This document shows, one piece after another, positions 1-64,000 of a stretch of DNA of 64,000 bases. The position numbers and the translations under genes were made by a program. The notes under the pieces are model-generated. The model was not told where the DNA came from. It saw nothing but the letters and a program-made list of their open reading frames with translations, and did no database searches. Every line of letters begins with the position of its first letter. Position 1 is the stretch's first letter. The DNA comes from Pseudolabrys sp. (lineage in GTDB: Bacteria > Pseudomonadota > Alphaproteobacteria > Rhizobiales > Xanthobacteraceae), in NCBI GenBank assembly GCA_030655215.1, contig JAURVZ010000086.1:1-64000 (forward strand), given 5' to 3'.

Positions 1-145
1 GCGGGGGAGGTCGACCGTCGAAGCCGTCAGGCGAAGACGGTCGGGAGGGGGGGGTAAAAGCGAGCACTGAACAAGTCACACCCCCCTCCCCAACCCTCCC
101 CCTCAAGGGGGGAGGGAGAAGAAAGCAAGAGCGCGCTGGTCGCCC
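1..145. repeat. Intergenic palindromic repeat at window edge
   Basis: No gene is visible here. The stretch is built from G-rich and C-rich blocks (GGGAGG-type on the left, CCCTCCCC-type around 82-118) that can fold on each other. A short AGACGGTCGGG-like block lies between. The architecture resembles the larger inverted repeat at 39059-39191, so both probably belong to one dispersed intergenic repeat family. The left end is cut by the window. Confidence 0.5.
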
Positions 146-1051
146 TTAAACCGGCTTCTGCCAGGCCAGCAAACTGCCGCCGGTTTTCACCGTCGTGTCG
201 ACCGGCACATCCGGCATCGGATATTCATCTTCATTGAGCACGAAGCCCGGCTTGCGCGAGAAGTCCATGCGCGGCGGGCAGAAGATGTCATAGAGCGACG
301 CTTCATCTTTGCCGACATCGCGGCTGGTGTGCACGACAGTCGCCGGAATGATGACGAGTGAGGGCGTTGCCATCTCTTCGTGATCGTCCGGAATCCAGTT
401 GGCGAGATCGGGACCCCAGTTGTAGCGCATGTGATGCACCCAGTTGCCGCCAAGCGTCAGCGAGCACTGTTCGAAGTCGTCATGCCAATGCGGGCTCAAT
501 GCTGTGGTCTCGCGCCGCGTCTTGAACGGCGCAAACAGGTTCACCATCATGTTGGTAGAGCGAAACAGCCGCGGCTGGATGCGGTCGCCATCGGCCTTGT
601 AATACGGACCGAGCGGATAGTGCCGCAACTTGTAGCCGTCGCGCGGCGTGGGCCAGAGGTCGGGCGGCGCCAGTTCGGGCACGCCATCGGCATAGGTCGC
701 GGCGTTCGATGCCAGCGCCATGATGTCCTTCGACGCTTTCGAATAGATCTGCGCGAACAGGCCTGCCGTTTTCGCGGTGATGCTGCTCGCGCCGGGCGGC
801 ACGATGGTCAGCGAGTCTGCTTTCGCTTCAATGGTCTTGCCGCCAGCCGTGATGCTGAGCGTCGGGCTACCCATCGGCACGATCACCATGTGCTCCTCGG
901 GATCGCTGGCGCGGTTGAGCACGGCGCCGGCTACGACTTCCGAGACCAGCACGGCGAAATTGCCGCCGCGCGTCACCCAGGTTTTGGCGCCGGCCTCGGC
1001 GATTTGCGGGGCGATCTTGCCGAATTCGACCTTGGTGGCCTTGCGCGTCAT
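146..1051 (-). CDS. Bicupin-type protein of unknown substrate
   Basis: A 301-residue soluble protein with two beta-rich halves. The C-terminal half carries H188-W-H190 followed by E194, which fits the first cupin metal-binding motif. The N-terminal half (about residues 25-105) also reads as a cupin fold but lacks a clear metal site. The ATG at 1051 has GGGAGA about 7 bases upstream. The gene is divergent from an IclR-family regulator, and a perfect dyad (1152-1168) sits about 100 bases upstream of its start, so it is probably an IclR target. The substrate is unknown; cupins of this size next to IclR regulators often act in aromatic or organic-acid catabolism, but nothing here proves that. Confidence 0.6.
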   Translation of the reverse strand: MTRKATKVEFGKIAPQIAEAGAKTWVTRGGNFAVLVSEVVAGAVLNRASDPEEHMVIVPMGSPTLSITAGGKTIEAKADSLTIVPPGASSITAKTAGLFAQIYSKASKDIMALASNAATYADGVPELAPPDLWPTPRDGYKLRHYPLGPYYKADGDRIQPRLFRSTNMMVNLFAPFKTRRETTALSPHWHDDFEQCSLTLGGNWVHHMRYNWGPDLANWIPDDHEEMATPSLVIIPATVVHTSRDVGKDEASLYDIFCPPRMDFSRKPGFVLNEDEYPMPDVPVDTTVKTGGSLLAWQKPV

Positions 1052-1151
1052 ATTGCTGTCTCCCGTACCCTAAGCCGCTCATCCGATTAGAGATTTTGAG
1101 CTTGGCCAATCTGGCTCCCGGTGTGCTACCGGGCCAGTCGTTTCGGTTATG

Positions 1152-1168
1152 ATTTCGGCTAGCGAAAT
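1152..1168. promoter_or_regulatory. Candidate IclR operator, copy 1
   Basis: Perfect dyad ATTTCG-N5-CGAAAT in the divergent region between the bicupin gene and the IclR gene. The same dyad recurs at 2940-2956, again about 100 bases upstream of a gene start. The repetition and the shared spacing suggest a binding site for the IclR protein encoded at 1284-2255. Function is inferred. Confidence 0.5.
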
Positions 1169-1283
1169 TAAAGCCGACGCCGCACCAAGAAGGCGCATAG
1201 TCGTGCCTAGAATTCGAAACGCCCCGGGACATCGCCTCCGATAAAAGGCCGGATGCCGCGGCGCTCAAAGGGAGGACGTCACG

Positions 1284-2255
1284 ATGACGCCAGTGGAAAC
1301 GGCTCATGTCTCTTTGGACAAACTTCCGCGCACGCGCGTGCTCGCCCGCGCCGACGAGCGCGAGGCTAAGCGGCAAAGTGTGCTGAAGCCGAAAGTCCGT
1401 TGCCGCACCAATTCGCGGCGCGGTTCGACCGATCCGTCGCAGCGATCTTATCCGCCGGTGCAGGCGGTCTGCCGCGCCCTCGACATTCTGCGCACGGTCA
1501 ACAGGCTGCACATCGCATCGATCCAGCAGATCCATGAGGCCACCGGCTTCCCGAAGCCGACCATTGTTCGCATGCTGGAGACCTTGCTCGGTGAAGGCTA
1601 TGTGGCGCGCGACAATATGTGTGGCGGCTATAGCGTCACCGGCCGCGCGCATGAACTCAGCGCCGGCCATCAGGGCATTACGCAGATCATCGAGATTGCG
1701 CGGCCGCTGGCCATCGCGTTGACGCGCGAGGCGAAGTGGCCGATCGGCATCGGCGTGCTTGATGGCGATGCCATTGCCATCAAGTTCTGGACCGGTTCGA
1801 TCAGTCCGATCGTGCATACCAATACGGTGCTGGGGCTGCGGCCTGAACTTGACTCAACGGCGATGGGCCGCGCGTTGCTCGCCTTCTGCCCCGAGGCCGA
1901 GCGCGAGAAACACATCCAGCGCATGCGCAACGAAGCGGCGCGTGGTTTCGGTGAGGCTGAGGAAGCGCGGCTGCGCGCGATCCTGAAGCAGGTGCGCATC
2001 GATGGTTATGCGACGCGCGATCCGCGGACGCTGCCGCATCGCATCAGCACATTCGCCATGCCGATCCGCGAAGGCGACGTCGTGCACGCGTTGATCAACA
2101 TCAGCTACTTCACGACCGCTGTGCCGAAGTCCGAGATCGTCGAGAAGATATTGTCGCCGCTGCGCGCAACGACGGCGATGATCGAGCAGGCGATCGTGAT
2201 GACCAAGGGCCAGAGCGGCCGGGATCCGGCGATGAGCTTCGAGCCGGCGTTTTAG
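1284..2255 (+). CDS. IclR-family transcriptional regulator
   Basis: A 323-residue DNA-binding regulator. After a basic, probably disordered N-terminus (residues 1-60) comes a winged helix-turn-helix (about 65-130, with the recognition-helix stretch GFPKPTIVRMLETL). It is followed by the IclR effector-binding domain, including the conserved region around LDSTAMGRALLAF. The ATG at 1284 is preceded by a strong GGGAGGA site. The layout and sequence resemble the MhpR branch of the IclR family, which responds to aromatic acids; the effector here is unknown. It is divergent from the bicupin gene. The repeated ATTTCG-N5-CGAAAT dyads at 1152 and 2940 are its likely targets. Confidence 0.88.
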   Translation: MTPVETAHVSLDKLPRTRVLARADEREAKRQSVLKPKVRCRTNSRRGSTDPSQRSYPPVQAVCRALDILRTVNRLHIASIQQIHEATGFPKPTIVRMLETLLGEGYVARDNMCGGYSVTGRAHELSAGHQGITQIIEIARPLAIALTREAKWPIGIGVLDGDAIAIKFWTGSISPIVHTNTVLGLRPELDSTAMGRALLAFCPEAEREKHIQRMRNEAARGFGEAEEARLRAILKQVRIDGYATRDPRTLPHRISTFAMPIREGDVVHALINISYFTTAVPKSEIVEKILSPLRATTAMIEQAIVMTKGQSGRDPAMSFEPAF

Positions 2256-2282
2256 AATCTTGAATCGCGATGGCAACTACCT

Positions 2283-2371
2283 CGTCATGGCCGGGCTTGT
2301 CCCGGCCATCCACGTCTTTTGATTCTATGGAAAGCAAGGCGTGGATGCCCGGCACAAGGCCGGGCATGACG
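2283..2371. repeat. Inverted intergenic repeat (rhizobial palindromic element)
   Basis: Two 32-base arms (2283-2314 and 2340-2371) are near-perfect inverted copies, starting CGTCATGGCCGGG and ending CATCCACG. The few differences between arms are C/G swaps. Such CGTCATGGCCGGGC palindromes are common extragenic elements in Bradyrhizobium-like genomes. It lies between two convergent genes and could also end transcription from both sides. Confidence 0.75.
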
Positions 2372-2379
2372 GCGCGGCG

Positions 2380-2841
2380 CTACTTATCCGGCAACACCGG
2401 ATTGGTCGTCGGCGTGTCGCTCTTGAACCAGGTGTCGAACTTGCGGCGGGCGATCAGCCAGTTGCCGTCTTTGTCCTTGACGCAATTGTCGGTCATGTAA
2501 GCGATCTGGATCGCCGGTTCGCTCGGCAGCGGCGGCGCGCCGTCCGACGCATACAGCATCAGGAACCAGTGGCAGGTCGCCTTGTCGTCACCCTCAGGCA
2601 GGCACTGGAAATTCGCCACCGCGTGAATCACGGTGCGTGTGCCGCGATCCTCACGCCACTTGTAGAATTGCCGGATCTTTTCGCGGCCGACATATGGATT
2701 GATCGAGCCTTCGAAGATGCCGTCTTCGGTGTAGTAATCCGGCGCGTTGCGGCCCCAATTGGTATCGACGTCGTGCCAGTAATCCACCACCAGCGCATGC
2801 AGCAACTGCGTCAGCGCGAGGCGTTCGGACGAGATCTTCAT
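2380..2841 (-). CDS. NTF2/SnoaL-like protein
   Basis: A 153-residue alpha+beta protein of the NTF2-like superfamily, similar to ring-hydroxylating dioxygenase small subunits and SnoaL-type isomerases or dehydratases. Visible landmarks are the helical start (ALTQLLHALVVDYWHDVD), a DYYTEDGIFEG strand, GREKIRQFYKWR, and a C-terminal W-L-I-A-R-R strand. The start was placed at the ATG at 2841 because AGGAAA lies 5-6 bases upstream; an in-frame ATG at 2859 lies upstream of that site. A dyad identical to the one near the IclR gene is centred about 100 bases upstream, suggesting co-regulation with the bicupin gene. The reaction is unknown. Confidence 0.7.
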   Translation of the reverse strand: MKISSERLALTQLLHALVVDYWHDVDTNWGRNAPDYYTEDGIFEGSINPYVGREKIRQFYKWREDRGTRTVIHAVANFQCLPEGDDKATCHWFLMLYASDGAPPLPSEPAIQIAYMTDNCVKDKDGNWLIARRKFDTWFKSDTPTTNPVLPDK

Positions 2842-2939
2842 GGCGTTTCCTGACTTCAATGATCGTTGCGCGGAAACCTATCCGAGGATGAGGGGCGCAG
2901 CGATGGTCAAGGCGCGCGTGGGACCGTTTGAGATGCATA

Positions 2940-2956
2940 ATTTCGACCTCCGAAAT
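2940..2956. promoter_or_regulatory. Candidate IclR operator, copy 2
   Basis: Dyad ATTTCG-N5-CGAAAT, extended to seven base pairs per arm (AATTTCG/CGAAATT at 2939-2957), upstream of the NTF2-like gene. It matches the dyad at 1152-1168 in sequence and spacer length. The role is inferred from this repetition. Confidence 0.5.
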
Positions 2957-2980
2957 TGCGGAGGTTGATGAGCGCTGCGA

Positions 2981-4252
2981 TCAGGCCGGGCGGTTGGGCA
3001 ATGTCGCCAATGCTGTGTTTCGCAAAACCACGCCGCCGGCAACGCCGACGCCGATGACATAGGTCCAGCCTTGCGTGAAATCGAACAGGTGCGTGTTGAA
3101 TTGCGAGCCGACGATATTCTGCAGCGTGACAGCCAAGCCGACCCATGCGGCAAAGCCGGCGGCGCGAAAGAATAGCGCCAGATGTGACAGCCACATCGCC
3201 AGCAGTACGACGATGCCGGCGAAGCCAAGCTGAATGCCGACGGTCAGCATCTGGTTATGTGGATTGGCTGACGCCTGCGCCGCCATGCCGGTGCGGCCGA
3301 TGGTCGATCGCTCGTACAACCCATTGATCGAACCGGTACCGTGACCGAAAACCGGCGCCGCCTTGATGAAGCCGACAGCCTTGGTCCAGTACACCAGCCG
3401 TTCGCCGGCCGATGTCGGCGGGCCGTCCGGCTCGAACGACTGCACCTCTTGAACGAAGGTGTTGACACGTTCACGCAGGTAGTTAGCTGACGGCCATGCC
3501 GCCGCTGCCAGCAGAATAAATGCGACGCCGGAAGCCACCATGCCTTTCCAGCCAAATTGCCGGTAGCCGAAAAAGACCAGCAGTAGCGGAATGACGACGA
3601 GCGAGGTGCGGCTGGTGGCGACGTAAAAGACATTCGCCAGAAACAAGACCGCAACGACAACGATCGCCAGGGCCACACCGCGCCGTCCGCCGCGCCAGTG
3701 ATCGAAAGCAAGCTGCATGAGGATGGCGACGCAAATCGTGAACATGGCGCCTTGCGAAATGTAGTCCTTCACCGGCACGCCAGGGCCTTTCGTCTGTACC
3801 GGAAATGGCATGCCCGGCCAGAGAAAGATCGCCCAGGAAACTACCATCAGCACGGCGCATGAAATGAGGAAGCCGGTGAGGACATGATGGGCGCGCTGCG
3901 AGGCCGTGAACTGGCACATCAGCAGCGGGATGAACAACAATTTGAGGTAGGAGCTGATGCCGTTGCCGCGCTCGGCCCAGGTGGCATCGGTCCACAGCAT
4001 GCCCAGGAAACCAAAGGCGACCAGTAACAGGGGCAGGGTGCCGGCCGGGGTGAGGGCGATGCGCCGCAGCCGCGCCAGATCGCATATCGGGATGAATGCG
4101 AGCAGCCAGAGCAGCGCGAGAATGCCGGTCACCGAAGTCGACCAGGGCAGCGATGCGGCCAGCAACACGGCAAAAACGTCGGCGAGCGACGTGAGACGGT
4201 TGTGGGCGGCTGGCAGCAAATGGCTCAGAGATCGTACCATTGTTTGCAGCAT
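2981..4252 (-). CDS. O-antigen ligase family membrane protein
   Basis: A 423-residue polytopic membrane protein with about ten to twelve hydrophobic segments. A large periplasmic loop (about residues 260-330) contains the GHGTGSINGLYER and ANPHNQMLTVGIQLG stretches. The histidine-containing HNQxL pattern in that loop is the hallmark of the Wzy/WaaL ligase fold. WaaL-type enzymes move finished O-polysaccharide from its lipid carrier to lipid A-core in the periplasm. That fits the ABC-exporter O-polysaccharide locus beside it, where no Wzy polymerase would be needed. It is transcribed away from that locus; the intergenic region at 4253-4500 separates it from the NusG-like gene. Confidence 0.8.
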   Translation of the reverse strand: MLQTMVRSLSHLLPAAHNRLTSLADVFAVLLAASLPWSTSVTGILALLWLLAFIPICDLARLRRIALTPAGTLPLLLVAFGFLGMLWTDATWAERGNGISSYLKLLFIPLLMCQFTASQRAHHVLTGFLISCAVLMVVSWAIFLWPGMPFPVQTKGPGVPVKDYISQGAMFTICVAILMQLAFDHWRGGRRGVALAIVVVAVLFLANVFYVATSRTSLVVIPLLLVFFGYRQFGWKGMVASGVAFILLAAAAWPSANYLRERVNTFVQEVQSFEPDGPPTSAGERLVYWTKAVGFIKAAPVFGHGTGSINGLYERSTIGRTGMAAQASANPHNQMLTVGIQLGFAGIVVLLAMWLSHLALFFRAAGFAAWVGLAVTLQNIVGSQFNTHLFDFTQGWTYVIGVGVAGGVVLRNTALATLPNRPA

Positions 4253-4406
4253 CTTTCAAAGGTTGCCAATTATAGCCCTAAGTCGTGCGGGCGTCTTACC
4301 CTTGATCGTGTGATGATTTGAGATGGCCGTTATCGAAAGTCGGAGGGTAACCTCTATCGAAAAGTTCGTTGGTCGGTCTATCTCACGATTCGTAAGATTT
4401 GCCGTC

Positions 4407-4440
4407 TTGACGTTCATGGCCTGAACGCAGTAACTAGGCC
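4407..4440 (+). promoter_or_regulatory. Promoter with CGTTCA-N5-TGAACG operator (copy 1)
   Basis: TTGACG at 4407-4412 is a good -35 element. A perfect dyad CGTTCA-TGGCC-TGAACG (4411-4427) overlaps it and fills the spacer. A weak -10 (TAACTA at 4431-4436) follows. The same arrangement, with the same TTGACG and dyad, precedes the winged-helix gene at 13336. It faces the NusG-like gene at 4501. An operator between -35 and -10 implies repression by an unidentified dyad-binding protein. Confidence 0.6.
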
Positions 4441-4500
4441 AGATGTCCGAAACAGGCGTGAGGCTCCGCAGCAGCTGCGCGGTCTGCCGGAGACTGTACG

Positions 4501-5022
4501 ATGACGGATGTGGGACACTCGGACATTGCCTGGTATGTGGTGCAAACGCAGCCCAATGCCGAGCGCAAAGCCTTGGCACACCTTTCGCGCCAAGGCTTCA
4601 CCGCGTATCTGCCTCGATATCACAAGAAGAGACGGCACGCACGACGAACCGAAATTATAGCAGCGCCTTTGTTTCCGCGTTACATGTTCGTATCCATCGA
4701 CATGGCCTCGCAACGCTGGCGGTCGATCCGTTCGACGGTCGGCGTGTCAAACCTGGTCTGTAATGGTGAGGCGCCGGCGGCGGTGCCACCCGGCATTGTC
4801 GAGGCCTTGCTCCTGCGCGAAGGCGAAGACGGGTTGATCGACATTGGCCCTGGCCCGCAATTCGCCCACGGCGACAAAATACGTGTTCGGGACGGCGCTT
4901 TCGGCGACTGCCTGGGCATTTTCGAAAGCGCAACCGACAGTGAGCGGGTGCTGATCCTTCTCGACCTTCTGTGCCGCAAGGTTCGGGTTGTGTTGCACGT
5001 AGATGATGTCGTCGCGGCCTGA
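4501..5022 (+). CDS. NusG/RfaH-type transcription antitermination protein
   Basis: A 173-residue NusG paralogue. The NGN domain spans about residues 9-105 (AWYVVQTQPNAERKAL, then YLPRY and PLFPRYMFV). A C-terminal KOW domain follows from about 118 (GDKIRVRDGAFGDCLGIF...LLDLLCRKVRV). Stand-alone NusG paralogues at the head of polysaccharide operons, like RfaH or LoaP, bind RNA polymerase and suppress pausing and termination along the operon. Here it precedes the wbpE-like aminotransferase and the long sugar operon, fitting that role. A perfect operator dyad lies about 75 bases upstream. A strongly shortened relative is encoded at 13962-14180. Confidence 0.85.
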   Translation: MTDVGHSDIAWYVVQTQPNAERKALAHLSRQGFTAYLPRYHKKRRHARRTEIIAAPLFPRYMFVSIDMASQRWRSIRSTVGVSNLVCNGEAPAAVPPGIVEALLLREGEDGLIDIGPGPQFAHGDKIRVRDGAFGDCLGIFESATDSERVLILLDLLCRKVRVVLHVDDVVAA

Positions 5023-5120
5023 CCGCTGTCGCGTATTAAGATCGGCCATGATTGCGGTACCTGGTGGAATTTGTTATTGGGCCCGACGTAATTGTTGGCC
5101 TGCAGGATCCGGAATAATAA

Positions 5121-6278
5121 ATGGGGGATCTCATCACCGAGACGATGCCGAAGCCGATCGCGTTTATCGATCTCGCAGCGCAGCAGCGCCGCATCGAGAA
5201 AGAGGTCAAACAGGCGATCAATAATGTCTTGGCGCATGGTCTTTATGTGTCCGGCCCGGAAGTTGAGAAGCTTGAGGGCCAGTTGGCCGCGCATTGCGGT
5301 GCGAAGCACGCTATCGGTTGCTCAAGCGGAACAGACGCAATCGTACTTGCGCTGATGGCCCTCGGAGTCGGTCCCGGTGATGCTGTTTTCGTGCCGACGT
5401 TTACTTTCGCAGCGACCGCCGAAGCGGTCGCGCTTGTTGGCGCCACGCCTGTTTTTGTCGATTGTCATGCGCAGACCTACAACATGGATTCGCGCAGCCT
5501 CGACGAAGCGATCTCGATGATCGCGGCCGACGGTGAGTTGCGGCCGGTCGGTGTCATTGTCGTTGGCATGTTCGGTCAGCCGCCCGATTTCAAGCGCATC
5601 GATCCGGTCGCCGCCAAATATCGCCTTTGGGTGATCGACGACGCCGCGCAAAGCTATGGCGCGGCTTATGACAATCGCAAAGTCGGCGCGCTCGCAAAAG
5701 TCACGACGACCAGTTTCTTTCCGGCAAAGCCGCTTGGATGCTATGGCGATGGCGGCGCAATTTTCACCGACGATGATGAGCTTGCCGACGTCATCCGTTC
5801 GCTGCTCGTGCACGGCAAAGGCGCTGACAAATACGACAATGTTCGCATAGGGATGAACGGCCGACTGGATACCATTCAGGCGGCGATCTTGATCGAAAAG
5901 ATGAAAATTTTCGATGAGGAAATTGACATGCGCAACGAGGTATACAAGCGCTATAACGCCGGTCTAAAGGATATCGTAGAAGTTCCTGCTGTTGTCGATG
6001 GTGGGACCTCAGTCTGGGCGCAGTATACCATCGCTCTGGACGGCCGGGACTCGGTGTCAGCCAAACTCAAAAGTGTGGGCGTGCCAACGGCGATCTACTA
6101 CCCCAAGCCGTTACATACCCAGACAGCCTATCGTCATTTTCCATCGGCGCCTGGCGGCCTACCGGTGTCCGAAACTTTGGCCCAGAAAGTCCTCAGCCTG
6201 CCGATGCATCCTTATCTCGATCCGGCTACGCAAGAGCGGATAATCAAGGCAGTGATCACTGCGATTGAGACAAAATGA
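5121..6278 (+). CDS. wbpE: WbpE-like UDP-3-keto-sugar aminotransferase
   Basis: A 385-residue PLP-dependent aminotransferase of the DegT/DnrJ/EryC1 family. D173 and K203 (in FFPAKPLGCYGDGGA) are the expected cofactor-pocket aspartate and Schiff-base lysine. FIDLAAQQRRI, SGPEV and LDTIQAAIL are the family landmarks, and the overall match is to WbpE/WlbC. Those enzymes transfer an amino group from glutamate to UDP-3-keto-GlcNAc-uronate. Genes for the preceding oxidation (14298), the following acetylation (15233) and the 2-epimerisation (27246) lie elsewhere in the same locus. The start at 5121 is uncertain; an in-frame ATG at 5145 is possible. Confidence 0.85.
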   Translation: MGDLITETMPKPIAFIDLAAQQRRIEKEVKQAINNVLAHGLYVSGPEVEKLEGQLAAHCGAKHAIGCSSGTDAIVLALMALGVGPGDAVFVPTFTFAATAEAVALVGATPVFVDCHAQTYNMDSRSLDEAISMIAADGELRPVGVIVVGMFGQPPDFKRIDPVAAKYRLWVIDDAAQSYGAAYDNRKVGALAKVTTTSFFPAKPLGCYGDGGAIFTDDDELADVIRSLLVHGKGADKYDNVRIGMNGRLDTIQAAILIEKMKIFDEEIDMRNEVYKRYNAGLKDIVEVPAVVDGGTSVWAQYTIALDGRDSVSAKLKSVGVPTAIYYPKPLHTQTAYRHFPSAPGGLPVSETLAQKVLSLPMHPYLDPATQERIIKAVITAIETK

Positions 6279-6321
6279 GCGACGTGCAAATCTATCTAGA
6301 ACTCCGACCTTCGGGCTCACT

Positions 6322-7092
6322 ATGAAGTGTGTTATTCTTGCCGGCGGACTCGGCACGCGCCTTAGCGAAGAGACCCACCTTAAGCCGAAGCCAATGGTGG
6401 AGATCGGTGGGCGTCCCATCCTGTGGCATATTATGAAGATCTACAGCCACTACGGATTCAACGACTTCATCATTTGCCTCGGATACAAGGGATATCTGAT
6501 CAAGGAGTACTTCGCGAACTACTTCTTACATATGACAGATGTGACGTTTCATCTCGCCGAAAACCGGATGGAAGTTCACCGCGAAACCGCCGAACCGTGG
6601 CGCGTGACGCTCGTCGACACCGGCGATGAAACCATGACCGGTGGCCGCCTCAAGCGCGTGATGCCATATTTGAAGGACGAAGAGCTTTTCGCGCTGACCT
6701 ATGGGGATGGCGTCGCCGATATCGATCTGGCGGCGCAACTGGCTTTCCATAAATCGCATGGCCGCCACGCGACCGTAACGGCGGTGCGGCCGGCGCGGCG
6801 CTTCGGAGCAATCGCGATCGAGGGCGACCGTGTCGTGAGCTTTCAGGAAAAGCCCTCGGACGATGGCGGTTGGATCAACGGTGGATTCTTTCTGCTTTCA
6901 CCGTCGGTCACCGACCTCATTGAAGGCGACAAGACCATCTGGGAACGCGAGCCGATGGAAGCCTTGGCAAGAACCGACCAGCTACGTGCCTATGCACATC
7001 ACGGCTTCTGGCATCCCATGGACACGATGCGCGACCGCACGTTTCTTGAAGAACAATGGGCGAGTGGAAACGCCAAGTGGAAACTTTCGTGA
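6322..7092 (+). CDS. rfbF: Glucose-1-phosphate cytidylyltransferase
   Basis: A 256-residue nucleotidyltransferase, the usual RfbF length. It opens with the activation motif LAGGLGTRLSEET and the lysine pair KPKPMVEIGG, then has the RfbF-specific FADYF-like region (EYFANYFLHM), LTYGDGVAD, EKP and a GFWHPMDTMRD end. It makes CDP-glucose from glucose-1-phosphate and CTP. The start is the ATG directly before KCVILAGG. RfbF is normally followed by RfbG (CDP-glucose 4,6-dehydratase). Here only a scar of rfbG remains just downstream (7093-7207), so CDP-glucose from this enzyme has no local next step. Confidence 0.92.
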   Translation: MKCVILAGGLGTRLSEETHLKPKPMVEIGGRPILWHIMKIYSHYGFNDFIICLGYKGYLIKEYFANYFLHMTDVTFHLAENRMEVHRETAEPWRVTLVDTGDETMTGGRLKRVMPYLKDEELFALTYGDGVADIDLAAQLAFHKSHGRHATVTAVRPARRFGAIAIEGDRVVSFQEKPSDDGGWINGGFFLLSPSVTDLIEGDKTIWEREPMEALARTDQLRAYAHHGFWHPMDTMRDRTFLEEQWASGNAKWKLS

Positions 7093-7207
7093 TCGATGCA
7101 GCGGATCGCCGGACGGCTATCGCGAAACAGATCAGATGGACGGCCACGACGCCTACAGCAGCAGCAAGGGCTGTGCCGAAATCGTCGTGGCTCCATTAGC
7201 CTCGTGA
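7093..7207 (+). pseudogene. Remnant of rfbG (CDP-glucose 4,6-dehydratase)
   Basis: Directly after rfbF, one frame encodes GYRETDQMDGHDAYSSSKGC and then AEIV (about 7115-7186) before a stop at 7205-7207. This is the conserved YRETDPMGG-DPYSSSKG active-site region of CDP-glucose 4,6-dehydratases, including the catalytic Tyr of YxxxK. The Rossmann N-terminus and everything after AEIV are gone. It is best read as what is left after an internal deletion of rfbG. Assignment is by motif and by position after rfbF. Confidence 0.75.
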
Positions 7208-7249
7208 GGGCATCGGGCCTGAGAGACGCGCAGGCGATGCCCCATTTTT
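7208..7249 (+). terminator. Terminator-like hairpin before the methyltransferase gene
   Basis: GGGCATCG (7208-7215) pairs with CGATGCCC (7235-7242), and a run of five T follows at 7245-7249. The loop is long (19 bases), with a further CCT/AGG pairing inside. It stands inside the operon, immediately before a gene with its own ribosome-binding site, so it may be a leaky terminator or an mRNA-end hairpin from the lost rfbG region. Confidence 0.35.
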
Positions 7250-7283
7250 CAACGAAACTTATGAATGCGACAGGAGATTAGTT

Positions 7284-8528
7284 TTGCCGGACACAATGTC
7301 TGAAATAAGCTCATGCGAGGTCTGCGGCAGCGCAAGCCTCCGTCCGGCGATTAATCTCGGTCTTCATCCGATGTGCGACGATCTCGTCCCATTGGGAAAC
7401 GATTATGTCTGCAAAGAATATCCGATCGACATCGTATTCTGCGACACCTGCCGGACTGCGCATCAGCGCTTCCAGATTCCGAAACGCGAACTGTTTCCGT
7501 CCACGTATCACTACCGGTCTCGCCACACGGCCGACGTGCTGAACGGCATGAAGGATCTGGTCGCGGCCTGCGAGGTTTCGCTGGGCGACTTAAGAGGCAA
7601 GAAAATTCTGGATGTCGGCTGCAATGATGGCAGTCTGCTTGCCTTCTTCGCCGAGCGCGGAGCTATCCCATACGGCATCGAGCCAACAGGCGCCGCGGCG
7701 GATGCGGCTGCGCGCGGCTATGCGATCGTCAACGACTTTTTCTCGGAAAGCGTCGCCGCGAGTTTCGTCAGTGCGCACGGCCAGCCGGACATCATCACGT
7801 TCACGAACGTCTTTGCGCACATCGAGGATCTCCACGCAGTCATTCGCGCATTGAAAATCGCGGCTCACCCGGGAACGGCGATCGTCATCGAAAATCATTA
7901 TCTCGGCGCGATTCTCGACAAGAACCAGTTCGACACGTTCTATCATGAGCATCCACGGACCTACAGCTTTACGTCCTTCACGCATATCGCGAAGTCCCTC
8001 GGTATGCAGATCGTGGTGGCTGAGTTTCCGAAGCGCTACGGCGGCAACGTGCGCGTCATGCTCCGGGCGGCGAAGGAAACAGATGCTGTTCAGGCCAAGC
8101 TGAAAGAGATCGACGCGGCCGAGACGAGCTTTGGAGAGCGGTTGGATCAGCTTGCTGCCAAGGTCGACACATGGAAGGCGAACAAGCTCGATGAACTGAA
8201 AGTGGAAGTTGAGCGGCACGGACCGCTTGCAGCGAAGGCATTTCCGGGTCGCGCGGCTATTCCGATAAAGATGCTTGGGCTTTCGACGGGCACTGTGTCG
8301 GCGGCCTATGAGAAACCAGGATCGGCGAAGGTCGGCAATTACATTCCTGGAACGCGCATCCCGATCCGCTCGGATGACGATTTTTCGGCCGCGAAGTTTG
8401 GCGACGCACCTGTATTGAATATGGCGTGGCACATTGCCGACGAGATCAAATCTTACTTGCGCGAGCGGGGCTATTCCGGCCGGATCATTGATATTATTTC
8501 ACCGAACGATTTTCAAAAGCGAACCTGA
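7284..8528 (+). CDS. Sugar C-methyltransferase-like SAM enzyme
   Basis: A 414-residue class I SAM methyltransferase of the three-part Methyltransf_13/12/14 type used on nucleotide sugars. An N-terminal zinc-binding module carries CEVCG and CDTC pairs (residues about 10-55). The SAM domain has ILDVGCNDGSLLAFF (about 109-123). The C-terminal Rossmann-like lobe starts near residue 300. ENHYLG and YHEHPRTYS resemble the active-site Tyr/His/Glu region of TylC3/NovU C-methyltransferases. The TTG at 7284 is preceded by CAGGAGA. Such genes often follow rfbF-rfbG, where they methylate CDP-keto-sugars. With rfbG lost, the present substrate is unclear. Confidence 0.8.
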   Translation: MPDTMSEISSCEVCGSASLRPAINLGLHPMCDDLVPLGNDYVCKEYPIDIVFCDTCRTAHQRFQIPKRELFPSTYHYRSRHTADVLNGMKDLVAACEVSLGDLRGKKILDVGCNDGSLLAFFAERGAIPYGIEPTGAAADAAARGYAIVNDFFSESVAASFVSAHGQPDIITFTNVFAHIEDLHAVIRALKIAAHPGTAIVIENHYLGAILDKNQFDTFYHEHPRTYSFTSFTHIAKSLGMQIVVAEFPKRYGGNVRVMLRAAKETDAVQAKLKEIDAAETSFGERLDQLAAKVDTWKANKLDELKVEVERHGPLAAKAFPGRAAIPIKMLGLSTGTVSAAYEKPGSAKVGNYIPGTRIPIRSDDDFSAAKFGDAPVLNMAWHIADEIKSYLRERGYSGRIIDIISPNDFQKRT

Positions 8529-8668
8529 TGCGCTTCTCCAGAGCCGCGATATGAATGGGGCGCGCAGTCGCTGAAAGTTCTTTTGAGCAGTCGATAGTAG
8601 GCTCGCCGCGACCACTGCAGGAGCTTACCTTCGTCTCTTGAGCGACGGATGGACGGTTTCCGTCGGCA

Positions 8669-11167
8669 GTGAAAATAGTTGCATCCGTGGCGGTTCTGCT
8701 GGTATCGGGTGCGACAATTTGGCGGTCTCCTCACGGCCTTTCAGCCGTTCCTGCCGCGTGTCCAGATCAGGGTAATCATTTGAGCGTCAGACCCATCTCA
8801 GGCTTCGATGACAGGGTTGAGATCATCGTTCAGGTTGTGGCAACTAATCTCGCGGCCCTTCTTTACGCTGTGGTTGTTCTTCAGCTTCTTGGGCTGCCGT
8901 CCAGCGTCTACAAGCTCCTGATCTTTTCATCCATTCTCATCGTCCTGCCGGTTTGTTCGGCCGCGATCATTCGGGCCGTGCGGCGTGAACCTCGCGATGC
9001 GAGCGAGTTCACGGATGTGGCGATCATGGCGGGCGTCGCCGTTTCTGCCTGCTTGCTCGCTGCCATATCGGTCGTGGTCTGGCTGTTCAGAATCCCGGTC
9101 CCTGTATCAAACCTGATGATCCGGTCAGGCTTGGCGGTCGTTATCTGCGCGCATCTGGGATTTCTTGCAGCAGGTTGGTTCGCCGGTGCATCGACCCGGC
9201 ACCGGCTGACCTTGAGCATGACGCGTGGCTTGACGTTAGATGGCAGGGCGTCCGCATCGCTCGGATTCGTTCTGATCGTCTCGGTGGGAATGCTGCTGGC
9301 GTTTTACATCGGGATCGGAAATCCATTTATAAATTTGAGTCTCAATCTAGTCCTCGGGCTAAGTCCCAAGCCAAGCTGGGTCATTATCATTCTGTCGGCG
9401 GTGTTGGCTATCGGAGTGATATATGTTTGTTTCCGCCTGATATCGGCGAACGCGGCGGATCGGTCGGAGCGAGGCTTCTGGACACCTGCACGGGTCGCGT
9501 TGGTTTCGGTTATCGTTGCCGTTCCATATTTTTACTTCGACTACAAATTCAACACCGATGTTCTGCACTTTCTGACCAACGCCGGACCAGCATCTCAGAT
9601 TATTCTTGCCGACACCGTTGCGATGGTGACGGCCTTCTCACAGTACGGGCCCGGTCCGATGGTTTTGACCTGGCTGACGTTTTTGGCCACGTCGCCGTCC
9701 TTTCACGCCGCGAACATCGTATCCCAGCTTCATTCGCTTGCATTCTACTGCGTCGTCCTGCTGTGCCTGTTTCGGATGACGCCTTATCGAACTGCCGCGA
9801 TGCTGCTTGGTTTTTTCGCGATTGGCGTTCTTATGGCGGGATGGGGCGGCGGAAACGGAAGTTTGAACAGCGTTCCTTCATCGATGGGCATGCGCTATTT
9901 GCCGAACGCTATGCTCGTTCTGGCAATCTCATATTTGCCGGCCAAACGCACTCTCTCGGCGTTTGTATTTCTTGCAATGGTTCTCGCCGGGCTCTGGAGC
10001 TTTGAAACCCTGGCAGGTTCGGTCGCTATCCTCGGAATCTTCATTCTCATTTCTTCAGTACGCGAAAGAGATGTGGTCGGCTTTTTCCGAAACTTGCTGT
10101 TCGGCATTCTCGGGCCCACCGTCGCTGCGGTGCTTCTGACCAGTGCAGCCACGCTGCTGTGGTCGGGACAGTTTCCGGATTATCTTGCCTATTTGCAGTT
10201 CGCACTCGTCTACAACATGACGTCCGAATTCTGGTCACTGGATGCGACCGGCACTTTTCTCGGATGGATACCGGTCGCGGCGGCCGTCATGGCCGTGCTG
10301 ACGCTGGCATGGTTGTCCGCAATCGGCGGCCCCAGCGATCGCGCTTCGCCGTTCGATATTTACGTTCTTATCTATCGCTTTGTCCCGATGGCTGCGCTGA
10401 CTGGATTCATGAGCAGCTATTTCGCCGGGCGGTCGGTCGACTTCACATTGATTATTTCTTTCCTGCCGTTCAGCGTCCTCGTCATCCCGACGATATTGGC
10501 GGTGTTCCACGAAGCGAAGCCGGACAGGGCGTCTTGGGGCAGGGCGCCATCCATCCAGCTTGCTGCCGTACTGGCGCTCGTGGTGTTTCTCGCATTGTCG
10601 TTTTCGTTTTCCGCGATGTATCGGAAGAATGCGCCTTATGCGACGGCGATATCGGAGTGCTTGTATAACTGGAACTGCACGCCGTTCGGTCTGGCTTCCG
10701 CAACAGCGCAAAGATATGCGCTGCGACCCATCCTGGATCAGGCAGCCAACCCAAATTTTTACGAGACAACGGGATTTACCAAGGATGCGCTCGGCCTGAT
10801 CGAACGCTATGCGTCCGATCGCCGTGAAATCCCGCTGTTCTTAGGCGTTCATCCGACATCCATTTGGAGCATTCACACCAACGCCGTCCTGGTTCTGGCA
10901 AGAAAAGGCCACCGCTGGCCAATTTCCTTCGTACTGAGCGACGAAATCAATCCCAAGCTGCGTCAAGCGATCGCCAGCGCGGACGTCAAGCTTCAGGAGG
11001 GCGAGGTGGTTTTCATCCGCACCGACGAGAGCAAGCTCGGGCTGCTGGAGGCGGCTATCGTGGCCAGGATCCGGTCAAGCGTCCGGCTATGCCCATTGCC
11101 GCCTTCGAGTGGTATGGTGACGGCCTATCGGGCGACGCTTTCGCAACAATGCGAACGGGGCACGTAG
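8669..11167 (+). CDS. Very large polytopic membrane protein (GT-C-like, unknown)
   Basis: An 832-residue protein with roughly fifteen or more hydrophobic segments up to about residue 650, then a soluble tail of about 180 residues. The general plan (many membrane segments, acidic loop residues such as FYFDYKFNTDVLHF, C-terminal periplasmic domain) fits GT-C type lipid-linked glycosyltransferases, but no diagnostic motif was found. It is followed after 9 bases by a second protein of similar design (11177). The start is uncertain: the GTG at 8669 lacks a ribosome site, while the in-frame TTG at 8780 has AGGG 7 bases upstream and removes 37 residues. Its place in the locus suggests polysaccharide assembly or modification. 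Confidence 0.55.
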   Translation: MKIVASVAVLLVSGATIWRSPHGLSAVPAACPDQGNHLSVRPISGFDDRVEIIVQVVATNLAALLYAVVVLQLLGLPSSVYKLLIFSSILIVLPVCSAAIIRAVRREPRDASEFTDVAIMAGVAVSACLLAAISVVVWLFRIPVPVSNLMIRSGLAVVICAHLGFLAAGWFAGASTRHRLTLSMTRGLTLDGRASASLGFVLIVSVGMLLAFYIGIGNPFINLSLNLVLGLSPKPSWVIIILSAVLAIGVIYVCFRLISANAADRSERGFWTPARVALVSVIVAVPYFYFDYKFNTDVLHFLTNAGPASQIILADTVAMVTAFSQYGPGPMVLTWLTFLATSPSFHAANIVSQLHSLAFYCVVLLCLFRMTPYRTAAMLLGFFAIGVLMAGWGGGNGSLNSVPSSMGMRYLPNAMLVLAISYLPAKRTLSAFVFLAMVLAGLWSFETLAGSVAILGIFILISSVRERDVVGFFRNLLFGILGPTVAAVLLTSAATLLWSGQFPDYLAYLQFALVYNMTSEFWSLDATGTFLGWIPVAAAVMAVLTLAWLSAIGGPSDRASPFDIYVLIYRFVPMAALTGFMSSYFAGRSVDFTLIISFLPFSVLVIPTILAVFHEAKPDRASWGRAPSIQLAAVLALVVFLALSFSFSAMYRKNAPYATAISECLYNWNCTPFGLASATAQRYALRPILDQAANPNFYETTGFTKDALGLIERYASDRREIPLFLGVHPTSIWSIHTNAVLVLARKGHRWPISFVLSDEINPKLRQAIASADVKLQEGEVVFIRTDESKLGLLEAAIVARIRSSVRLCPLPPSSGMVTAYRATLSQQCERGT

Positions 11168-11176
11168 CGTGCGCGA

Positions 11177-13162
11177 GTGTCCGCGCCCGATCGTAGTTCG
11201 CTATGGACCACATTGGGCTGTTCAACCGCAATGACATTTGGATCGGACCTTCAGGGAGCCAACGGTACACTCAAGGTTCAGCCGGCCTCTCGCGGAGTGC
11301 GCGTCGGTCTTGTCGTCGGCACGGCGGTATGCGTAGGCCTCGCCGGTGCGTTGCCGCATTTGTTCTTTTCGTTCGATACCGGAAAACTCAACTTTTTCGA
11401 AAACGCGTGGGATGAGTCGTTCTATGCCCTTGTAATGAGCGGCAAGGTCGCGAGTTGGAACGATTATCCGATCAGGGTGCTTGAACAGCTGTTTTTGGTC
11501 GCGACAAACGGTCCGAATTTCATTTCCGCGCTGCTGTCGGACATGATCTGGCCGGCCGCGGTCGTCATGGCGGCCGGATTTCTGGCGCTGACTATTGTTC
11601 GAGGTTGGGTCGCCGTTGTGCCGGCTCTCTTTTGCATCATCTTCGCCAGTGATATTTTTGCGTTCAACTCCTCAATTATTCACCCGTCGTTCCTCACCAT
11701 TTCCGGCGCGCTTAAACTGCTCAGCGTCGATGTCAGAAAATTGTTTTCGGATTCGTTCGTACCGTTTCTTTATCTGTACAGAACGCCCGAGCCTCAACTC
11801 AGCTTGCCGTTCTTTTTTCTATATTTCGCGCTGATCATACGGTTTTTTCGCCAAGGCAATCTCAAATTAAAAGACTGGATTTTGCTATCGTGCGGCGCGC
11901 TCATCTGCGTCCTGATCTATCCCTTTTTTGCGACGGCGAGTCTTATCCTTGGCGGACTGTGTGCGGTGGCTTTGCTGCTAGCCCGGCGAGGCAGGGCGGG
12001 TTTCGGCGTGTTGGGCATTACGGCGATCTGCGCTGTTCTTTTTGCATTTCTGCTCATGAGATCGCACTCGGGCGAAGCCAGCGCGACACGGTTTGCGTCG
12101 TCCCTGCCGATGCTCGCGCCGTCGCTCATCTACAGCCTCATATTGCTGCCGGCGTTTGCCTGGCATTTCCGTCACAAGTTGGGGCGAGATGCGGAATTGC
12201 ATTTCGCGCTGTTGTGTTACCTCGTGCCGTTCGCAACTTTGAACCAGCAGATCGTCACCGGAATGATGTTTCAGACGGTGAACTGGGAGCGTTATATAAA
12301 TTATCCCTGCTTAGTGGTCGCGACCGTCATTCTGGTTGGTCGCGCCGACTGGTCTCGATTGGCATTATGGAAGCCGCGCGTGGCCGGGTATGTGGTGCGC
12401 GGGCAATCAAGCGTGTTCGGCATCCGTACACCGTTGGCTGGCGCGGCGATCCTTATGGGTCTGCTGGCGTTGTTTCTGTACCGTGCGCAACTCAACAGCT
12501 ATCGGCAGTTCGCATACTACAATCTGGTCACCCTTGCTTACGCGAACTCCGTGGACCAATATTTTTCCGGAGCGCCAAACGCGCCTCGCCGTGTGACGCT
12601 GGACAATGCCAGCTACGATGCTCCTGTGCGCGTCCGGCTGCGAACACCCGATGTGTCATTTCAAGGCTATGTGGATATCGTCGCCGCCTTGAAGACGCCG
12701 GATATCAAAATGGGTGCCCCGGCTTCTGCGCCGTCATCCATTCACCGGGAGTGGGGTTTTGAGCATGCGGCGCGGCTTGGACTTTCGCGGGCCCAGTATG
12801 AAGCAAAGCTGATCGCGGAGATCGACAGTGGCGCGTGCTGGCCCGAACTCATGTTCCATTTCTCATTCCTCGAATGCGCGCCTTATGTGTCCGACTTCCG
12901 GACCTACTTTCCTGCGAAGCTGAAGCAGTCCGTGTCCTCTATCGGTGATGGCTACCAGCGATATCTGCTTGCCCGCGGTGCGCGGCATGACGCGGCCGAT
13001 GACGCTCTGGTGCTGTCGATGGTGGCTTTGCCTGGAGACGGAGCACAGTCGTCCTGGACGCAAAAGCCGGCTGGTGAGATCCAGGTGGCCACCAAGGCGA
13101 AGGGTTTTGCGCCGAACCTGGCGGTCAAGCTGTACGCGTACTGGCAAAGCGCCAGGCGCTGA
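11177..13162 (+). CDS. Large polytopic membrane protein (GT-C-like, unknown)
   Basis: A 661-residue protein with about ten to twelve membrane segments between residues 45 and 440, then a soluble C-terminal domain of about 200 residues. An acidic first loop (FFENAWDESFYALVMSG) after the first segment resembles the catalytic D/E loop of GT-C glycosyltransferases; this is inference. It directly follows the 832-residue membrane protein and ends the first half of the locus. The GTG at 11177 is the longest start; an ATG at 11231 is an alternative. No close family was recognised. Confidence 0.55.
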   Translation: MSAPDRSSLWTTLGCSTAMTFGSDLQGANGTLKVQPASRGVRVGLVVGTAVCVGLAGALPHLFFSFDTGKLNFFENAWDESFYALVMSGKVASWNDYPIRVLEQLFLVATNGPNFISALLSDMIWPAAVVMAAGFLALTIVRGWVAVVPALFCIIFASDIFAFNSSIIHPSFLTISGALKLLSVDVRKLFSDSFVPFLYLYRTPEPQLSLPFFFLYFALIIRFFRQGNLKLKDWILLSCGALICVLIYPFFATASLILGGLCAVALLLARRGRAGFGVLGITAICAVLFAFLLMRSHSGEASATRFASSLPMLAPSLIYSLILLPAFAWHFRHKLGRDAELHFALLCYLVPFATLNQQIVTGMMFQTVNWERYINYPCLVVATVILVGRADWSRLALWKPRVAGYVVRGQSSVFGIRTPLAGAAILMGLLALFLYRAQLNSYRQFAYYNLVTLAYANSVDQYFSGAPNAPRRVTLDNASYDAPVRVRLRTPDVSFQGYVDIVAALKTPDIKMGAPASAPSSIHREWGFEHAARLGLSRAQYEAKLIAEIDSGACWPELMFHFSFLECAPYVSDFRTYFPAKLKQSVSSIGDGYQRYLLARGARHDAADDALVLSMVALPGDGAQSSWTQKPAGEIQVATKAKGFAPNLAVKLYAYWQSARR

Positions 13163-13276
13163 CGAGACATTGTCAGGCGGCGACGAATGGAACAGAACTG
13201 ATGGACGCAGTTGCCGGACGAAGAAATTCTTATTTTAAATCAGTGACTTATAGGTTTTCAAAGAAATCTTTTGCGC

Positions 13277-13315
13277 TTGACGTTCACGCAATGAACGGGT
13301 TATGACCCGGGTTCA
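13277..13315 (+). promoter_or_regulatory. Promoter with CGTTCA-N5-TGAACG operator (copy 2)
   Basis: TTGACG at 13277-13282 and a -10 candidate TATGAC at 13301-13306 enclose the dyad CGTTCA-CGCAA-TGAACG (13281-13297). Dyad arms, spacer length and overlap with the -35 are identical to the element at 4407-4440. The right half-site also forms a second dyad with GTTCA at 13311-13315 around GGGT-TATG-ACCC. It drives the winged-helix gene at 13336. Confidence 0.65.
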
Positions 13316-13335
13316 CGAATTCAACGAGGCGTATC

Positions 13336-13965
13336 TTGGCGACCAACAGTGGCGAGCATGACAGGATTGTCCTCAACCTGCTCAATACCGTTGAGGATGG
13401 GGCGACGTCGCAGCGCCACATTGCAGAGGAGCTCGGGATCGCTCTCGGGCTTGTAAACGCCTACCTCAAGCGTTGCGTCAAAAAGGGGCTGGTCAAGGTA
13501 AACGAGGTGCCGGCCCGCCGCTATGCGTACTTTTTGACACCCTCCGGGTTTGCGGAAAAGTCACGTCTCACGGCTGAATACCTGTCTTCATCGTTTTCCT
13601 TTTTCAGGCAGGCGCGATCGGATTGCACCGCAGTTTTCGAGTTTGCTCACCTGAGAAACTTCGAAAACCTCGTTCTCGCCGGCAAGTCCGATATCGCCGA
13701 AATCGCCATTCTGTCGGCCACCGAAATCGGCGTGTCGATTGCCGGCATTGTCGACCGGGATGCCGACACCGCGCCGTTGATCGGCAGGAAAGTCGTTGCT
13801 GCCTACGATCTGCTCGCGCTGCCGTTCGATGCGGTGGTTCTTACCGACATGCGCCATACGCAGCGATCGTTTGATGAGGCTGTCAATCTGGTCGGCGCGG
13901 ATCGCGTGCTCGTTCCGAAGCTGCTTCGATTGAACATCGGCGCAGGTCAGGAGGGCAACCGATGA
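13336..13965 (+). CDS. Winged-helix regulator of EPS-locus type with extra domain
   Basis: A 209-residue protein. Residues 5-75 form a MarR-like winged helix (SQRHIAEELGIALGLVNAYL, KKGLV, YFLTPSGFAEKSRL), as in the MarR-like regulators found in polysaccharide loci. Residues about 95-200 look like a Rossmann-type alpha/beta module (NLVLAGKSDIAEIAIL, GIVDRD, DAVVLTD). The TTG at 13336 has GAGG about 6 bases upstream. Its stop overlaps the start of the truncated NusG gene (ATGA). The pair winged-helix plus NusG-like heads the second half of the locus. Self-regulation through the CGTTCA dyad is plausible but unproven. Confidence 0.72.
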   Translation: MATNSGEHDRIVLNLLNTVEDGATSQRHIAEELGIALGLVNAYLKRCVKKGLVKVNEVPARRYAYFLTPSGFAEKSRLTAEYLSSSFSFFRQARSDCTAVFEFAHLRNFENLVLAGKSDIAEIAILSATEIGVSIAGIVDRDADTAPLIGRKVVAAYDLLALPFDAVVLTDMRHTQRSFDEAVNLVGADRVLVPKLLRLNIGAGQEGNR

Positions 13966-14180
13966 CCAAAGCCGACCACAGCGTGGGTATCGAAATTTAT
14001 CTGCCGCGGTATCTAGAGCGCCGCAGCCACACCCGCGAGATTAACAGGGTCGCGGCGCTGCTGTTCCCGCGCAATCTGTTCGACGGGCTGGATGATCGCG
14101 ATAGCATCGCCATTCTGCTCGACTTGCTTGGAAGGAAGGTCCGCGTTTCGATCAATGCGGAAATGGTCTCGACCGCCTGA
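13962..14180 (+). pseudogene. Internally deleted NusG/RfaH paralogue (72 residues)
   Basis: An open frame of 72 residues, translationally coupled to the upstream gene (ATGA overlap). It aligns with the NusG-like protein at 4501 in three blocks: the start (MTKADHS against MTDVGHS), YLPRYLERRSHTR...LLFPRNLF (against YLPRYHKKRRHAR...LFPRYMF), and the end (ILLDLLGRKVRV against ILLDLLCRKVRV). Two in-frame gaps remove the first strand and helix of NGN and about 80 residues covering the rest of NGN and the first half of KOW. It cannot form a normal NusG. It may be a decaying gene, but the intact frame, start and stop allow a small regulatory product. Confidence 0.75.
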
Positions 14181-14297
14181 CGGGCGGGCGGCGTGCGGAC
14201 ATTCGTGCGCGATTCTGCTTGCGTGTCTGGTGGCATCGAGTCACCCGGGCTGCGGTAGCTTGGGTTGATACATGGTGCAATTTTGAAGGTGTCGAAG

Positions 14298-15236
14298 ATG
14301 ACTGCATTTGCCCTGATAGGAGCTGCCGGATACGTCGCGCCACGCCACATGAAGGCGATGCAGGCGGTGAATGGCGATCTCAAGGTTGCTTACGATCCGA
14401 ACGATTCCGTGGGGATCATCGATAGCAATTTCCCGGATGCGCATTTCTTCACCGAGTTCGAACGGTTCGACCGGCATCTCGACAAGCTCCGGCGTCGCGG
14501 CGAGAAAATCGATTACGTTTCAATCTGTTCGCCCAATCACCTGCATGACGCGCACTGCCGCTTTGCCCTCCGCTCCGGCGCGGATGCGATCTGTGAGAAG
14601 CCGCTGGTTCTCAATACCTGGAACATCGACGGTCTTGCTGAGATCGAGCGCGACACCGGCCACCGGATTTCCACGATTCTCCAGCTGCGTCTTCACCCGG
14701 CGATCATTGCTCTGCGCGAGCGCTTCGCGAACAGCACCAAGCGGCACAAGGTCGATTTGACTTACATTACGTCTCGGGGCCGGTGGTATCACGCGTCCTG
14801 GAAGGGCGAGGATGCGAAGTCCGGTGGCGTTGCCACCAACATCGGCGTGCACTTCTTCGATATGCTGGGTTTCGTGTTCGGGCCGGTGAAGCGGAACGAA
14901 GCGCATCTTCGTGAACCCGAGCGCGCCGCAGGATTTCTCGAATGCGCGAACGCCGACATCAGCTGGTTTCTCTCGGTCGACCGCAACGATCTGCCCGCGG
15001 ACGTGCAGGGCAAGAAAACGACATTTCGGTCGATCACCGTCGATGGCGAGGAAATCGAGTTCTCGGAAGGCTTCACCGACCTTCATACCAGAAGCTATGA
15101 AGAGATCTTGGCAGGGCGCGGCTTCGGCATCGACGAAGTTCGTACGTCCATCGAGATCGTTTCCAATTTCAGAAACGCGCCCCTGACAGCGGGGCGGGAG
15201 TGGCGGCATCCGTCCGTACGAGGCGGCTCGAAATGA
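14298..15236 (+). CDS. wbpB: WbpB-like UDP-N-acetylglucosaminuronate 3-dehydrogenase
   Basis: A 312-residue Gfo/Idh/MocA oxidoreductase. The N-terminal Rossmann fold has [14 protein letters not shown] and the catalytic EKPLVL lysine motif. [34 protein letters not shown] and [13 protein letters not shown] are specific to WbpB/WlbA, which oxidise C3 of UDP-GlcNAcA with NAD. The ATG at 14298 has AAGGTG 6 bases upstream. Its stop overlaps the start of the acetyltransferase (ATGA). Together with wbpE (5121), wbpD (15233) and wbpI (27246) it forms the UDP-ManNAc3NAcA-type pathway. Confidence 0.9.
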
Positions 15237-15829
15237 GCGAGATGCGGGAAGATCCGCGCTTTCCCGGTGCGCTGATTCATGTGTCCAGTTATGTGGACGA
15301 GGGCGCCAGCATTGGGCGCGGCACCAAGATCTGGCACTTCTGCCATATCCTTGCCGGCACCACGATCGGAACGGATTGCTCGATCGGCCAGAACGCCATG
15401 ATCGGACCGCGCGTTAAGGTCGGAAACGGCTGCAAGATTCAGAACAACGTGTCTCTGTATGACGGCGTCGAATTGGCTGATGACGTATTCTGTGGCCCGA
15501 GCTGCGTTTTCACGAATGTCACGAACCCGCGCGCCGGTGTCAGCAGAAAAGACGAATTCCGCACGACGCCCATCGGGCGAGGCGTCAGCATCGGCGCCAA
15601 CGCGACCATCGTCTGCGGCCATGCGCTTGGGGAGTACTGCTTTATCGGAGCGGGCGCAGTTGTGACAAAGGACATTCCCGCGTTTGCGCTAATGGCCGGA
15701 AATCCTGCGCGGCGGATCGGCTGGATGAGCAGAGCGGGTGAAAAGTTGGGTGCAGATTTCGTGTGCGGACGTACCGGCGAGCAGTATGCCGTCGAGGGTG
15801 ACAAACTATTGAGGAAGTCTGCGTCATGA
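15233..15829 (+). CDS. wbpD: WbpD-like 3-amino-sugar N-acetyltransferase
   Basis: A 198-residue left-handed beta-helix enzyme with hexapeptide repeats from about residue 20 ([32 protein letters not shown]) to 165. [29 protein letters not shown] and [14 protein letters not shown] are landmarks of WbpD/WlbB, which acetylate the 3-amino group of UDP-GlcNAc3NA. The ATG at 15233 overlaps the upstream stop; its own stop overlaps the permease start. So wbpB, wbpD and wzm are tightly coupled. Confidence 0.9.
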
Positions 15830-16626
15830 CGCAAGGCGTCAAAAATACAGTTGCGATGTTTTATGCCAAGCGGGAGATTTTGGGACGCACGGCGATTGTC
15901 GAGTTGCGCCGGCGATACGCTGGATCGGTGATCGGGCTTGCCTGGGTCTTCCTTGGCCCGGCGATCTTGATGGCAATCTACGCTCTAATCTATGGCGTCG
16001 TGTTCAAGCTGAAGCCCCAAGAGTTCAGTTCGCAAGAGTACATTGTCTATATTCTGGCAGGTCTCGTGCCTTTTCTGGGATTTAGCGAAGGATTGACGAG
16101 CGGTTCTGGATCGCTGGTCGCGCAACGCGACGTTTTGCTGAGTTCGATTTTTCCAGCAGAATTGGTTCCGTTGAGGGCCGTTCTTGTGGCATTTTTCGCG
16201 CCGGTGATGGGTCTCGTAATATTGCTCCTTGCAGATGCCATGGTCGGTCATTTTTCATTCTGGAGCTTTTTGGTGCCGATCTTCATCGGACTGCTCCTGC
16301 TTTTTCTGTTCGGCGTTGTTTGGATTCTTTCTTTGCTGAACCTTGTACTGAGGGATATTCAGCAAGTTATCTCGTACGTGACGATGGTGGCGCTTATTGC
16401 AAGCCCAATCGCTTACACGCCGTCCATGCTGCCGCCGGGTTTTTCGGTCCTCATTTGGTTAAATCCACTTTCCTATTTCGTGATCGCGATTCAGGAACTC
16501 GTTGTGTTTGACCGATTTCCTCCTCTGGTCGTGGTGATCGGCTGCCTGGTTCTCGGCGTAGGCAGTTTCATAAGCGGCCTCTACGTCTTCCTTCGCGCCA
16601 AGACGGTGTTCTTTGACTATGCTTGA
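15826..16626 (+). CDS. wzm: O-polysaccharide ABC exporter, permease (Wzm)
   Basis: A 266-residue ABC-2 type permease with six membrane segments. [18 protein letters not shown] near residue 25 is the amphipathic interface region typical of Wzm/RfbD/TagG permeases. It pairs with the ATPase encoded immediately downstream, whose start overlaps the end of this gene, to move lipid-linked polysaccharide across the inner membrane. The start overlaps the wbpD stop. Confidence 0.92.
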
Positions 16627-17998
16627 TCCTCAAAAAATGAAGACAGTTCTGGAGAGCGCGGACCTCGCCATCCGCTTCAGAGGGGTGTCTAAATCGTATC
16701 GTCTTTTCAATTCGATGCGTGATCAGGCAATTTCAGTCCTCGGCTTGAACCTTCCGTTCATTGGGAATGTGAACTCGAAAGAGTTCAAGGCGCTTCAAGG
16801 CATCGATCTCGAAATTGGTCGAGGCGAGCAGGTTGGCCTGATCGGGCGCAACGGCGCCGGCAAAACCAGTCTTCTCAAACTCTTGACCGGAAATTTTGAA
16901 CCTACGAGCGGCATAGTTCAGGTGAACGGAGGCGTGCAGGCGCTCATGCAAACGGGGTTGGGCTTCTATCCTGATTTCACCGGCTATGAGAATTTGCGCT
17001 CCTCGTTGCTCTATAACGGCATTAAGCGTGCCGATCTGGAAGCTGCGATAGCCGAGACGGCCGAATTCGTCGAACTCGGAGATTTTCTTCATCAGCCTTT
17101 CAAGACCTACTCTCTCGGAATGCGCTCACGGCTCCAGTTTGCCGCAGCGACGGCCATCAAGCCGGACATTCTGATCGTCGATGAAGTTTTGGGCGCCGGC
17201 GATGCGTACTTCAGCGGAAAATCCGCCGCCCGGATGAAAAAGCTCACGTCGTCGGGCTGCACCCTGCTGCTGGTCTCGCACTCGATGCAGCAAATTCTGC
17301 AATTCTGCACGCGATGCGTCTGGATCGAGGCCGGCAAGATTGTCATGGACGGCGCGGCCCTGTCCGTCGTGCGGGCATATGAGGAATACACCCGCAGGCT
17401 GGAAGAAGAGGCCGAATTGGCCCGCTCTAATGGCAGCGGCAGCGTTCTCGCGGACGACACGCTGCGGGACCGGCTGGTCGATACGGTACGGCTCCGATCG
17501 GCTGAAGCAGACAGCGACTCTGTGGAGTTGAACACGATCGATGTCTCGCGCTGGCCGACACCGGAGCACGGATTGAGAATATCGCGTATTCGCCTCCTCA
17601 ATTCCGAAGGGGCGCCCACGCGGCAGTTGCGGAGCGGCGAGGCCGCGTCGTTCGAACTTGAGCTTCTTGCCGACGCCGATCTTAATGGCGATGTGCGAGT
17701 GGCCATCGTCATTTATCGCGAGGATGGTTTTATCGCGACGCGACTGATAAGCGAGTATTTGCGACTGAAAGTGCTCAAGGGAAAACGTGTGAAGGTCGCA
17801 GCTAAATTGGACGATACGCAGCTCGGCGGATCGCGATACTCAATCTCGGCGTCCATCTACAAGGAATTGGACCTAAACGTTGCGAATGCGGCTGTGGCTT
17901 ATGATTTGATTTCGCGGTGCTTTGAGTTTCGCGTTCTGCCGCCCATATCGGATGACGTCAGTCTCTTTCATCAGCGGTCCACATGGTCAGCGGAGTAG
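16619..17998 (+). CDS. wzt: O-polysaccharide ABC exporter, ATPase with C-terminal sugar-binding domain (Wzt)
   Basis: A 459-residue protein. Residues about 20-250 are the ABC ATPase: Walker A GRNGAGKT (76-83), Wzt-type signature YSLGMRSRLQF, Walker B ILIVDEVLGAGD and SHS switch. After a charged linker, residues about 305-450 form a beta-rich domain matching Wzt-C, which in E. coli O8/O9a reads the modified non-reducing end of the O-chain. That implies the chain made here carries a terminal cap such as a methyl group, and several methyltransferases are encoded nearby. The ATG at 16619 overlaps wzm; a later ATG at 16637 is possible. Confidence 0.92.
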   Translation: MLDPQKMKTVLESADLAIRFRGVSKSYRLFNSMRDQAISVLGLNLPFIGNVNSKEFKALQGIDLEIGRGEQVGLIGRNGAGKTSLLKLLTGNFEPTSGIVQVNGGVQALMQTGLGFYPDFTGYENLRSSLLYNGIKRADLEAAIAETAEFVELGDFLHQPFKTYSLGMRSRLQFAAATAIKPDILIVDEVLGAGDAYFSGKSAARMKKLTSSGCTLLLVSHSMQQILQFCTRCVWIEAGKIVMDGAALSVVRAYEEYTRRLEEEAELARSNGSGSVLADDTLRDRLVDTVRLRSAEADSDSVELNTIDVSRWPTPEHGLRISRIRLLNSEGAPTRQLRSGEAASFELELLADADLNGDVRVAIVIYREDGFIATRLISEYLRLKVLKGKRVKVAAKLDDTQLGGSRYSISASIYKELDLNVANAAVAYDLISRCFEFRVLPPISDDVSLFHQRSTWSAE

Positions 17999-18059
17999 TT
18001 GCGAACGATCGCGCTTTCTTTTTCTGTCGCATGTAAAGATCAAAGGAGTTCAAAGTTTC

Positions 18060-18725
18060 ATGAAACCGGAAGCCGTTACTCTCGTATATATGGGCGATTC
18101 AATCACTGAGGGCCAATACGTCGATTCTGCGTTCAGATGGACAGACCTGGTTTCGGACGGTTTGCAGAAGAGTTACATAGCAACTCCGGTCAATCTTGTG
18201 CTGCTGAATCGCGGCATTTCTGGCGAGACGACGCGACAGGGGTTGGAGCGTTTTGCAAGGGATGTCCAATCGCATTATCCGGATGTGTTGACGTTGCAGT
18301 TCGGATTGAACGATTGTAATTGCTGGGTGACGGACCGTGGTTTGCCGCGCGTTTCGTTGTCGGCCTATCGCGCGAATCTCGTCGAGATGATCGAGCGGGC
18401 GCGCCGATTTGGAGCGAGCGAAATCATCCTATCGACCAACCATCCGACTTTGCGTCGAAAAACGCTTATGTCAGGTGAGAGTTTGGAGGAGGCGCGAATC
18501 CGGTATAATGAAGCTGTCCGGCAGATCGCAGCCGACACGTCAGTAACATTTTGCGACATCGAATCGGCGTTCAAGGGCCTCGATGATGCCAAGCTGGCGG
18601 ATGTGCTCTTACCGTATCCGGATCAACTCCATCTCAGTAAGGCGGGCCACGAGACGTACGCAGCTGCAATTTTGCCATCCATCGAATCAGCGATTCAACG
18701 AGTTATCAAAAGGAGAGACAGTTGA
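18060..18725 (+). CDS. SGNH/GDSL-type hydrolase
   Basis: A 221-residue SGNH hydrolase. It shows block I GDSITEG (Ser nucleophile near residue 14), a block II glycine (RGISGETT), block III GLND and block V DQLHLSKAGH with the catalytic Asp and His. No signal peptide is visible, so it probably acts in the cytoplasm, for example in removing or transferring acyl groups on sugar intermediates. AAGGAG lies 11 bases before the ATG at 18060. The stop overlaps the TTG start of the next gene. The substrate is unknown. Confidence 0.82.
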   Translation: MKPEAVTLVYMGDSITEGQYVDSAFRWTDLVSDGLQKSYIATPVNLVLLNRGISGETTRQGLERFARDVQSHYPDVLTLQFGLNDCNCWVTDRGLPRVSLSAYRANLVEMIERARRFGASEIILSTNHPTLRRKTLMSGESLEEARIRYNEAVRQIAADTSVTFCDIESAFKGLDDAKLADVLLPYPDQLHLSKAGHETYAAAILPSIESAIQRVIKRRDS

Positions 18726-19489
18726 GCCAGAAATCAAATACAGATCTGCATTGGAATAGCCGCGCGATAAGCGAATCCGACGGTGCCAAGGTGAATATCG
18801 CAGATACCGTCCAGCGCGATCTTGAGCTTCAATATATCTTCAACCACCTGTCCCCCTCGATGCGGCTGCTGGAGGTTGGATGCGGTAACGGCTACGTGAC
18901 GGACCAGCTTCGTGCGCGCGTAGCGCATGTAGATGCATTCGACTATGCGGAGAACATGGTTTCGCGCGGGAAGGAAGTTTACGGCGAGACGAACAATCGT
19001 TTTTTTGTTGATAGCGTTCTCGACCCGAAAAATGCCAGGGGACCATACGACGCTGCTCTCTGCGTGCGCGTCTTAATCAATCTTCGTGATCTTAGCGAGC
19101 AGATCCGGTCTATCCGCAACATTCACAACCTTCTGAAGCCAGGTGGAGTGCTCATTCTTATTGAAGGTTACAAGGAGGGGTTCGCTGCGATCAGCGATTT
19201 TCGTCAAAAAATCGGTATCGAACCGTTGAAGCCAGCGGCAATAAATTATTACTCGGGGCTCTCCGAATTGATGCCCACCATTCAGGAACTTTTTGCCGTC
19301 GCCGATACCTTCCATACGGGCTTGTTTGACTTTCTTACGCGGATCATATTGCCGGCAGTCGCCGGTCCGGGGCAGGCGTCGGGACCAGGGCAGTTTCATG
19401 CGCAAATCGAACCAGTTGTTCGGGCTTACGATGGTCGCGAATTCGCTCAATACGCGCGATTACACGGCTTTGTATTGACCAAGCGATAA
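18722..19489 (+). CDS. Class I SAM-dependent methyltransferase
   Basis: A 255-residue methyltransferase with motif I LLEVGCGNGYVTDQL (about 42-56), an acidic post-I residue in VDAFDYAENM, and KPGGVLILIEGYKEG as motif III. The TTG at 18722 overlaps the upstream stop and has AAAGGAGAGA just before it. It lies just after wzm/wzt and the SGNH hydrolase, so it is a candidate for the chain-terminating methylation that Wzt-C domains recognise. That role is inference. Confidence 0.8.
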   Translation: MSQKSNTDLHWNSRAISESDGAKVNIADTVQRDLELQYIFNHLSPSMRLLEVGCGNGYVTDQLRARVAHVDAFDYAENMVSRGKEVYGETNNRFFVDSVLDPKNARGPYDAALCVRVLINLRDLSEQIRSIRNIHNLLKPGGVLILIEGYKEGFAAISDFRQKIGIEPLKPAAINYYSGLSELMPTIQELFAVADTFHTGLFDFLTRIILPAVAGPGQASGPGQFHAQIEPVVRAYDGREFAQYARLHGFVLTKR

Positions 19490-19523
19490 TGCGATATTTG
19501 ATTACGTATGTAAGCGGTTTTTG

Positions 19524-21308
19524 ATGCCGGTTGAAAGCAAAGAAAATCTGAACCTGTTACTGCTGTGCGATTTCAACGATCGCACAGCAAGTACCATTGT
19601 CGATCACATCGAAGGACTGCGTAACTACTCCAAGCATAAAATATGGATATTGTCGTCGAGAGGGGAGCTTCCGCAGAATCTGGATCTCAGACGGTTCGAT
19701 GGCATCATAATTCATTATTCCCTCGTCGCATGCTTGAATTCATTTATAGGTCCCAAGGCGCGGGCTGCGATCAGGGGGTTTAAGGGAATTAAGGTCGCCT
19801 TCGTTCAGGACGATTACCGTTTTATAGATATGACGGTGGCGGCTTTGAGCTACCTCGGTGTCGATGTTCTTTTCGGGCTGGCGGGACCTGACATTATCGA
19901 CCAGGTGTACTCGCCGACAAAGCTTCCGGGCGTCCTTCGGGAGACCGTATTGGCGGGATATGTTCCCGTTCATTTAACTAAGCAGAACGTTCCGCCATTC
20001 GCCGATCGGCCGATCGACATAGGATACAGGGCGCGAAAGCTCCCTGCTTGGCTCGGCAGTCACGGAAAGGAGAAATGGGTGATCGCCGAGCGGGTAATCG
20101 CCGATGCTGCGCGTTTCAATCTGCGATGCGATATTTCAACCAACGAGTCTGACCGAATTTATGGGGATGATTGGATCGGGTTCGTCACCAGTTGCAAGGC
20201 GATGCTCGGATCGGAAAGCGGTTCGGGCGTTTGCGATTTTACGGGGCGCATCCAGTTGAAAGTAGAAAGTCATGTAGCCAAGCACCCGACCGCGACATTC
20301 GAGGAATTGCGCGAGCTTTACTTTAAGGAGGACGACGGCCGTGTGATGATGAACGTCATTTCCCCGCGATGCTTTGAGGCCGCCGCTTTAAGGACGCTGA
20401 TGATCCTTTATGAAGGGTATTACTCGGGAAGACTGATTGCATGGCGTCACTATTTGCCTTTGAAGCGGGATCATTCCAATATGGACGAGGTTGTCGCCAT
20501 ACTGAGAAATCCCGCAGAGGCCCAAAAAATTATCGATGCTGCGTATTCCGAGGTGGCACTGAACCCGGAAAATCTGTTTGAAGCAATGGTTCAAAAAATG
20601 GACGTTGCTGTCGGTAAACGCTTTGCTCCGCGGATGCTGGCATCGAAGCCGGCCTATGATGAGAAGCAATTTTTTGCGGTCCGCGAAGTTGCTCGTCAGA
20701 AGCAACATCGTAGGGAAGTTTTGCACCGTATAGTGAGCGGCTTGTTACCTTATGTCCAAGCGGGGCTTGCGTTACTCCCAGCCGGTATTCGCGCGTGGCT
20801 ACACTCGAAACTTCGAGGTGTTTGGTGGCTTCTGCTTGGGGTCGAAACGCCGGGAATGAGGCGGATCAAAACATTTCGGCGACTCGTCGGTTCGAGCGGA
20901 CTTGGTGCGGCCTTCAAAACGATGTCGATGTGTCGGCTGCATCCTGGTTTTTTGGAGGCCGATGTATCGGATCTTGCGCAATTGCTTGCCTCTGGTGAGC
21001 CCCGGATAAGAATTTATCTAGATGATGTTAGTAACTCGCTTGAAATATGTTTTGGTGCCGGCGTGCCGGCAGGCCGCAGGATTGAATCCTCTGCATTGAG
21101 GAAAGCGCTCCGGACAAACTCGGTGAGGCACATTTTTTGGCGTGCTGAGGCAATCGAAGTCGTTGGCATGCTTGGAATGTCGAGCGGAAGTTTTCAAGAT
21201 TTAGCAAATCTCGCTGAAACAGACTCGGACATTGTCGCGGACCTCTTTGACCAGTTGTTATTTCGGCCCGAGCCGAATGTTCTTCGCTCCCAAGTGTCAG
21301 GAAATTAG
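19524..21308 (+). CDS. CgeB-like glycosyltransferase, long form
   Basis: A 594-residue soluble protein. The first 400 residues look like a GT-B glycosyltransferase of the CgeB/YkvP group. RPIDIGYRARKLPAWLG opens the second Rossmann half, followed by YGDDWIGFVTSCKAMLGSES, and ISPRCFEAAALRTLMI is the usual end-of-domain motif. The shorter protein at 28352 has the same blocks in the same order (RPIDIGTRAARYLPHLG, RDDWAAFLNRCKGTIATEAG, ISSRHFDAIGTRT). Residues 430-594 are an extra, unrecognised C-terminal domain. A TTG codon lies directly before the ATG chosen. Confidence 0.62.
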   Translation: MPVESKENLNLLLLCDFNDRTASTIVDHIEGLRNYSKHKIWILSSRGELPQNLDLRRFDGIIIHYSLVACLNSFIGPKARAAIRGFKGIKVAFVQDDYRFIDMTVAALSYLGVDVLFGLAGPDIIDQVYSPTKLPGVLRETVLAGYVPVHLTKQNVPPFADRPIDIGYRARKLPAWLGSHGKEKWVIAERVIADAARFNLRCDISTNESDRIYGDDWIGFVTSCKAMLGSESGSGVCDFTGRIQLKVESHVAKHPTATFEELRELYFKEDDGRVMMNVISPRCFEAAALRTLMILYEGYYSGRLIAWRHYLPLKRDHSNMDEVVAILRNPAEAQKIIDAAYSEVALNPENLFEAMVQKMDVAVGKRFAPRMLASKPAYDEKQFFAVREVARQKQHRREVLHRIVSGLLPYVQAGLALLPAGIRAWLHSKLRGVWWLLLGVETPGMRRIKTFRRLVGSSGLGAAFKTMSMCRLHPGFLEADVSDLAQLLASGEPRIRIYLDDVSNSLEICFGAGVPAGRRIESSALRKALRTNSVRHIFWRAEAIEVVGMLGMSSGSFQDLANLAETDSDIVADLFDQLLFRPEPNVLRSQVSGN

Positions 21309-21309
21309 G

Positions 21310-23223
21310 ATGTGCGGCATCGCGGGTTTTCTTTCGGTCACGGCGAAGCCCTTGCGTCACTCGACGGGTGTGCTGCGAGCGATGTCATCCCTGATCGCGC
21401 ATCGCGGGCCGGATGGCCACGGCCAATGGGTGTCGCCTGACGTCCGCGCCGGATTCGTGCATCGCCGACTCGCGATCATCGATCTGTCGCCAGGCGGCGC
21501 GCAGCCGATGCATGCACCAAACGGCACCGTCATTACATTTAACGGCGAGATCTATAATTATATCGAATTGCGCGACGAGTTGTCCGCGCACTGGAATTTT
21601 TATTCCACCTCGGACACCGAGGTCATTCTCGCCGCCTATGAGCGCTGGGGTGAGGATTGCGTCGCTCATTTGCGTGGTATGTTTGCCTTTGCGATCTGGG
21701 ACGAACACAAACGAAAGTTGTTCGCGGCACGCGACCGCTTTGGCATCAAACCATTCTATCATACCGAGCAGAATGGTGTGTGGTACTTTGCTTCGGAAGC
21801 CAAAGCGCTTCTGCCGTTTCTGCCGGATATTGAGACGGACTCGACCGCTCTCGCGGAATATCTGACCTTTCAGTACACCATTGGCACGAAAACGCTTTTC
21901 AAGGGCATCGATACTCTTCTGCCCGGGCACTCGCTTGTGGTGTCCGACGGTGAGGTTAGAATCTCCCGCTACTGGGACGTGCAGTACGCGGTCGATTTCG
22001 ATCATAGCCCGCACTACTTCGAGACGCGCTTCAAGGAGTTGCTTGCCGATTCCATGAACGTGCATCTGCGTGCCGACGTTCCGGTCGGCGGCTATGTGTC
22101 CGGGGGGCTGGACTCCAGTCTGGTGGCGCTGCTGGCTTCAAAACACGATCATCGCAACCGGTTGGCATTCCACGGCCGATTCCTGGAGCATCCCGGCTAC
22201 GACGAGAGTTCCTATGCCCGTGAGGTGACGGATCTTGCGGATATGTCCTTGCATATCGCCGATATCACGGCGGAAGACTTCCGCACGCATATGCATGATG
22301 TCATCTATCATCTTGATTTCCCCGTCGCCGGTCCCGGATCGTTTCCGCAGTTCATGGTGTCTGCACTCGCCGCGAAGCATCTCAAGGTCGTGCTTGGCGG
22401 GCAGGGCGGCGACGAGTTGCTCGGAGGCTATGCGCGCTATCTCGTTGCTTACTTCGAGCAAAGCATCAAGGCGGCGATGGATGGTACTTACAAGCAGGGC
22501 AACTACGTCGTGACGATTGAGTCGATCGTGCCGAATCTCGGGCTGCTCCGCGAATACAAGCCGATGATCAAGGAGTTCTGGCGCGAAGGATTGTTCGAGG
22601 ATCTCGACAAGCGTTACTTCAGGCTTGTCGACCGCTCGACCGATATGGTCGGCGAGGTCGATTGGTCGTCGCTGGACAAGGGGCGGGTCTTCGAGGCATT
22701 CCGCGCGATTTTCAACAATCAGGACAACGTCCGCAAGGAAGCCTATTTCGACAAGATGACTCACTTCGATTTCAAGTGCTTGTTGCCGGCGCTGCTGCAT
22801 GTGGAAGACCGCATGAGCATGGCGCACGGGCTTGAAAGCCGTGTCCCGTTCCTCGATCACCCACTGGTCGAGTTTCTCGCCACGGTGCCGGCCGATATCA
22901 AATTCCGCGGCGGGCAGATGAAGCAGATCATGAAGGAAGCCTATAAGGATACGCTTCCGAAGAGCGTCGTCGAGCGGCGCGACAAGATGGGTTTTCCGGT
23001 TCCGCTGAAGGAATGGTTCGAGGGGCCGCTGGCGAGCTATGTCCGGGACATCTTTGCGCAGCAGAAGGCCAGGCATCGGCCGTACTTCAACAGCGATCTC
23101 GTGCTGGAAAACTTCGGATCTGCCTCCCGGTTCTCCCGCAAGACGTGGGGTTTGCTAAGTCTGGAACTGTGGCATCAGCGGTTTCATGATCGCGCTGCCG
23201 AGTTCAGAGCAATGGTGAACTGA
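21310..23223 (+). CDS. asnB: Asparagine synthase (glutamine-hydrolysing), copy 1
   Basis: A 637-residue class II amidotransferase. MCGIAG gives the nucleophile Cys2, and the glutaminase domain has RGPDG, RRLAIIDLS and FNGEIYNY. The ATP-pyrophosphatase loop is SGGLDSS (264-270). Such AsnB paralogues in O-antigen loci probably amidate uronic acids of the glycan (uronate to uronamide), which fits the wbpB/D/E/I uronate pathway. This is an inference from context. The ATG at 21310 follows the previous stop by one base and has AGGA 7 bases upstream. Confidence 0.9.
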   Translation: MCGIAGFLSVTAKPLRHSTGVLRAMSSLIAHRGPDGHGQWVSPDVRAGFVHRRLAIIDLSPGGAQPMHAPNGTVITFNGEIYNYIELRDELSAHWNFYSTSDTEVILAAYERWGEDCVAHLRGMFAFAIWDEHKRKLFAARDRFGIKPFYHTEQNGVWYFASEAKALLPFLPDIETDSTALAEYLTFQYTIGTKTLFKGIDTLLPGHSLVVSDGEVRISRYWDVQYAVDFDHSPHYFETRFKELLADSMNVHLRADVPVGGYVSGGLDSSLVALLASKHDHRNRLAFHGRFLEHPGYDESSYAREVTDLADMSLHIADITAEDFRTHMHDVIYHLDFPVAGPGSFPQFMVSALAAKHLKVVLGGQGGDELLGGYARYLVAYFEQSIKAAMDGTYKQGNYVVTIESIVPNLGLLREYKPMIKEFWREGLFEDLDKRYFRLVDRSTDMVGEVDWSSLDKGRVFEAFRAIFNNQDNVRKEAYFDKMTHFDFKCLLPALLHVEDRMSMAHGLESRVPFLDHPLVEFLATVPADIKFRGGQMKQIMKEAYKDTLPKSVVERRDKMGFPVPLKEWFEGPLASYVRDIFAQQKARHRPYFNSDLVLENFGSASRFSRKTWGLLSLELWHQRFHDRAAEFRAMVN

Positions 23224-23292
23224 CGTGCCGTGGTCCATAATCTTTTACAGCAAGCGCGCTGAAGTCGTCGTTATGAGAATTGGAGATTTCGC

Positions 23293-23433
23293 GTGAGTGC
23301 CGTCGATGAAAAGAACATTGCTTTCTGGAACGAGCTGTGCGGGACGCTTCTTGCGACCCAGTTGGGTATTAAGGACAGCTCCGCGGCGAGCTTGAAGAGG
23401 GGGCTTGACCTCTACATCAAATGCATCAAGTAA
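23293..23433 (+). pseudogene. N-terminal fragment of a SAM methyltransferase gene
   Basis: A 46-residue frame starting with GTG and preceded by GGAG. The encoded IAFWNELCGTLLATQLGI followed by KDSSAASLKRGLDLY matches the N-terminal signature of a methyltransferase family in sugar loci (xxFWNELCGSxxARxLGI-D-S-SLxxFDxxYxxxYPYL). The match breaks at the point where YPYL is expected and the frame stops after IKCIK. The catalytic domain is absent. It is most likely a scar of a deleted methyltransferase. Confidence 0.6.
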
Positions 23434-23457
23434 CCCGTCCACTCTAAGGAACCTCGT

Positions 23458-24399
23458 ATGAAGATTTTCGTCACCGGCGGAGCCGGACAAGTCGGCTCGA
23501 CCTTGGTCGATATGTTGCTCGCGCGCGGCGATGAGGTGCTCGCTATCGACAACTTCTCGACAGGGCGGCGCGACAACCTCACGGAACATGCCAACCTGAA
23601 ACTTGTTGAGGATACCATCGCCGACGGAGCGGCCATCGATGCGCTGTTTGCCGACTTTAAGCCAGAGGTCGTTGTACACACCGCAGCGTCCTACAAGGAC
23701 CCGGAGGATTGGGGCACCGACGCGCTGGTGAACGCGGCCGGCACAGCCAATATCGCGCGCTCATGCAAGAACCACAAAGTCGGCCGTCTGATCTATTTCC
23801 AGACCGCGCTGTGCTACGGCACCAAGCCAACGCAGTCGCCGATCAAGCTCGATCATTCGATTAATCCGGTGAACTCAAGTTATGCGATCTCCAAGACGGC
23901 GGGTGAGCATTACGTGCAGTTCTCCGGGACCGATTGGGTGACCTTCCGGCTCGCCAATGTGATCGGCCCACGCAATGTCTCTGGTCCACTGCCGATATTT
24001 TATCAGCGCCTTTCGGAAGGGAAGCGCTGCTTCGTGACGCCGGCGCGCCGCGACTTCTGCTTTGCCGGAGATCTGGCGAGGACCGTTGTGGATGCTGTCA
24101 ATGGCAAGGGGCATGGCACGTATCATTTCTCATCAGGAAAGGATGTGTCCATCCGGGAATTGTACGACGCCGTGGTGGGCGCGATGCAGCTCAATGATCG
24201 GCCGGAGCCTGAGATGAAGCCACTAGGTCCCGATGACGCAGCCTCGATCTTGCTCGATCCGTCGCGCACATTCGCTGACTATGGCTCGATTGAATTTACG
24301 CCTTTGGCAGAAATCGCGCGCCTTGCGGTTTCTCATTGGCGCGCCCACGGCGTGCAGGGTGGCTATACTCACCTCAAGCTCGACAAAACTGAACGCTAA
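23458..24399 (+). CDS. NAD-dependent sugar epimerase/dehydratase (tandem copy 1)
   Basis: A 313-residue extended short-chain dehydrogenase. The nucleotide site is VTGGAGQVGSTLVD, with D at the end of strand 2 (IDNFSTGRRDN). QTALCYG and YAISK give the active-site region with the Tyr/Lys pair. It belongs with UDP-glucose 4-epimerase-like enzymes; the exact substrate is not determined. AAGGAA precedes the ATG. The next gene is a clear paralogue and its ATG overlaps this stop. Confidence 0.8.
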   Translation: MKIFVTGGAGQVGSTLVDMLLARGDEVLAIDNFSTGRRDNLTEHANLKLVEDTIADGAAIDALFADFKPEVVVHTAASYKDPEDWGTDALVNAAGTANIARSCKNHKVGRLIYFQTALCYGTKPTQSPIKLDHSINPVNSSYAISKTAGEHYVQFSGTDWVTFRLANVIGPRNVSGPLPIFYQRLSEGKRCFVTPARRDFCFAGDLARTVVDAVNGKGHGTYHFSSGKDVSIRELYDAVVGAMQLNDRPEPEMKPLGPDDAASILLDPSRTFADYGSIEFTPLAEIARLAVSHWRAHGVQGGYTHLKLDKTER

Positions 24400-25346
24400 T
24401 GCGCATTTTGATCACAGGCGGTGCCGGCTGCCTCGGCTCGAATCTCGTCGAGCATTGGCTGCCGCAGGGGCACGACATTCTCGTCATCGACAATTTCGCC
24501 ACCGGCCAGCGTGAAACGTTGCCGTCCGGTCTGCCGAAATTGAAGCTGGTCGAAGGCAGTATCGCCGACCGTTCTCTGGTCGATAAAGCCTTCGCCGACT
24601 TTGGGCCGACGCATGTGGTGCACGCCGCCGCAGCCTATAAGGACCCGAACGATTGGCGTGAAGATATCGCCAGCAATGTGCTGGGTTCGGTGAATGTCGT
24701 TGACGCTGCACGCGCAGCCAAGGTCGAGCGTTTTGTCAATCTGCAGACAGCGCTTTGTTACGGTACGCCCGACCAGGTACCGATCCCCATCGATCATCCG
24801 TGTCGGCCGGTGGCGAGCTACGGCATCTCCAAGACCGCGGGCGAGGCCTATGTGGTCACGAGCGGTGTGCCGTTTGTTTCTTTGCGGCTGGCCAGCGTCA
24901 TCGGCCCGCGCCTGACGATCGGCGCGATTCCCACTTTCTATTCGCGGCTGAAGGCCGGCAAGAGCGTGTTCTGCACGACAGCCGTGCGCGACTTCCTTGC
25001 GATGCCCGATTTTCTGGCTTTCATGGATTTGGCGATGGCGTCTGGCGCGCCGACCGGCATCTACAATATTGGGCCGGGCGAGGGTCACTCAATCAAGGAT
25101 GTGCTGATCGCCGTCGCTGCCGCGACGAAGCTACCGGTGCCGGATCCGATCGACATCCGCCCGGTGGGGGCCGACGATGTCGAGACCGTTGTTCTCGATC
25201 CTTCGGCGGCGCAGGCTGCTTTCGGATGGCGCGCCAAGGTCGGCTTCAAAGAAGCCATTGCCGACATGGTAGGCTGGTATGATGCGCATGGCATTTCCGC
25301 GATCCACACCCACCTCAAGCCGGCGGCGGGAGAGGCCCGGGCATGA
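24399..25346 (+). CDS. NAD-dependent sugar epimerase/dehydratase (tandem copy 2)
   Basis: A 315-residue paralogue of the upstream enzyme. ITGGAGCLGSNLVEHWLPQG, IDNFATGQRETLPS, AAAYKDPNDW, QTALCYG and YGISKTAGEAYV all have counterparts in copy 1, and both proteins end in THLK followed by a short tail. The Y-x3-K catalytic pair is intact, so both copies are probably active. Tandem duplication suggests two related steps or substrates. The stop overlaps the next start by ATGA. Confidence 0.8.
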   Translation: MRILITGGAGCLGSNLVEHWLPQGHDILVIDNFATGQRETLPSGLPKLKLVEGSIADRSLVDKAFADFGPTHVVHAAAAYKDPNDWREDIASNVLGSVNVVDAARAAKVERFVNLQTALCYGTPDQVPIPIDHPCRPVASYGISKTAGEAYVVTSGVPFVSLRLASVIGPRLTIGAIPTFYSRLKAGKSVFCTTAVRDFLAMPDFLAFMDLAMASGAPTGIYNIGPGEGHSIKDVLIAVAAATKLPVPDPIDIRPVGADDVETVVLDPSAAQAAFGWRAKVGFKEAIADMVGWYDAHGISAIHTHLKPAAGEARA

Positions 25347-26164
25347 CGCCGGTCGCCAACACCGAGGTCAAGTCATTCTGGGAGGCGAATCCAGTTGCGG
25401 CCGAAGGCATCGCCGCAACCGCGGGCACGCCGGAATTCTTCCGCTCGTTTGACGCCATACGCGAAGCCGATGACTGCGAGCCTTGGTCCTTTTCCGACGA
25501 GATCCACGGCTACTCGACATCGGCTGGCAAGCGTGTCCTAGACGTCGGCTGCGGCAATGGTTACGTCTTGGCGCAGTATGCCAAATTCGGCGCCGACGTC
25601 ACCGGGGTCGACTTAACGCAGACAGCGATCAATCTCAGCCAGGCGCGCTTCGCACTCGCTGGCCTAACGGGCGCCTTTCATACGACGGATGGGCACCGCC
25701 TGCCTTTTCCAGATGCGAGTTTCGACATCGCGTGTTCGATGGGGGTATTGCACCACATCGAGGATCCGCATCCGATGATTGCTGAAATGCGCCGGGTGCT
25801 GAAACCGGGCGGCCGTATTATCCTGATGCTGTATTATCGGGGCAGTTGGAAATACCAGGTTGTGTTTCGTGTCAAGAGGCTGTTCGATCCCCGCTATCGC
25901 GGCAAGAGCCAGCAGGAGGCTCTCAACATGAACGATGGCGACGATTGCCCTCTTGCCAAGGTCTACACGCGAGGGCAGGCGCGGTCATTGTTGGCTGGGT
26001 TTACCGAGTATCACGATGAGCTCAATCAACTGAGCTTTCGTCAATTGCTCCTGGTTCCTGGCCTTGATCGGCTTTTGCGGCGATTGCTGCCTGCCGCCAA
26101 TCGCAATATCTTTGCCCGCACAATGGGCTGGAATCTTTATATCAAAGCGATGAAACCCTCATGA
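25343..26164 (+). CDS. Class I SAM-dependent methyltransferase
   Basis: A 273-residue methyltransferase of the UbiE/Methyltransf_11 type. It has motif I VLDVGCGNGYVLAQY (about 65-79), GVDLTQTAI, SFDIACSMGVLHHI (motif II) and RVLKPGGRIILMLYYRGS (motif III). Its N-terminus FWEANPVAAEGI resembles methyltransferases that act on lipid-linked or nucleotide sugars in polysaccharide loci. Start and stop overlap the neighbours by ATGA, placing it in a tightly coupled run 24399-28283. Confidence 0.82.
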   Translation: MTPVANTEVKSFWEANPVAAEGIAATAGTPEFFRSFDAIREADDCEPWSFSDEIHGYSTSAGKRVLDVGCGNGYVLAQYAKFGADVTGVDLTQTAINLSQARFALAGLTGAFHTTDGHRLPFPDASFDIACSMGVLHHIEDPHPMIAEMRRVLKPGGRIILMLYYRGSWKYQVVFRVKRLFDPRYRGKSQQEALNMNDGDDCPLAKVYTRGQARSLLAGFTEYHDELNQLSFRQLLLVPGLDRLLRRLLPAANRNIFARTMGWNLYIKAMKPS

Positions 26165-27249
26165 ACGAAGTGATCTCAACCAAAGCCGTCCCGTCATTTT
26201 CCGGCGCCCGCATTCTTGTTGTCGGCGGTGCCGGTTTTGTTGGTTCCAATCTGGTTCATCGTCTGCTGGACGACAATCCACATGAGATTGTCGTCGTCGA
26301 CAATCTGCTGTCGGCGGATAGAAGCAATGTGCCTGACGATCCCCGGGTGCGCTTCATCGACGCGCCAATTACAGACGATGCGGTGCTGCGGGACCTGCCG
26401 CAGAATCTCGATATAGCTTTTCATCTCGCTTGCTTCCACGGCAATCAGTCGTCAATCGCCGACCCTATGGCGGATCACGCTAACAACACACTGACATCGC
26501 TGAAGCTGTTCGAACGACTCAAGGATATCCCCTCGCTGCGCAAAGTTGTCTATGCTGCTGCCGGCTGCGCGGTGGCGAAGAAGACGCGCGACGAACCAGC
26601 GGCAACATCTGAAGACGCCGATGTCGAACTGTTCCACGACAGCCCGTACTCAATCTCGAAGCTGGTCGGCGAGATGTACGGCAATTATTACTTCCGTCGT
26701 CACCAGATGCCATTCGTCAAGGCGCGCTTTCAGAACGTCTACGGTCCGCGCGAAATACTTGGCGCCGGGCGATGGCGCGGAACGCCGCATACGGTCTGGC
26801 GCAATGTGACGCCGACCTTCGTATTCAAGGCGCTACATGGCGAGGCCCTGCCGCTCATCAATGGCGGTGAGGACGGCCGCGATTTCATCTTCGTCGGCGA
26901 TCTGGTCGAGGGTTTGATTCGTATCGCCGGCTACGGAAATTCGGGTGAGGCGTACAATCTCGCCAGCGGCCGCGAGATGCGGATCCGCGATCTTGCGATG
27001 GCTATCAATGCGTTGACCAAGAACCCGACGCCGCCCGATATTACGCCGCCGCGCGACTGGGACAACTCGGGCCGCCGTTATGGCGACCCCACCAAGTCGC
27101 GTGCGACGATCGGCTTTTCCGCTGACACCAGACTGGAACAAGGTCTGGAGACCACAGTCGCCTGGACCAAGGCGAATCTCGATCTGATCAAACGCACCAT
27201 GGCGCGCCACGCAGCGCATGTGCCTGAAGTGGCAAAATATATCGCATGA
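26161..27249 (+). CDS. NAD-dependent sugar epimerase/dehydratase
   Basis: A 362-residue extended SDR enzyme with VVGGAGFVGSNLVHRLL, DNLLSADRSNVPDD, a P-Y-S-I-S-K catalytic pair and a C-terminal sugar-binding half (FVFKALHGEALPLINGG, GRDFIFVGDLVEGL). It is closer to dTDP/UDP-sugar 4,6-dehydratases and 4-epimerases than to the tandem pair upstream. The exact product is unclear. Starts and stops overlap both neighbours by ATGA. Confidence 0.8.
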   Translation: MNEVISTKAVPSFSGARILVVGGAGFVGSNLVHRLLDDNPHEIVVVDNLLSADRSNVPDDPRVRFIDAPITDDAVLRDLPQNLDIAFHLACFHGNQSSIADPMADHANNTLTSLKLFERLKDIPSLRKVVYAAAGCAVAKKTRDEPAATSEDADVELFHDSPYSISKLVGEMYGNYYFRRHQMPFVKARFQNVYGPREILGAGRWRGTPHTVWRNVTPTFVFKALHGEALPLINGGEDGRDFIFVGDLVEGLIRIAGYGNSGEAYNLASGREMRIRDLAMAINALTKNPTPPDITPPRDWDNSGRRYGDPTKSRATIGFSADTRLEQGLETTVAWTKANLDLIKRTMARHAAHVPEVAKYIA

Positions 27250-28283
27250 AGACGCTTCTGTCGGTCATTGGTGCGCGCCCGCAGTTCATTAAAGCGGCGC
27301 CGGTCAGTCGTGCCGTGCGCGCGCAGGGCGGCTTTCGCGACATTATCGTGCACACAGGTCAGCATTTCGATCGAGACATGTCTGACGTGTTTTTTGACGA
27401 GCTTGGTCTGCCAAAGCCGGACCATCATCTCGGCATTCACGGTGGCGGCCACGGCGCCATGACGGGCCGCATGATCGTCGCGCTCGAGGAGCTTTCCCTC
27501 GCGGTCAAGCCGGACGCTTTCGTCATTTATGGCGACACCAATTCGACGTTGGCCGCTGCTATTGTCGCCGCCAAACTTTATATTCCGATCGCCCATATTG
27601 AGGCCGGGTTGCGTTCGTTCAAGCCGATGCCGGAAGAAATCAACCGGGTCGTCGCCGATCGGGTCAGCCGTTGGCTGTTATGCCCGACCGATCTGGCGGT
27701 AAGGAATCTCGCCGCCGAAGGTATCAGCGAGGGCGTCTATAATGTCGGCGACGTCATGTACGACACCACGCTTTTGATCCGTGATCGCGCCAACCAGCAT
27801 TCGAAGATCATCGATGAGCTTGGCCTGACGCCCGGCGCTTTCAGCCTCGCCACCATTCACCGCGCCGAGAATACCGACAGCGCCGAGGCGCTGGCCGAAG
27901 TCGCCAGCTATCTTGCCGAGGTTGCGCGCGAGCGCCCGGTCGTCCTGCCTTTGCACCCGCGTACGCGGCAAGCCGCTGCGAAATTCAACATTGACCTTTC
28001 GTCGCTGCGGATCATCGATCCGGTCGGATATCTCGACATGACGGCCTTGATCGCCGGTTGCCAGAGCGTCTTGACCGACTCAGGCGGCGTGCAGAAGGAA
28101 GCCTATTTCCACCGGAAGCCATGCGTGACGTTGCGTGACGCCACGGAATGGGTCGAGACCGTGGAAACCGGCTGGAACCGTCTCTGGAAGGGTCCGGATT
28201 ATCTGCCGCGTCGTGACAACAACGCATATGGCGACGGTCACGCCGCCGAGAAGATCGTCGACATTCTTGCGGCGCAGACGTGA
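27246..28283 (+). CDS. wbpI: WbpI-like UDP-2,3-diacetamido-glucuronate 2-epimerase
   Basis: A 345-residue non-hydrolysing UDP-GlcNAc 2-epimerase family protein. IGARPQFIKAAPVS, HTGQHFDRDMSDVFFDELGL, YGDTNSTLAAAI, AHIEAGLRS and LTDSGGVQKEA are the family motifs. The PKPDHHLGIHGGGHGAMTGRM stretch, read with its flanks, is closer to WbpI/WlbD than to WecB. WbpI turns UDP-GlcNAc3NAcA into UDP-ManNAc3NAcA, the step after WbpD. With wbpB, wbpD and wbpE in the same locus this is the best assignment; plain WecB activity is the alternative. Confidence 0.82.
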   Translation: MKTLLSVIGARPQFIKAAPVSRAVRAQGGFRDIIVHTGQHFDRDMSDVFFDELGLPKPDHHLGIHGGGHGAMTGRMIVALEELSLAVKPDAFVIYGDTNSTLAAAIVAAKLYIPIAHIEAGLRSFKPMPEEINRVVADRVSRWLLCPTDLAVRNLAAEGISEGVYNVGDVMYDTTLLIRDRANQHSKIIDELGLTPGAFSLATIHRAENTDSAEALAEVASYLAEVARERPVVLPLHPRTRQAAAKFNIDLSSLRIIDPVGYLDMTALIAGCQSVLTDSGGVQKEAYFHRKPCVTLRDATEWVETVETGWNRLWKGPDYLPRRDNNAYGDGHAAEKIVDILAAQT

Positions 28284-28351
28284 CGCGACACGACAAGAGG
28301 CGGAATTGAACGGCCATCATCGTCGAATATCCGTTATCGGACTGTAAGAGG

Positions 28352-29566
28352 ATGCGTGACAGCGATCTTCGACTGTTGATCGTTTATGCCGAGTACACTG
28401 ACCGGCTGTCGTACTATGATGATTGGTTAGACGCCTTCAAGGCTTGGCCGGGTTTTCGCGCCGATGGCTTTAACATTGTTCCGGCCAACAGCGAGGCCGC
28501 CTTGCGGGCGAAGCTCGCTGAAAGTGACGCCGTGGTCATTCTTCATTCCGCCACCGGCGACACGACTATCTATCTCGAGCGCTACGCCAAGATTCTCGGA
28601 GAACGCAAGATTCCGTTGCTCTCATTTGTCGGCAACGAGGTCAATCTGCCGGGTTCGCCGATTGCGGAGAAACGGCGCGTCTTGGGACTTATTCGTCCGG
28701 ACTGGATTGCGACGCAATTGCTGGAGGACGCCGGTCGCATGCTGTTCGGAGATCTTGCTGGACAAGGCGTTGTCTCGATCCCCCATGCGCTCAATCCTGC
28801 GGTGTTCAGCGCAAAAAAAGATTCTGCCGATCGCCCGATCGATATCGGCACGCGTGCGGCGCGGTATCTTCCGCATCTTGGGGACAATGACCGCAATCGC
28901 ATCATCGAACGCTTCCGCATCGCGGGTGCGGAGCGCGGTCTCTCGATAGATATTTCCGACACGCGATTTAGCCGTGACGATTGGGCAGCATTTCTGAACC
29001 GCTGCAAGGGGACAATTGCCACCGAGGCCGGCAGCTGGTTCATCGAGCGTGACGACACGACAGTCGATGCCATACGTGCCGATATTCGCTCTGCCACCAA
29101 AGGAATCATGATCGCCAATGATTCCTCGCTCCGCTCTCTCGGCCACAAGCTGCCATGGTGGATCCGGCGCGGCTTGCGTAGTGTCCTCGGTCTCGGCCTC
29201 GTCCAGCACGAGGCGTTGGTCAATGAGCATGCGTCTTACGACGCTGTCTATCAGAAGTATTTCGCGGGCCGGGTGCACCCAGAGATCAATGGTAAGTGCA
29301 TAAGTTCACGTCATTTTGACGCCATCGGCACCAGGACTTGCCAGATTATGTTCCGAGGCCGGTTCAACGATATCCTTGAAGCGGACCGGCACTACATTGC
29401 CTTGAATGACGACTTCTCGAATTTTGACGCGGTCGTCGAACGCTTCCGCGACGACAACCAGCGCAACCGGATCTGCGAAGAGGCTTACGCGCACGTCCTC
29501 GAACATCATACCTATGATTGCCGGATGCGGCAGATCGCAGACATTTTCTCGCAATGTGCGGCATAG
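28352..29566 (+). CDS. CgeB-like glycosyltransferase, short form
   Basis: A 404-residue protein sharing the block order of the 594-residue protein at 19524: RPIDIGTRAARYLPHLG, RDDWAAFLNRCKGTIATEAG and ISSRHFDAIGTRT. The N-terminal half has a Rossmann-like opening (LRLLIVYAEYTD, DAVVILHSATGD). The fold fits GT-B glycosyltransferases of the CgeB/YkvP type; donor and acceptor are unknown. AAGAGG precedes the ATG at 28352. Its last 13 bases overlap the next asnB start. Confidence 0.65.
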   Translation: MRDSDLRLLIVYAEYTDRLSYYDDWLDAFKAWPGFRADGFNIVPANSEAALRAKLAESDAVVILHSATGDTTIYLERYAKILGERKIPLLSFVGNEVNLPGSPIAEKRRVLGLIRPDWIATQLLEDAGRMLFGDLAGQGVVSIPHALNPAVFSAKKDSADRPIDIGTRAARYLPHLGDNDRNRIIERFRIAGAERGLSIDISDTRFSRDDWAAFLNRCKGTIATEAGSWFIERDDTTVDAIRADIRSATKGIMIANDSSLRSLGHKLPWWIRRGLRSVLGLGLVQHEALVNEHASYDAVYQKYFAGRVHPEINGKCISSRHFDAIGTRTCQIMFRGRFNDILEADRHYIALNDDFSNFDAVVERFRDDNQRNRICEEAYAHVLEHHTYDCRMRQIADIFSQCAA

Positions 29567-31497
29567 CCGGCCTGATTGACGCGTCCGGCAGCGCCACCGC
29601 GCCTGCTTTGGAGCGGCGCGCGCGGGCGATGTCCGACGCCATCGCCTATCGCGGCCCAGACGGTTCCGGCGTCTGGCAGGATGCCGAGGCCGGCATAGCT
29701 CTGGCGCAGCGGCGGCTGGCCATTATCGATCTGACGGAAGCCGGTGCGCAACCGATGATCTCGGGCGATGGCCGCTGGGTGATTTCTTACAATGGCGAAG
29801 TTTACAACGCCGCCGAGATTGCTGCTGCACCCGAACTTGGCGGTGTTAAATTCAAAGGCACGTCGGACACCGAAGTCATCCTCGAATCCTTTGCGCATCG
29901 CGGCATCGATCGCACGCTCGCCGACATGAACGGCATGTTCGCCATCGCGCTGTGGGATAGCAAGGAGCGTAGCCTTCACCTGATCCGCGACAGGCTCGGG
30001 ATCAAACCACTGGTGTTCGCGGCAAGCGATAAGGGCCTGTGGTTTGCCTCGGAGCTCAAGGCGCTGGTGGCCGCCGGCCTCAAACCGGAGATCGATCCGG
30101 CGTCGGTCGCCAGCTTCCTGCGCTTTGGCTACGTGCCGACGCCGCATTCGATCTTTCGTGGCGTGACCAAGGTCAAGGCTGGCGAGATCGTCAGCATCAA
30201 TGCCAGTCGAAAGATATCGCATCGCCAGTATTGGGCGGTGACAGACGTCGCGACCGCCGGTCTGACCCATCCGTTCACGGGCACGGAAGCGCAGGCTGAA
30301 TCCGAGTTGAACGATCTCTTGGTCGATGCTGTCGGCGGGCAGATGATCTCCGATGTGCCACTGGGCGCCTTTTTGTCCGGTGGCATTGATTCATCGACTG
30401 TCGTCGCGCTGATGGTCGCAGCGAAGCGAGGTCCAGTGCGGACCTTCTCGATAGGCTTCGATGTTGCCGGTTACGATGAGTCGAAGCATGCCGCCGCCGT
30501 CGCCGCGCATCTCAAAACTGATCACCGCACGATGACTGTCACGGCGGATGATGCCTTGGCCGTCGTGCCGCAACTGGCTGAAATGTATGACGAGCCCTTC
30601 GCCGATTCGTCTCAGATACCGACTCATCTGATTTCAAAGCTGACGCGGGAATACGTTACTGTCGCCTTGTCCGGCGATGGTGGCGATGAGCTGTTTGCCG
30701 GCTATAATCGCTACAAGCTCGGTCATGGCCTGGGCGGCCTTGCCGCCCGCTCGCCATTGGCCTTGCGGCGCTCGCTCGCTGCGACCATCAACGCAGCGCC
30801 TGCCGGTCTGGTCAATGGGTTGGCGCGTCTTGCACCTGCTGGCCTGTTGCCGCCGCAGCCGATGGACAAGCTCTACAAGCTGGCCGCGATCCTGCCGATG
30901 GATCGCGAAGCTTTTTATCTGCGTCTGGTGAGCCAGTGTCCCGATCCAGTTGCTCTGACCAATGGCGTGGCCGAGCATCCGGTCGGCCTGAACTGGCAAC
31001 CGCCCGCCGGCCCCGATCGCTTCCTCGAACAGATGCAACTGTTCGACACGGCAACATATATGCCGGACGATATCCTGCAGAAGGTTGATCGTGCCTCGAT
31101 GGCCGTGTCATTGGAAGTGCGCCCGCCGCTGCTTGATCATCGCGTTGTTGAGTTTGCCTGGCGCCTGCCGCGCAGCATGCGCATTCAAGGCGGCCAAACG
31201 AAATGGCTGCTGCGTCGCGTGCTGGATCGTTACGTGCCGCGCTCTCTCGTAGAGCGGCCGAAAATGGGTTTCGGCATTCCGCTGGCCGAATGGCTGCGCG
31301 GCCCGTTGCGAGACTGGGCCGAAGATCTGCTCGATCCGGCGCGTCTGGGCGGCGGTTTGCTGAACGTCGGAGCCGTTCATAAATTGTGGGCCGAGCACCT
31401 CAGCGGGGAGCGCAATTGGGCCTATGCGCTGTGGACGATTCTGATGTTTGAGGGCTGGCGGCGGCGTTGGACGGAAGGCGTTTCCGCACCCGGTTGA
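29554..31497 (+). CDS. asnB: Asparagine synthase (glutamine-hydrolysing), copy 2
   Basis: A 647-residue class II amidotransferase with MCGIAG (Cys2), RGPDGSG, RRLAIIDLT, SYNGEVYN and the pyrophosphatase loop SGGIDSS (residues 275-281). It is the last gene of the polysaccharide locus and is followed at once by a strong terminator. Like copy 1, it probably amidates a uronic acid residue of the surface glycan rather than serving general asparagine supply (inference from context). Two copies suggest two different amidated sugars. Confidence 0.9.
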   Translation: MCGIAGLIDASGSATAPALERRARAMSDAIAYRGPDGSGVWQDAEAGIALAQRRLAIIDLTEAGAQPMISGDGRWVISYNGEVYNAAEIAAAPELGGVKFKGTSDTEVILESFAHRGIDRTLADMNGMFAIALWDSKERSLHLIRDRLGIKPLVFAASDKGLWFASELKALVAAGLKPEIDPASVASFLRFGYVPTPHSIFRGVTKVKAGEIVSINASRKISHRQYWAVTDVATAGLTHPFTGTEAQAESELNDLLVDAVGGQMISDVPLGAFLSGGIDSSTVVALMVAAKRGPVRTFSIGFDVAGYDESKHAAAVAAHLKTDHRTMTVTADDALAVVPQLAEMYDEPFADSSQIPTHLISKLTREYVTVALSGDGGDELFAGYNRYKLGHGLGGLAARSPLALRRSLAATINAAPAGLVNGLARLAPAGLLPPQPMDKLYKLAAILPMDREAFYLRLVSQCPDPVALTNGVAEHPVGLNWQPPAGPDRFLEQMQLFDTATYMPDDILQKVDRASMAVSLEVRPPLLDHRVVEFAWRLPRSMRIQGGQTKWLLRRVLDRYVPRSLVERPKMGFGIPLAEWLRGPLRDWAEDLLDPARLGGGLLNVGAVHKLWAEHLSGERNWAYALWTILMFEGWRRRWTEGVSAPG

Positions 31498-31512
31498 GCG
31501 CGACGACACAGA

Positions 31513-31554
31513 TCCAAAAAAGCCCCGCCATCGAGCGGGGCTTTTTCTTTTTTT
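31513..31554. terminator. Strong bidirectional rho-independent terminator
   Basis: The perfect stem AGCCCCGC/GCGGGGCT with a CATCGA loop (about 31521-31542) is flanked by an A-run on the left and a T-run (TTTTTCTTTTTTT) on the right. It ends the polysaccharide operon on the plus strand and, read the other way, the TRAP permease gene that stops at 31567. Confidence 0.93.
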
Positions 31555-31566
31555 GCCTGGTGTAGT

Positions 31567-34176
31567 CTATGCCGTTACCAGCTTCGGCGATGTCCCTGCG
31601 CCACGCCGCCGCCTGATTTGCAGCAGGATGATTGCGCCGAGCAACAGGAACGCCGGGATGGTGAACCAGAATCGGCTCGCTCGCTGCGCCGGCACGAGCA
31701 CTGACGTGATCTGATCGCCCGGCGTCAGGCCATACTTGATCGCTTCGCTGCCGAAACGCGGCGCCATGATCGTCGTCTTGTCGCCGACGGTCGTCAGCGT
31801 CAGGCCGGTCGCCGCCAGCCTTTCCACGCCGGTCGTGCCGGTGCGCAATGTCAGCCGCACCAGTTTCTCGACATCGTCGCCGCTGCGCGATTGGCTGTTA
31901 ATGCGGAAGCGCAACGTCGCGCCTTGCGGCAGGTCATTGGCGATCTGGGCCAATTCGGCCGCCGGGCGTTCGACGAACGGCGGCTGCACCTGGTCAAGCC
32001 AGTAGTCCGGCCGGAACAAGGTGAAGCTGACCAACAGCAACAGCACCGTCTCGTACCACTTGTTGCGGATCAGCAGCCAGTTCTGGCTGGCCGCGACGAA
32101 CGTACCCATGGCAACAACGCAGCACGTCACAACAAAGGCGAAGTGAAGCGGACCGCCAATGTCGATCATCAGGATCTCGGGATTGAAGATGAACACGAAC
32201 GGCAACAGCGCCGTGCGGTTCTCATAGCGCATGCCCTGCCAGCCGACCTTCATCGGGTCGGCCCCGGCAATGGCGCCGGCCGCATAGGCGGCAAGCCCCA
32301 CAGGCGGTGACACGTCTGCCATCAGGCCGAAGTAGAAGACGAACATGTGCACCGCGATCAGCGGCACGGCGACATCGTTCTGCGCGGCGAGTTCGACCAC
32401 GACCGGCGCCATCAACGTGGCGACGACAACATAGCTTGCCGTTGTCGGCAGGCCGGTGCCGAGGATCAGGCAGATCAGGCCGGTCAGCACCAGCATGATG
32501 ACGAAGTTGCCGCCGGACAGGAATTCGACGATCTCGGTCATCACCAGGCCGATGCCGGTCAGCGTCACCGTGCCGACAATGATGCCGGCGACCGCTGTGG
32601 CAATGCCGACAGCCGTCATGTTTCGTGCGCCGGTCTCGAGACCAGCGACGAATTCGCGGAAGCCGGTTTTGAATTCGGCGCCGAGATTGCCTTGCTTGCG
32701 GAAGAACGCGGTCAGTGGCCGCTGCGTGACAACGAGCGCGCCCATGAACATGCAGCCCCAGAAGGCGGCGAGGCCCGGCGACATTTCCTCGATCATCAGG
32801 CACCAGATCAGCACCGAGACCGGAACAAGAAAGTGCAGGCCGGTGCGCGCGACTTCATAGAAGTCAGGCACGTGGATCAACGCCTTTGTCGGATCGTCGA
32901 TTGGCAGGTCGGGAAATTTCGCCCGGTAGGCAACCAGCGCCACGTAGAGGATGGTGACAGCGACAAAGGCGATCAGGCTCGAAGCATCGCCGAAGGCCGT
33001 CTTGGTCCAGCCGAGACCGTAATGGAACGCGCTTGCCAAGATGATAAAGCCGCACAGCGTCATGATCCCGAGGCCAGCGCCATGCATGCGCGAGCGGCGG
33101 CGCTGACGCGGCAGCCCTGTCATCCCCTTCTTCACCGCTTCGATATCGACGATGTAGAACAACGCGGCGTAAGTGAGGATGGCGGGCAGGAAGGCATGCT
33201 TGACCACTTCGGCATAGGAGATGCCGACATATTCCGCCATCAGGAATGCCGCAGCGCCCATCACCGGCGGCATTAGCTGGCCGTTGACGCCGGCGGCGCA
33301 TTCGATGGCGCCGGCTTGCACCGGCGTATAGCCGACGCGCTTCATTAGCGGGATCGTGAAAGTGCCGGTCGTGACGACATTGGCGACCGACGAGCCGGAG
33401 ATCATGCCGGTCATGCCAGACGACACAACGCCGGCTTTCGCCGGACCGCCGCGGAACTGGCCGAGCAGCGAGAAGGCCATCTGAATGAAATAATTGCCGG
33501 CGCCGGCTTTTTCGAGTAGCGCGCCGAACAGCACGAATAGGAAGATGAAGGCGGTCGAAACGCCGAGCGCGACGCCGAAAACGCCTTCAGAGGTCAGCCA
33601 GAAATGCGATGCGGCGCGGCCGATCGATGCGCCTTTGTGCGCCAGCAGGCCGGGCAGCCATTGGCCGGCGAAAACATAGACCAGGAATACCAGCACGAAG
33701 GCCGGCATCCACGGGCCTTCAACGCGGCGCGAGGCTTCGATCAGGATGACGACGCCAGCAACAGCGGCGATAATATCAAAGGTGGTCGGCAGGCCGGGCC
33801 GCAGCGCCAGTTCGCGATAGAACACGAGCAGGTACAGGACGGAGGCAATGCCGGCCAAAGCCAGCGCCCAGTCGGTCAGCGGAATGCGGTCGCGCGATGA
33901 ACTCTTGAACGCTGGGTAAGCGGTGAACGCCAGCAACAACGCAAAACACAGATGAATGCAGCGCGCTTCGCTGTCATTGAACACGCCGAAGCCGAGCGTG
34001 TAGGCGAAGGGCGACGCATACCAAAGCTGGAACAGCGACCAGCAGATCGCCACAGCGGAGAGAAACTTCGACAAATGGCCGGGGGGCCGGCGGCCACCCA
34101 TGTCCGCCTCGATTACGAGCTGCTCGAGGTCGACGTTCTTCGGGATGTGGTCCGTATTTGCCGTTGCGTTGCTCAT
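31567..34176 (-). CDS. TRAP transporter fused permease (DctQM type, TAXI-TRAP)
   Basis: An 869-residue inner-membrane protein. The N-terminal part (about residues 30-150) matches the small DctQ-like subunit and the rest the large DctM-like subunit, with well over a dozen membrane segments in total (for example GMTGMISGSSVANVVTTGTF, LILGTGLPTTASYVV, and PPVGLAAYAAGAIAGADP). Fused 4TM/12TM permeases normally work with TAXI-type receptors, and one is encoded immediately upstream. Transport is secondary, usually driven by Na+ or H+. The ATG at 34176 has GGTGGGGA directly upstream; an in-frame TTG lies at 34200. A soluble domain of about 100 residues sits before the last membrane segment. Confidence 0.9.
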   Translation of the reverse strand: MSNATANTDHIPKNVDLEQLVIEADMGGRRPPGHLSKFLSAVAICWSLFQLWYASPFAYTLGFGVFNDSEARCIHLCFALLLAFTAYPAFKSSSRDRIPLTDWALALAGIASVLYLLVFYRELALRPGLPTTFDIIAAVAGVVILIEASRRVEGPWMPAFVLVFLVYVFAGQWLPGLLAHKGASIGRAASHFWLTSEGVFGVALGVSTAFIFLFVLFGALLEKAGAGNYFIQMAFSLLGQFRGGPAKAGVVSSGMTGMISGSSVANVVTTGTFTIPLMKRVGYTPVQAGAIECAAGVNGQLMPPVMGAAAFLMAEYVGISYAEVVKHAFLPAILTYAALFYIVDIEAVKKGMTGLPRQRRRSRMHGAGLGIMTLCGFIILASAFHYGLGWTKTAFGDASSLIAFVAVTILYVALVAYRAKFPDLPIDDPTKALIHVPDFYEVARTGLHFLVPVSVLIWCLMIEEMSPGLAAFWGCMFMGALVVTQRPLTAFFRKQGNLGAEFKTGFREFVAGLETGARNMTAVGIATAVAGIIVGTVTLTGIGLVMTEIVEFLSGGNFVIMLVLTGLICLILGTGLPTTASYVVVATLMAPVVVELAAQNDVAVPLIAVHMFVFYFGLMADVSPPVGLAAYAAGAIAGADPMKVGWQGMRYENRTALLPFVFIFNPEILMIDIGGPLHFAFVVTCCVVAMGTFVAASQNWLLIRNKWYETVLLLLVSFTLFRPDYWLDQVQPPFVERPAAELAQIANDLPQGATLRFRINSQSRSGDDVEKLVRLTLRTGTTGVERLAATGLTLTTVGDKTTIMAPRFGSEAIKYGLTPGDQITSVLVPAQRASRFWFTIPAFLLLGAIILLQIRRRRGAGTSPKLVTA

Positions 34177-34200
34177 GATTCCCCACCCGCTTGAAGCCAA

Positions 34201-34240
34201 AATAAAAACGGTGAGGGCGCTGCATGCGCCCCCACCGCCA
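34201..34240 (-). terminator. Terminator-like hairpin between receptor and permease genes
   Basis: On the minus strand GGTGGGGGCG (34236-34227) pairs with CGCCCTCACC (34219-34210) with one mismatch, and GTTTTTATTTT follows. It lies between the TAXI receptor stop and the permease start, so it probably reduces permease expression relative to the receptor, a common design for binding-protein transporters. Confidence 0.6.
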
Positions 34241-34251
34241 TCAGACTGAAA

Positions 34252-35226
34252 TTACATCCAACCTTTTTCTTTGTAGAACTTGACGGCGCCCGGATGCAGC
34301 GGCGCCGACAGGCCGGCTTTGACCATGTCCTTCGGATCGAGGTTGGCGAAGGCCGGGTGCAGCTTCTTGAATTCGTCGAAGTTGTCGAACGTGGCCTTGA
34401 CCAGGTTATAGACAACGTCGTCCGGCTGCTTCGACGAAGTGACGACAGTCGCCATCACGCCGTAGGTCGTGGTCGGGTTCGGATTGTTCGAGTACATGCC
34501 GCCCGGAATGGTGGCGACCGAGTAGTACGGGAACTGCTTGAGCAGCGCATCAACGGCCGGACCGGTCAGCGACACCAGCTTGGCGCCGCAGGTCGTGGTC
34601 GGATCCTGGATCGCGGCCGACGGATGGCCGACGCCGTAGTAGAAGCCGTCGATCTTGTTGTCGCAGAGCGCCGGACCCTGTTCGTCGGCCTTGAGTTCGC
34701 CGGCGAGCGAGAAGTCCTTCACCGTCCACTTCATCTCGGCGAGTAGCTGGTCCATCGAGGCGCGCGTGCCCGAGCCCGGATTGCCGACATTAAAGCGCTT
34801 GCCCTTGACGTCTTCGAACTTGGCAATGTTCGCTTCCTTGCGGGTCAGCACGGTGAACGGTTCCGGATGCACGGCATAGACCGCGCGCAGTTCGCTGTCG
34901 GCCTTGTCCTTGAACGCGCCTTCACCCTTGGTGGCGTTGTACTGCACGTCGGACTGCGTCAGGCCGAAGTCGAGCTCGCCGGACTTGATGGCGTTGACGT
35001 TGAACACCGAGCCGCCGGTCGATTCGACCGAGCAACGCAGATTGGTCTTGGCGCGATCCTTGTTCATCAAGCGGCACACCGCGCCGCCGACCGCGTAATA
35101 AACGCCGGTGACGCCGCCGGTGCCGATGGTGACGAATTTCTGCTGCGCGACGGCAGGCGTGGCGCCGGCCAGCATCGCGATAACGCCGGCTGCGGCAAGG
35201 CCGCCGGAAATTTTAATGGTCGTCAT
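34252..35226 (-). CDS. TAXI-family TRAP transporter substrate-binding protein
   Basis: A 324-residue periplasmic receptor. Residues 1-27 are a signal peptide ending in [23 protein letters not shown] is the TAXI signature right after cleavage. LNPGSGTR-like ([16 protein letters not shown]) and [14 protein letters not shown] match the ligand-binding region. TAXI receptors commonly bind small organic acids or amino acids; the substrate here is not predictable. Its partner is the fused permease downstream. An aminotransferase gene lies about 95 bases upstream on the same strand. Confidence 0.93.
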
Positions 35227-35321
35227 GGCTCAAACCCTCGATGTTGTTTTGGTTGTATTCGAAGTCTTCTTATCAGTCCGCAGTGTCCCGCATTCCGGCC
35301 ACTGGCCGCAACACGAATCGT

Positions 35322-36647
35322 TCAAACGCCGGTCACGGCATCGATGGTTTCGCCCAATCTTTCGACCAGCGTATCGATTGCATCACCGTCGATGATGAAT
35401 GGCGGCGCCAGCAGGATGTGGTTGCCGCTCAGGCCCTCGACCGTGCCGCCCATCGGGTAGGTCATCAGGCCGCGGTTCATGGCTTCCTGCTTGATTTGTG
35501 CATGCACTTTGCGTGCCGGATTGAAAGTCTCCTTGGTGGCGCGGTCGGCGACCAGCTCGACGCCCTGGAACAGGCCGCGGCCGCGCACATCGCCGACGAA
35601 AGGATGGTTGGCGAAACGCTCCTGCAAGCGACGGGTCAGCCGCGCGCCCTGCGTGCGCACATTCTCCAGCAAATTATCGCGGCGGATCACCTCCTGCACG
35701 GCCAGCGCCGCGGCGCAGGCCAGCGGATGGCCGGTATAAGTGTGGCTGTGCTGGAACACGCGCGAGCCATTGGCGATGGAGTTATAGATCTCGCCGCTCA
35801 TCATCAGCGCGCCGATCGGCATGAAGCCGCCGCCGAGACCCTTGGCAATCGCCATCAGGTCGGGCGCAATGCCGTCCTGCTCGCAGGCGTGCAGCGTGCC
35901 GGTGCGGCCCATGCCGCACATGACTTCATCGAGGATCAGCAGGATGCCGTGCTTCGTGCAAATCTCGCGCACGCGCTTGAAGTATCCAGGCACCGGCGGC
36001 GCCGCGCCGAGTGTCGCGCCGACCACGGTCTCAGCGATAAAGGCGATGACATTCTCGCCGCCGAGCTCATTGACCTTGTCTTCCAGTTCCTGCGCCAGCC
36101 GCTCGCCATAGGCCTGCGGCGTCTCGTCGGCGCGGCGGTCGCGATACTCGTAAACCGGCGAGACATGATGCGTCTCGATCAGCAGCGGCGCGAATTGCTT
36201 GCGCGGCCCCGGACGTCCGCCAATAGCCAGCGCGCCCAGCGTAATGCCATGATAGCTCTGGCGGCGCGCAATGAGATGACGGCGCTGCGGCTCGCCTTTC
36301 TCGACGAAATATTGCCGCGCCATTTTCAGCGCCGCTTCGATCGCTTCCGAACCACCACTGACAAAGAACGTATGATCGATGCCCTTCGGCGCATGCGCGG
36401 CGAGATCGTCAGCAAGGCCTTCCAGCACTGGTGTGGTGAAGAAACTGGTATGCGCGAACTCGATCTTGTCGAGCTGCGCCTTCATCGCATTGATCACATC
36501 GGGATGCGCGTGGCCGAGGCACGACACCGCGGCGCCGCCAGTGGCGTCGAGATATTGCTTGCCGGTGCTGTCATAGATGTGAACGCCTTCGCCGCGCACG
36601 GCGACAGGATAGTCGTGGCCAATCAGTCGATGAAGAACGTGGGTCAT
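35322..36647 (-). CDS. Class III PLP-dependent aminotransferase
   Basis: A 441-residue class III aminotransferase with YLDATGGAAVSCLGH, FVSGGSEAIEAALKMAR, the PLP aspartate in LILDEVMCGMGRTG and the lysine in IAKGLGGGFMPIGA. The family includes omega-amino acid:pyruvate and ornithine-type enzymes; the exact substrate is open. The ATG at 36647 was chosen because the family motif ring begins soon after. It is divergent from a D-amino-acid-dehydrogenase-like gene and upstream of the TAXI-TRAP genes, so the group may import and deaminate an amino compound. Confidence 0.85.
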   Translation of the reverse strand: MTHVLHRLIGHDYPVAVRGEGVHIYDSTGKQYLDATGGAAVSCLGHAHPDVINAMKAQLDKIEFAHTSFFTTPVLEGLADDLAAHAPKGIDHTFFVSGGSEAIEAALKMARQYFVEKGEPQRRHLIARRQSYHGITLGALAIGGRPGPRKQFAPLLIETHHVSPVYEYRDRRADETPQAYGERLAQELEDKVNELGGENVIAFIAETVVGATLGAAPPVPGYFKRVREICTKHGILLILDEVMCGMGRTGTLHACEQDGIAPDLMAIAKGLGGGFMPIGALMMSGEIYNSIANGSRVFQHSHTYTGHPLACAAALAVQEVIRRDNLLENVRTQGARLTRRLQERFANHPFVGDVRGRGLFQGVELVADRATKETFNPARKVHAQIKQEAMNRGLMTYPMGGTVEGLSGNHILLAPPFIIDGDAIDTLVERLGETIDAVTGV

Positions 36648-36792
36648 GCAAAAACCTTGGTCATGTTCGTGAACCTGCTGCAAGGGAGGCCGACTTCGCG
36701 CCGTCGGCCAGATAAACAACCGTAGACTGGCGCAAATGCGCCATCAATCGCTGCACCGGCCCGGTCGGGGAATGGTCGCCTGCGACGTACCT

Positions 36793-36830
36793 TATCATGC
36801 AAATATCGTATGATGCAGCCTGCGCATGAT
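36793..36830. promoter_or_regulatory. Candidate operator in divergent promoter region
   Basis: An AT-richer patch with ATCAT (36794-36798) and ATGAT (36810-36814) as inverted halves, and a further CATGAT at 36825-36830. It lies between the divergent aminotransferase and flavoprotein genes, where a shared regulator site would be expected. No regulator gene is adjacent and the motif is short. Confidence 0.25.
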
Positions 36831-36895
36831 CGGAAGGCCGCCCCGGCCTTATTCTTGCTTAAACATGGTGAGGGGTGCGCGGGGACGAAAAGCAC

Positions 36896-38116
36896 ATGAA
36901 GATTGGCATTCTCGGCGCCGGCGTGGTCGGGCTGACCTCGGCCTGGTGGCTGGCCGAGGCCGGGCACCAGGTGGTCCTGGTCGACCGCCATAGCGGTCCC
37001 GCTGCCGAGGCCAGCGCCGCCAATGGCGGCCAGCTCAGCTACGCCTTTGTCGCGCCTTTTGCTTCGCCCGCCATGCTGCGCAAGCTGCCGGGCATGCTGC
37101 TGGGCGGCGACGATGCCGTCCGCGTTTCGCCCGATTTTGAGCTGATCGGCTGGGGCCTGCGTTTCCTGCGCGCCTGCACCGGCGCCGAAGTGGATCGCAC
37201 CGTCGCGGCGCAGTTGGCGCTGGCGGCCTCGAGCCGCGCTGAACTGGCCCTGCTGATGCAAGAGGTGCCGCTCGACTTCGGCCTGCGCACAGCCGGCAAG
37301 CTGGTGCTGTTTCGCGACGCCGGCGAATTCGCCACGGCGCGGCAAATGGATGCGCAAGTCGAGCAGCAAGCTTTGTCGCCGCAGGAGTGCCTGGCCCTGG
37401 AGCCGGGGCTGCGGATCAAGGCGCGTGAACTCGTGGGCGGCGTCTATACGCCGTCGGAGCAGGTTGGCGACTGCGCCGCCTTCTGCGGGCAACTGTTCGC
37501 GCGGCTGCAGAACCACAGCAATGTCGAGTTGCGCATGGGCACATCGATCACCAAGCCTGAATTGACGCGCGGCCGATTGACCGCGATCGAGACCGATACG
37601 GGCAGGATCGAGGCGGAACGCTTCGTTGTGTCGTTTGGTGCCGGCTCAAAGGCGTTCGCCCGCGCTTGCGGCGTCTCTCTGCCAATCTATCCGATGAAAG
37701 GCCATTCGATCACTGTCCCCGGCGATGCGCTCAGCCACAGCGTTACCGACCACAGCCGCAAGATCGTGTTCGCGCCGCTATCGGGTGCCACGCGCATTGC
37801 CGGCTTCGCCGATTTCAAGGGCGTTGACCGCGGGCTTGATCCGTCGCGCATTGCCGAATTGCGTGCGGCCAGCGCCGGTACGATTGGCGAAGGCGCAGAT
37901 GGCGATGTTGCTCCCTGGGCCGGCCTGCGTCCGCAGACGCCGGACAGCCGCCCGATCATCGGGCCGTCGCCGGTTGACGGGCTTTATCTCAACACCGGGC
38001 AGGGCGGGCTAGGCTGGACGCTGGCCTGCGGCAGCGCCCGGTTGCTGACCGATCTGATCGACGGCAAGCCGCCTTCCTGTCCGGCCCAGCCGTTTTCGGT
38101 GAAACGCTTTTCGTGA
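36896..38116 (+). CDS. FAD-dependent D-amino-acid dehydrogenase-like protein
   Basis: A 406-residue DAO-family flavoprotein. It starts with the FAD Rossmann motif GAGVVGLTSAWWLAEAGH and D/E in VVLVDRH, has AAEASAANGGQLSYA (DadA-type) and YPMKGHSITVP in the substrate domain, and ends in TGQGGLGWTLACGSARLL. DadA oxidises D-amino acids to 2-oxo acids and passes electrons to the respiratory chain. The length and order fit, but related glycine- or proline-type oxidases are possible. It is divergent from the aminotransferase and precedes a hydrolase. Confidence 0.8.
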   Translation: MKIGILGAGVVGLTSAWWLAEAGHQVVLVDRHSGPAAEASAANGGQLSYAFVAPFASPAMLRKLPGMLLGGDDAVRVSPDFELIGWGLRFLRACTGAEVDRTVAAQLALAASSRAELALLMQEVPLDFGLRTAGKLVLFRDAGEFATARQMDAQVEQQALSPQECLALEPGLRIKARELVGGVYTPSEQVGDCAAFCGQLFARLQNHSNVELRMGTSITKPELTRGRLTAIETDTGRIEAERFVVSFGAGSKAFARACGVSLPIYPMKGHSITVPGDALSHSVTDHSRKIVFAPLSGATRIAGFADFKGVDRGLDPSRIAELRAASAGTIGEGADGDVAPWAGLRPQTPDSRPIIGPSPVDGLYLNTGQGGLGWTLACGSARLLTDLIDGKPPSCPAQPFSVKRFS

Positions 38117-38152
38117 TAATCACAGCGTCCTTTTCATAAAGGACGTCCCGCT

Positions 38153-39046
38153 ATGCCCGCAGTTCTCGGTGTCACGCACACCGCGCCGAATTTCGATGTG
38201 CCGCGCAACGCCTGCGATTGCCACGTCCATGTTTTTGAGCCGGCCTTCCCTTATACGCCCGTGCGCGGTTACACGCCGGCGCCGGCCACGCTCAATGACC
38301 TGAAGGCGCTGCACGCCGCGCTGCATATTGACCGCGTCGTCATCGTGCATCCGAGCGTCTATGGCACCGACAATGCCTGCACCGTCGATGCTGTCCGCAA
38401 ATTGAACGGCCGCGCGCGCGGCGTTGCCGTCATCGACAAGCACACGACGGACGCGGCCCTCGCCGACATGAACGAGGCCGGCATTCGCGGTGTGCGCATC
38501 AATCTCGGCGCCATTGGCGAAAGCGATCCGGCGGTGGCGAAGCGTTATCTCACAGAAGCTGCGGCACGCGTCGCGCCGCTTGGCTGGCATGTGCAGACCT
38601 TTGCATCGCTGCCGGTTTTGTCGGCACTGCGCGACACGATTGCCGATTTGCCGACAACGCTTGTTGTCGATCACTTCGCGTCTGCCGATGCCGCGCTCGG
38701 TCCCGATCAGCCGGGGCTCGACGCGATTTACGATCTGCTGCGCAGTGGCAAAATCTACATCAAGGTCGCCGCCGGCTATCGCTGGTCGAAACTGCCCGGC
38801 TATGCCGACGTCGCGCCTCTGGCGCGCGCGTTGATCGCGGCCAATGTCGATCGCATTTTATGGGGCACCGACTGGCCGCATCCCGGCGGCGGGCAGGGCA
38901 AGCCGATCACGGACTTCACGGCGATCGAACCGTTCATCGCTGTCGATGATGGCTTCGCGCTGAACCGGCTGAATGAATGGTGCGGGGATCGGGTGACGCT
39001 GGAGAAGGTGCTCGTGACCAATCCCGCGCGGCTTTACGGGTTTTGA
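38153..39046 (+). CDS. Amidohydrolase of 2-pyrone-4,6-dicarboxylate hydrolase (LigI) type
   Basis: A 297-residue TIM-barrel metal hydrolase of the amidohydrolase superfamily. The metal motif DCHVHVF near residue 22, the FEPAFPYTP loop, VQTFA, VVDHF and the ILWGTDWPHPG end with the catalytic aspartate match LigI and galactarolactone-type lactonases. It lies 36 bases after the DadA-like gene and probably shares its transcript. A short hairpin (GTCCTTT/AAAGGAC, about 38129-38146) separates them. The substrate is unknown. Confidence 0.8.
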   Translation: MPAVLGVTHTAPNFDVPRNACDCHVHVFEPAFPYTPVRGYTPAPATLNDLKALHAALHIDRVVIVHPSVYGTDNACTVDAVRKLNGRARGVAVIDKHTTDAALADMNEAGIRGVRINLGAIGESDPAVAKRYLTEAAARVAPLGWHVQTFASLPVLSALRDTIADLPTTLVVDHFASADAALGPDQPGLDAIYDLLRSGKIYIKVAAGYRWSKLPGYADVAPLARALIAANVDRILWGTDWPHPGGGQGKPITDFTAIEPFIAVDDGFALNRLNEWCGDRVTLEKVLVTNPARLYGF

Positions 39047-39058
39047 TCTTCTTCTTCG

Positions 39059-39191
39059 CCCTCCCCTGGAGGGGGAGGGTCGACTGCTTGAGCGAGTAGC
39101 AAAAGCAGTCGGGGTGAGGTGAGCTTTAGGAGCTATAAAGTTCACCCCACCCCGCTCGCTACGCTCGCGACCCTCCCCCTCCAGGGGAGGG
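39059..39191. repeat. Large intergenic inverted repeat
   Basis: The outer arms 39059-39082 (CCCTCCCCTGG...GGGTCG) and 39168-39191 are perfect inverted copies. Inside are AGCGAGTAGC/GCTCGCTACGCTCGCGA and GGGGTGAGGTGA/TTCACCCCACCCC, which also pair. It lies between convergent genes. Similar blocks occur at the left window edge. Such multi-copy palindromes are common in Hyphomicrobiales; no transposase is present. Confidence 0.75.
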
Positions 39192-39217
39192 TGAAGGGAA
39201 GTAAGCGCTGCCGCTAA

Positions 39218-41029
39218 CTACCCACTCATCTCTTCGCGCATCATCTCCAGCTCAAGCCACTGCTCTTCCGCCGCCGCCAGCTTGCGCTGCGTTTCGCCGA
39301 GATCATTGGTGATCTTGTCAAACGCCGTGCGGTCGCGCTGGAACAGCTTCGGATCGCCGAGTTTGGTCTGCAAATCGGTGACCTTGGCCTGCAACGTCGC
39401 CATCGTCTTCGGCAGTGTCTCAAGCGCATGCTTGTGCTTGAACGACATCTTCTGCTTCGGCGCCGGCGTAATCGTTGCGCTCAAAGCCTTTGGTGCTTCC
39501 TTCTTCGACTCCGAAGCCGGCTGCGCGCGGCGCAGATCTTCGCCGCGCTGGATGAGCATGTCGGAATAGCCGCCGGCATATTCGGTCCAGCGGCCATCGC
39601 CTTCCGGCACGATCACGCCCGACACGAGGCGATCGAGGAAGTCGCGGTCATGGCTGATGAGAATGACAGTGCCCGGATAATCGCCAATGACGTCTTCGAG
39701 AACGTCGAGCGTTTCCATGTCGAGATCGTTGGTCGGCTCATCCAGCACCAGCAGGTTCGACGGCTTGGCCAAAGCCTGCGCCAGCATCAAACGGCCGCGC
39801 TCCCCACCGGACAATTTGCCAAGCGGCGTGCGCGCCTGCTCAGGTCCGAACAAAAAGTCGCGCATATAGCCGATGACATGCTTCGGCTGGCCGTTGACCA
39901 TCACCGTGTCGCCGCCACCGCCGGTCAGCGCATCGGCCACGGTCGTGTTCGGGTTGAGACTGTCGCGATGCTGGTTTAGCGTCGCCACTTCCAGCGTCGA
40001 GCCGAGCTTCACCGTGCCGCTGTCCGGATCGTCGGCGCCGATCAGCATGTTGATCAGCGTCGTCTTGCCGCTGCCATTTGGGCCGACAATGCCGATGCGG
40101 TCGCCGCGCGCGATGCGGATCGAGAAGTCGTTGACGATCGAGCGGTCGCCATAGGTCTTGTTAATGTTCTTGGCTTCGATCACCAGCGCGCCCGAGGCCG
40201 AGGCGGCGCCCGCGGTGATGGTGGCGGAGCCGGCGGCGCCGCGATAGGTGCGCCGCGCTTCGCGCAAGGCCTGCAAGCCGCCGACGCGGCGCATGTTGCG
40301 CTTGCGCCGTCCGCTGACGCCGTAGCGCAGCCAGTGCTCTTCCATCACGATCTTGCGGTCGAGCTTGTGCTGGGCGACTTCTTCTTCCTGCAGGATGGTG
40401 TCGCGCCATTCCTCGAAATGGGCGAAGCCGCGCTCGAGGCGCTTGGTCGTGCCGCGGTCGAGCCAGACGGTCGAGCGCGACAGGTTGGAAAGGAAGCGCC
40501 GGTCATGGCTGATCAGCACCAGCGCGGTGCGGCGCGAATCGAGATCCTTCTCCAGCCATTCGATGGTGGTGAGATCGAGATGGTTGGTCGGCTCGTCGAG
40601 CAGCAGGATATCGGGGTTGGCGGCGAGCGCACGGGCCAGTGAGGCGCGGCGCGCTTCACCGCCGGACAGATGCGACGGGTCTTCAAGGCCGGTGAGGCCG
40701 AGTTCCTCGACCAGATTGGCGGCGATGTAATGATCGTCTTCCGATATCAGGCCGCTTTCGACGTAGCTGAGCGTCGTGTCGTAGCCGGAGAAATCCGGCT
40801 CCTGCGCCAGGTAGCGCACGACGGCGCCGGGCTGCACGAAAATGGTGCCGGAATCGGGTTCGACCAGCTTGGCGGCGATCTTCAGCAGCGTCGATTTGCC
40901 GGAGCCGTTGCGGCCGACCAGCGAGACGCGTTCGCCGGTCGAGACCGAGAGATCGGCGCCGGACAGGAGCGGCGTACCGCCGAAGGTCAGCTTGATGCCG
41001 GAGAGTTGCAATAAGGGAGGAGGGGCCAT
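39218..41029 (-). CDS. ABC-F family ATPase (Uup-like)
   Basis: A 603-residue protein with two ABC domains and no membrane segments. Walker A sites are GRNGSGKST and GPNGSGKTT, both signatures LSGGE, and Walker B sites ILLLDEPTNHLD and LLVLDEPTNDLD. A charged linker joins the domains. A C-terminal coiled-coil (last about 80 residues, ETLPKTMATLQAKVTDLQ) marks the Uup subtype. ABC-F proteins act on the ribosome or on DNA rather than in transport. AGGGA lies about 7 bases before the ATG at 41029; the upstream neighbour ends at 41040. Confidence 0.92.
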   Translation of the reverse strand: MAPPPLLQLSGIKLTFGGTPLLSGADLSVSTGERVSLVGRNGSGKSTLLKIAAKLVEPDSGTIFVQPGAVVRYLAQEPDFSGYDTTLSYVESGLISEDDHYIAANLVEELGLTGLEDPSHLSGGEARRASLARALAANPDILLLDEPTNHLDLTTIEWLEKDLDSRRTALVLISHDRRFLSNLSRSTVWLDRGTTKRLERGFAHFEEWRDTILQEEEVAQHKLDRKIVMEEHWLRYGVSGRRKRNMRRVGGLQALREARRTYRGAAGSATITAGAASASGALVIEAKNINKTYGDRSIVNDFSIRIARGDRIGIVGPNGSGKTTLINMLIGADDPDSGTVKLGSTLEVATLNQHRDSLNPNTTVADALTGGGGDTVMVNGQPKHVIGYMRDFLFGPEQARTPLGKLSGGERGRLMLAQALAKPSNLLVLDEPTNDLDMETLDVLEDVIGDYPGTVILISHDRDFLDRLVSGVIVPEGDGRWTEYAGGYSDMLIQRGEDLRRAQPASESKKEAPKALSATITPAPKQKMSFKHKHALETLPKTMATLQAKVTDLQTKLGDPKLFQRDRTAFDKITNDLGETQRKLAAAEEQWLELEMMREEMSG

Positions 41030-41039
41030 TCCGCCGTCC

Positions 41040-42239
41040 CTACAGGGGGAATCCTCCGCCGTCAAAGTGCAGTGCAACAAGGCGCCGGTATACGGCTCCC
41101 AGGTGTTTTTCGGCGGTCACGCGCAGGGTTTCGCTGGCCGCGGCCTGTTTGTCGGCACGGTCGTCGGTAAAGGCGAAGGCGGGGGCCTTGGCGTCCCGCT
41201 GCGCGGCGGCGGTCATGCGGACCAGGTCGGGGGCGCTGGGGTGGACGCCGAAATGCGGCAGGATCCGGCTGGCCAGGGCGCCGGGCAGGTCGCGGTAATT
41301 GATCGCCATCCCGCCGTCTTTGAGGTGTGCGGCGGCGGCCTCGCAGATAACCCCGAGCACGCGGGCGCAATAATCGGGGTCGGCGTGGCCGGTGTGACAG
41401 GCAAGGCCGTAAAGCTCCGGCGGCGTGATCATCGGCACCATCTGCGCCCCCCTCTGCCGCATATGCGACACCAGCACCTCAACCGGATCGCGGTAGAGAA
41501 AGATCCACGGCGTGGCCGCAAAGGTTTGCCGGAGCAGCGGCAGCGCCAATGTGTGCCAGCAATCCAGTTTCAAAAAATATCGACGTTGAGAGCCGCTGCG
41601 CCGCCGGCCATAGGCGGCGATGATGGCGGGCAACAGATCGGCGGACGTCGGCATCACACGGATGAACTGGACAACGCTGTCGACCGGCGCCGCTTCGGAG
41701 ATGACGATGTTCTCCGGCAGCGCCGCCAGCATTTGCGCAACCAAGGTCGAGCCGCAGCGCGACATGTGCAGGATGAAGCCGTCCGGTGTCAGGCTTTCAT
41801 GGCGCCGTGCATCGGCGAGGAAGTCCGCAAGCGTCATGCGGTAGGTGAACAGGCGGTTGAACGGTCGGCGCATGACGCGGCGAATCGAATCTTCCAGGAA
41901 CGGCTCGGTCAGCGGCGCATCGCCGAACCAAGCCCAATCGATCATCGGATGGTTGCCGGTAGTCGAGACATGCATCGGCAGCCATTGCGGTGATGGCCAC
42001 ACAGTGCCGTCCGGCGGCCGTGGCATGAAGCGGCTGATGTTGGCCGGGTCTGGGCGGGCCGCCTGCAGCAGCGCTGTCTCGCTGAGATGCATGCCGAGCG
42101 ACGCGGCGCTGCTGATGAGTTGCGCGATAAACTCGTCCGCGTCCTCCATCGCATACAGGCGCGCCGCCAATGCGTCGTCGGCCATCACGCGGCTGCGAAA
42201 CAACGCCACATCGGAAATCTCGCAAAGGTTGTATTTCAC
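41040..42239 (-). CDS. Nif11-like domain fused to a sulfotransferase
   Basis: A 399-residue protein. Residues 8-62 (FRSRVMADDALAARLYAMED, then FIAQLISSAASLGMHLS) follow the Nif11 pattern F-x3-V-x2-D-x2-L-x2-L...A-x2-G-x4-L-x2-A, a domain best known as a RiPP leader. Residues about 155-340 are a sulfotransferase: HMSRCGSTLVAQML fits the 5'-phosphosulfate loop (158-171) and FLYRDPVEVLVSHMRQR the 3'-phosphate region. It would transfer sulfate from PAPS. GTG start with GGAG 5 bases upstream. It is divergent, by 27 bases, from the DUF6916-like gene. Its role next to a lasso-type cluster is unproven. Confidence 0.7.
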   Translation of the reverse strand: MKYNLCEISDVALFRSRVMADDALAARLYAMEDADEFIAQLISSAASLGMHLSETALLQAARPDPANISRFMPRPPDGTVWPSPQWLPMHVSTTGNHPMIDWAWFGDAPLTEPFLEDSIRRVMRRPFNRLFTYRMTLADFLADARRHESLTPDGFILHMSRCGSTLVAQMLAALPENIVISEAAPVDSVVQFIRVMPTSADLLPAIIAAYGRRRSGSQRRYFLKLDCWHTLALPLLRQTFAATPWIFLYRDPVEVLVSHMRQRGAQMVPMITPPELYGLACHTGHADPDYCARVLGVICEAAAAHLKDGGMAINYRDLPGALASRILPHFGVHPSAPDLVRMTAAAQRDAKAPAFAFTDDRADKQAAASETLRVTAEKHLGAVYRRLVALHFDGGGFPL

Positions 42240-42266
42240 ACCAACTCCGAAGTTTCAGTGGAGGCG

Positions 42267-42635
42267 ATGACAAGCCAATCTAAGATGATTTGGCAATTTA
42301 AGATGCACGAAGAACGCATCGGGATGACGCTCATGACAGGCAAGCTGCTTTCCTATGACGACTTCGCCGGCAAGACCGGCGAGGTTTTCTCCATCAGCGA
42401 TACCGACGTGCCGCAGATTCCGTTGACCCTGACCGAAACCGAACGGGTTAAAGCGCATCGCGGCCCCGCCGGTATGCGTGAGCCGTTCTCGCTGATCTTT
42501 GTCGCCAGGGATCCGCGCGTCCTGCCGCAGCGGATCTATCGTCTTGAGCACAATGATCTCGGCGAACTCGACATCTTTCTGGTGCCGATCGGCAAGACGG
42601 CCGATGGCGTCAGTTATCAAGCGATGTTCGCCTAG
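42267..42635 (+). CDS. DUF6916-like small protein
   Basis: A 122-residue protein. From residue 26, LLSYDDFAGKTGEVFSI, then VPQIPLTLTETERV, MREPFSLIFVARDPRVLPQ, YRLEHNDLGELDIFLVPIG and YQAMFA match small DUF6916-type proteins often encoded beside tail-collar (MdpB) proteins. Such a neighbourhood is exactly what is seen here. The start is uncertain: the ATG at 42267 has GGAGG only 2 bases away, and ATGs at 42303, 42324 or 42333 would fit the domain better. The end overlaps the convergent GNAT gene by 26 bases. Confidence 0.65.
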   Translation: MTSQSKMIWQFKMHEERIGMTLMTGKLLSYDDFAGKTGEVFSISDTDVPQIPLTLTETERVKAHRGPAGMREPFSLIFVARDPRVLPQRIYRLEHNDLGELDIFLVPIGKTADGVSYQAMFA

Positions 42636-43161
42636 ACCTCGGCATCCACTCCATTTCGAGATAGACGTCGTGGTCGGCGACATCGGTAAAGCCGAGCCGC
42701 TGATAGAAACGCAGGGCCGGATTGAGCTTCTCCACCATGATGTTGACGCCGCCGCCGCCGCCGCCGCCGCCGGCGGTGGCTTGCAGCGCGCGCAGGATGG
42801 CCGTGCCGAGGCCGCGGCCGCAATGTTCCGGCAGCAAGGCAATATCGACGATGTAAATCATCGTCTCACGCGGCTCGAGATAAAGCCGGCCGATGCCTGC
42901 GCCTTGATGCTCGATGACCTGGAAAACGCAGGCCGGGATCGAGGTGCGGTAATGATGCCGCTGTGCGTTGAACTGATGCGCAATAAAAGCCTGCTTCTGC
43001 GCGTCGCTCCAAGGCACCGACTCCAGCTCGTAGGCCCGCGTCGATGCGTAGACCTGCATCAGGAACGGAATGTCGGCATCGGTCTCCGGCCGCAGACGAT
43101 ACCCTTGAGACAGCAACGCCGCCGGCAGGGAGAAAACCGGCGGCGCGTGCAGCGCTGTCAT
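42610..43161 (-). CDS. GNAT-family N-acetyltransferase with polyglycine tract
   Basis: A 183-residue GNAT enzyme. LRPETDADIPFLMQVY is the first strand and helix, IYIVDIALLPEHCGRGLGTAIL carries the acetyl-CoA loop (motif A, CGRGLGT), and LNPALRFYQRLGF is motif B. Eight GCC repeats in the plus-strand sequence (42748-42771) encode eight consecutive glycines between motifs A and B. It follows three tail-collar genes (11-base gap) and probably belongs to their operon. The substrate is unknown. Confidence 0.85.
   Translation of the reverse strand: MTALHAPPVFSLPAALLSQGYRLRPETDADIPFLMQVYASTRAYELESVPWSDAQKQAFIAHQFNAQRHHYRTSIPACVFQVIEHQGAGIGRLYLEPRETMIYIVDIALLPEHCGRGLGTAILRALQATAGGGGGGGGVNIMVEKLNPALRFYQRLGFTDVADHDVYLEMEWMPRSRRTSLDN
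42748..42771. repeat. Eight-unit GCC microsatellite inside the GNAT gene
   Basis: Eight tandem GCC triplets (GGC on the coding strand) encode a run of eight glycines. Changes in copy number would alter loop length without shifting the frame. Confidence 0.9.
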
Positions 43162-43172
43162 AGCCGCCGCCG

Positions 43173-43709
43173 TTAATTGCGCGACGGAAACACGCCGAAC
43201 AGGCAGATGCAGAAATTCAGCGCCAGGTAAGGCTGCATATTGTCGTGCGGCAGCGAGCTACCGGCCGGTGTAATGGCGTTCGGCGAGAAGGGCGCATCGG
43301 CGGTCACCGGCGGTTTTTGATAACCAAGCGCCCCCTTGAGCGCCGACAAGTAACTTGTGTTGGTCGGCCCGACGGAACGGTTGGCGATATTACCCGGGTC
43401 GGCGGCGAAAATCTGATGTTGGTGCGCTGGCATTTCCTGCGTGCTCAGCGAGACCGAGGGCGCGCCCAGCACTTCGCCGAGGACCGTGGCGAGACCAGTG
43501 TTGCTATGGCCCCAGTGCATCGGAATCTGGCCCTGCAGGTTCGGCAGGTTGAATGTGGTCGTGCCGTTTCCGCCGTAATTGGTTCCGAGAATGCTGTAGA
43601 GCGGCGCGTTTTGCTGGATCAGCATTTGCTGGCCGTTGCAGAACGCCCAATCGCGCGGTGCGAAAGTGAAGCCGAAGGCCCGGATCTCGCCGACAAAAGG
43701 TTGCGACAT
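43173..43709 (-). CDS. Phage-tail-collar (MdpB-like) protein 3
   Basis: A 178-residue tail-collar domain protein. FVGEIRAFGFTFAPRDWAFCNGQQM, read in pieces, gives the opening, then LYSILGTNYGGNGTTTFNLP, the LQGQIPMHWG turn, a Ser/Thr/Gly-rich middle, and the ending CICLFGVFPSRN. These are the hallmarks of MdpB-type proteins, which share the collar domain with phage tails but are encoded outside prophages. It is the third of three paralogues in a row, all ending in G-x-FPSRN. No signal peptide is present. Function unknown; structural or surface roles are suggested for the family. Confidence 0.85.
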   Translation of the reverse strand: MSQPFVGEIRAFGFTFAPRDWAFCNGQQMLIQQNAPLYSILGTNYGGNGTTTFNLPNLQGQIPMHWGHSNTGLATVLGEVLGAPSVSLSTQEMPAHQHQIFAADPGNIANRSVGPTNTSYLSALKGALGYQKPPVTADAPFSPNAITPAGSSLPHDNMQPYLALNFCICLFGVFPSRN

Positions 43710-43721
43710 GGTTGGCTTCCT

Positions 43722-44270
43722 TTAGTTGCGCGACGGAAACTGGCCCTGAAGGGCGATGACGAATGAGATGCAGAGCGACGGCATCAGGTTGTTGTGCCCT
43801 TGGCTGCCGCCGGTGATCGAGCAGGCCTGCGTCGCCATCAGCTCCGGTACAACAGGTGGCTGACCGGTTTGCGTCGCCGCATAGAACAAGGGTGACGTCG
43901 TGCCGCCGACCGTGCCGGGCACGACATTGGTGCTGATACGCGCGTCGGTCGCCGCGGCTTGCGATGCGATGAGCAGATGCGTGTGCTGCGGCATGGTCGC
44001 CGACGTCAGCGTCACCTGCGGCGTGCCGCCAGCTTGTCCAAGCTGATAAGTCGATAGACCTTGCCCCGTGCCTTGATGCACCGGCAGCGCCGATTGCAGG
44101 TTCGGCAGCGCGAAGGTCTGGACACCATCGCCGCCATAGGTCGTGCCCAGCAAGGTAAACAGCGCCGTGTTCTGCGCGATGCTGAGATTTTGCCCGTTGC
44201 AGAAGGCAAAGCCCTTCGGCGCGAAGTTGCCGCCGAACATCATGATCTGTCCAAGAATTACATTCGTCAT
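43722..44270 (-). CDS. Phage-tail-collar (MdpB-like) protein 2
   Basis: A 182-residue paralogue of the flanking genes with MFGGNFAPKGFAFCNGQNL, LFTLLGTTYGGDGVQTFALP, LQSALPVHQG and the ending FVIALQGQFPSRN. The opening Asn-Gly-Gln after Cys (FCNGQ) is conserved in all three. The gene is separated from its neighbours by 12 and 34 bases, consistent with a single operon. Confidence 0.85.
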   Translation of the reverse strand: MTNVILGQIMMFGGNFAPKGFAFCNGQNLSIAQNTALFTLLGTTYGGDGVQTFALPNLQSALPVHQGTGQGLSTYQLGQAGGTPQVTLTSATMPQHTHLLIASQAAATDARISTNVVPGTVGGTTSPLFYAATQTGQPPVVPELMATQACSITGGSQGHNNLMPSLCISFVIALQGQFPSRN

Positions 44271-44304
44271 GGCGCGGGTCCTCCCGGGTTCACTCGGCTA
44301 GTGC

Positions 44305-44835
44305 CTAATTGCGCGAAGGGAAGATGCCGCGAAGCGCGATGCACCAGTTGATCGTCAGGTAGGGTTGCAGGTTGTTATGCCGCTGGGTGCTGCCGGCCGG
44401 CGCAATACAAGCCGGGTTCAGGATCACCGGCGGCACCGGCGTTGCATAGAGCGGGAGGGCGCCGCCGCTCGCCGAGGTCGCCAGCACCACGCCGGGATCG
44501 GCATTGCTTGACGTGCCGTTGGCCGATGCGCCGACGAAGCCGTGCGTGTGCGCCGGCAAGTTCGGCAGCAGCAGCGTCACCTGCTCCTCGCCGGCCTGCT
44601 GACCGATGACATAGGCGTTGCCCGATGGCGCGGTGCCGAAGTGCATCGGCACGCGGCTTTGCAAGTTCGGCAGAGCGAAGGTTGTGCTGCCGTTGCCGCC
44701 ATAATAGACGCCGAGCAGCGAGAACAAAGCGGCGTTCTGCTGAACCGGCAGGAGTTGTCCGTTGCAGAGGGCCCAGTTCTTCGGCGCGAAGCCGAAGCCG
44801 AAACATTGAAGCTGACCAATAAAGGGTTGCGCCAT
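44305..44835 (-). CDS. Phage-tail-collar (MdpB-like) protein 1
   Basis: A 176-residue first member of the trio: GQLQCFGFGFAPKNWALCNG, LFSLLGVYYGGNGSTTFALP, LQSRVPMHFG, and the ending CIALRGIFPSRN. A perfect 8-base dyad (44848-44868) lies in its leader and an AT-rich promoter-like patch lies at 44895-44935. It starts 100 bases after the end of the lasso-type cyclase gene on the same strand. Whether it is co-transcribed with that gene is open. Confidence 0.85.
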   Translation of the reverse strand: MAQPFIGQLQCFGFGFAPKNWALCNGQLLPVQQNAALFSLLGVYYGGNGSTTFALPNLQSRVPMHFGTAPSGNAYVIGQQAGEEQVTLLLPNLPAHTHGFVGASANGTSSNADPGVVLATSASGGALPLYATPVPPVILNPACIAPAGSTQRHNNLQPYLTINWCIALRGIFPSRN

Positions 44836-44847
44836 CGAAAGCCCCCG

Positions 44848-44868
44848 CTCATTCCGACCTGGAATGAG
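44848..44868 (-). promoter_or_regulatory. Perfect dyad upstream of the tail-collar operon
   Basis: CTCATTCC-GACCT-GGAATGAG, with eight paired bases and a five-base spacer, ends 13 bases before the first tail-collar ATG. It may be an operator or an mRNA hairpin controlling translation. Upstream lies an AT-rich stretch (TATATAATTTATAA, about 44903-44916) with a direct repeat CAACCTAA on both sides, a likely promoter. Confidence 0.45.
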
Positions 44869-44934
44869 TGTGGCAGAAGGCCGAAGGTCTTACAACCTAA
44901 AATTTATATAATTTATAAGATGCAACCTAAGAGT

Positions 44935-46785
44935 TTATCGCTCCGGCTCGATCGTCCTGCGCAGGAAGTGACCGGCGCTGATGCTGCGTAGCAGTTTCAA
45001 GCGGTAGGCGCGGACAACGTCGTCGCGTTCCCAGCCGGACTCCGGCCAGTTATCGGCCAGCGCTTGCAGCCGTCCGATATCGAGCAATCGCGCGGCCGGT
45101 GCGCAAGCGGCAAGCCGCTCGAGTTCGTGGACAACCTCGGCACGCGCCGCGGTCAGCCCGACATGCCAGTCGGCGGCCTGGAGGCCTTTGCGCCGCTCGT
45201 TAAGAACAAGCTCCGGCAGCCTGTCGGCTAGCGAGCGCCGGGCCAAAGCCCGCGGCACGCCGCCGCTGAGATACTGTTCGACCGGCACGCTCAGGCAATA
45301 GTCGACCAGCCTTTTGTCGGCAGTCGGATCGCGCAGGTCGATGCCCCAGCCGGCCAGCGCGGCCTTGTTGTAAGTGCCGATGTCACCACGTCCGATCGCC
45401 GTGCGCCGTCCGTCGAAGCTGTCGCGCCGCGGGCGGCGCGTCAGTGGCGCGCGCATGAACTGACGCAATATTCGCCACAGCCACGCCGGCGCAAACGGAC
45501 CGAAAGCGGCGGAAGCGGCGCCGCGCCAGTTCATTTCACCCTTGGCGACCAGTTGCGACGTTTCATGCCAGAGGGGCAGCAGGCGGCCGTGACGCAGCAA
45601 CTCCGGCAATAGCTGGAGCCCGCTATAGCTCATGCTCAAATTGCCCATCTGGCCGGTGAGCACGATGGTGATGTCGCGTGCCTGCGCGGCTTCGTTGATG
45701 GCGCTCGCCCAAACCCAGCTGCTCGGCGTGAGGATCGGCCGCTCGCAGAGGAAGACACTGCGGTCGAGCCCGGCCAAGGGCGAGAGATGGCCGCTGCGGA
45801 TCAGCACATGCTCGATGTTGCCGTACAGAGCGGCGGTCGCGGCGGCGAGCGGGCCTTCATCCGCTATGTATCTTGGTCGATGAGCCTCCGCTTCGTCCTG
45901 GCGCGGCACCGCCGTGAAAGCGACAACCTTGCCGCCGCGCGGCGCAAGCAACCGCGCCGCTGTTGCCGTGACTGCGCTGCTGTCGAGCCCGGCGCTGAGA
46001 TGTGCGCCAACGACGCCGTCAACGCCGCGCAATCGCGATTGCGTGGCCTGCTCGAGATGAAAGCGCAGCCCGTCGACGTAGTCGGCCGTGCTCCGCCGCG
46101 TTGGCTCCGGCCGGCGCGGCTGCCAATAGCAGCGGCTCGAAACGCCATCGCGCGTCGCCGTGACAACATGGGCCGGCCGCACGCGTTCGATGCCGGCGAA
46201 ATAACTGCGCGACGTCATGTCCGGTATCGCCGCGATGAAAGACGCAACCATGTCTTCGTCCGGCGCCCGCGGAATTTCATTGAGGGCGTGTAAGCCCTTC
46301 GGCATCGACGCGAAGGCGAAGAAACCGCGGCCGCGATGATAATGCAAAGGCACATGACCGCGGAAATCGCGCGCCAGGGTCAGTGTTTGCGCCTGCGCAT
46401 CCCACAGCGCGAAGGCGAAATCGCCAACGACGCGGTCGAGTGCGCCTTCGCCCCATCGCTCAAGACAGGCCAGCAGAATGGCGGCGTCGCAAAGGGACAC
46501 TGCCTCGGCTTGTGTCATGGACAACGCCGCGATCAGTTCGTCACGATTGTCGATGCGGACGTCGGCGACGAGTGTCAGGCGGCCGTCTTGGCTGTGCAGC
46601 GGCTGCCGGTCATGCGCGTCTTCCGGCAATGTCCGAAACAGGCAGCGGCCCATCGCCATCGCGCTGTCCGTCCATATCCGGCTGTCGTGCGGACCGTAGA
46701 TGTGTTGCGCCGCCAGCATATGCTGGCAATCGGCGCCGGGGTCAGGCTTGATATCGAAGCGCCATAGACCGGCAACCGCACTCAA
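44935..46785 (-). CDS. Asparagine-synthetase-like lasso cyclase (protein C)
   Basis: A 616-residue asparagine-synthetase homologue. The N-terminal glutaminase-like domain starts MSAVAGLW, so the nucleophile Cys2 of true AsnB is absent. The ATP-binding loop SAGLDSS (264-270) is intact. This combination is typical of lasso-peptide cyclases (McjC type), which adenylate the side chain of an Asp or Glu and let the N-terminus of the core close the ring. The TTG start has GGAGG 10 bases upstream and lies 21 bases after the predicted precursor stop, so the two are one operon. The two AsnB proteins of the polysaccharide locus keep Cys2 and are different. Confidence 0.85.
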   Translation of the reverse strand: MSAVAGLWRFDIKPDPGADCQHMLAAQHIYGPHDSRIWTDSAMAMGRCLFRTLPEDAHDRQPLHSQDGRLTLVADVRIDNRDELIAALSMTQAEAVSLCDAAILLACLERWGEGALDRVVGDFAFALWDAQAQTLTLARDFRGHVPLHYHRGRGFFAFASMPKGLHALNEIPRAPDEDMVASFIAAIPDMTSRSYFAGIERVRPAHVVTATRDGVSSRCYWQPRRPEPTRRSTADYVDGLRFHLEQATQSRLRGVDGVVGAHLSAGLDSSAVTATAARLLAPRGGKVVAFTAVPRQDEAEAHRPRYIADEGPLAAATAALYGNIEHVLIRSGHLSPLAGLDRSVFLCERPILTPSSWVWASAINEAAQARDITIVLTGQMGNLSMSYSGLQLLPELLRHGRLLPLWHETSQLVAKGEMNWRGAASAAFGPFAPAWLWRILRQFMRAPLTRRPRRDSFDGRRTAIGRGDIGTYNKAALAGWGIDLRDPTADKRLVDYCLSVPVEQYLSGGVPRALARRSLADRLPELVLNERRKGLQAADWHVGLTAARAEVVHELERLAACAPAARLLDIGRLQALADNWPESGWERDDVVRAYRLKLLRSISAGHFLRRTIEPER

Positions 46786-46806
46786 CTGCGCCAGGCCTCC
46801 GAGACA

Positions 46807-46998
46807 TCAGGAGATGTAGTAGACGACACCGTCACTGGGTTGCGTGCCGCTAATAATGTTGGCGTTCGCCCGCGCCAGGCTCCCGACAATGACCTTTGGC
46901 GATTTCCACGCTTTGCGTGCGGCGGGCGGAAAAGCTTGCCCGTCCGCGGTCGACGCTGCTGCTGTGCGATGATGCGATGTCTTGCCCGCGTCGGACAT
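46807..46998 (-). CDS. Predicted lasso-type RiPP precursor peptide
   Basis: A 63-residue peptide directly upstream of the cyclase. Residues 29-41 (KAWKSPKVIVGSL, W31-x2-P34-x-V36) match the leader motif (Y/W)-x2-P-x-(L/V) recognised by B1 proteins. The C-terminal part ISGTQPSDGVVYYIS has one acidic residue, D56, so a ring could start at I48, I49 or S50 (9, 8 or 7 members). The usual Thr at the second-last leader position is not evident; A44 occupies the place (P+10) expected from paeninodin-like precursors. The peptide ends in Ser63, the residue type phosphorylated by lasso HprK-like kinases, and carries Tyr60-Tyr61. A strong promoter precedes it. Confidence 0.72.
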   Translation of the reverse strand: MSDAGKTSHHRTAAASTADGQAFPPAARKAWKSPKVIVGSLARANANIISGTQPSDGVVYYIS

Positions 46999-47028
46999 AG
47001 GCGCCCCAATCCCCAAACCAAAGCCTGA

Positions 47029-47049
47029 CAGCCGACTCGTAAGCGGCTG
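47029..47049 (-). promoter_or_regulatory. Hairpin in the precursor 5' leader
   Basis: CAGCCG (47029-47034) pairs with CGGCTG (47044-47049) across nine bases. It lies between the predicted promoter and the precursor ATG at 46998 and could stabilise the short abundant message. Confidence 0.4.
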
Positions 47050-47061
47050 CAGGAGCGTATA

Positions 47062-47090
47062 ATAATAGGATACCAACAGTTTCTTGGCAA
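47062..47090 (-). promoter_or_regulatory. Sigma-70-like promoter for the precursor peptide
   Basis: On the minus strand TTGCCA (47090-47085) and TATTAT (47067-47062) are separated by exactly 17 bases. Each matches the consensus at five of six positions. The expected transcript would begin near 47055 and have a leader of about 57 bases before the ATG at 46998. Confidence 0.7.
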
Positions 47091-47139
47091 TCCCAGGCTG
47101 TATCTAGAACCGGTGTGATTTCCGCAGGTTACAGGCGCG

Positions 47140-47934
47140 ATGGTAGCTGGCCCCAATGAAATTCTGGCCTTCACAATCGGCACGCGCAGCGTGGGCGATA
47201 ACTTGCGCCGCGCCATCGCTGCCGGCGCGGTGACCGAACAGGCCGATGGCAGCCTCGCCTTGCCGGTGCACGGCCCGGCCGCGTCGACATTCCTAATGGT
47301 GCGCAACAGCGAGGCGTTGGGTTGCGGCTTTCTCAACTCGTTTCTGTTCAAGCATGTTTACGCCGAGGCCGCGGTGCCGCAGGGCTGCGCGCCTTGCTAC
47401 AAGATCAAGGCGCTGCCGCGCAGCTTGCGCGAACTGGTGGCGATGTACGAAGTCGCCAAAAACATTCCCTGTCTTTCCAAATGGGGCATCGATCTCGGCA
47501 ATCCGCATAGCCAGGATATCTATGCCGGTTATGTCTACGTCACAGGCCTGGAGGGAGCGCGCGCTCTTTACCCGGTGCTGCGCAAGGCGATGACCGGACA
47601 TCCCAAGATCGGCGCCGATGTGCCACTGCTCATCAAGCGCGGCTGCTCCAATTACGAAGCCAAGCTGGGGCCGTCCGACCAATACACGTTCGCGCCCGAA
47701 CTGCGCGCCATCGAGGCAGCGCTGAAAGCACGCTTCAAGGACCGCGAGCCTGAAGATGAGAGCGTCGCCACAATGTTGTACGGCAAATGGGTGCCGCTCG
47801 CTTTTCAGATCGGCGACGATACCTATCTCGACTTCACGAATGGCCGGCGGCTTTATCCGAAATCGGTCAGCTACGATCCGGACGGCGCTCAGACGAAGCA
47901 GCCGATCTCGACAAAGCCCTTCGTCACCGGATAG
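47140..47934 (+). CDS. Unknown five-cysteine protein inside the lasso cluster
   Basis: A 264-residue soluble protein I do not recognise. Five cysteines stand out: C62 (LGCGF), C83 and C86 (GCAPCYK), C111 (IPCLSK) and C169 (KRGCSNYE). C83-x2-C86 suggests a metal or iron-sulfur site. Other striking stretches are KIKALPRSLRELVAMYEV, LLIKRGCSNYEAKLGPSDQY and WVPLAFQIGDDTYLDF. It is divergent from the precursor gene and convergent with B2, whose end it overlaps by 46 bases. That tight placement between precursor and B genes suggests a part in the same system, possibly modification, but the function is unknown. Confidence 0.6.
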   Translation: MVAGPNEILAFTIGTRSVGDNLRRAIAAGAVTEQADGSLALPVHGPAASTFLMVRNSEALGCGFLNSFLFKHVYAEAAVPQGCAPCYKIKALPRSLRELVAMYEVAKNIPCLSKWGIDLGNPHSQDIYAGYVYVTGLEGARALYPVLRKAMTGHPKIGADVPLLIKRGCSNYEAKLGPSDQYTFAPELRAIEAALKARFKDREPEDESVATMLYGKWVPLAFQIGDDTYLDFTNGRRLYPKSVSYDPDGAQTKQPISTKPFVTG

Positions 47935-48377
47935 CCGGTCACCTCGACCCCCGCCGCATCCAGCCAGGCATGCGCCTCATAGGGCGTGTTCTGGCCCAAA
48001 CCGTCTCGTGCTTTGCCGCCGCCGAAATGCAGGACGCTGGCAATGCCGCGCCGCTTCAGCATCAGGCGCGCTGCCATGGCTTGCGGCAGGCACACCGCGC
48101 GGAACGGCACATAGCGGGCGGCGCGCGTCACCGCCCAGCCGATGTCAGTTGCCGCTGCCGCCTGCTCATGTGAAACGCGCGCGCGCGCTTCAACCGCGCG
48201 ACTATCGGCCGGCGACATGAAGGCGCCAAATCGTTTCGCCAAATTGGGGAACGAGATGAAGATCAAAGCGAGGCGGGCCAGCAGCAGATAAGCAACGGCC
48301 TCGACCACCAGAGCACGGCGGCGGCCGTCGACCTGAGCGAACCTACGCAGCGGGTGGCGGATCGATCGCAATCGCAC
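47889..48377 (-). CDS. Lasso-peptide leader protease (protein B2)
   Basis: A 162-residue transglutaminase-like protease of the lasso B2 type. FRAVCLPQAMAARLMLKRRG contains the catalytic Cys96 in the conserved C-L-x-Q/R-A context, and EAHAWL the catalytic His136. LHFGGGK and the G-x-V-x-G stretch near 143-148 are also typical. It removes the leader peptide before ring closure. GTG start inside the end of the PqqD-like gene (35-base overlap), so the two are translationally linked. Basic N-terminus followed by one hydrophobic helix. Confidence 0.85.
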   Translation of the reverse strand: MRLRSIRHPLRRFAQVDGRRRALVVEAVAYLLLARLALIFISFPNLAKRFGAFMSPADSRAVEARARVSHEQAAAATDIGWAVTRAARYVPFRAVCLPQAMAARLMLKRRGIASVLHFGGGKARDGLGQNTPYEAHAWLDAAGVEVTGYPVTKGFVEIGCFV

Positions 48378-48618
48378 CTTGTTTCACCAGTTCGTTGCAG
48401 AAGCTTTCGACCTCGGCGCGGCAGACCTCGGGCGTGACCTCATATTCCTGTTGCAGCTGTGCGCAGATTGCGTCGATGTCATTGTCGGTTTCAAGCAGGT
48501 CCCAAATTCGGGCGCCGACTTCGCTCAAGCCGATATAATTGCCTCTCTCGGCGCTCATCATCACCAGCTCGTCGCCGACCTTGGCAGAGAGCCAATCGCC
48601 TTTCTTTTTGATCTTCAT
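48343..48618 (-). CDS. PqqD-like RiPP recognition protein (lasso protein B1)
   Basis: A 91-residue PqqD-family RiPP recognition element. Three strands (WLSAKVGDELVMMSAERGNYIGL) are followed by the helix GARIWDLLET and the DIDAICAQLQQEYEV segment of PqqD-like proteins. Such proteins bind the leader peptide and hand it to the protease. It lies 10 bases after the sulfotransferase and overlaps B2. Confidence 0.88.
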   Translation of the reverse strand: MKIKKKGDWLSAKVGDELVMMSAERGNYIGLSEVGARIWDLLETDNDIDAICAQLQQEYEVTPEVCRAEVESFCNELVKQGAIAIDPPPAA

Positions 48619-48628
48619 GCTGCCTCCC

Positions 48629-49543
48629 TCATCCCGATATGGCGCGTTTGCCGGATGTCACCGGCACATAGCCAAGGCGGCGCATCATCGGCGCATGCTC
48701 GTTTTCGATGCGCGCCACTTGTTCAGGTGTCAGTTCCTCGCGCCAGGCGCCGGCCTCGCCGCGGCGAAAGAAGTTGCCGTCGCGTTGCGCCCGTGGCGCT
48801 TCGCGAAATCCCTTGGCGCGCTCCTGGCGCTGCAGTTCGGTGAAATCGGCAAGCCGCACGGCGCGTTTAATGGCGTCCAGGCTGACATCGTATCGGGCAA
48901 AGGCGAGGGCGCGGGCCAGCGACATCGCCGTATCCGCCTTCATGTCCTCATAGCGAACGAGATGAATGGGAATGTCGCGCTGCTCCAGCCAGCTTTCGAT
49001 ATAGCCGCTCCAGCCCGGCAGGATCTGGCGGAACTGGTTGAATATCCGGTCGCGCCGGCCGCCCGACATCTCGGCATTGTTGCTGTTCATGAACGTAATG
49101 GCGTCATCGAGACTGCACGACTGGTGATTGGCCCAGGACGAGGCCACGTCGCGCGGGTCGCGCACGATCAGGATGGCGCCGTCGGCGCCCAGCCGGCCGG
49201 CGAGCAGCGGCTCGCCCGTCACTGTCCGCGTATAGGCGTCGTGCGTCTTGATGAAGTGCACCGGCGGCGCTTCGGTGTCGATGTTGTCTTCGTCGTCGAG
49301 GTTTCCCTGCGCCAGTTCGGCGTGGACCAGCGGCCGCAGGCTATCGATCTCGTCATCGGTCAGCAGGCCGGAGTCGAGCAGTGTGACGTGATCGAACGGT
49401 TCGCGCGAACTGGCGATGTGGCCGCGCCGTGGCAGTTCGTTGATGTCGGCCGGCGTGTCGCTATCGGACGCCAGATTGGCGAGCAACATGCGGAACCAGG
49501 TGTTGCCGGATTTAGGATAAGAGGCGAGCCAGATGGTGCGCAT
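48629..49543 (-). CDS. Sulfotransferase of the lasso cluster
   Basis: A 304-residue cytosolic sulfotransferase. WLASYPKSGNTWFRMLL (residues 4-20) holds the 5'-phosphosulfate loop and LIVRDPRDVASSWANH the 3'-phosphate site; RYEDMKAD and the late G-x2-G-x2-K-like GKRAI end follow. It uses PAPS as donor. The ATG at 49543 shares a base with the kinase stop (TGATG), so kinase and sulfotransferase are coupled. The likely target is the lasso precursor or product, for example Tyr60/Tyr61 of the peptide, but this is inference. Confidence 0.88.
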   Translation of the reverse strand: MRTIWLASYPKSGNTWFRMLLANLASDSDTPADINELPRRGHIASSREPFDHVTLLDSGLLTDDEIDSLRPLVHAELAQGNLDDEDNIDTEAPPVHFIKTHDAYTRTVTGEPLLAGRLGADGAILIVRDPRDVASSWANHQSCSLDDAITFMNSNNAEMSGGRRDRIFNQFRQILPGWSGYIESWLEQRDIPIHLVRYEDMKADTAMSLARALAFARYDVSLDAIKRAVRLADFTELQRQERAKGFREAPRAQRDGNFFRRGEAGAWREELTPEQVARIENEHAPMMRRLGYVPVTSGKRAISG

Positions 49544-50517
49544 CACGCCGCCTTTTCCATCAGGCCGATGCCGCGCCAATGTTGCTCAAGCCAGCCGATG
49601 ACATTGGGCATGTCGGCGAAATCGAGCCGGCGCGTCAGGCTGTAGATGCCGGCGGCATTGGCGATGGTGGTTGCCGCGTGGAAATAGCCGGCCCGCTGGC
49701 CCAATCGGTGCACCAGCATCGGCCGATAGGCATTGCGGCGCAGCAGCAGCGCCGCCTCGACCGCATTCGGCTGTTCGATGCCGGGCTCGAGCGGCGGCCG
49801 CGCGTCGAACAGGGCATAGATTGCGCCGAGCGGTACGGCTTCGTCGCGCGTGCCTTCGGGCTCGACGTAGAATTTCTCCAACTGACGGCGCACGCGCGCG
49901 CCACGGCTGGCGCCGAGGTCGAGGCGGTTGATCGCCTGCGTCCATAATTTCAGCTGGCGGCCGTCGGGATGGACTGTGGGTACGCCTTGCGCGTCGATGG
50001 AGATGGCGCAGATGTCATCGGTCAGCAGCGGATAGCCGCGCTGCGACAGTGCGGCGGCAAGGCTCGACTTGCCGGCTCCGGACGGTCCGCAAAACAGGAT
50101 GGCCCGGCCGCCGACCTGAACGGCGCTGGCATGCAGCACGATCTGTTTCCGCTGATGCAGCAGGATGCCGAACACGGTGCCAAGGATGAAGACCGGGATA
50201 TCGGCGGCATCGCTGCCGGCTTCGGCTTCGTATGTGATCTCGCGGCCGTCGTGCAGCAGGAAGCGGGCAATCCCAGGAATGCGCAGCAGGAAGTCCTTGC
50301 CGGCGAGCTGCCACGTTGGCCCAGAGGCGCTCGCGCCGTCCAGTGCTTCCGGCACAGTGCCGGCGCGGACAAAGGCGTCAGGCGTTGCCTTGCCGGCTTC
50401 CAGGCCGTTCAGTCCGGGTAAGGCCAGATCGCTGGCGACGGCCAAGCCGGAGACGCAATAAAGATGCACTTTGCTCTCCGGGCCGGGTCCGAAGCCAATG
50501 TTCCGCAAGGCGTGCAT
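49543..50517 (-). CDS. HprK-like kinase of the lasso cluster
   Basis: A 324-residue protein whose second half is an HPr-kinase-like domain: LHASAV, Walker A GPSGAGKSS (144-152) and LLTDDICAI (Walker B-like, acidic pair 167-168). The first 110 residues are the N-terminal domain typical of the RiPP-associated branch. Relatives such as PadeK of the paeninodin cluster phosphorylate the C-terminal Ser of lasso precursors, and the precursor at 46807 ends in Ser. The start is not certain; the ATG at 50517 is the first good one, and shorter starts near residue 17 are possible. It heads the kinase-sulfotransferase-B1-B2 operon. Confidence 0.85.
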   Translation of the reverse strand: MHALRNIGFGPGPESKVHLYCVSGLAVASDLALPGLNGLEAGKATPDAFVRAGTVPEALDGASASGPTWQLAGKDFLLRIPGIARFLLHDGREITYEAEAGSDAADIPVFILGTVFGILLHQRKQIVLHASAVQVGGRAILFCGPSGAGKSSLAAALSQRGYPLLTDDICAISIDAQGVPTVHPDGRQLKLWTQAINRLDLGASRGARVRRQLEKFYVEPEGTRDEAVPLGAIYALFDARPPLEPGIEQPNAVEAALLLRRNAYRPMLVHRLGQRAGYFHAATTIANAAGIYSLTRRLDFADMPNVIGWLEQHWRGIGLMEKAA

Positions 50518-50556
50518 ATAGCATATTGGACAACCAAAAGCATCCAAAGCTGGGAG

Positions 50557-50781
50557 CTACTTCTTGACGATCCGGAAGGTGAGCAGGCCGTCGGCCTTGT
50601 CCTGACCTTCGAGCGTGTCGCCGGTCTGGCGCAGCAGGTTCGGGATATCGAGCGCCGCTAAGGGATCGGTGCATTCGGCGATGATGCGGTCGCCGGATTT
50701 CAGGCTGGAGAGCATCTTCTTCACCCGCAGGGCCGGGAGGGGGCATTTCAAGCCCCTCAGATTCATGGTCTTTTCGTCCAA
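50557..50781 (-). CDS. TusA/SirA-like sulfur carrier
   Basis: A 74-residue TusA-family protein. MNLRGLKCPLPALRVKKML contains the CPxP motif with the persulfide-carrying Cys, followed by DRIIAECTDPLAALDIPNL. It probably carries sulfur for cofactor or tRNA work, and its position beside moeA/mobAB/fdhD suggests formate dehydrogenase maturation (FdhD is a sulfur carrier too). The TTG at 50781 was chosen for its AGGAG 7 bases upstream; the ATG at 50766 is an alternative. Confidence 0.85.
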   Translation of the reverse strand: MDEKTMNLRGLKCPLPALRVKKMLSSLKSGDRIIAECTDPLAALDIPNLLRQTGDTLEGQDKADGLLTFRIVKK

Positions 50782-50854
50782 AGCTTCGCTCCTGCCGCGC
50801 CCCGATTGAGGTAGAGTGGCGGTTGTAGAGGTCTTCAAGGTCAAGCACGGCAAT

Positions 50855-51976
50855 ATGGCGGCTGCCTCCGAAATAATACAGATGATTTCCCGGCTGACGC
50901 CTTTGGCCGACGTGCTGGCGATGGCCGATTTGCGCGTCAAACCGGTGACGCCACGCACATTGGATGTCACCACGGCTGCGGGCCGCACTTTGGCGATCGA
51001 TGCCATGGCCGCGTCTCGCCCCACCGCCAATCTGGCGCTGACGGACGGCTGGGCGCTGGCCGCTGATCTGACGCTTGGCGCTGGCGGCTATGCGCCCATT
51101 CAGCTGCTGCATCCGCCGCAGCGCATCGAGACCGGTCAGCCTCTGCCGCCGGACACTGACAGCGTCGCGCCGTTCGACGCCATCAAGTTCAGCAATGGCA
51201 ATGCCGAGGCGCTGGTCACCATCAATCCCGGCGAGGGCGTGTTACCGGCCGGCGGCGACAGCGATCCCGCGATACCGTTACGGCGTAGTGGCGAACGCTT
51301 ACGTCCGATCGACCTTGCCACCTTCGCCGCCGCCGGACTGTCACGCGTGACGGTGCGCGAGCCGCGCATCCGCGTGCTGCCCTTGCGCGGCAGCACCATT
51401 GTCATCGCTGCGGCGCGCTTGATTGCCGCCGATATCGAAAAACGCGGCGGCGCCGCCAAGCTTGACGATGCCGGCCGTGACCTCGGCACCATTCTGGCGG
51501 CGGAATCGACTGATGCCATTGTGGTCATCGGCGGTACCGGCTCGGGCCGCAACGACACCAGCGTGCACACGATGGCGCGCGATTGCGAAGTCGCGGTGCA
51601 TGGCATCGCCATGACGCCGGGCGAGACGGCGGCGTTCGGCTTCAACGGTCCGCGGCCGATCCTGTTGCTGCAGGGACGGCTCGATGCCGCTCTGGCAGTG
51701 TGGCTGCTGGTCGGGCGGCGCATTCTCGATCGGCTGGCATCCGCCAATCCGGATCGCGAACCGGCGGAAGCGTTGCCGCTGGCGCGCAAGGTGACATCGA
51801 CCGTCGGGCTCACCGAGCTGGTGCCGGTGCGGCGCGGCGCCAATGGTGCCGAACCGCTGGCCAGCAAGTATCTGCCGCTGTCGGCGCTGGCGCGTTCCGA
51901 TGGCTGGATCCTGGTGCCGCCGGAGAGCGAAGGCTATTCCGCGGGCACATCGGTTCAGGTAAGGCCGTGGCCATGA
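50855..51976 (+). CDS. MoeA-like molybdopterin-binding protein (divergent)
   Basis: A 373-residue divergent MoeA homologue. ISRLTPLADVLAMADLRVKP and RTLAIDAMAASRPTANLALTDGWAL correspond to the N-terminal MoeA region, and IVVIGGTGSGRNDTSVHTMAR to the MoCF domain (MoeA: SGGVSTG...D). A C-terminal domain follows. MoeA inserts molybdate into molybdopterin-AMP. This copy lacks part of the canonical sequence and sits next to a standard MoeA at 52513. The start is uncertain: GTG 50816, ATG 50855 or ATG 50882. The stop overlaps the mobB start (ATGA). Confidence 0.75.
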   Translation: MAAASEIIQMISRLTPLADVLAMADLRVKPVTPRTLDVTTAAGRTLAIDAMAASRPTANLALTDGWALAADLTLGAGGYAPIQLLHPPQRIETGQPLPPDTDSVAPFDAIKFSNGNAEALVTINPGEGVLPAGGDSDPAIPLRRSGERLRPIDLATFAAAGLSRVTVREPRIRVLPLRGSTIVIAAARLIAADIEKRGGAAKLDDAGRDLGTILAAESTDAIVVIGGTGSGRNDTSVHTMARDCEVAVHGIAMTPGETAAFGFNGPRPILLLQGRLDAALAVWLLVGRRILDRLASANPDREPAEALPLARKVTSTVGLTELVPVRRGANGAEPLASKYLPLSALARSDGWILVPPESEGYSAGTSVQVRPWP

Positions 51977-52500
51977 ATAATATGCGTATCATCGGCCTCG
52001 CCGGCTGGAGCGGCTCCGGCAAGACGACATTGGTGACCAAGTTGATCCCGTGCCTTTTGGCGCGCGGCATCAAAGTGTCGACGCTCAAGCACGCGCATCA
52101 CGGCTTCGATCTTGATACGCCGGGCAAGGACTCATTCATGCACCGCGCCGCCGGCGCGACGGAAGTGATCATCTCATCCGGCAAGCGCTGGGCGATCCTG
52201 CACGAGTTGCGCGAAGAGCCGGAATGGGACCTGCCGCATTTGGTCGCCAAGATGTCGCCGGTCGATCTGGTACTGGTCGAAGGTTTCAAGCGCGATGCAT
52301 TTCCGAAGCTTGAGATCCACCGTATTGCCAATGGCAAGCCGCTGCTGCATCCGGACGATCCGCACATCGTCGCGGTCGCGTCTGACAGTGCGGTGCCGGA
52401 GGCCAAGGTGCCGGTGGTCGATCTCAACAATATCGATGCCATTGCTGACTTGCTGATGAAGCACGCGGTGGCCATATCCGTTTTCGCGGCGGCTTCGTAA
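51973..52500 (+). CDS. mobB: Molybdopterin-guanine dinucleotide biosynthesis protein B
   Basis: A 175-residue P-loop GTPase. GLAGWSGSGKTTLVTKLI is the Walker A region, KVSTLKHAHHGFDLDTPGKDS the MobB-specific segment, and LVLVEGFKRDAFPKLEIHR the second family motif. MobB helps MobA in making the bis-MGD cofactor. It is coupled to the upstream moeA-like gene and is followed after 12 bases by moeA. Confidence 0.92.
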   Translation: MNNMRIIGLAGWSGSGKTTLVTKLIPCLLARGIKVSTLKHAHHGFDLDTPGKDSFMHRAAGATEVIISSGKRWAILHELREEPEWDLPHLVAKMSPVDLVLVEGFKRDAFPKLEIHRIANGKPLLHPDDPHIVAVASDSAVPEAKVPVVDLNNIDAIADLLMKHAVAISVFAAAS

Positions 52501-52512
52501 GTTGGGCATATC

Positions 52513-53802
52513 ATGGCGCAATTGACCGACGATTGCTTTGCATTCTCCGGCCCGCTCCTGCCGTTGCAGGACATGGAGCGGCTGATTGCGGAGCGCATCG
52601 TGCCGGTCAGCGACACCGAGAGGGTGCCGCTGCGCAGCGCGCGCAGCCGCATCACTGCGGCCGATGTTCTGGCCCCTAGCGATTTGCCGCCGTTCGATAA
52701 TTCCGCGGTCGATGGCTATGCCGTGCGGCATGGCGATCTGGCGATCGATGGCGATACCAAGCTGACGGTGACAGGACGGCTGCAGGCCGGTGCGCGCGCC
52801 GACATGACGCTGACGCCGGGACAGGCGATCCGCATCTTCACCGGCGCGGCGATGCCAGCCGGCGCAGACACCGTGTTCATGCAGGAAGACGTCACGCTCG
52901 ATGGCGACACTGTCACGGTGCCGAAAGGCCTGAAGCTCGGCGCCAATCGCCGTCTCGCCGGTGAGGATGTGCCGGCCGGCCGCCTTGTGTTGCCCGCCGG
53001 TACGATACTGGAAGCGCAGCATATTGCGCTGCTCGCGGCGCTCGGCCTCACCGACATCGCCGTGCGGCGGCGGCTCAAGGTGGCGATCTTCTCGACCGGC
53101 GATGAAGTGGTCGAGCCGGGCAGCACGCGCGGCGGCGCGGCGATCTTCGATGCCAACCGCTATCTGCTCAGCGCCTTGCTCGAGCGGCTCGGCGCGGTGG
53201 TGACCGATCTCGGCATTCTCGCCGACGATCCCGACGAACTCGCCCGCGCTTTGGCAAAAGCGGCAGCGTGGCATGACCTGGTCATTACATCGGGCGGTGT
53301 ATCGACCGGCGAAGCCGATCATGTGCGTGGCGCGGTCGAGCGCATTGGTTCGCTGACGTTCTGGCGCGTCGCCATCAAGCCCGGCCGGCCGGTGGCGATG
53401 GGTGTCATCCGCGCCGCCGCGCGCAAGGATCGCGCCGCGCATTCCGGCGCTGCCTTTGTCGGACTTCCCGGAAATCCGGTGGCGGTCTTCGTCACCTTCG
53501 TGCGTGTGGTCAAGCCGCTGCTGTTGCAGCTCGGCGGCGCGCGGCCGCAGAAACTGATGCCTGTGCCGGTGCGCGCCGCCTTTGCCTACAAGAAAAAGAA
53601 AGACCGCCGCGAATATGTCCGCGTCGCCTTGCGCCGCGGTGCCGATGGCGAGATCGAAGCCGTCAAGCATCCGCAGGATGGCGCCGGCATTCTCACATCG
53701 CTGACGGAAACCGATGGCCTGCTGGAGTTCGCCGAAGACGTCACCGAGATCGCGCCCGGCGATCGCGTCGGCTTCCTCTCTTACGCGGCGCTCATGGGCT
53801 AA
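52513..53802 (+). CDS. moeA: Molybdopterin molybdenumtransferase
   Basis: A 429-residue canonical MoeA. PPFDNSAVDGYAVR, IFTGAAMPAGADTV, FSTGDEVVEPG, FDANRYLLSALL, TSGGVSTGEADHV, AIKPGRPVAMG and GLPGNPVAVFVTF are all present. It inserts molybdate into adenylated molybdopterin. The last 11 bases overlap the convergent mobA gene. With the divergent copy at 50855 the window has two MoeA-type proteins. Confidence 0.95.
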   Translation: MAQLTDDCFAFSGPLLPLQDMERLIAERIVPVSDTERVPLRSARSRITAADVLAPSDLPPFDNSAVDGYAVRHGDLAIDGDTKLTVTGRLQAGARADMTLTPGQAIRIFTGAAMPAGADTVFMQEDVTLDGDTVTVPKGLKLGANRRLAGEDVPAGRLVLPAGTILEAQHIALLAALGLTDIAVRRRLKVAIFSTGDEVVEPGSTRGGAAIFDANRYLLSALLERLGAVVTDLGILADDPDELARALAKAAAWHDLVITSGGVSTGEADHVRGAVERIGSLTFWRVAIKPGRPVAMGVIRAAARKDRAAHSGAAFVGLPGNPVAVFVTFVRVVKPLLLQLGGARPQKLMPVPVRAAFAYKKKKDRREYVRVALRRGADGEIEAVKHPQDGAGILTSLTETDGLLEFAEDVTEIAPGDRVGFLSYAALMG

Positions 53803-54430
53803 CGCCCTTCGCGATTTTCTCCGCGCGCGCGACATCTTCCGGCGTGTTGACGTTGAAGAACGGATCGACCGGCGTATCCGGCCAATCGGCAATGGCGATG
53901 CCATGCCGCGATGTCCATATCTCGATCTTGTGCAGGCCTTCGACCATCAGCGCCTTGCGCAAATCCTCGCGCAGCGCCAGCGGCCATAACCCAACAACCG
54001 GATGCCGCCATTCGCCGGAACGCGCGCAAGCGAGCGGCACGCCGGCGCCCATCTTGCGCCGCGCTTCGTGCAGACGCTCGGTGAGATCATCCGGCAAAAA
54101 CGGGCAGTCGCCCGGCACGCTCAGCATCCATTCAATGCCGTTATCCTGCGCGGCCAAATAATCGAGCCCGGCGAGAATGCCCGCCAAAGGCCCGGCAAAA
54201 TCCGGCACGCTGTCGGACACGACATCAAGCCCGGTATCGGCAAAGCGGGACGCATCGCCATTGGCATTGATCACCATGCCTTGCACCTGGCCGGACAATG
54301 TCGCTAGCACATGATCGAGTATGGTAGCGCCGCCGATCTTGATGCGCGCCTTGTCGCCGCCGCCCATGCGGCGCGCCTGGCCGCCGGCGAGAACGAGGCC
54401 GAAGGTCGCCGGCACAGGGAAGTCAGTCAT
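53792..54430 (-). CDS. mobA: Molybdenum cofactor guanylyltransferase
   Basis: A 212-residue nucleotidyltransferase with LVLAGGQARRMGGGDKAR, then ISNG-like (INANGDASRF), DFAGPLAGILAGL, SVPGDCPFLPDDL and FFNVNTPEDVARAE. MobA attaches GMP to the molybdenum cofactor. The ATG at 54430 overlaps the end of fdhD by eight bases, so fdhD and mobA are coupled. Confidence 0.93.
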   Translation of the reverse strand: MTDFPVPATFGLVLAGGQARRMGGGDKARIKIGGATILDHVLATLSGQVQGMVINANGDASRFADTGLDVVSDSVPDFAGPLAGILAGLDYLAAQDNGIEWMLSVPGDCPFLPDDLTERLHEARRKMGAGVPLACARSGEWRHPVVGLWPLALREDLRKALMVEGLHKIEIWTSRHGIAIADWPDTPVDPFFNVNTPEDVARAEKIAKGVSP

Positions 54431-55301
54431 TATCAATTGCCGCCTTGCGCCGGTGCTTCGAGCTTTCTTCTTCGACCTTGTCGAGATCCTGATCGAACAC
54501 GATCCGATCTTCGCCAGCCAATGCGACGAAGCGCTTGCCGCGGGCGCGGCCGATCAATGTGAGATTGGCTTTGCGCGCCAGCTCAACACCCCACGCCGTA
54601 AAGCCGGAACGCGAAATCAGAATCGGAATGCCCATGCGCACGGTCTTGATCACCATCTCCGACGTCAATCGCCCGGTGGTGTAGAAAATCTTGTCGCTCG
54701 GCGACACTTTCTCCTTGAACATCCAGCCGGCAATCTTGTCGACCGCATTATGACGGCCGACATCTTCCATATAGATGAGCGGCTTGTCTTCATGCGCCAG
54801 CACACAGCCATGAATGGCGCCGGCCTCAAGATACAGCGACGGCGTCGTGTTGATGCTGTGCGTCAGCGCATAGAGCCATGATGTGCGCAGCGTTGTGTTC
54901 GGCAGCGACACGCCCTCCAGCGCTTCCATCAAATCGCCGAACACGGTGCCTTGCGCGCAGCCGGAGGTCTGCACTTTCTTCTTCAGCTTCTTCTCGTAAT
55001 TGGTCTTGCGCTTGGTGCGCACAACGACGACCGACAATTCCTCGTCATAGTCGACGCCGGTGACGACATCGTCCGGCAGCAGCATGTTCTGGTTCAACAG
55101 GAAACCGACCGCGAGATATTCCGGATAATCGCCAATGGTCATGGCGGTGACGATTTCCTGGCTGTTGAGAAAAATCGTCAAGGCGCGCTCGACCGTCACC
55201 GAGGTGTCGATCCGCGCGCCGGTCTGGTCGATGCCGCTGACGCGCTCGGTAAGGCGCTTGTCGAGCGGATCGGGCTTGATGATGTAGCTGTCTGAATTCA
55301 T
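54423..55301 (-). CDS. fdhD: Formate dehydrogenase accessory sulfurtransferase
   Basis: A 292-residue FdhD. VERALTIFLNSQEIVTAM, DYPEYLAVGFLLNQNML, SGCAQGTV, MEDVGRHNAVDKIAG, YTTGRLTSEMVIKTVRMGIP and LISRSGFTAWGVELARK are family motifs. FdhD passes sulfur to the molybdenum or tungsten site of formate dehydrogenase. E. coli FdhD uses a C-x-x-C loop; here only the first Cys is present (GCAQG), so persulfide relay may rest on one Cys. No formate dehydrogenase subunit is in the window. Confidence 0.93.
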   Translation of the reverse strand: MNSDSYIIKPDPLDKRLTERVSGIDQTGARIDTSVTVERALTIFLNSQEIVTAMTIGDYPEYLAVGFLLNQNMLLPDDVVTGVDYDEELSVVVVRTKRKTNYEKKLKKKVQTSGCAQGTVFGDLMEALEGVSLPNTTLRTSWLYALTHSINTTPSLYLEAGAIHGCVLAHEDKPLIYMEDVGRHNAVDKIAGWMFKEKVSPSDKIFYTTGRLTSEMVIKTVRMGIPILISRSGFTAWGVELARKANLTLIGRARGKRFVALAGEDRIVFDQDLDKVEEESSKHRRKAAIDND

Positions 55302-55443
55302 GCGCCTAATCTAAGTGTCTGCCGTGCGAAGCGAAAGCGGTCATGTACCACATTATGGGCTTAAATCGTCGTCTTGTGAATTGCAGGCGGGGCGCTCAGA
55401 ATACGCGTCAACGCTGATAAAAATATAAATGGGAGGTTGGGCC

Positions 55444-56412
55444 ATGGTGCGGACAATCAGCGCTGCCTTTGCAGCCGCTCTTTTCATGCAAGCCGCACAG
55501 GCGCAAGACTGGCCACAGCGGCCGGTGACGCTTGTAGTGTCGCAATCCGCCGGCGCCAGTCCCGACGTGATGGCACGCATGATTGCCGATCGCATGAGCA
55601 AGTCGCTTGGCCAGACCGTCATTGTCGAGAACAAGCCGGGCGCCGGCAATGTCATCGGCGCCAGCGCTGTCGCGAAGGCCGCGCCCGATGGCTACACTCT
55701 GTTCTTCGCGACATCGGCGGCGCTGTCGACCAATCCCTTCATGATGAAGAATTTGCCGTATGATCCGGTGAAGGACTTCGCGCCGATCGCTTTGGTGACG
55801 CGCAGCTTCCAGCTCATCGTCGTGCATCCCGATGTCGCGGCGAAGACATTGCCGGAGCTGATCGCGCTGGAGAAGAAGACGCCGGGCAAGTTCTCGATCT
55901 CCGTCGATGGCCCGCGCAATCTCGCCGGCGTCACCGCGCAAGGACTGAACAAATTTGCCGGCACGCAATTCGTGCTGATCCCGTCGACCAATCCGAGTGC
56001 CGGCGTGCAGGATGTGATGACCGGCCGCACGCAGGCCGGCATCTTCTCGATCTCGATTGTCGAGCAATTGGTGCGCGCCGGCTCGCTGCGCGCCATCGCC
56101 ATTGCCTCGAGCGGCCGCGCCGCGGCCTTGCCGGAGGTTTCGTCCGCGGCCGAGACGTTGCCCGGTTTCGATTTCCAGGGCTGGTTCATGCTGATGGCGC
56201 CGGCCGGCACCTCGCCGGAGATCGTCAACAAGCTGAACGCCGCTGTCGATGCTGCGACCAAGGATCCGCAGATCAAGGAGCTGTCGGTGAAGCTTGGTTT
56301 CGATCTGGCGCCCGCTGGTGTCGGGTCGCCGAAAGATGCAGCTGCGTTTCTCAGTCAGCAATTGGCGTCGTGGGAGAAGACCGCGAGAGAGTTGAATTTG
56401 GAGAAGCAGTGA
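55444..56412 (+). CDS. Bug/TctC-type periplasmic receptor 1
   Basis: A 322-residue extracytoplasmic receptor of the Bug family (tripartite tricarboxylate transport). A signal peptide is visible at residues 1-20 (cleavage at AQA-QDW). RPVTLVVSQSAGASPDVMARM and AVAKAAPDGYTLFFAT and LPYDPVKDFAPIALV are the Bug motifs. Bug proteins bind carboxylates, and many are encoded away from any TctAB permease, as here. The ATG at 55444 has GGGAGG about 8 bases upstream. The ligand is unknown. Confidence 0.9.
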   Translation: MVRTISAAFAAALFMQAAQAQDWPQRPVTLVVSQSAGASPDVMARMIADRMSKSLGQTVIVENKPGAGNVIGASAVAKAAPDGYTLFFATSAALSTNPFMMKNLPYDPVKDFAPIALVTRSFQLIVVHPDVAAKTLPELIALEKKTPGKFSISVDGPRNLAGVTAQGLNKFAGTQFVLIPSTNPSAGVQDVMTGRTQAGIFSISIVEQLVRAGSLRAIAIASSGRAAALPEVSSAAETLPGFDFQGWFMLMAPAGTSPEIVNKLNAAVDAATKDPQIKELSVKLGFDLAPAGVGSPKDAAAFLSQQLASWEKTARELNLEKQ

Positions 56413-56714
56413 TTGGTGCCCCGGACGCGATGCAGCACGAAGTGCTGCTTCGCAGATCCGGGGCCCCGGTTACTTCTTTAAACAACCGGGGTCCCGGATC
56501 TGCGGTGCACCGTTCGCAAGCGCTCACGCTGCACCGCGTCCGGGACACGGCATCAATTGCCTTAGAATTGTTGAGATGGTGGAATCTTCCACGCTCCGAT
56601 CACAGTGCAGCACAAAGTCACTGCCCCCACGCCTCACTTGAAAACCCGTTCTCTTGAAGCTGCGACATATTGGCGTAACTAAGCTGGCTAGCCACAGACA
56701 GTGAAAACAACGCC
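56413..56714. repeat. Intergenic palindromic repeat region between two receptor genes
   Basis: No gene is visible in these 302 bases. From 56418 to 56550 several G/C-rich arms mirror each other (CCCCGGACGCGATGC..., GATCCGGGGCCCCGG, AACCGGGGTCCCGGATC, GGTGCACCG, CTGCACCGCGTCCGGG). The design is that of the CCGGATCTGCGGTGCACCG palindromes common in Bradyrhizobium-like genomes. The remainder (56551-56714) shows nothing clear beyond a probable promoter region for the next gene. Confidence 0.6.
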
Positions 56715-57689
56715 ATGCACACACGCCTTTTCGCCGGTTTCGCCATCGCCCTTGTTGGCCTCGCCGCTTTCGCCGCCACTGGCAGCAAGGGCGCAGATGA
56801 ATGGCCGAGCAAGCCGATCCGCGTGATTGTGCCGCTCTCGCCCGGCAGCGCCGCCGACATCGTGCCGCGCATTGTCTTCGAACAGGTTGGCCAGCAGCTC
56901 GAGCAAACCGCGGTGATTGAAAACCGCGCCGGCGCCAGCGGCACCATTGCCGGCCGCGCTGTCGCCACAGCCGATGCCGATGGCTACACCTTGATGGCGC
57001 ATTCGACCGCGCATGTCATTGCGCCGGCGACCTTCGCCAACATTCCGTATGACGCGATCAAGGACTTCGCACCGATCGTGCCGCTGGCCAATGTGCCTTT
57101 GGTGCTGGTCGTTGCGCCGTCGAAGAACATCAAGACCATTCAGGAGTTGGTGGCGCTCGGCAAGAAGCAGCCGCTGACCTTTGGCTCTATTGGTGTCGGC
57201 AGCCCGGTGCATCTGGCCTGGGAGCGCTTTCGCTTGAGCGCCGGTTTCCAGGCGCAAGCGATTCCGTTCAAGGGCGCGCCGGAAGCGGTGCTGGAAACCG
57301 TGACCGGCCGCATCGATGCTTATATGTCGCCGGTGTCAACGGCGCTGCCGCTCATTCGTGACGGCAAGCTGCTGGCGCTCGCGGTCACCAGCCCGCAACG
57401 TGTCGCATCGCTGCCCGATGTGCCGACGACCGAAGAAGCCGGTTACAAGAATTCGGCTTACCAATTCTGGATCGGCATGTTTGCACCGGCCAAGACGCCG
57501 GCGCCAATCGTCGCCCGGCTGGCCACTGAAATCCAGAAGGCGCTGCAGGTGCCTAGCGTGCGCGAACGTTTCGCCGAGCTCGGCGTTCAACCCATGACCA
57601 TGAACACTGCGGAGTTCACCCAGTTCGTCAAGGATGAGCTGGCGCTGAACGCCGGATTGACCAAAGCTGCCGGCCTGACACCGCAATAA
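56715..57689 (+). CDS. Bug/TctC-type periplasmic receptor 2
   Basis: A 324-residue Bug receptor. The signal peptide is residues 1-27 (hydrophobic core LFAGFAIALVGLAAFAA). WPSKPIRVIVPLSPGSAADI, ADADGYTLMAHSTAHVIAP, IPYDAIKDFAPIVPLANVPLV and FGSIGVGSPVHLA are the family landmarks. It lies 24 bases before a THI5-like binding protein on the same strand. No TctA or TctB gene is in the window, so any membrane partner is elsewhere. Confidence 0.9.
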   Translation: MHTRLFAGFAIALVGLAAFAATGSKGADEWPSKPIRVIVPLSPGSAADIVPRIVFEQVGQQLEQTAVIENRAGASGTIAGRAVATADADGYTLMAHSTAHVIAPATFANIPYDAIKDFAPIVPLANVPLVLVVAPSKNIKTIQELVALGKKQPLTFGSIGVGSPVHLAWERFRLSAGFQAQAIPFKGAPEAVLETVTGRIDAYMSPVSTALPLIRDGKLLALAVTSPQRVASLPDVPTTEEAGYKNSAYQFWIGMFAPAKTPAPIVARLATEIQKALQVPSVRERFAELGVQPMTMNTAEFTQFVKDELALNAGLTKAAGLTPQ

Positions 57690-57713
57690 ATCACGACCAC
57701 GAAGGAAGAAGCC

Positions 57714-58580
57714 ATGAGCGAAAAAATCAAAGTCCGCATCGCGCCGAATAATCCGGTGTTCGATCTGCCGGTCATCGTCGGCATTGAAGAGGGCCTGTTC
57801 GAGAAGGCCGGTCTCGATGTGCAGTTCTCGGCGACCTATGCCGATCGCGAGAAAGACAAGGCCGAGTTTCCGGTGATGGCGCGCCTGAAGGAACAGCTGT
57901 TCGATACCGGCTGCGCCGACAGCTACAATGTTTGCGAATGGGCCAGCATCGATCGTCTTGAGAAGGGCGAGCGCGGCGGCGATATTGCGGCGCTGCGCGC
58001 GGCCGTAGCGGCGCAGGCGATCATCACTTTCGACGAGACGCTGCAAGTGCCGCGCGATCTCGCTGACGTACCGGTGTCGGTGCAGGAACTGACAGGTTCG
58101 CACTATACGACCGTGCAGTTGCTGGAGAGCGCGCTCGGCGCCGAGCACGTCAAGATCCATGCCGGCGGCTTGCCGCAGCAGCGTTACGCCGACTTGAAGG
58201 CCGGCAAGGTGCGCGCCATTGCCATCATGGAGCCGTTCATCTCGCTGGCGCTGAAGGAAGGCGCGCACATCATCGCCTCGGCGTTCTATCGCGGCGGCGA
58301 GGTCATCTCCAAGGATCTCACCGACGAACAGCGCAAGGCCTATTACGATGCGGAGAACCTGGCCGTCGATCTGATCAACAAGGACTTCTACAAATATGCG
58401 CACCACGTTGCGGCGCATGCCAAGGGCGCGCTTGAGCCGGACGAATTGCTCAAGGCCTTCGTGCGATACAAGCACGTCGACTATTACGACAAGACGACGT
58501 TCGGCCGCGCCTATGACTGGATGAAGGATCGGCACCTAACCGAAGGCCAGAGCCAGCATTCGACGTTTGTGGCGAACTAG
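57714..58580 (+). CDS. THI5/NMT1-like substrate-binding protein without signal peptide
   Basis: A 288-residue type II periplasmic-binding-fold protein. IRIAPNNP-like opening (VRIAPNNPVFDLPVIVGIEE), GLFEKAGLDVQFS and ALKEGAHIIASAF fit the THI5/SsuA group. There is no hydrophobic signal peptide: the chain begins MSEKIKVRIAPN. It may therefore be cytoplasmic. Several cysteines (DTGCADSYNVCEWASIDR) are unusual for the fold. AAGGAAGAAG lies before the ATG. Probably co-transcribed with the Bug receptor upstream; substrate unknown. Confidence 0.7.
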   Translation: MSEKIKVRIAPNNPVFDLPVIVGIEEGLFEKAGLDVQFSATYADREKDKAEFPVMARLKEQLFDTGCADSYNVCEWASIDRLEKGERGGDIAALRAAVAAQAIITFDETLQVPRDLADVPVSVQELTGSHYTTVQLLESALGAEHVKIHAGGLPQQRYADLKAGKVRAIAIMEPFISLALKEGAHIIASAFYRGGEVISKDLTDEQRKAYYDAENLAVDLINKDFYKYAHHVAAHAKGALEPDELLKAFVRYKHVDYYDKTTFGRAYDWMKDRHLTEGQSQHSTFVAN

Positions 58581-58582
58581 AC

Positions 58583-59317
58583 TTATTTGGCGGATGTGAA
58601 GCCGTGACTTGTGAGGATGCCCTGGCCTTCGCGCGCAAGAATGAATTGCGCGAAGGCTCGGGCGGCTTCTGAAGCGCCGTTCAAAACCGTCAGCCCATAA
58701 TCGGCGCCGACCGCCAGCGCGGGCGGCAAATCGACGATGTGCAGCGCCGGATTTTCCTTCTGCGCTGCCAGCGCATTGGTGCGGTAGGTGATGAAGATGT
58801 CGGCGCGGCCTTCCAGCACATGCCAAGCATAGACTGATTGGCCGGGCGGGGCTGTGGCGCTGTCCTTGGCGCCGGTCAGCTTCAGCGCCTTGGCTTTCAG
58901 CGCCGCGCATGCGCCGTGTTTAACCGCTTCCGCTCTGGCGAACACCGCGAATGCATAATCGCCGGATGGATCGGCCTTCGGCGTCGATGTGCCGACCTTT
59001 ACATTAGCATCAAGCATGCGCGCGAGCAGGCTTTCAGGATCAATCTGCAGGCCCGGCCTGACCAAAGCGCACAACGTATTGCGCGCGAACAGAATCACGT
59101 CGCCGCTCAGGCCCGCATCGTGCAGCGCCTGCGGATGCTCCATATTGGCCGAGGCAAAAGCATCCGCCTTCGCGCCGCTGACGATCTCATCTTTCAGCAG
59201 CCCCGAGGCGCCGAACGTCGGCACAATTGTGCCGCCGCCCGCCACCTCATAGGCTTTCGCTACCGCGCCGAGCGCCGCCTTCAGGCTGCCGGCGGCGTAG
59301 AGTCGAACCTCACGCAC
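58583..59317 (-). CDS. ModA-like binding protein without signal peptide
   Basis: A 244-residue molybdate-binding-type protein. LYAAGSLKAALGAVAKAYE, PTFGASGLLKDEI, ADAFASANMEHPQAL and LEGRADIFITYRT are ModA-like motifs. The GTG at 59317 overlaps the stop of tupA by eight bases (GTGCGTGA), so it is translationally coupled. No signal peptide is present, even if read further upstream. It may be a cytoplasmic oxyanion-binding protein. It ends 2 bases from the convergent THI5-like gene. Confidence 0.75.
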   Translation of the reverse strand: MREVRLYAAGSLKAALGAVAKAYEVAGGGTIVPTFGASGLLKDEIVSGAKADAFASANMEHPQALHDAGLSGDVILFARNTLCALVRPGLQIDPESLLARMLDANVKVGTSTPKADPSGDYAFAVFARAEAVKHGACAALKAKALKLTGAKDSATAPPGQSVYAWHVLEGRADIFITYRTNALAAQKENPALHIVDLPPALAVGADYGLTVLNGASEAARAFAQFILAREGQGILTSHGFTSAK

Positions 59318-60146
59318 CGGTGTCTTCGGCGTTTGGATAGAACAGTTGCTCGCCATTGATCTTGTAATCGCCAATGGCCTTCTGGCCTTCCGGCGAAATC
59401 AGATAATCGATGAAGGACTGGCCGAGATCCTTCTTCACATTCGCATGCTTGGCCGGATTCACCAGCGTCACGCCATACTGGTTAAACATGCGCTTATCGC
59501 CTTCGACCAGAATGCCAAGGTCGCCCTTGTTCTTGAAGTTGATCCAACTGCCACGATCCGAGAGCACATAGGCATTGCTGCTGCCGGCGGTGTTGAGCGC
59601 TGCGCCCATGCCCTGGCCAATCGCCTTGTACCAGCCGCCGGTTTCCTTCTCGACATCGACGTTGGAGGCCTTCCACAAAGCGAGCTCGGCGGCATGCGTG
59701 CCCGACTTGTCGCCGCGCGAAATGAAGCTGGCGTTCTTGTCCTTGATGGCGACCAGCGCTTTGGCGACATCCTTGCCACCCTTGATGCCGGCCGGATCGC
59801 TCTTCGGCCCGATCAGCACGAAGTCATTATACATCACGGGATGGCGCTTCACGCCAAAGCCTTCGCTGAGGAATTTCTCTTCCGCCGATTTGGCGTGCAC
59901 GAAGACGACATCGGCATCGCCGCGGCGGCCAGTGTCGAGCGCCTGTCCGGTGCCTTGCGAAATGACTTTCACGGTGATGCCGGTCTTAGTCTTGAACAGC
60001 GGCAGCAGATATTCGAACAGACCGGAGTCCTGCGTCGATGTTGTCGAGGCGACGATGATCGATTTGTCCTGCGCGAACGCTGAGGGCGCGAAGGCGATGG
60101 ATGCGGAGAGCAGGGCAGCGGTGAGTAATGTGCGGCGGTTGAGCAT
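59310..60146 (-). CDS. tupA: Tungstate/molybdate ABC transporter, binding protein
   Basis: A 278-residue periplasmic protein with a signal peptide (residues 1-25, ending AFA-Q). VASTTSTQDSGLFEYLLPLF, VGTGQ-like (SQGTGQALDTGRRGDAD), VMYNDFVLIGP and ISRGDKSGTHAAEL are TupA landmarks; the TTSTQDSG and RGDKSGT regions form the tungstate site. TupA usually prefers tungstate over molybdate. AGGAGG lies 6-7 bases before the ATG. It follows tupC on the minus strand. Confidence 0.92.
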   Translation of the reverse strand: MLNRRTLLTAALLSASIAFAPSAFAQDKSIIVASTTSTQDSGLFEYLLPLFKTKTGITVKVISQGTGQALDTGRRGDADVVFVHAKSAEEKFLSEGFGVKRHPVMYNDFVLIGPKSDPAGIKGGKDVAKALVAIKDKNASFISRGDKSGTHAAELALWKASNVDVEKETGGWYKAIGQGMGAALNTAGSSNAYVLSDRGSWINFKNKGDLGILVEGDKRMFNQYGVTLVNPAKHANVKKDLGQSFIDYLISPEGQKAIGDYKINGEQLFYPNAEDTGA

Positions 60147-60174
60147 GATGTTCCTCCTGATGATTTTTCTTGAG

Positions 60175-60846
60175 CTAGACGAGAAGTTCACCCGCCATGA
60201 AACGGAGGGCTTGATCGGTTTTCGGTTCAGCGAAGAATTCTGAAGCCGGCGCGTGCTCAATGACGCGGCCGCGATGCAGCAGCACAACATCGCCGGCAAG
60301 GCGCTTGGCCTGGCCGAGATCATGCGTCGACAGCACGACTTTAACGCCGCGCGCGCTGACCGCGCGGATGATGTCTTCAATCGCCTTGGTCGAGGCCGGA
60401 TCGAGGCTGGCGCTCGGCTCGTCGAGAAACAGGATGGCCGGGTCGCGGGCCAATGCCCGCGCCAGAGCGAGTCGCTGCTGCTCGCCGCCGGACAGGCGTC
60501 GCGCCGGGCGGTCGCCAAAGCCGGCGAGGCCGACCAAGTTGAGCAGTTCCTCTATGCGCTGCGTGCGCGCTTCGCCGCGGGCGAGGGCGTAATCGATATT
60601 GGCGGCGGCTGAACGGCGCAGCATGACCGGCCGCTGGAAGACAATGGCGCGCCGCGCCGATGACAGACAGCTGATGGCGCCGCTGTTCAGTTTCACCAGC
60701 CCCATGGCGGCGCGAAGCATAGTCGTTTTACCGGCGCCGTTCGGGCCGATCAGCACGGTCGGCGGTCCCGCCGCAAACGCGACGGATACCTGGTCTAAAA
60801 TCGTAACCTTGCCGGCGGCGACCGTGGCGTCGGTGAAGATGATCAT
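60175..60846 (-). CDS. tupC: Tungstate/molybdate ABC transporter, ATPase
   Basis: A 223-residue ABC ATPase: Walker A IGPNGAGKTT, Q-loop VFQRPVMLRRS, signature LSGGEQQR, Walker B AILFLDEPSASLD and H-loop STHDLGQAKRLA. It energises the TupB permease, whose gene overlaps its start by ATGA. The order tupB-tupC-tupA and the compact size fit the Tup system. Confidence 0.92.
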   Translation of the reverse strand: MIIFTDATVAAGKVTILDQVSVAFAAGPPTVLIGPNGAGKTTMLRAAMGLVKLNSGAISCLSSARRAIVFQRPVMLRRSAAANIDYALARGEARTQRIEELLNLVGLAGFGDRPARRLSGGEQQRLALARALARDPAILFLDEPSASLDPASTKAIEDIIRAVSARGVKVVLSTHDLGQAKRLAGDVVLLHRGRVIEHAPASEFFAEPKTDQALRFMAGELLV

Positions 60847-61535
60847 CCGGCGTACCGTTCACCGGCGCGGCGGGCGGTCCAGGCCAAGGCGTTGATCATG
60901 ACGATGATCATGATGAGTATGATGCCCAGCCCGATGGCCAGCGGCAGGTCGCCCTTCGACGTCTCCAGCGCAATCGACGTCGTCATTGTCCGGGTGAAGT
61001 TATTGATATTCCCGCCGACCACCATGATGGCACCGACTTCCGCCGCCGCACGGCCGAAGCCGGCCAGCAACGCGGTCACCAGCGAAAACCGCGCATCCCA
61101 GATTAATGTGGCAATCCGACCGATCGGCCCAACATCGAGCGCCGCCAGCTCATCCCGATATTCGAGCCACAGGTCCTCGACCGTCTGCCGCGTCAGCGCG
61201 GCGATGATTGGCGTTACCAGCACGGTCTGCGCGATGATCATCGCGGCCGGCGTGAACAACAGCCCCCATGAGCCCAAAGGCCCGGAGCGCGACAGCAGCA
61301 GATAAATGGCGAGCCCCGCCACGACCGGCGGCAGTCCCATCAGTGCATTGAGCACGACGATGATGGCTTCGCGACCAGGGAACCGGGTGAGGGCGATGAG
61401 GGCGCCGAGCGGCACGCCGATGACGGCGGCGCAGGCCACCGCGCTCAGGCTGACCAAGAGCGACAACCAGACAATAGCATAGAGGCCGGGATCGCCGGTC
61501 AGGACCAGTTGCAGGGCGGAGGTATCGCCGGTCAT
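60843..61535 (-). CDS. tupB: Tungstate/molybdate ABC transporter, permease
   Basis: A 230-residue permease with five to six membrane segments. The EAA-like cytoplasmic loop (RDELAALDVGPIGRIATLIWDA) sits near residue 135, and GRAAAEVGAIMVVGGNINNFTRTMT is typical of TupB. It is the first gene of the operon tupB-tupC-tupA-modA-like. The 222 bases upstream (61536-61757) hold no gene; a promoter is expected there. Confidence 0.92.
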   Translation of the reverse strand: MTGDTSALQLVLTGDPGLYAIVWLSLLVSLSAVACAAVIGVPLGALIALTRFPGREAIIVVLNALMGLPPVVAGLAIYLLLSRSGPLGSWGLLFTPAAMIIAQTVLVTPIIAALTRQTVEDLWLEYRDELAALDVGPIGRIATLIWDARFSLVTALLAGFGRAAAEVGAIMVVGGNINNFTRTMTTSIALETSKGDLPLAIGLGIILIMIIVMINALAWTARRAGERYAG

Positions 61536-61757
61536 CGTCCGAGTCCCGGGCTGCGAGCCACGAAGGGACCTCCTGCATAGAGGCCAAATCCGGCAATGAA
61601 AACAGGTAGAACCCTATCAGACGATAGAGGAAAGCAATCAGAACTTGGCAAGTCACTCGATTTGCCTTACGCAAACGGCACTTCCCGAAGCAATGGCGGG
61701 TTTGGCGTCATCTTGGCTTGCAAAAGCCGGCTGGCGCCGCCATGAGCTAACGGCGCA

Positions 61758-61847
61758 GGAGAGGTGGCCGAGTGGCTGAAGGCGCACGCTTGGAAAGCGT
61801 GTTTACGGGAAACCGTAACGTGGGTTCGAATCCCACTCTCTCCGCCA
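61758..61847 (+). tRNA. tRNA-Ser (anticodon GGA)
   Basis: A 90-base class II tRNA. The acceptor stem is GGAGAGG with TCTCTCC, followed by discriminator G and an encoded CCA (61845-61847). The D-arm begins TGGCCGAGTGGC, the anticodon loop TTGGAAA carries GGA (61792-61794), a long variable arm (TTACGGGAAACCGTAA) follows, and the T-arm has GGTTCGAATCC. It reads UCC and UCU serine codons. Confidence 0.97.
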
Positions 61848-61925
61848 GCCTTCAATCCGCGGTAGTCCGCGCCCGTCGTTGCCCTGCTGCGTCGATGAAG
61901 CGTATGAAATCAACACGGCCTACGG

Positions 61926-62867
61926 ATGCTGTATCACGACCTGCAAAGCCTGCGCATTTTCCTCGCTGCGTGCGAGATGCGCAGCATGAGCAAGGCGGCG
62001 GAGAGCCTCAACATTGCGCTTTCGGCAGCAAGCCGCCGCTTGAGTCTTCTGGAAAGCGAGCTTGGTACGCCTCTCATCATGCGGCGGCCGCACGGCATTG
62101 AGCCGACGGCTGCCGGCGTCACCATGATGAACTATGCCCGCGACGTGCTTCGTCTCGGCGACCGGTTGAAGGTGAGCCTCGACGAGCACCGCTCCGGGAT
62201 CAGGGGCTATGTCCGCGTCAGCGCGTCGAGTTCGGTGCTGGTGCAGCGGCTGGCCAAGGACTTGTCGCAATTCGTCCACGAAAATCCACAGATCAAGCTC
62301 GACCTCGAAGAGCGGCCGAGTTCGGCGACAGTCTCCGCGCTTCTGAGCAAGCAGGCCGATATCGGCATCATCGTGCACGATAATCAGATCGAGGGACTGA
62401 AGATCGTCCCCTATTCCGGCGACCGTCTGGCGATCGCCGTGCCGAACGATCACCGCTTCGCCAAACGCCGCGAGCTCAAATTCGCGGACATCCTTGACGA
62501 GGATGTCGTCGCACTGGAAAGCGGCACGGCGACCAACAAGCTGCTCACCTCGCGGGCAATCGAACTCGGCCGGCCGATGAAGGTGCGCGTTCAGGTGCGT
62601 AGCTTCGAAGTCATGTGCCTGATGATTAATCAGGGCCTCGGCATCGGCATCTTGCCGGAACGCGGCGCGCGGCCTTTATCAAAAGCGCTCGGCATCAAGC
62701 TGGTGCGGCTGGCGGAGCCGTGGGCGCAACGGAACTACTCGATCTGCGTGCGTTCATTTGAAGACATCGAGGCGCCGAGCAGCCGCTTGATCGCGTTTTT
62801 GACGTCGAGCGTCGAGAAGGACGCCGGCGCAGACGCTCCAGCCAAGCGAAAACCGCGCCGCCGCTGA
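61926..62867 (+). CDS. LysR-family transcriptional regulator
   Basis: A 313-residue LysR protein. Residues 3-62 are the winged helix-turn-helix (LQSLRIFLAACEMRSMSKAAE, LSAASRRLSLLESELG). The effector domain follows from about 90 (GYVRVSASSSVLVQ). A basic tail (AKRKPRRR) ends the chain. It is transcribed toward an amidase gene, and a perfect LysR-type dyad spans its stop codon (62864-62888), so amidase control is likely. Confidence 0.9.
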   Translation: MLYHDLQSLRIFLAACEMRSMSKAAESLNIALSAASRRLSLLESELGTPLIMRRPHGIEPTAAGVTMMNYARDVLRLGDRLKVSLDEHRSGIRGYVRVSASSSVLVQRLAKDLSQFVHENPQIKLDLEERPSSATVSALLSKQADIGIIVHDNQIEGLKIVPYSGDRLAIAVPNDHRFAKRRELKFADILDEDVVALESGTATNKLLTSRAIELGRPMKVRVQVRSFEVMCLMINQGLGIGILPERGARPLSKALGIKLVRLAEPWAQRNYSICVRSFEDIEAPSSRLIAFLTSSVEKDAGADAPAKRKPRRR

Positions 62868-62888
62868 TTTCGCATTTGGCGAAATCAG
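62864..62888. promoter_or_regulatory. LysR-box-like dyad in front of the amidase gene
   Basis: CTGATTTCGC-ATTTG-GCGAAATCAG, a perfect ten-base-pair dyad with a five-base spacer that contains the T-N11-A core of LysR boxes. It covers the LysR stop codon and ends 51 bases before the amidase ATG. No T-run follows, which argues against a terminator. Confidence 0.6.
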
Positions 62889-62939
62889 TATCCGGGGAAT
62901 TGTAATACCGGGCGCGGCCAAAGCCTCCTACCGTGGACC

Positions 62940-64000
62940 ATGGCCGCCACACGTTTTCCAGATTGGTCGCAAGTGCCGGAGCGCGAGCGCGCGTCGGTGG
63001 CCGACCTCTGCCGCACGCGCGTGAGCGGGATCGGCCGTGAACTGCACGCCGTCGCCGCGGAGGTGCCGCTGCAGCGGCGTCATCCCGGCCCGCTCGCCGG
63101 CCTGCCATATGCGGCCAAGGACATGATCGCGACGGGCGTGACCGCGCCGAACTGGGGCTGCGCAACGCCTCTCGAAGAGATCGGCGCGCCGTCCAGCATC
63201 ATTGATCGTCTGTCCGCATCCGGCGCGCAACTTGTCGCCGCCGCTGAAATGACAACGTTCGCTTACGAACCGTCCGGCATCAATGCTGCGCGCGGCAATG
63301 TCATCAATCCCTGGAATGCCGATTTCGCGCCCGGCGGATCGTCGAGCGGCTCGGCGGCATTGGTCGCGTCCGGCTGTTGCTTTGTCGCGCTCGGGTCGGA
63401 CACTGGCGGCTCGGTGCGCATACCGGCGCATTGCTGCGGCATCACGGCGTTGAAGCCGAGTTGGGGCGGCATTGCTGTCGACGGCACGATGCCGTTGGCG
63501 CCGAGTCTCGACACGATTGGTATCATGGCGCGGTCAGCGTCGGATATTGCGCCGGTGTGGGATGCGCTGGCGAATGAAGCCGTCCCCGCAACAGAGGCAA
63601 GCAATGCCGTGGTGCTGGAAGGCGCTTTCGCCGAAAGCGAAACGGAGATTGCGGCTCTGTGCCGCAAGGCTATCGATGTTCTGGCGACGCAAGGCATCGC
63701 CATTGTCGCGCGCGCCGGATTTCCCGAGGACGCCGATCGCAACTCGCTCTTGGTGATGCAGGCTGAGGCCGCACGCGTGCACGCTGCGCGTCTCGACGAC
63801 GAACGCATCGATGCGACCTTGCGAAAGCGCCTTGGCAAAGGCCTGACCATCGCCGACGCCGAACTCGCCGCTTCGCTACACAGCCGTGAAACCTGGCGCG
63901 CCGAATTCATCTCGCATTATCTCGGCGACGCCGATGTCGCGCTGTTGCCGGTAATGCCGATCCGCACGCCGCGTATTACCGAAGTCAATCCGGCGTCGCC
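62940..64000 (+). CDS. Amidase signature family protein (3' end outside window)
   Basis: An open frame from ATG 62940 to the window end (over 350 codons with no stop). AAKDM supplies the catalytic Lys, PGGSSSGSAALVA the cis-Ser and GSDTGGSVRIPA the nucleophile Ser of the Ser-cisSer-Lys triad. Amidases of this family hydrolyse amides, or act like AtzF or GatA depending on subtype; the substrate is not predictable. It follows the LysR gene and its dyad. The C-terminus is missing because the window stops. Confidence 0.88.
   Translation, partial: MAATRFPDWSQVPERERASVADLCRTRVSGIGRELHAVAAEVPLQRRHPGPLAGLPYAAKDMIATGVTAPNWGCATPLEEIGAPSSIIDRLSASGAQLVAAAEMTTFAYEPSGINAARGNVINPWNADFAPGGSSSGSAALVASGCCFVALGSDTGGSVRIPAHCCGITALKPSWGGIAVDGTMPLAPSLDTIGIMARSASDIAPVWDALANEAVPATEASNAVVLEGAFAESETEIAALCRKAIDVLATQGIAIVARAGFPEDADRNSLLVMQAEAARVHAARLDDERIDATLRKRLGKGLTIADAELAASLHSRETWRAEFISHYLGDADVALLPVMPIRTPRITEVNPAS

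Follow-up and report, generated by a model that had tools for sequence, protein, structure and literature searches.

The window, a stretch of 64,000 nucleotides from a Pseudolabrys sp. contig, holds what by its sequence is a lasso-type gene cluster, with conserved precursors, an HprK-like kinase (K) and a PAPS sulfotransferase (ST) that looks intact, and together with a cassette of Collar-domain proteins this cluster forms a block of about 9.5 kb that is present or absent as one unit (Table 1). The predicted product is a lasso peptide with probable phosphorylation and perhaps sulfation as well. A previous sequence-only reading had placed six genes, A, B1, B2, C, K and ST, with overlaps among them, at 44935-50517; all six are found there on the minus strand, K and ST share one base, B1 and B2 overlap, and B2 and the plus-strand gene hyp overlap tail to tail. 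The locus L018 of a Pseudolabrys MAG keeps the identical order K-ST-B1-B2-A-C, with 59-75% identity for K, ST, B1, B2 and C, so the cluster is not a chance arrangement. The same reading ended the cluster at 44935 and therefore missed a larger and more surprising unit, as the block continues to about 41040. No ABC exporter was found in the island.

Table 1. Features of the island, with their positions in the window.
Feature	Position	Strand	Basis or remark
Whole island	41040..50547	.	inserted between ABC-F gene (39218-41080) and tusA (50557-50766)
ST2, second sulfotransferase	41040..42239	-	Sulfotransfer_3 30.6 bits, cut-off 27
DUF6916 protein of collar cassette	42264..42635	+	PF21880 95 bits, cut-off 27
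GNAT acetyltransferase of collar cassette	42610..43161	-	Pfam Acetyltransf_7 / _1
COL3, Collar domain protein	43173..43709	-	PHROGs tail
COL2, Collar domain protein	43722..44270	-	PHROGs tail
COL1, phage-tail Collar domain protein	44305..44835	-	Pfam PF07484 83 bits; PHROGs tail
C, asparagine-synthetase-like macrolactam synthetase without Cys2	44935..46785	-	NF033535, Asn_synthase, tree
A, precursor, 63 aa	46807..46998	-	comparison with L018, L075, L096, L097 and others
hyp, 264 aa, without known domain	47140..47934	+	strong homologues beside lasso genes
B2, transglutaminase-like leader protease	47889..48377	-	NF033537, Transglut_core3
B1, PqqD-like leader-binding protein (RRE)	48343..48618	-	Pfam PqqD, lasso_PqqD_Bac
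ST, PAPS-type sulfotransferase	48629..49543	-	Sulfotransfer_1, motifs
K, HprK-like kinase	49543..50517	-	Walker A GPSGAGKSS, LLTDD; HAS before P-loop

The island is filled in the genomes G070 and G110 and its site is empty in three congeners (G034, G142, G091). Seven genomes of the genus were sampled; three have both B2 and the collars, and four have neither. A related island is present at locus L072 of Sphingomonas asaccharolytica NBRC 15499, an environmental strain. The flanking genes, scanned in part, are presumably ABC-F, tusA and molybdopterin-type genes. The three Collar-domain (PF07484) proteins resemble phage tail proteins in their PHROGs matches, but here they sit in a chromosomal island between housekeeping genes, with the GNAT and DUF6916 genes adjoining, and nothing else in the island was recognised as phage-like, so that it does not qualify as a prophage or tailocin; the clean empty site in the congeners was a second reason to reject a prophage. 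Elsewhere in the window, at about 4.5-31.5 kb, there is an exopolysaccharide-type locus. Those of its genes that were tested do not turn up next to the G070 island in the sequence fetched (about 40 kb on that side), and G070 is the one genome in the comparison since the G110 contig ends too early on that side; a link of the island to these genes was therefore rejected, and on this single genome their nearness looks accidental.

Linkage between lasso and collar genes can be measured without bias only in the class sample (385 genomes; 57 with a Collar match, 55 of them over the cut-off used), because the other loci were fetched for their lasso, collar or four-Cys genes. Seven of its 40 B2 loci, or six without the window's own genome, lie at most 15 kb from a collar cluster, against 0.19 expected under a Poisson model that treats loci as independent; in nine of the 16 class genomes with both B2 and collar, no B2 lies within 15 kb of a collar. 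The cassette could be a passenger at hot insertion sites common to lasso clusters, with no joint function. We regard this as somewhat unlikely. In its favour, collar cassettes often come without lasso genes (many with a GNAT, some with DUF6916) and both kinds of gene are patchy; against it, the linkage recurs in six GTDB families whose gene orders differ, the seven genus genomes have both or neither, and the lasso-linked GNATs are non-random on a tree of 35, on which the lasso label changes four times as compared to 7-16 times in 200 shuffles. The GNAT is missing from the related cassettes L103, L105, L121, L128, L138, L139, L141, L142, L144 and some others. Elsewhere, the collar cassette stands beside giant surface proteins. 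The island also carries ST2, which combines a four-helix N-terminal part with a sulfotransferase domain; the nearest solved folds to its predicted structure (pLDDT 77) are tyrosylprotein sulfotransferases, and its N terminus may have a Nif11-like look, with three matches at E 0.05-0.07, all under the cut-offs, when six N-terminal pieces were searched against NCBIfam and five against Pfam.

K matches its profiles weakly (HprK_rel_A, TIGR04352, 47.9 bits against a curated 200; Hpr_kinase_C, 31.2 against 33.3). Its kinase core aligns to that of BsfK, a tested lasso-precursor kinase, and with an HprK-like P-loop core, lasso neighbours and a candidate substrate ending in Ser it is a putative lasso-precursor kinase itself. 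ST scores 79.2 bits with Pfam Sulfotransfer_1 (cut-off 22), and its best PDB matches are amine and cytosolic sulfotransferases. By eye it carries the motifs PKSGNTW, IKTH, RDPRDVASS and FFRRGEAGAW, which we take to serve PAPS binding. In the window's own genome (80% complete) the search for an APS kinase gave no clear candidate, its single match reaching 21.4 bits (cut-off 21.1); in two congeners the matches are partial, at about 60 bits. Of the 40 ST genes found (both enzymes counted over 150 bits), 37 have K immediately upstream in the same orientation, and one pair, at L165, is scored as a miss because the fetched sequence stops within its K; short duplicates (L001-L017, L112-L116) and the near or true duplicates L032, L037, L085, L111 and L182 are excluded from the locus tables. 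The pairs span Alphaproteobacteria, Acidobacteria, Chloroflexi, Rhodothermales and a Pseudomonas. The earlier view that a kinase with a sulfotransferase is unusual finds no support, since the pair recurs in this way and both enzymes are already in print for lasso clusters (PMC4289311, PMC8498205), in accounts whose available text does not plainly place the two in one shared cluster.

It is unlikely that ST leaves the lasso peptide alone, so that the peptide is only phosphorylated and ST or ST2 sulfates a surface glycan or one of the collar proteins. Such a role would suit the island shared by ST2 and the collars, the exopolysaccharide-type locus in the window and the cores without Tyr at some ST loci; against it stand the position of ST directly after K, also at loci of other phyla (L045, L048, L050, L061, L074 and L082) where up to 22 kb fetched showed no collar, and the result from G070, where the exopolysaccharide genes tested are not beside the island.

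The substrate of both enzymes would be A, for which profile searches gave no family match. Its leader has the motif W-KSP-K-V, with W(-17), P(-14) and V(-12), and with the proposed cleavage site it combines a lasso-type [Y/W]xxPx[LV] leader with an acidic residue (D9) at core positions 7-9. The proposed core is IISGTQPSDGVVYYIS, with a ring I1-D9 and a C-terminal Ser16. The usual Thr(-2) is replaced by Ala(-2) for a nine-residue ring, or by Ile(-2) for a seven-residue ring; Thr(-2) is not defining, as exceptions with Ile or Val are reported (PMC10368454). The change I(-2)A in BsfA is reported to have blocked leader removal (PMC10368454), which counts against the proposed cleavage since A has Ala, not Thr, at this position. 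Conservation of the precursor in related genomes, whose absence the sequence-only reading would have taken as a refutation, is borne out by a common WxxPx[VLI] leader and C-terminal Ser. Among W-type precursors preselected for a C-terminal Ser, 42 of 49 carry Ala/Thr(-2) and Asp/Glu at 7-9 (45 of 61 without that choice), and in 500 shuffles of the 49 tails this number averaged 15.9 and never exceeded 24.

A C-terminal Ser occurs in 33 of the 40 candidate precursors from 27 ST-bearing loci, a count that may include non-precursors as misses because the precursor finder retains some false ORFs. Control ORFs with an F/H..P motif end in Ser in 2/9 cases under the same filters and in 10/94 unfiltered, the latter not being bound by the start, distance and length rules of the finder. 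The residue does not mark ST, as it is also found in 28 of 60 candidates from loci without ST. Tyr is missing from the cores of some ST loci (L018, L075), and Tyr as the only sulfate acceptor was rejected for this reason. By eye, no second hydroxyl position is common to all candidate precursors of ST loci, most of which end in Ser, and this would fit a scheme in which K and ST compete or alternate on hydroxyls, so that one molecule bears phosphate or sulfate and never both. We find such a scheme rather unlikely, as the core of A offers separate acceptors (S3, T5, S8, Y13, Y14 and S16).

B2 lies above the lasso family cut-off (NF033537, lasso_biosyn_B2, 81.4 bits against 33; Transglut_core3 in Pfam, 81.9 bits), and its Cys and HAWLD region align with BsfB2; B1 is above the cut-off of Pfam PqqD (PF05402, 76.4 bits against 23.4) and falls under that of the narrower NCBIfam lasso_PqqD_Bac (68.6 bits against 80). 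C, which lacks Cys2 because the protein begins with SAVAGLWRF after the start codon, has its best NCBIfam match with lass_lactam_cya (NF033535) at 309 bits, 216 below the cut-off of 525, and reaches 98 bits with Pfam Asn_synthase. Judging from quick trees of C and of K, ST and B2, cyclase and precursor are exchanged within an otherwise conserved frame. That the product is a linear phosphorylated RiPP, with the cyclase doing something else, is very improbable: polyphosphorylated peptides that stay linear are reported from clusters in which an HprK-like kinase accompanies a discrete RRE (PMC13381572), and C is 216 bits under its NCBIfam cut-off, but the linear clusters described in that source use another peptidase and have no cyclase, C and B2 are kept here, and most related precursors have Asp/Glu placed for a ring of 7-9 residues.

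The plus-strand gene between the two halves of the cluster had been taken as a sign of an unusual split; its homologues recur beside lasso genes at L075, L117 and L118, so neither this nor the idea of a chance or stray gene can be kept. C62, C83, C86 and C169 are invariant in four aligned sequences of this protein, which has no significant relative in PHROGs or PDB, and a structure model from two sequences reached a pLDDT of 44.8. A match in G361 is a TPR protein and was taken as chance.

Paeninodin-type clusters and those of SyanK and ThcoK share with the island A, B1, B2, C and an HprK-like K, a Trp leader motif, which paeninodin RREs are reported to prefer (PMC13381572), and a C-terminal Ser, the reported target of ThcoK and SyanK (PMC10368454, PMC8498205). 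In contrast to these, there is no transporter D in the island, ST stands directly behind K, and Ala(-2), the four-Cys protein and the collar cassette are additional. The bsf cluster of Bradymonas sediminis (PMC10368454) also has discrete B1 and B2, a K with an alignable P-loop core and a penultimate leader residue other than Thr, which is Ile there and Ala here; BsfK is reported to phosphorylate Ser3 of the linear precursor, aided by B1, and the available account names no sulfotransferase, whereas ST is present here. Genes for an HPr kinase and for a sulfotransferase are also reported from lasso clusters of Gram-positive bacteria (PMC4289311; Zhu et al. 2016 via PMC8498205), and the portions of these accounts at hand mention no collar genes, in contrast to the three here.

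The reading that we prefer, and hold to be reasonably probable, is a kinase-bearing lasso cluster with double modification and with the collar trio, GNAT, DUF6916 protein and ST2 as partners. B1 would bind the WxxPxV leader, K would phosphorylate a Ser of the linear precursor, most likely the C-terminal Ser16 with Ser3 as the other candidate, and ST would add sulfate to a hydroxyl of the same peptide; after modification B2 would cut behind Asn(-1) and C would then join I1 to D9, closing the ring around the tail. For the proposed core the calculated [M+H]+ is 1680.848 as a lasso, 1760.80-1760.81 with one group and 1840.771 with both; phosphate adds 79.966 and sulfate 79.957, a difference of 9.5 mDa, and in fragmentation sulfate leaves as SO3 (79.957) but phosphate as H3PO4 (97.977). 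The co-inherited partners may act together with the peptide, in which case an extracellular site is the most likely one. The repeated link of lasso genes to a cassette that elsewhere adjoins giant surface proteins indicates the cell surface. Against the preferred reading count Ala(-2), the scores of C, B1 and K under their NCBIfam cut-offs, the lack of an ABC exporter in the island and of a clear APS kinase in the own genome, the ST loci whose cores have no Tyr, the C-terminal Ser at loci without ST and the many collar cassettes without lasso genes. The role of paeninodins has been called open, and they are reported to lie often near capsule loci (2026 paper, PMC13381572). A speculative and quite unlikely extension is that in Alphaproteobacteria phosphorylated and sulfated lasso peptides form one half, the small-molecule one, of a surface system with two parts. 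The collar trio would be a fibre or carrier outside the cell; its partner would be a giant autotransporter or LEPR-type surface protein elsewhere and an anionic lasso peptide in these islands, where precursor and cyclase would be swapped together and the tailoring enzymes and collars kept. If true, this swap would resemble a new tip on a common shaft. Because precursor and cyclase change together while the frame stays, nature also supplies pairs for telling cassette-specific (C) from general (K, ST, B1, B2) enzymes, and the joint inheritance of a lasso cluster with three phage-tail-like proteins may be a clue to the purpose of such peptides.

The six-gene lasso cluster is real. The minus-strand genes follow one another in the order HprK-like kinase (K), PAPS-type sulfotransferase (ST), PqqD-like RRE protein (B1), leader protease (B2), precursor (A) and cyclase (C), while a plus-strand gene encoding a 264-aa four-Cys protein (hyp) lies between B2 and A. 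The lasso assignment of the sequence-only reading was borne out by family scans that matched its B1, B2, C, K and ST, the cyclase having a lasso family as its best match though below cut-off. BsfK of the Bradymonas sediminis bsf cluster could be aligned with the kinase core of K, and BsfB1 and BsfB2 with B1 and B2. A profile search of the genome, which is 80% complete, returned a single match to the B2 family, B2 itself.

Features of the locus with their strands and family assignments
Feature	Coordinates	Strand	Match or character
Island	41040-50547		lasso genes and collar cassette
Lasso genes, K to C	44935-50517	minus	
K		minus	HprK-type P-loop region
ST		minus	Sulfotransfer_1 protein
B1		minus	Pfam PqqD, cut-off passed
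B2		minus	lasso_biosyn_B2, 81.4 bits, cut-off 33, passed
hyp	47140-47934	plus	
C		minus	best NCBIfam match lass_lactam_cya, 309 bits, cut-off 525; without Cys2
GNAT	42610-43161	minus	run of eight glycines
ST2	41040-42239	minus	second sulfotransferase

The hyp protein has no significant relative in Pfam, PHROG or PDB. Among 385 evenly drawn genomes of the class, two strong homologues were found besides itself (G188 and G527), along with one fragment (G208) and one chance match (G361). Lasso genes adjoin the homologue in G188, G527 and comparison locus L075, and the G208 fragment overlaps a B2 frame; hyp was not found in the Pseudolabrys MAG locus L018 or in L096 and L097, the loci of congeners G110 and G070. 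All four aligned sequences keep Cys 62, 83, 86 and 169, which suggests a putative metal site.

The precursor has 63 residues, with the leader motif W-K-S-P-K-V and the C-terminal end GTQPSDGVVYYIS, and related clusters encode precursors of like build (WAPPRV in L018, WVAPRV in L075, WETPVV in L072, WQTPRF in L096 and WHTPRF in L097). A C-terminal Ser is present in 33 of 40 candidate precursors from 27 loci with ST and in 28 of 60 from 51 loci without it; control ORFs with an F/H..P motif end in Ser in 10/94 cases unfiltered and in 2/9 under the same filters. Ala/Thr at -2 together with Asp/Glu at 7-9 is possible in 42 of 49 W-type precursors with a Ser end, against a mean of 15.9 and a maximum of 24 in 500 runs with shuffled tails, and in 45 of 61 when the Ser end is not selected for; the commonest residues at W+13 are Ala (16/49) and Thr (11/49). 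From this pattern we infer Ala(-2), Asn(-1) and the core IISGTQPSDGVVYYIS, in which nine residues form a ring closed between I1 and D9; the alternative reading has Ile(-2) and a ring of seven residues. The W(-17), P(-14), V(-12) spacing of the precursor equals that of the leader Tyr, Pro and Leu in the available part of PMC10368454, and no precedent for Ala(-2) was evident from titles among the literature matches listed.

The joint presence of kinase and sulfotransferase had been put forward as unusual, a surprise that did not survive comparison: K lies directly upstream of ST on the same strand for 37 of the 40 ST genes in the fetched loci, with 23-163 bases between profile matches, the exceptions being single genes in L165, L144 and L088. 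ST occurs inside 10 kb of 39 of the 113 compared cyclases, 38 of which also have K; in total, 100 of the 113 have K nearby. The pair was found in Alphaproteobacteria, Acidobacteria, Chloroflexi, Rhodothermales and Pseudomonas, and both enzymes have been noted in lasso clusters before (PMC8498205 and PMC4289311, in the parts available). Among the matches listed, partial texts included, the literature searched held no report of lasso peptide sulfation, and the available part of a 2026 review (PMC13352647) does not mention a sulfotransferase; thus, at the level of gene content the pair has precedent, while the double product is unreported in the literature searched. In locus L165 (G466:C3:1-19500) several lasso clusters follow one another; three of them carry the K-ST pair, and the locus has three precursor candidates with a Ser end. 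Pseudomonas locus L028 has K and ST together with a pair of similar cyclases, separated by about 5 kb, and four candidates ending in Ser. In the K-ST cluster L161 (G415:C6) the K profile match is in two pieces and both candidates lack the Ser end (STP, PTV). In the accessible portion of PMC10040529, gene clusters linked to halotolerance are tabulated, and Pontixanthobacter genes for lasso B2, a nucleotidyltransferase, two sulfotransferases, an aspartyl hydroxylase, PqqD and asparagine synthase have neighbouring numbers there.

The interesting part of the locus is the one overlooked so far, a collar cassette inherited together with the lasso genes, whose precursor-cyclase pair is exchangeable. 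Genes for three Collar-domain proteins (COL1-3) and a GNAT protein lie 3' of C on the same strand, and ST2 comes after a plus-strand DUF6916 gene; L018 has the same cassette in the same order, without hyp. The block sits between an ABC-F gene and tusA, and the same kind of block fills this site in G070 and G110, with molybdopterin-type genes behind tusA. In G034, G142 and G091 the site is empty, ABC-F, tusA and a MoeA-like gene being adjacent (in G091 the contig ends within the ABC-F gene), and in G127 the two flanks are far apart. B2 and Collar genes are both present in three and both absent in four of the seven genomes of the genus in the family sample. Lasso and collar genes thus come and go together, and the island is a single gain/loss unit of about 9.5 kb. 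The ST2 model has a sulfotransferase fold, its closest matches among solved structures being tyrosylprotein sulfotransferases (E from 8e-5, TM 0.36-0.53). Its N-terminal 60 residues form a predicted helical part with weak likeness to the Nif11 leader domain, such matches in the window, L051 and L149 having E values of 0.05-0.07, all below cut-offs. In L133 (8198-10048), two Collar domains and GNAT share one open frame with no stop.

Within this unit, the window and L096 share 62% (K), 56% (ST), 58% (B1) and 64% (B2) identity, and 47%, 62%, 61%, 53% and 50% for COL1, COL2, COL3, GNAT and ST2, while C shares only 35%. C is 61% identical to that of L019, where K reaches 34%, and 53% identical to that of L106 (K 32%, B2 30%). 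The rows nearest to the window in the trees for K, ST and B2 are L018, L096 and L097. In the tree for the cyclase, the window and L018 fall among clusters that lack ST in the stretch examined, and L096 and L097 elsewhere. Since the precursors differ in line with the cyclases, these data indicate that most likely A and C were swapped, with tailoring enzymes and collars retained. Two further likenesses, a near-identical cyclase in MAGs named for different phyla (L087, L092) and identical small neighbouring ORFs with differing precursors in MAGs named for different genera (L025, L032), reflect either misbinned contigs or recent transfer.

The class of the window is taken as Alphaproteobacteria from its closest named relatives (L018, Pseudolabrys). 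The 385 class genomes contain 40 B2 loci in 33 genomes and Collar matches in 57 (55 over cut-off). Seven B2 loci lie inside 15 kb of a Collar cluster against 0.19 expected, in genomes of six GTDB families (G000, G160, G191, G199, G312, G419 and G503), and joint presence is raised, at 16 genomes (Fisher p 7e-7, relatedness uncorrected). Of 113 fetched cyclases, 22 are near collars and 64 are not, 27 being too near a stretch end to score. The collar label requires at least 12 changes on the cyclase tree against 14-22 in shuffles, and 4 on the GNAT tree against 7-16. Against an obligatory link, many collar cassettes in the stretches fetched have no lasso genes, and 9 of the 16 genomes with both have no B2 inside 15 kb of a collar. 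No paper joining 'lasso peptide' and 'tail collar' was found in the literature searched.

In relatives, the kinase acts on the linear precursor aided by B1, and B2 cleaves (PMC10368454, available part). The motifs, the gene order and the conserved precursor are observed here; in the proposed mechanism, K would place a phosphate at Ser16, ST would sulfate the same peptide on a Ser, Thr or Tyr, the macrolactam ring would join I1 and D9, a transporter encoded outside the island would export the product, and the collars may act as partners of this product. Genes resembling ABC exporters lie close to the collar-linked loci L025, L046, L051, L151, L152 and L153; for the window, L096 and L097, the ABC member of the corresponding set is the ABC-F gene.

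Where a collar cassette has no lasso genes, its neighbours are often giant proteins, either with ends resembling autotransporters (L125, L127, L129, L132, L134, L146) or with LEPR/DUF4347-like starts (L121, L124, L126). The lasso-less loci beside giants have Collar triplets, L146 one copy. The window also holds, at 4501-31494, what is presumably a long locus of the exopolysaccharide or O-antigen type, in which two asparagine-synthetase-like proteins, as we take them to be, keep an MCGI start; none of its genes that were tested turned up beside the island in G070. The giant surface-type proteins beside lasso-less cassettes offer a lead, rather than a test, that the collar cassette, and with it the lasso product, may belong to the cell surface, a reading that fits the frequent nearness of paeninodins to capsule loci in Bacilli (PMC13381572, in the part available).
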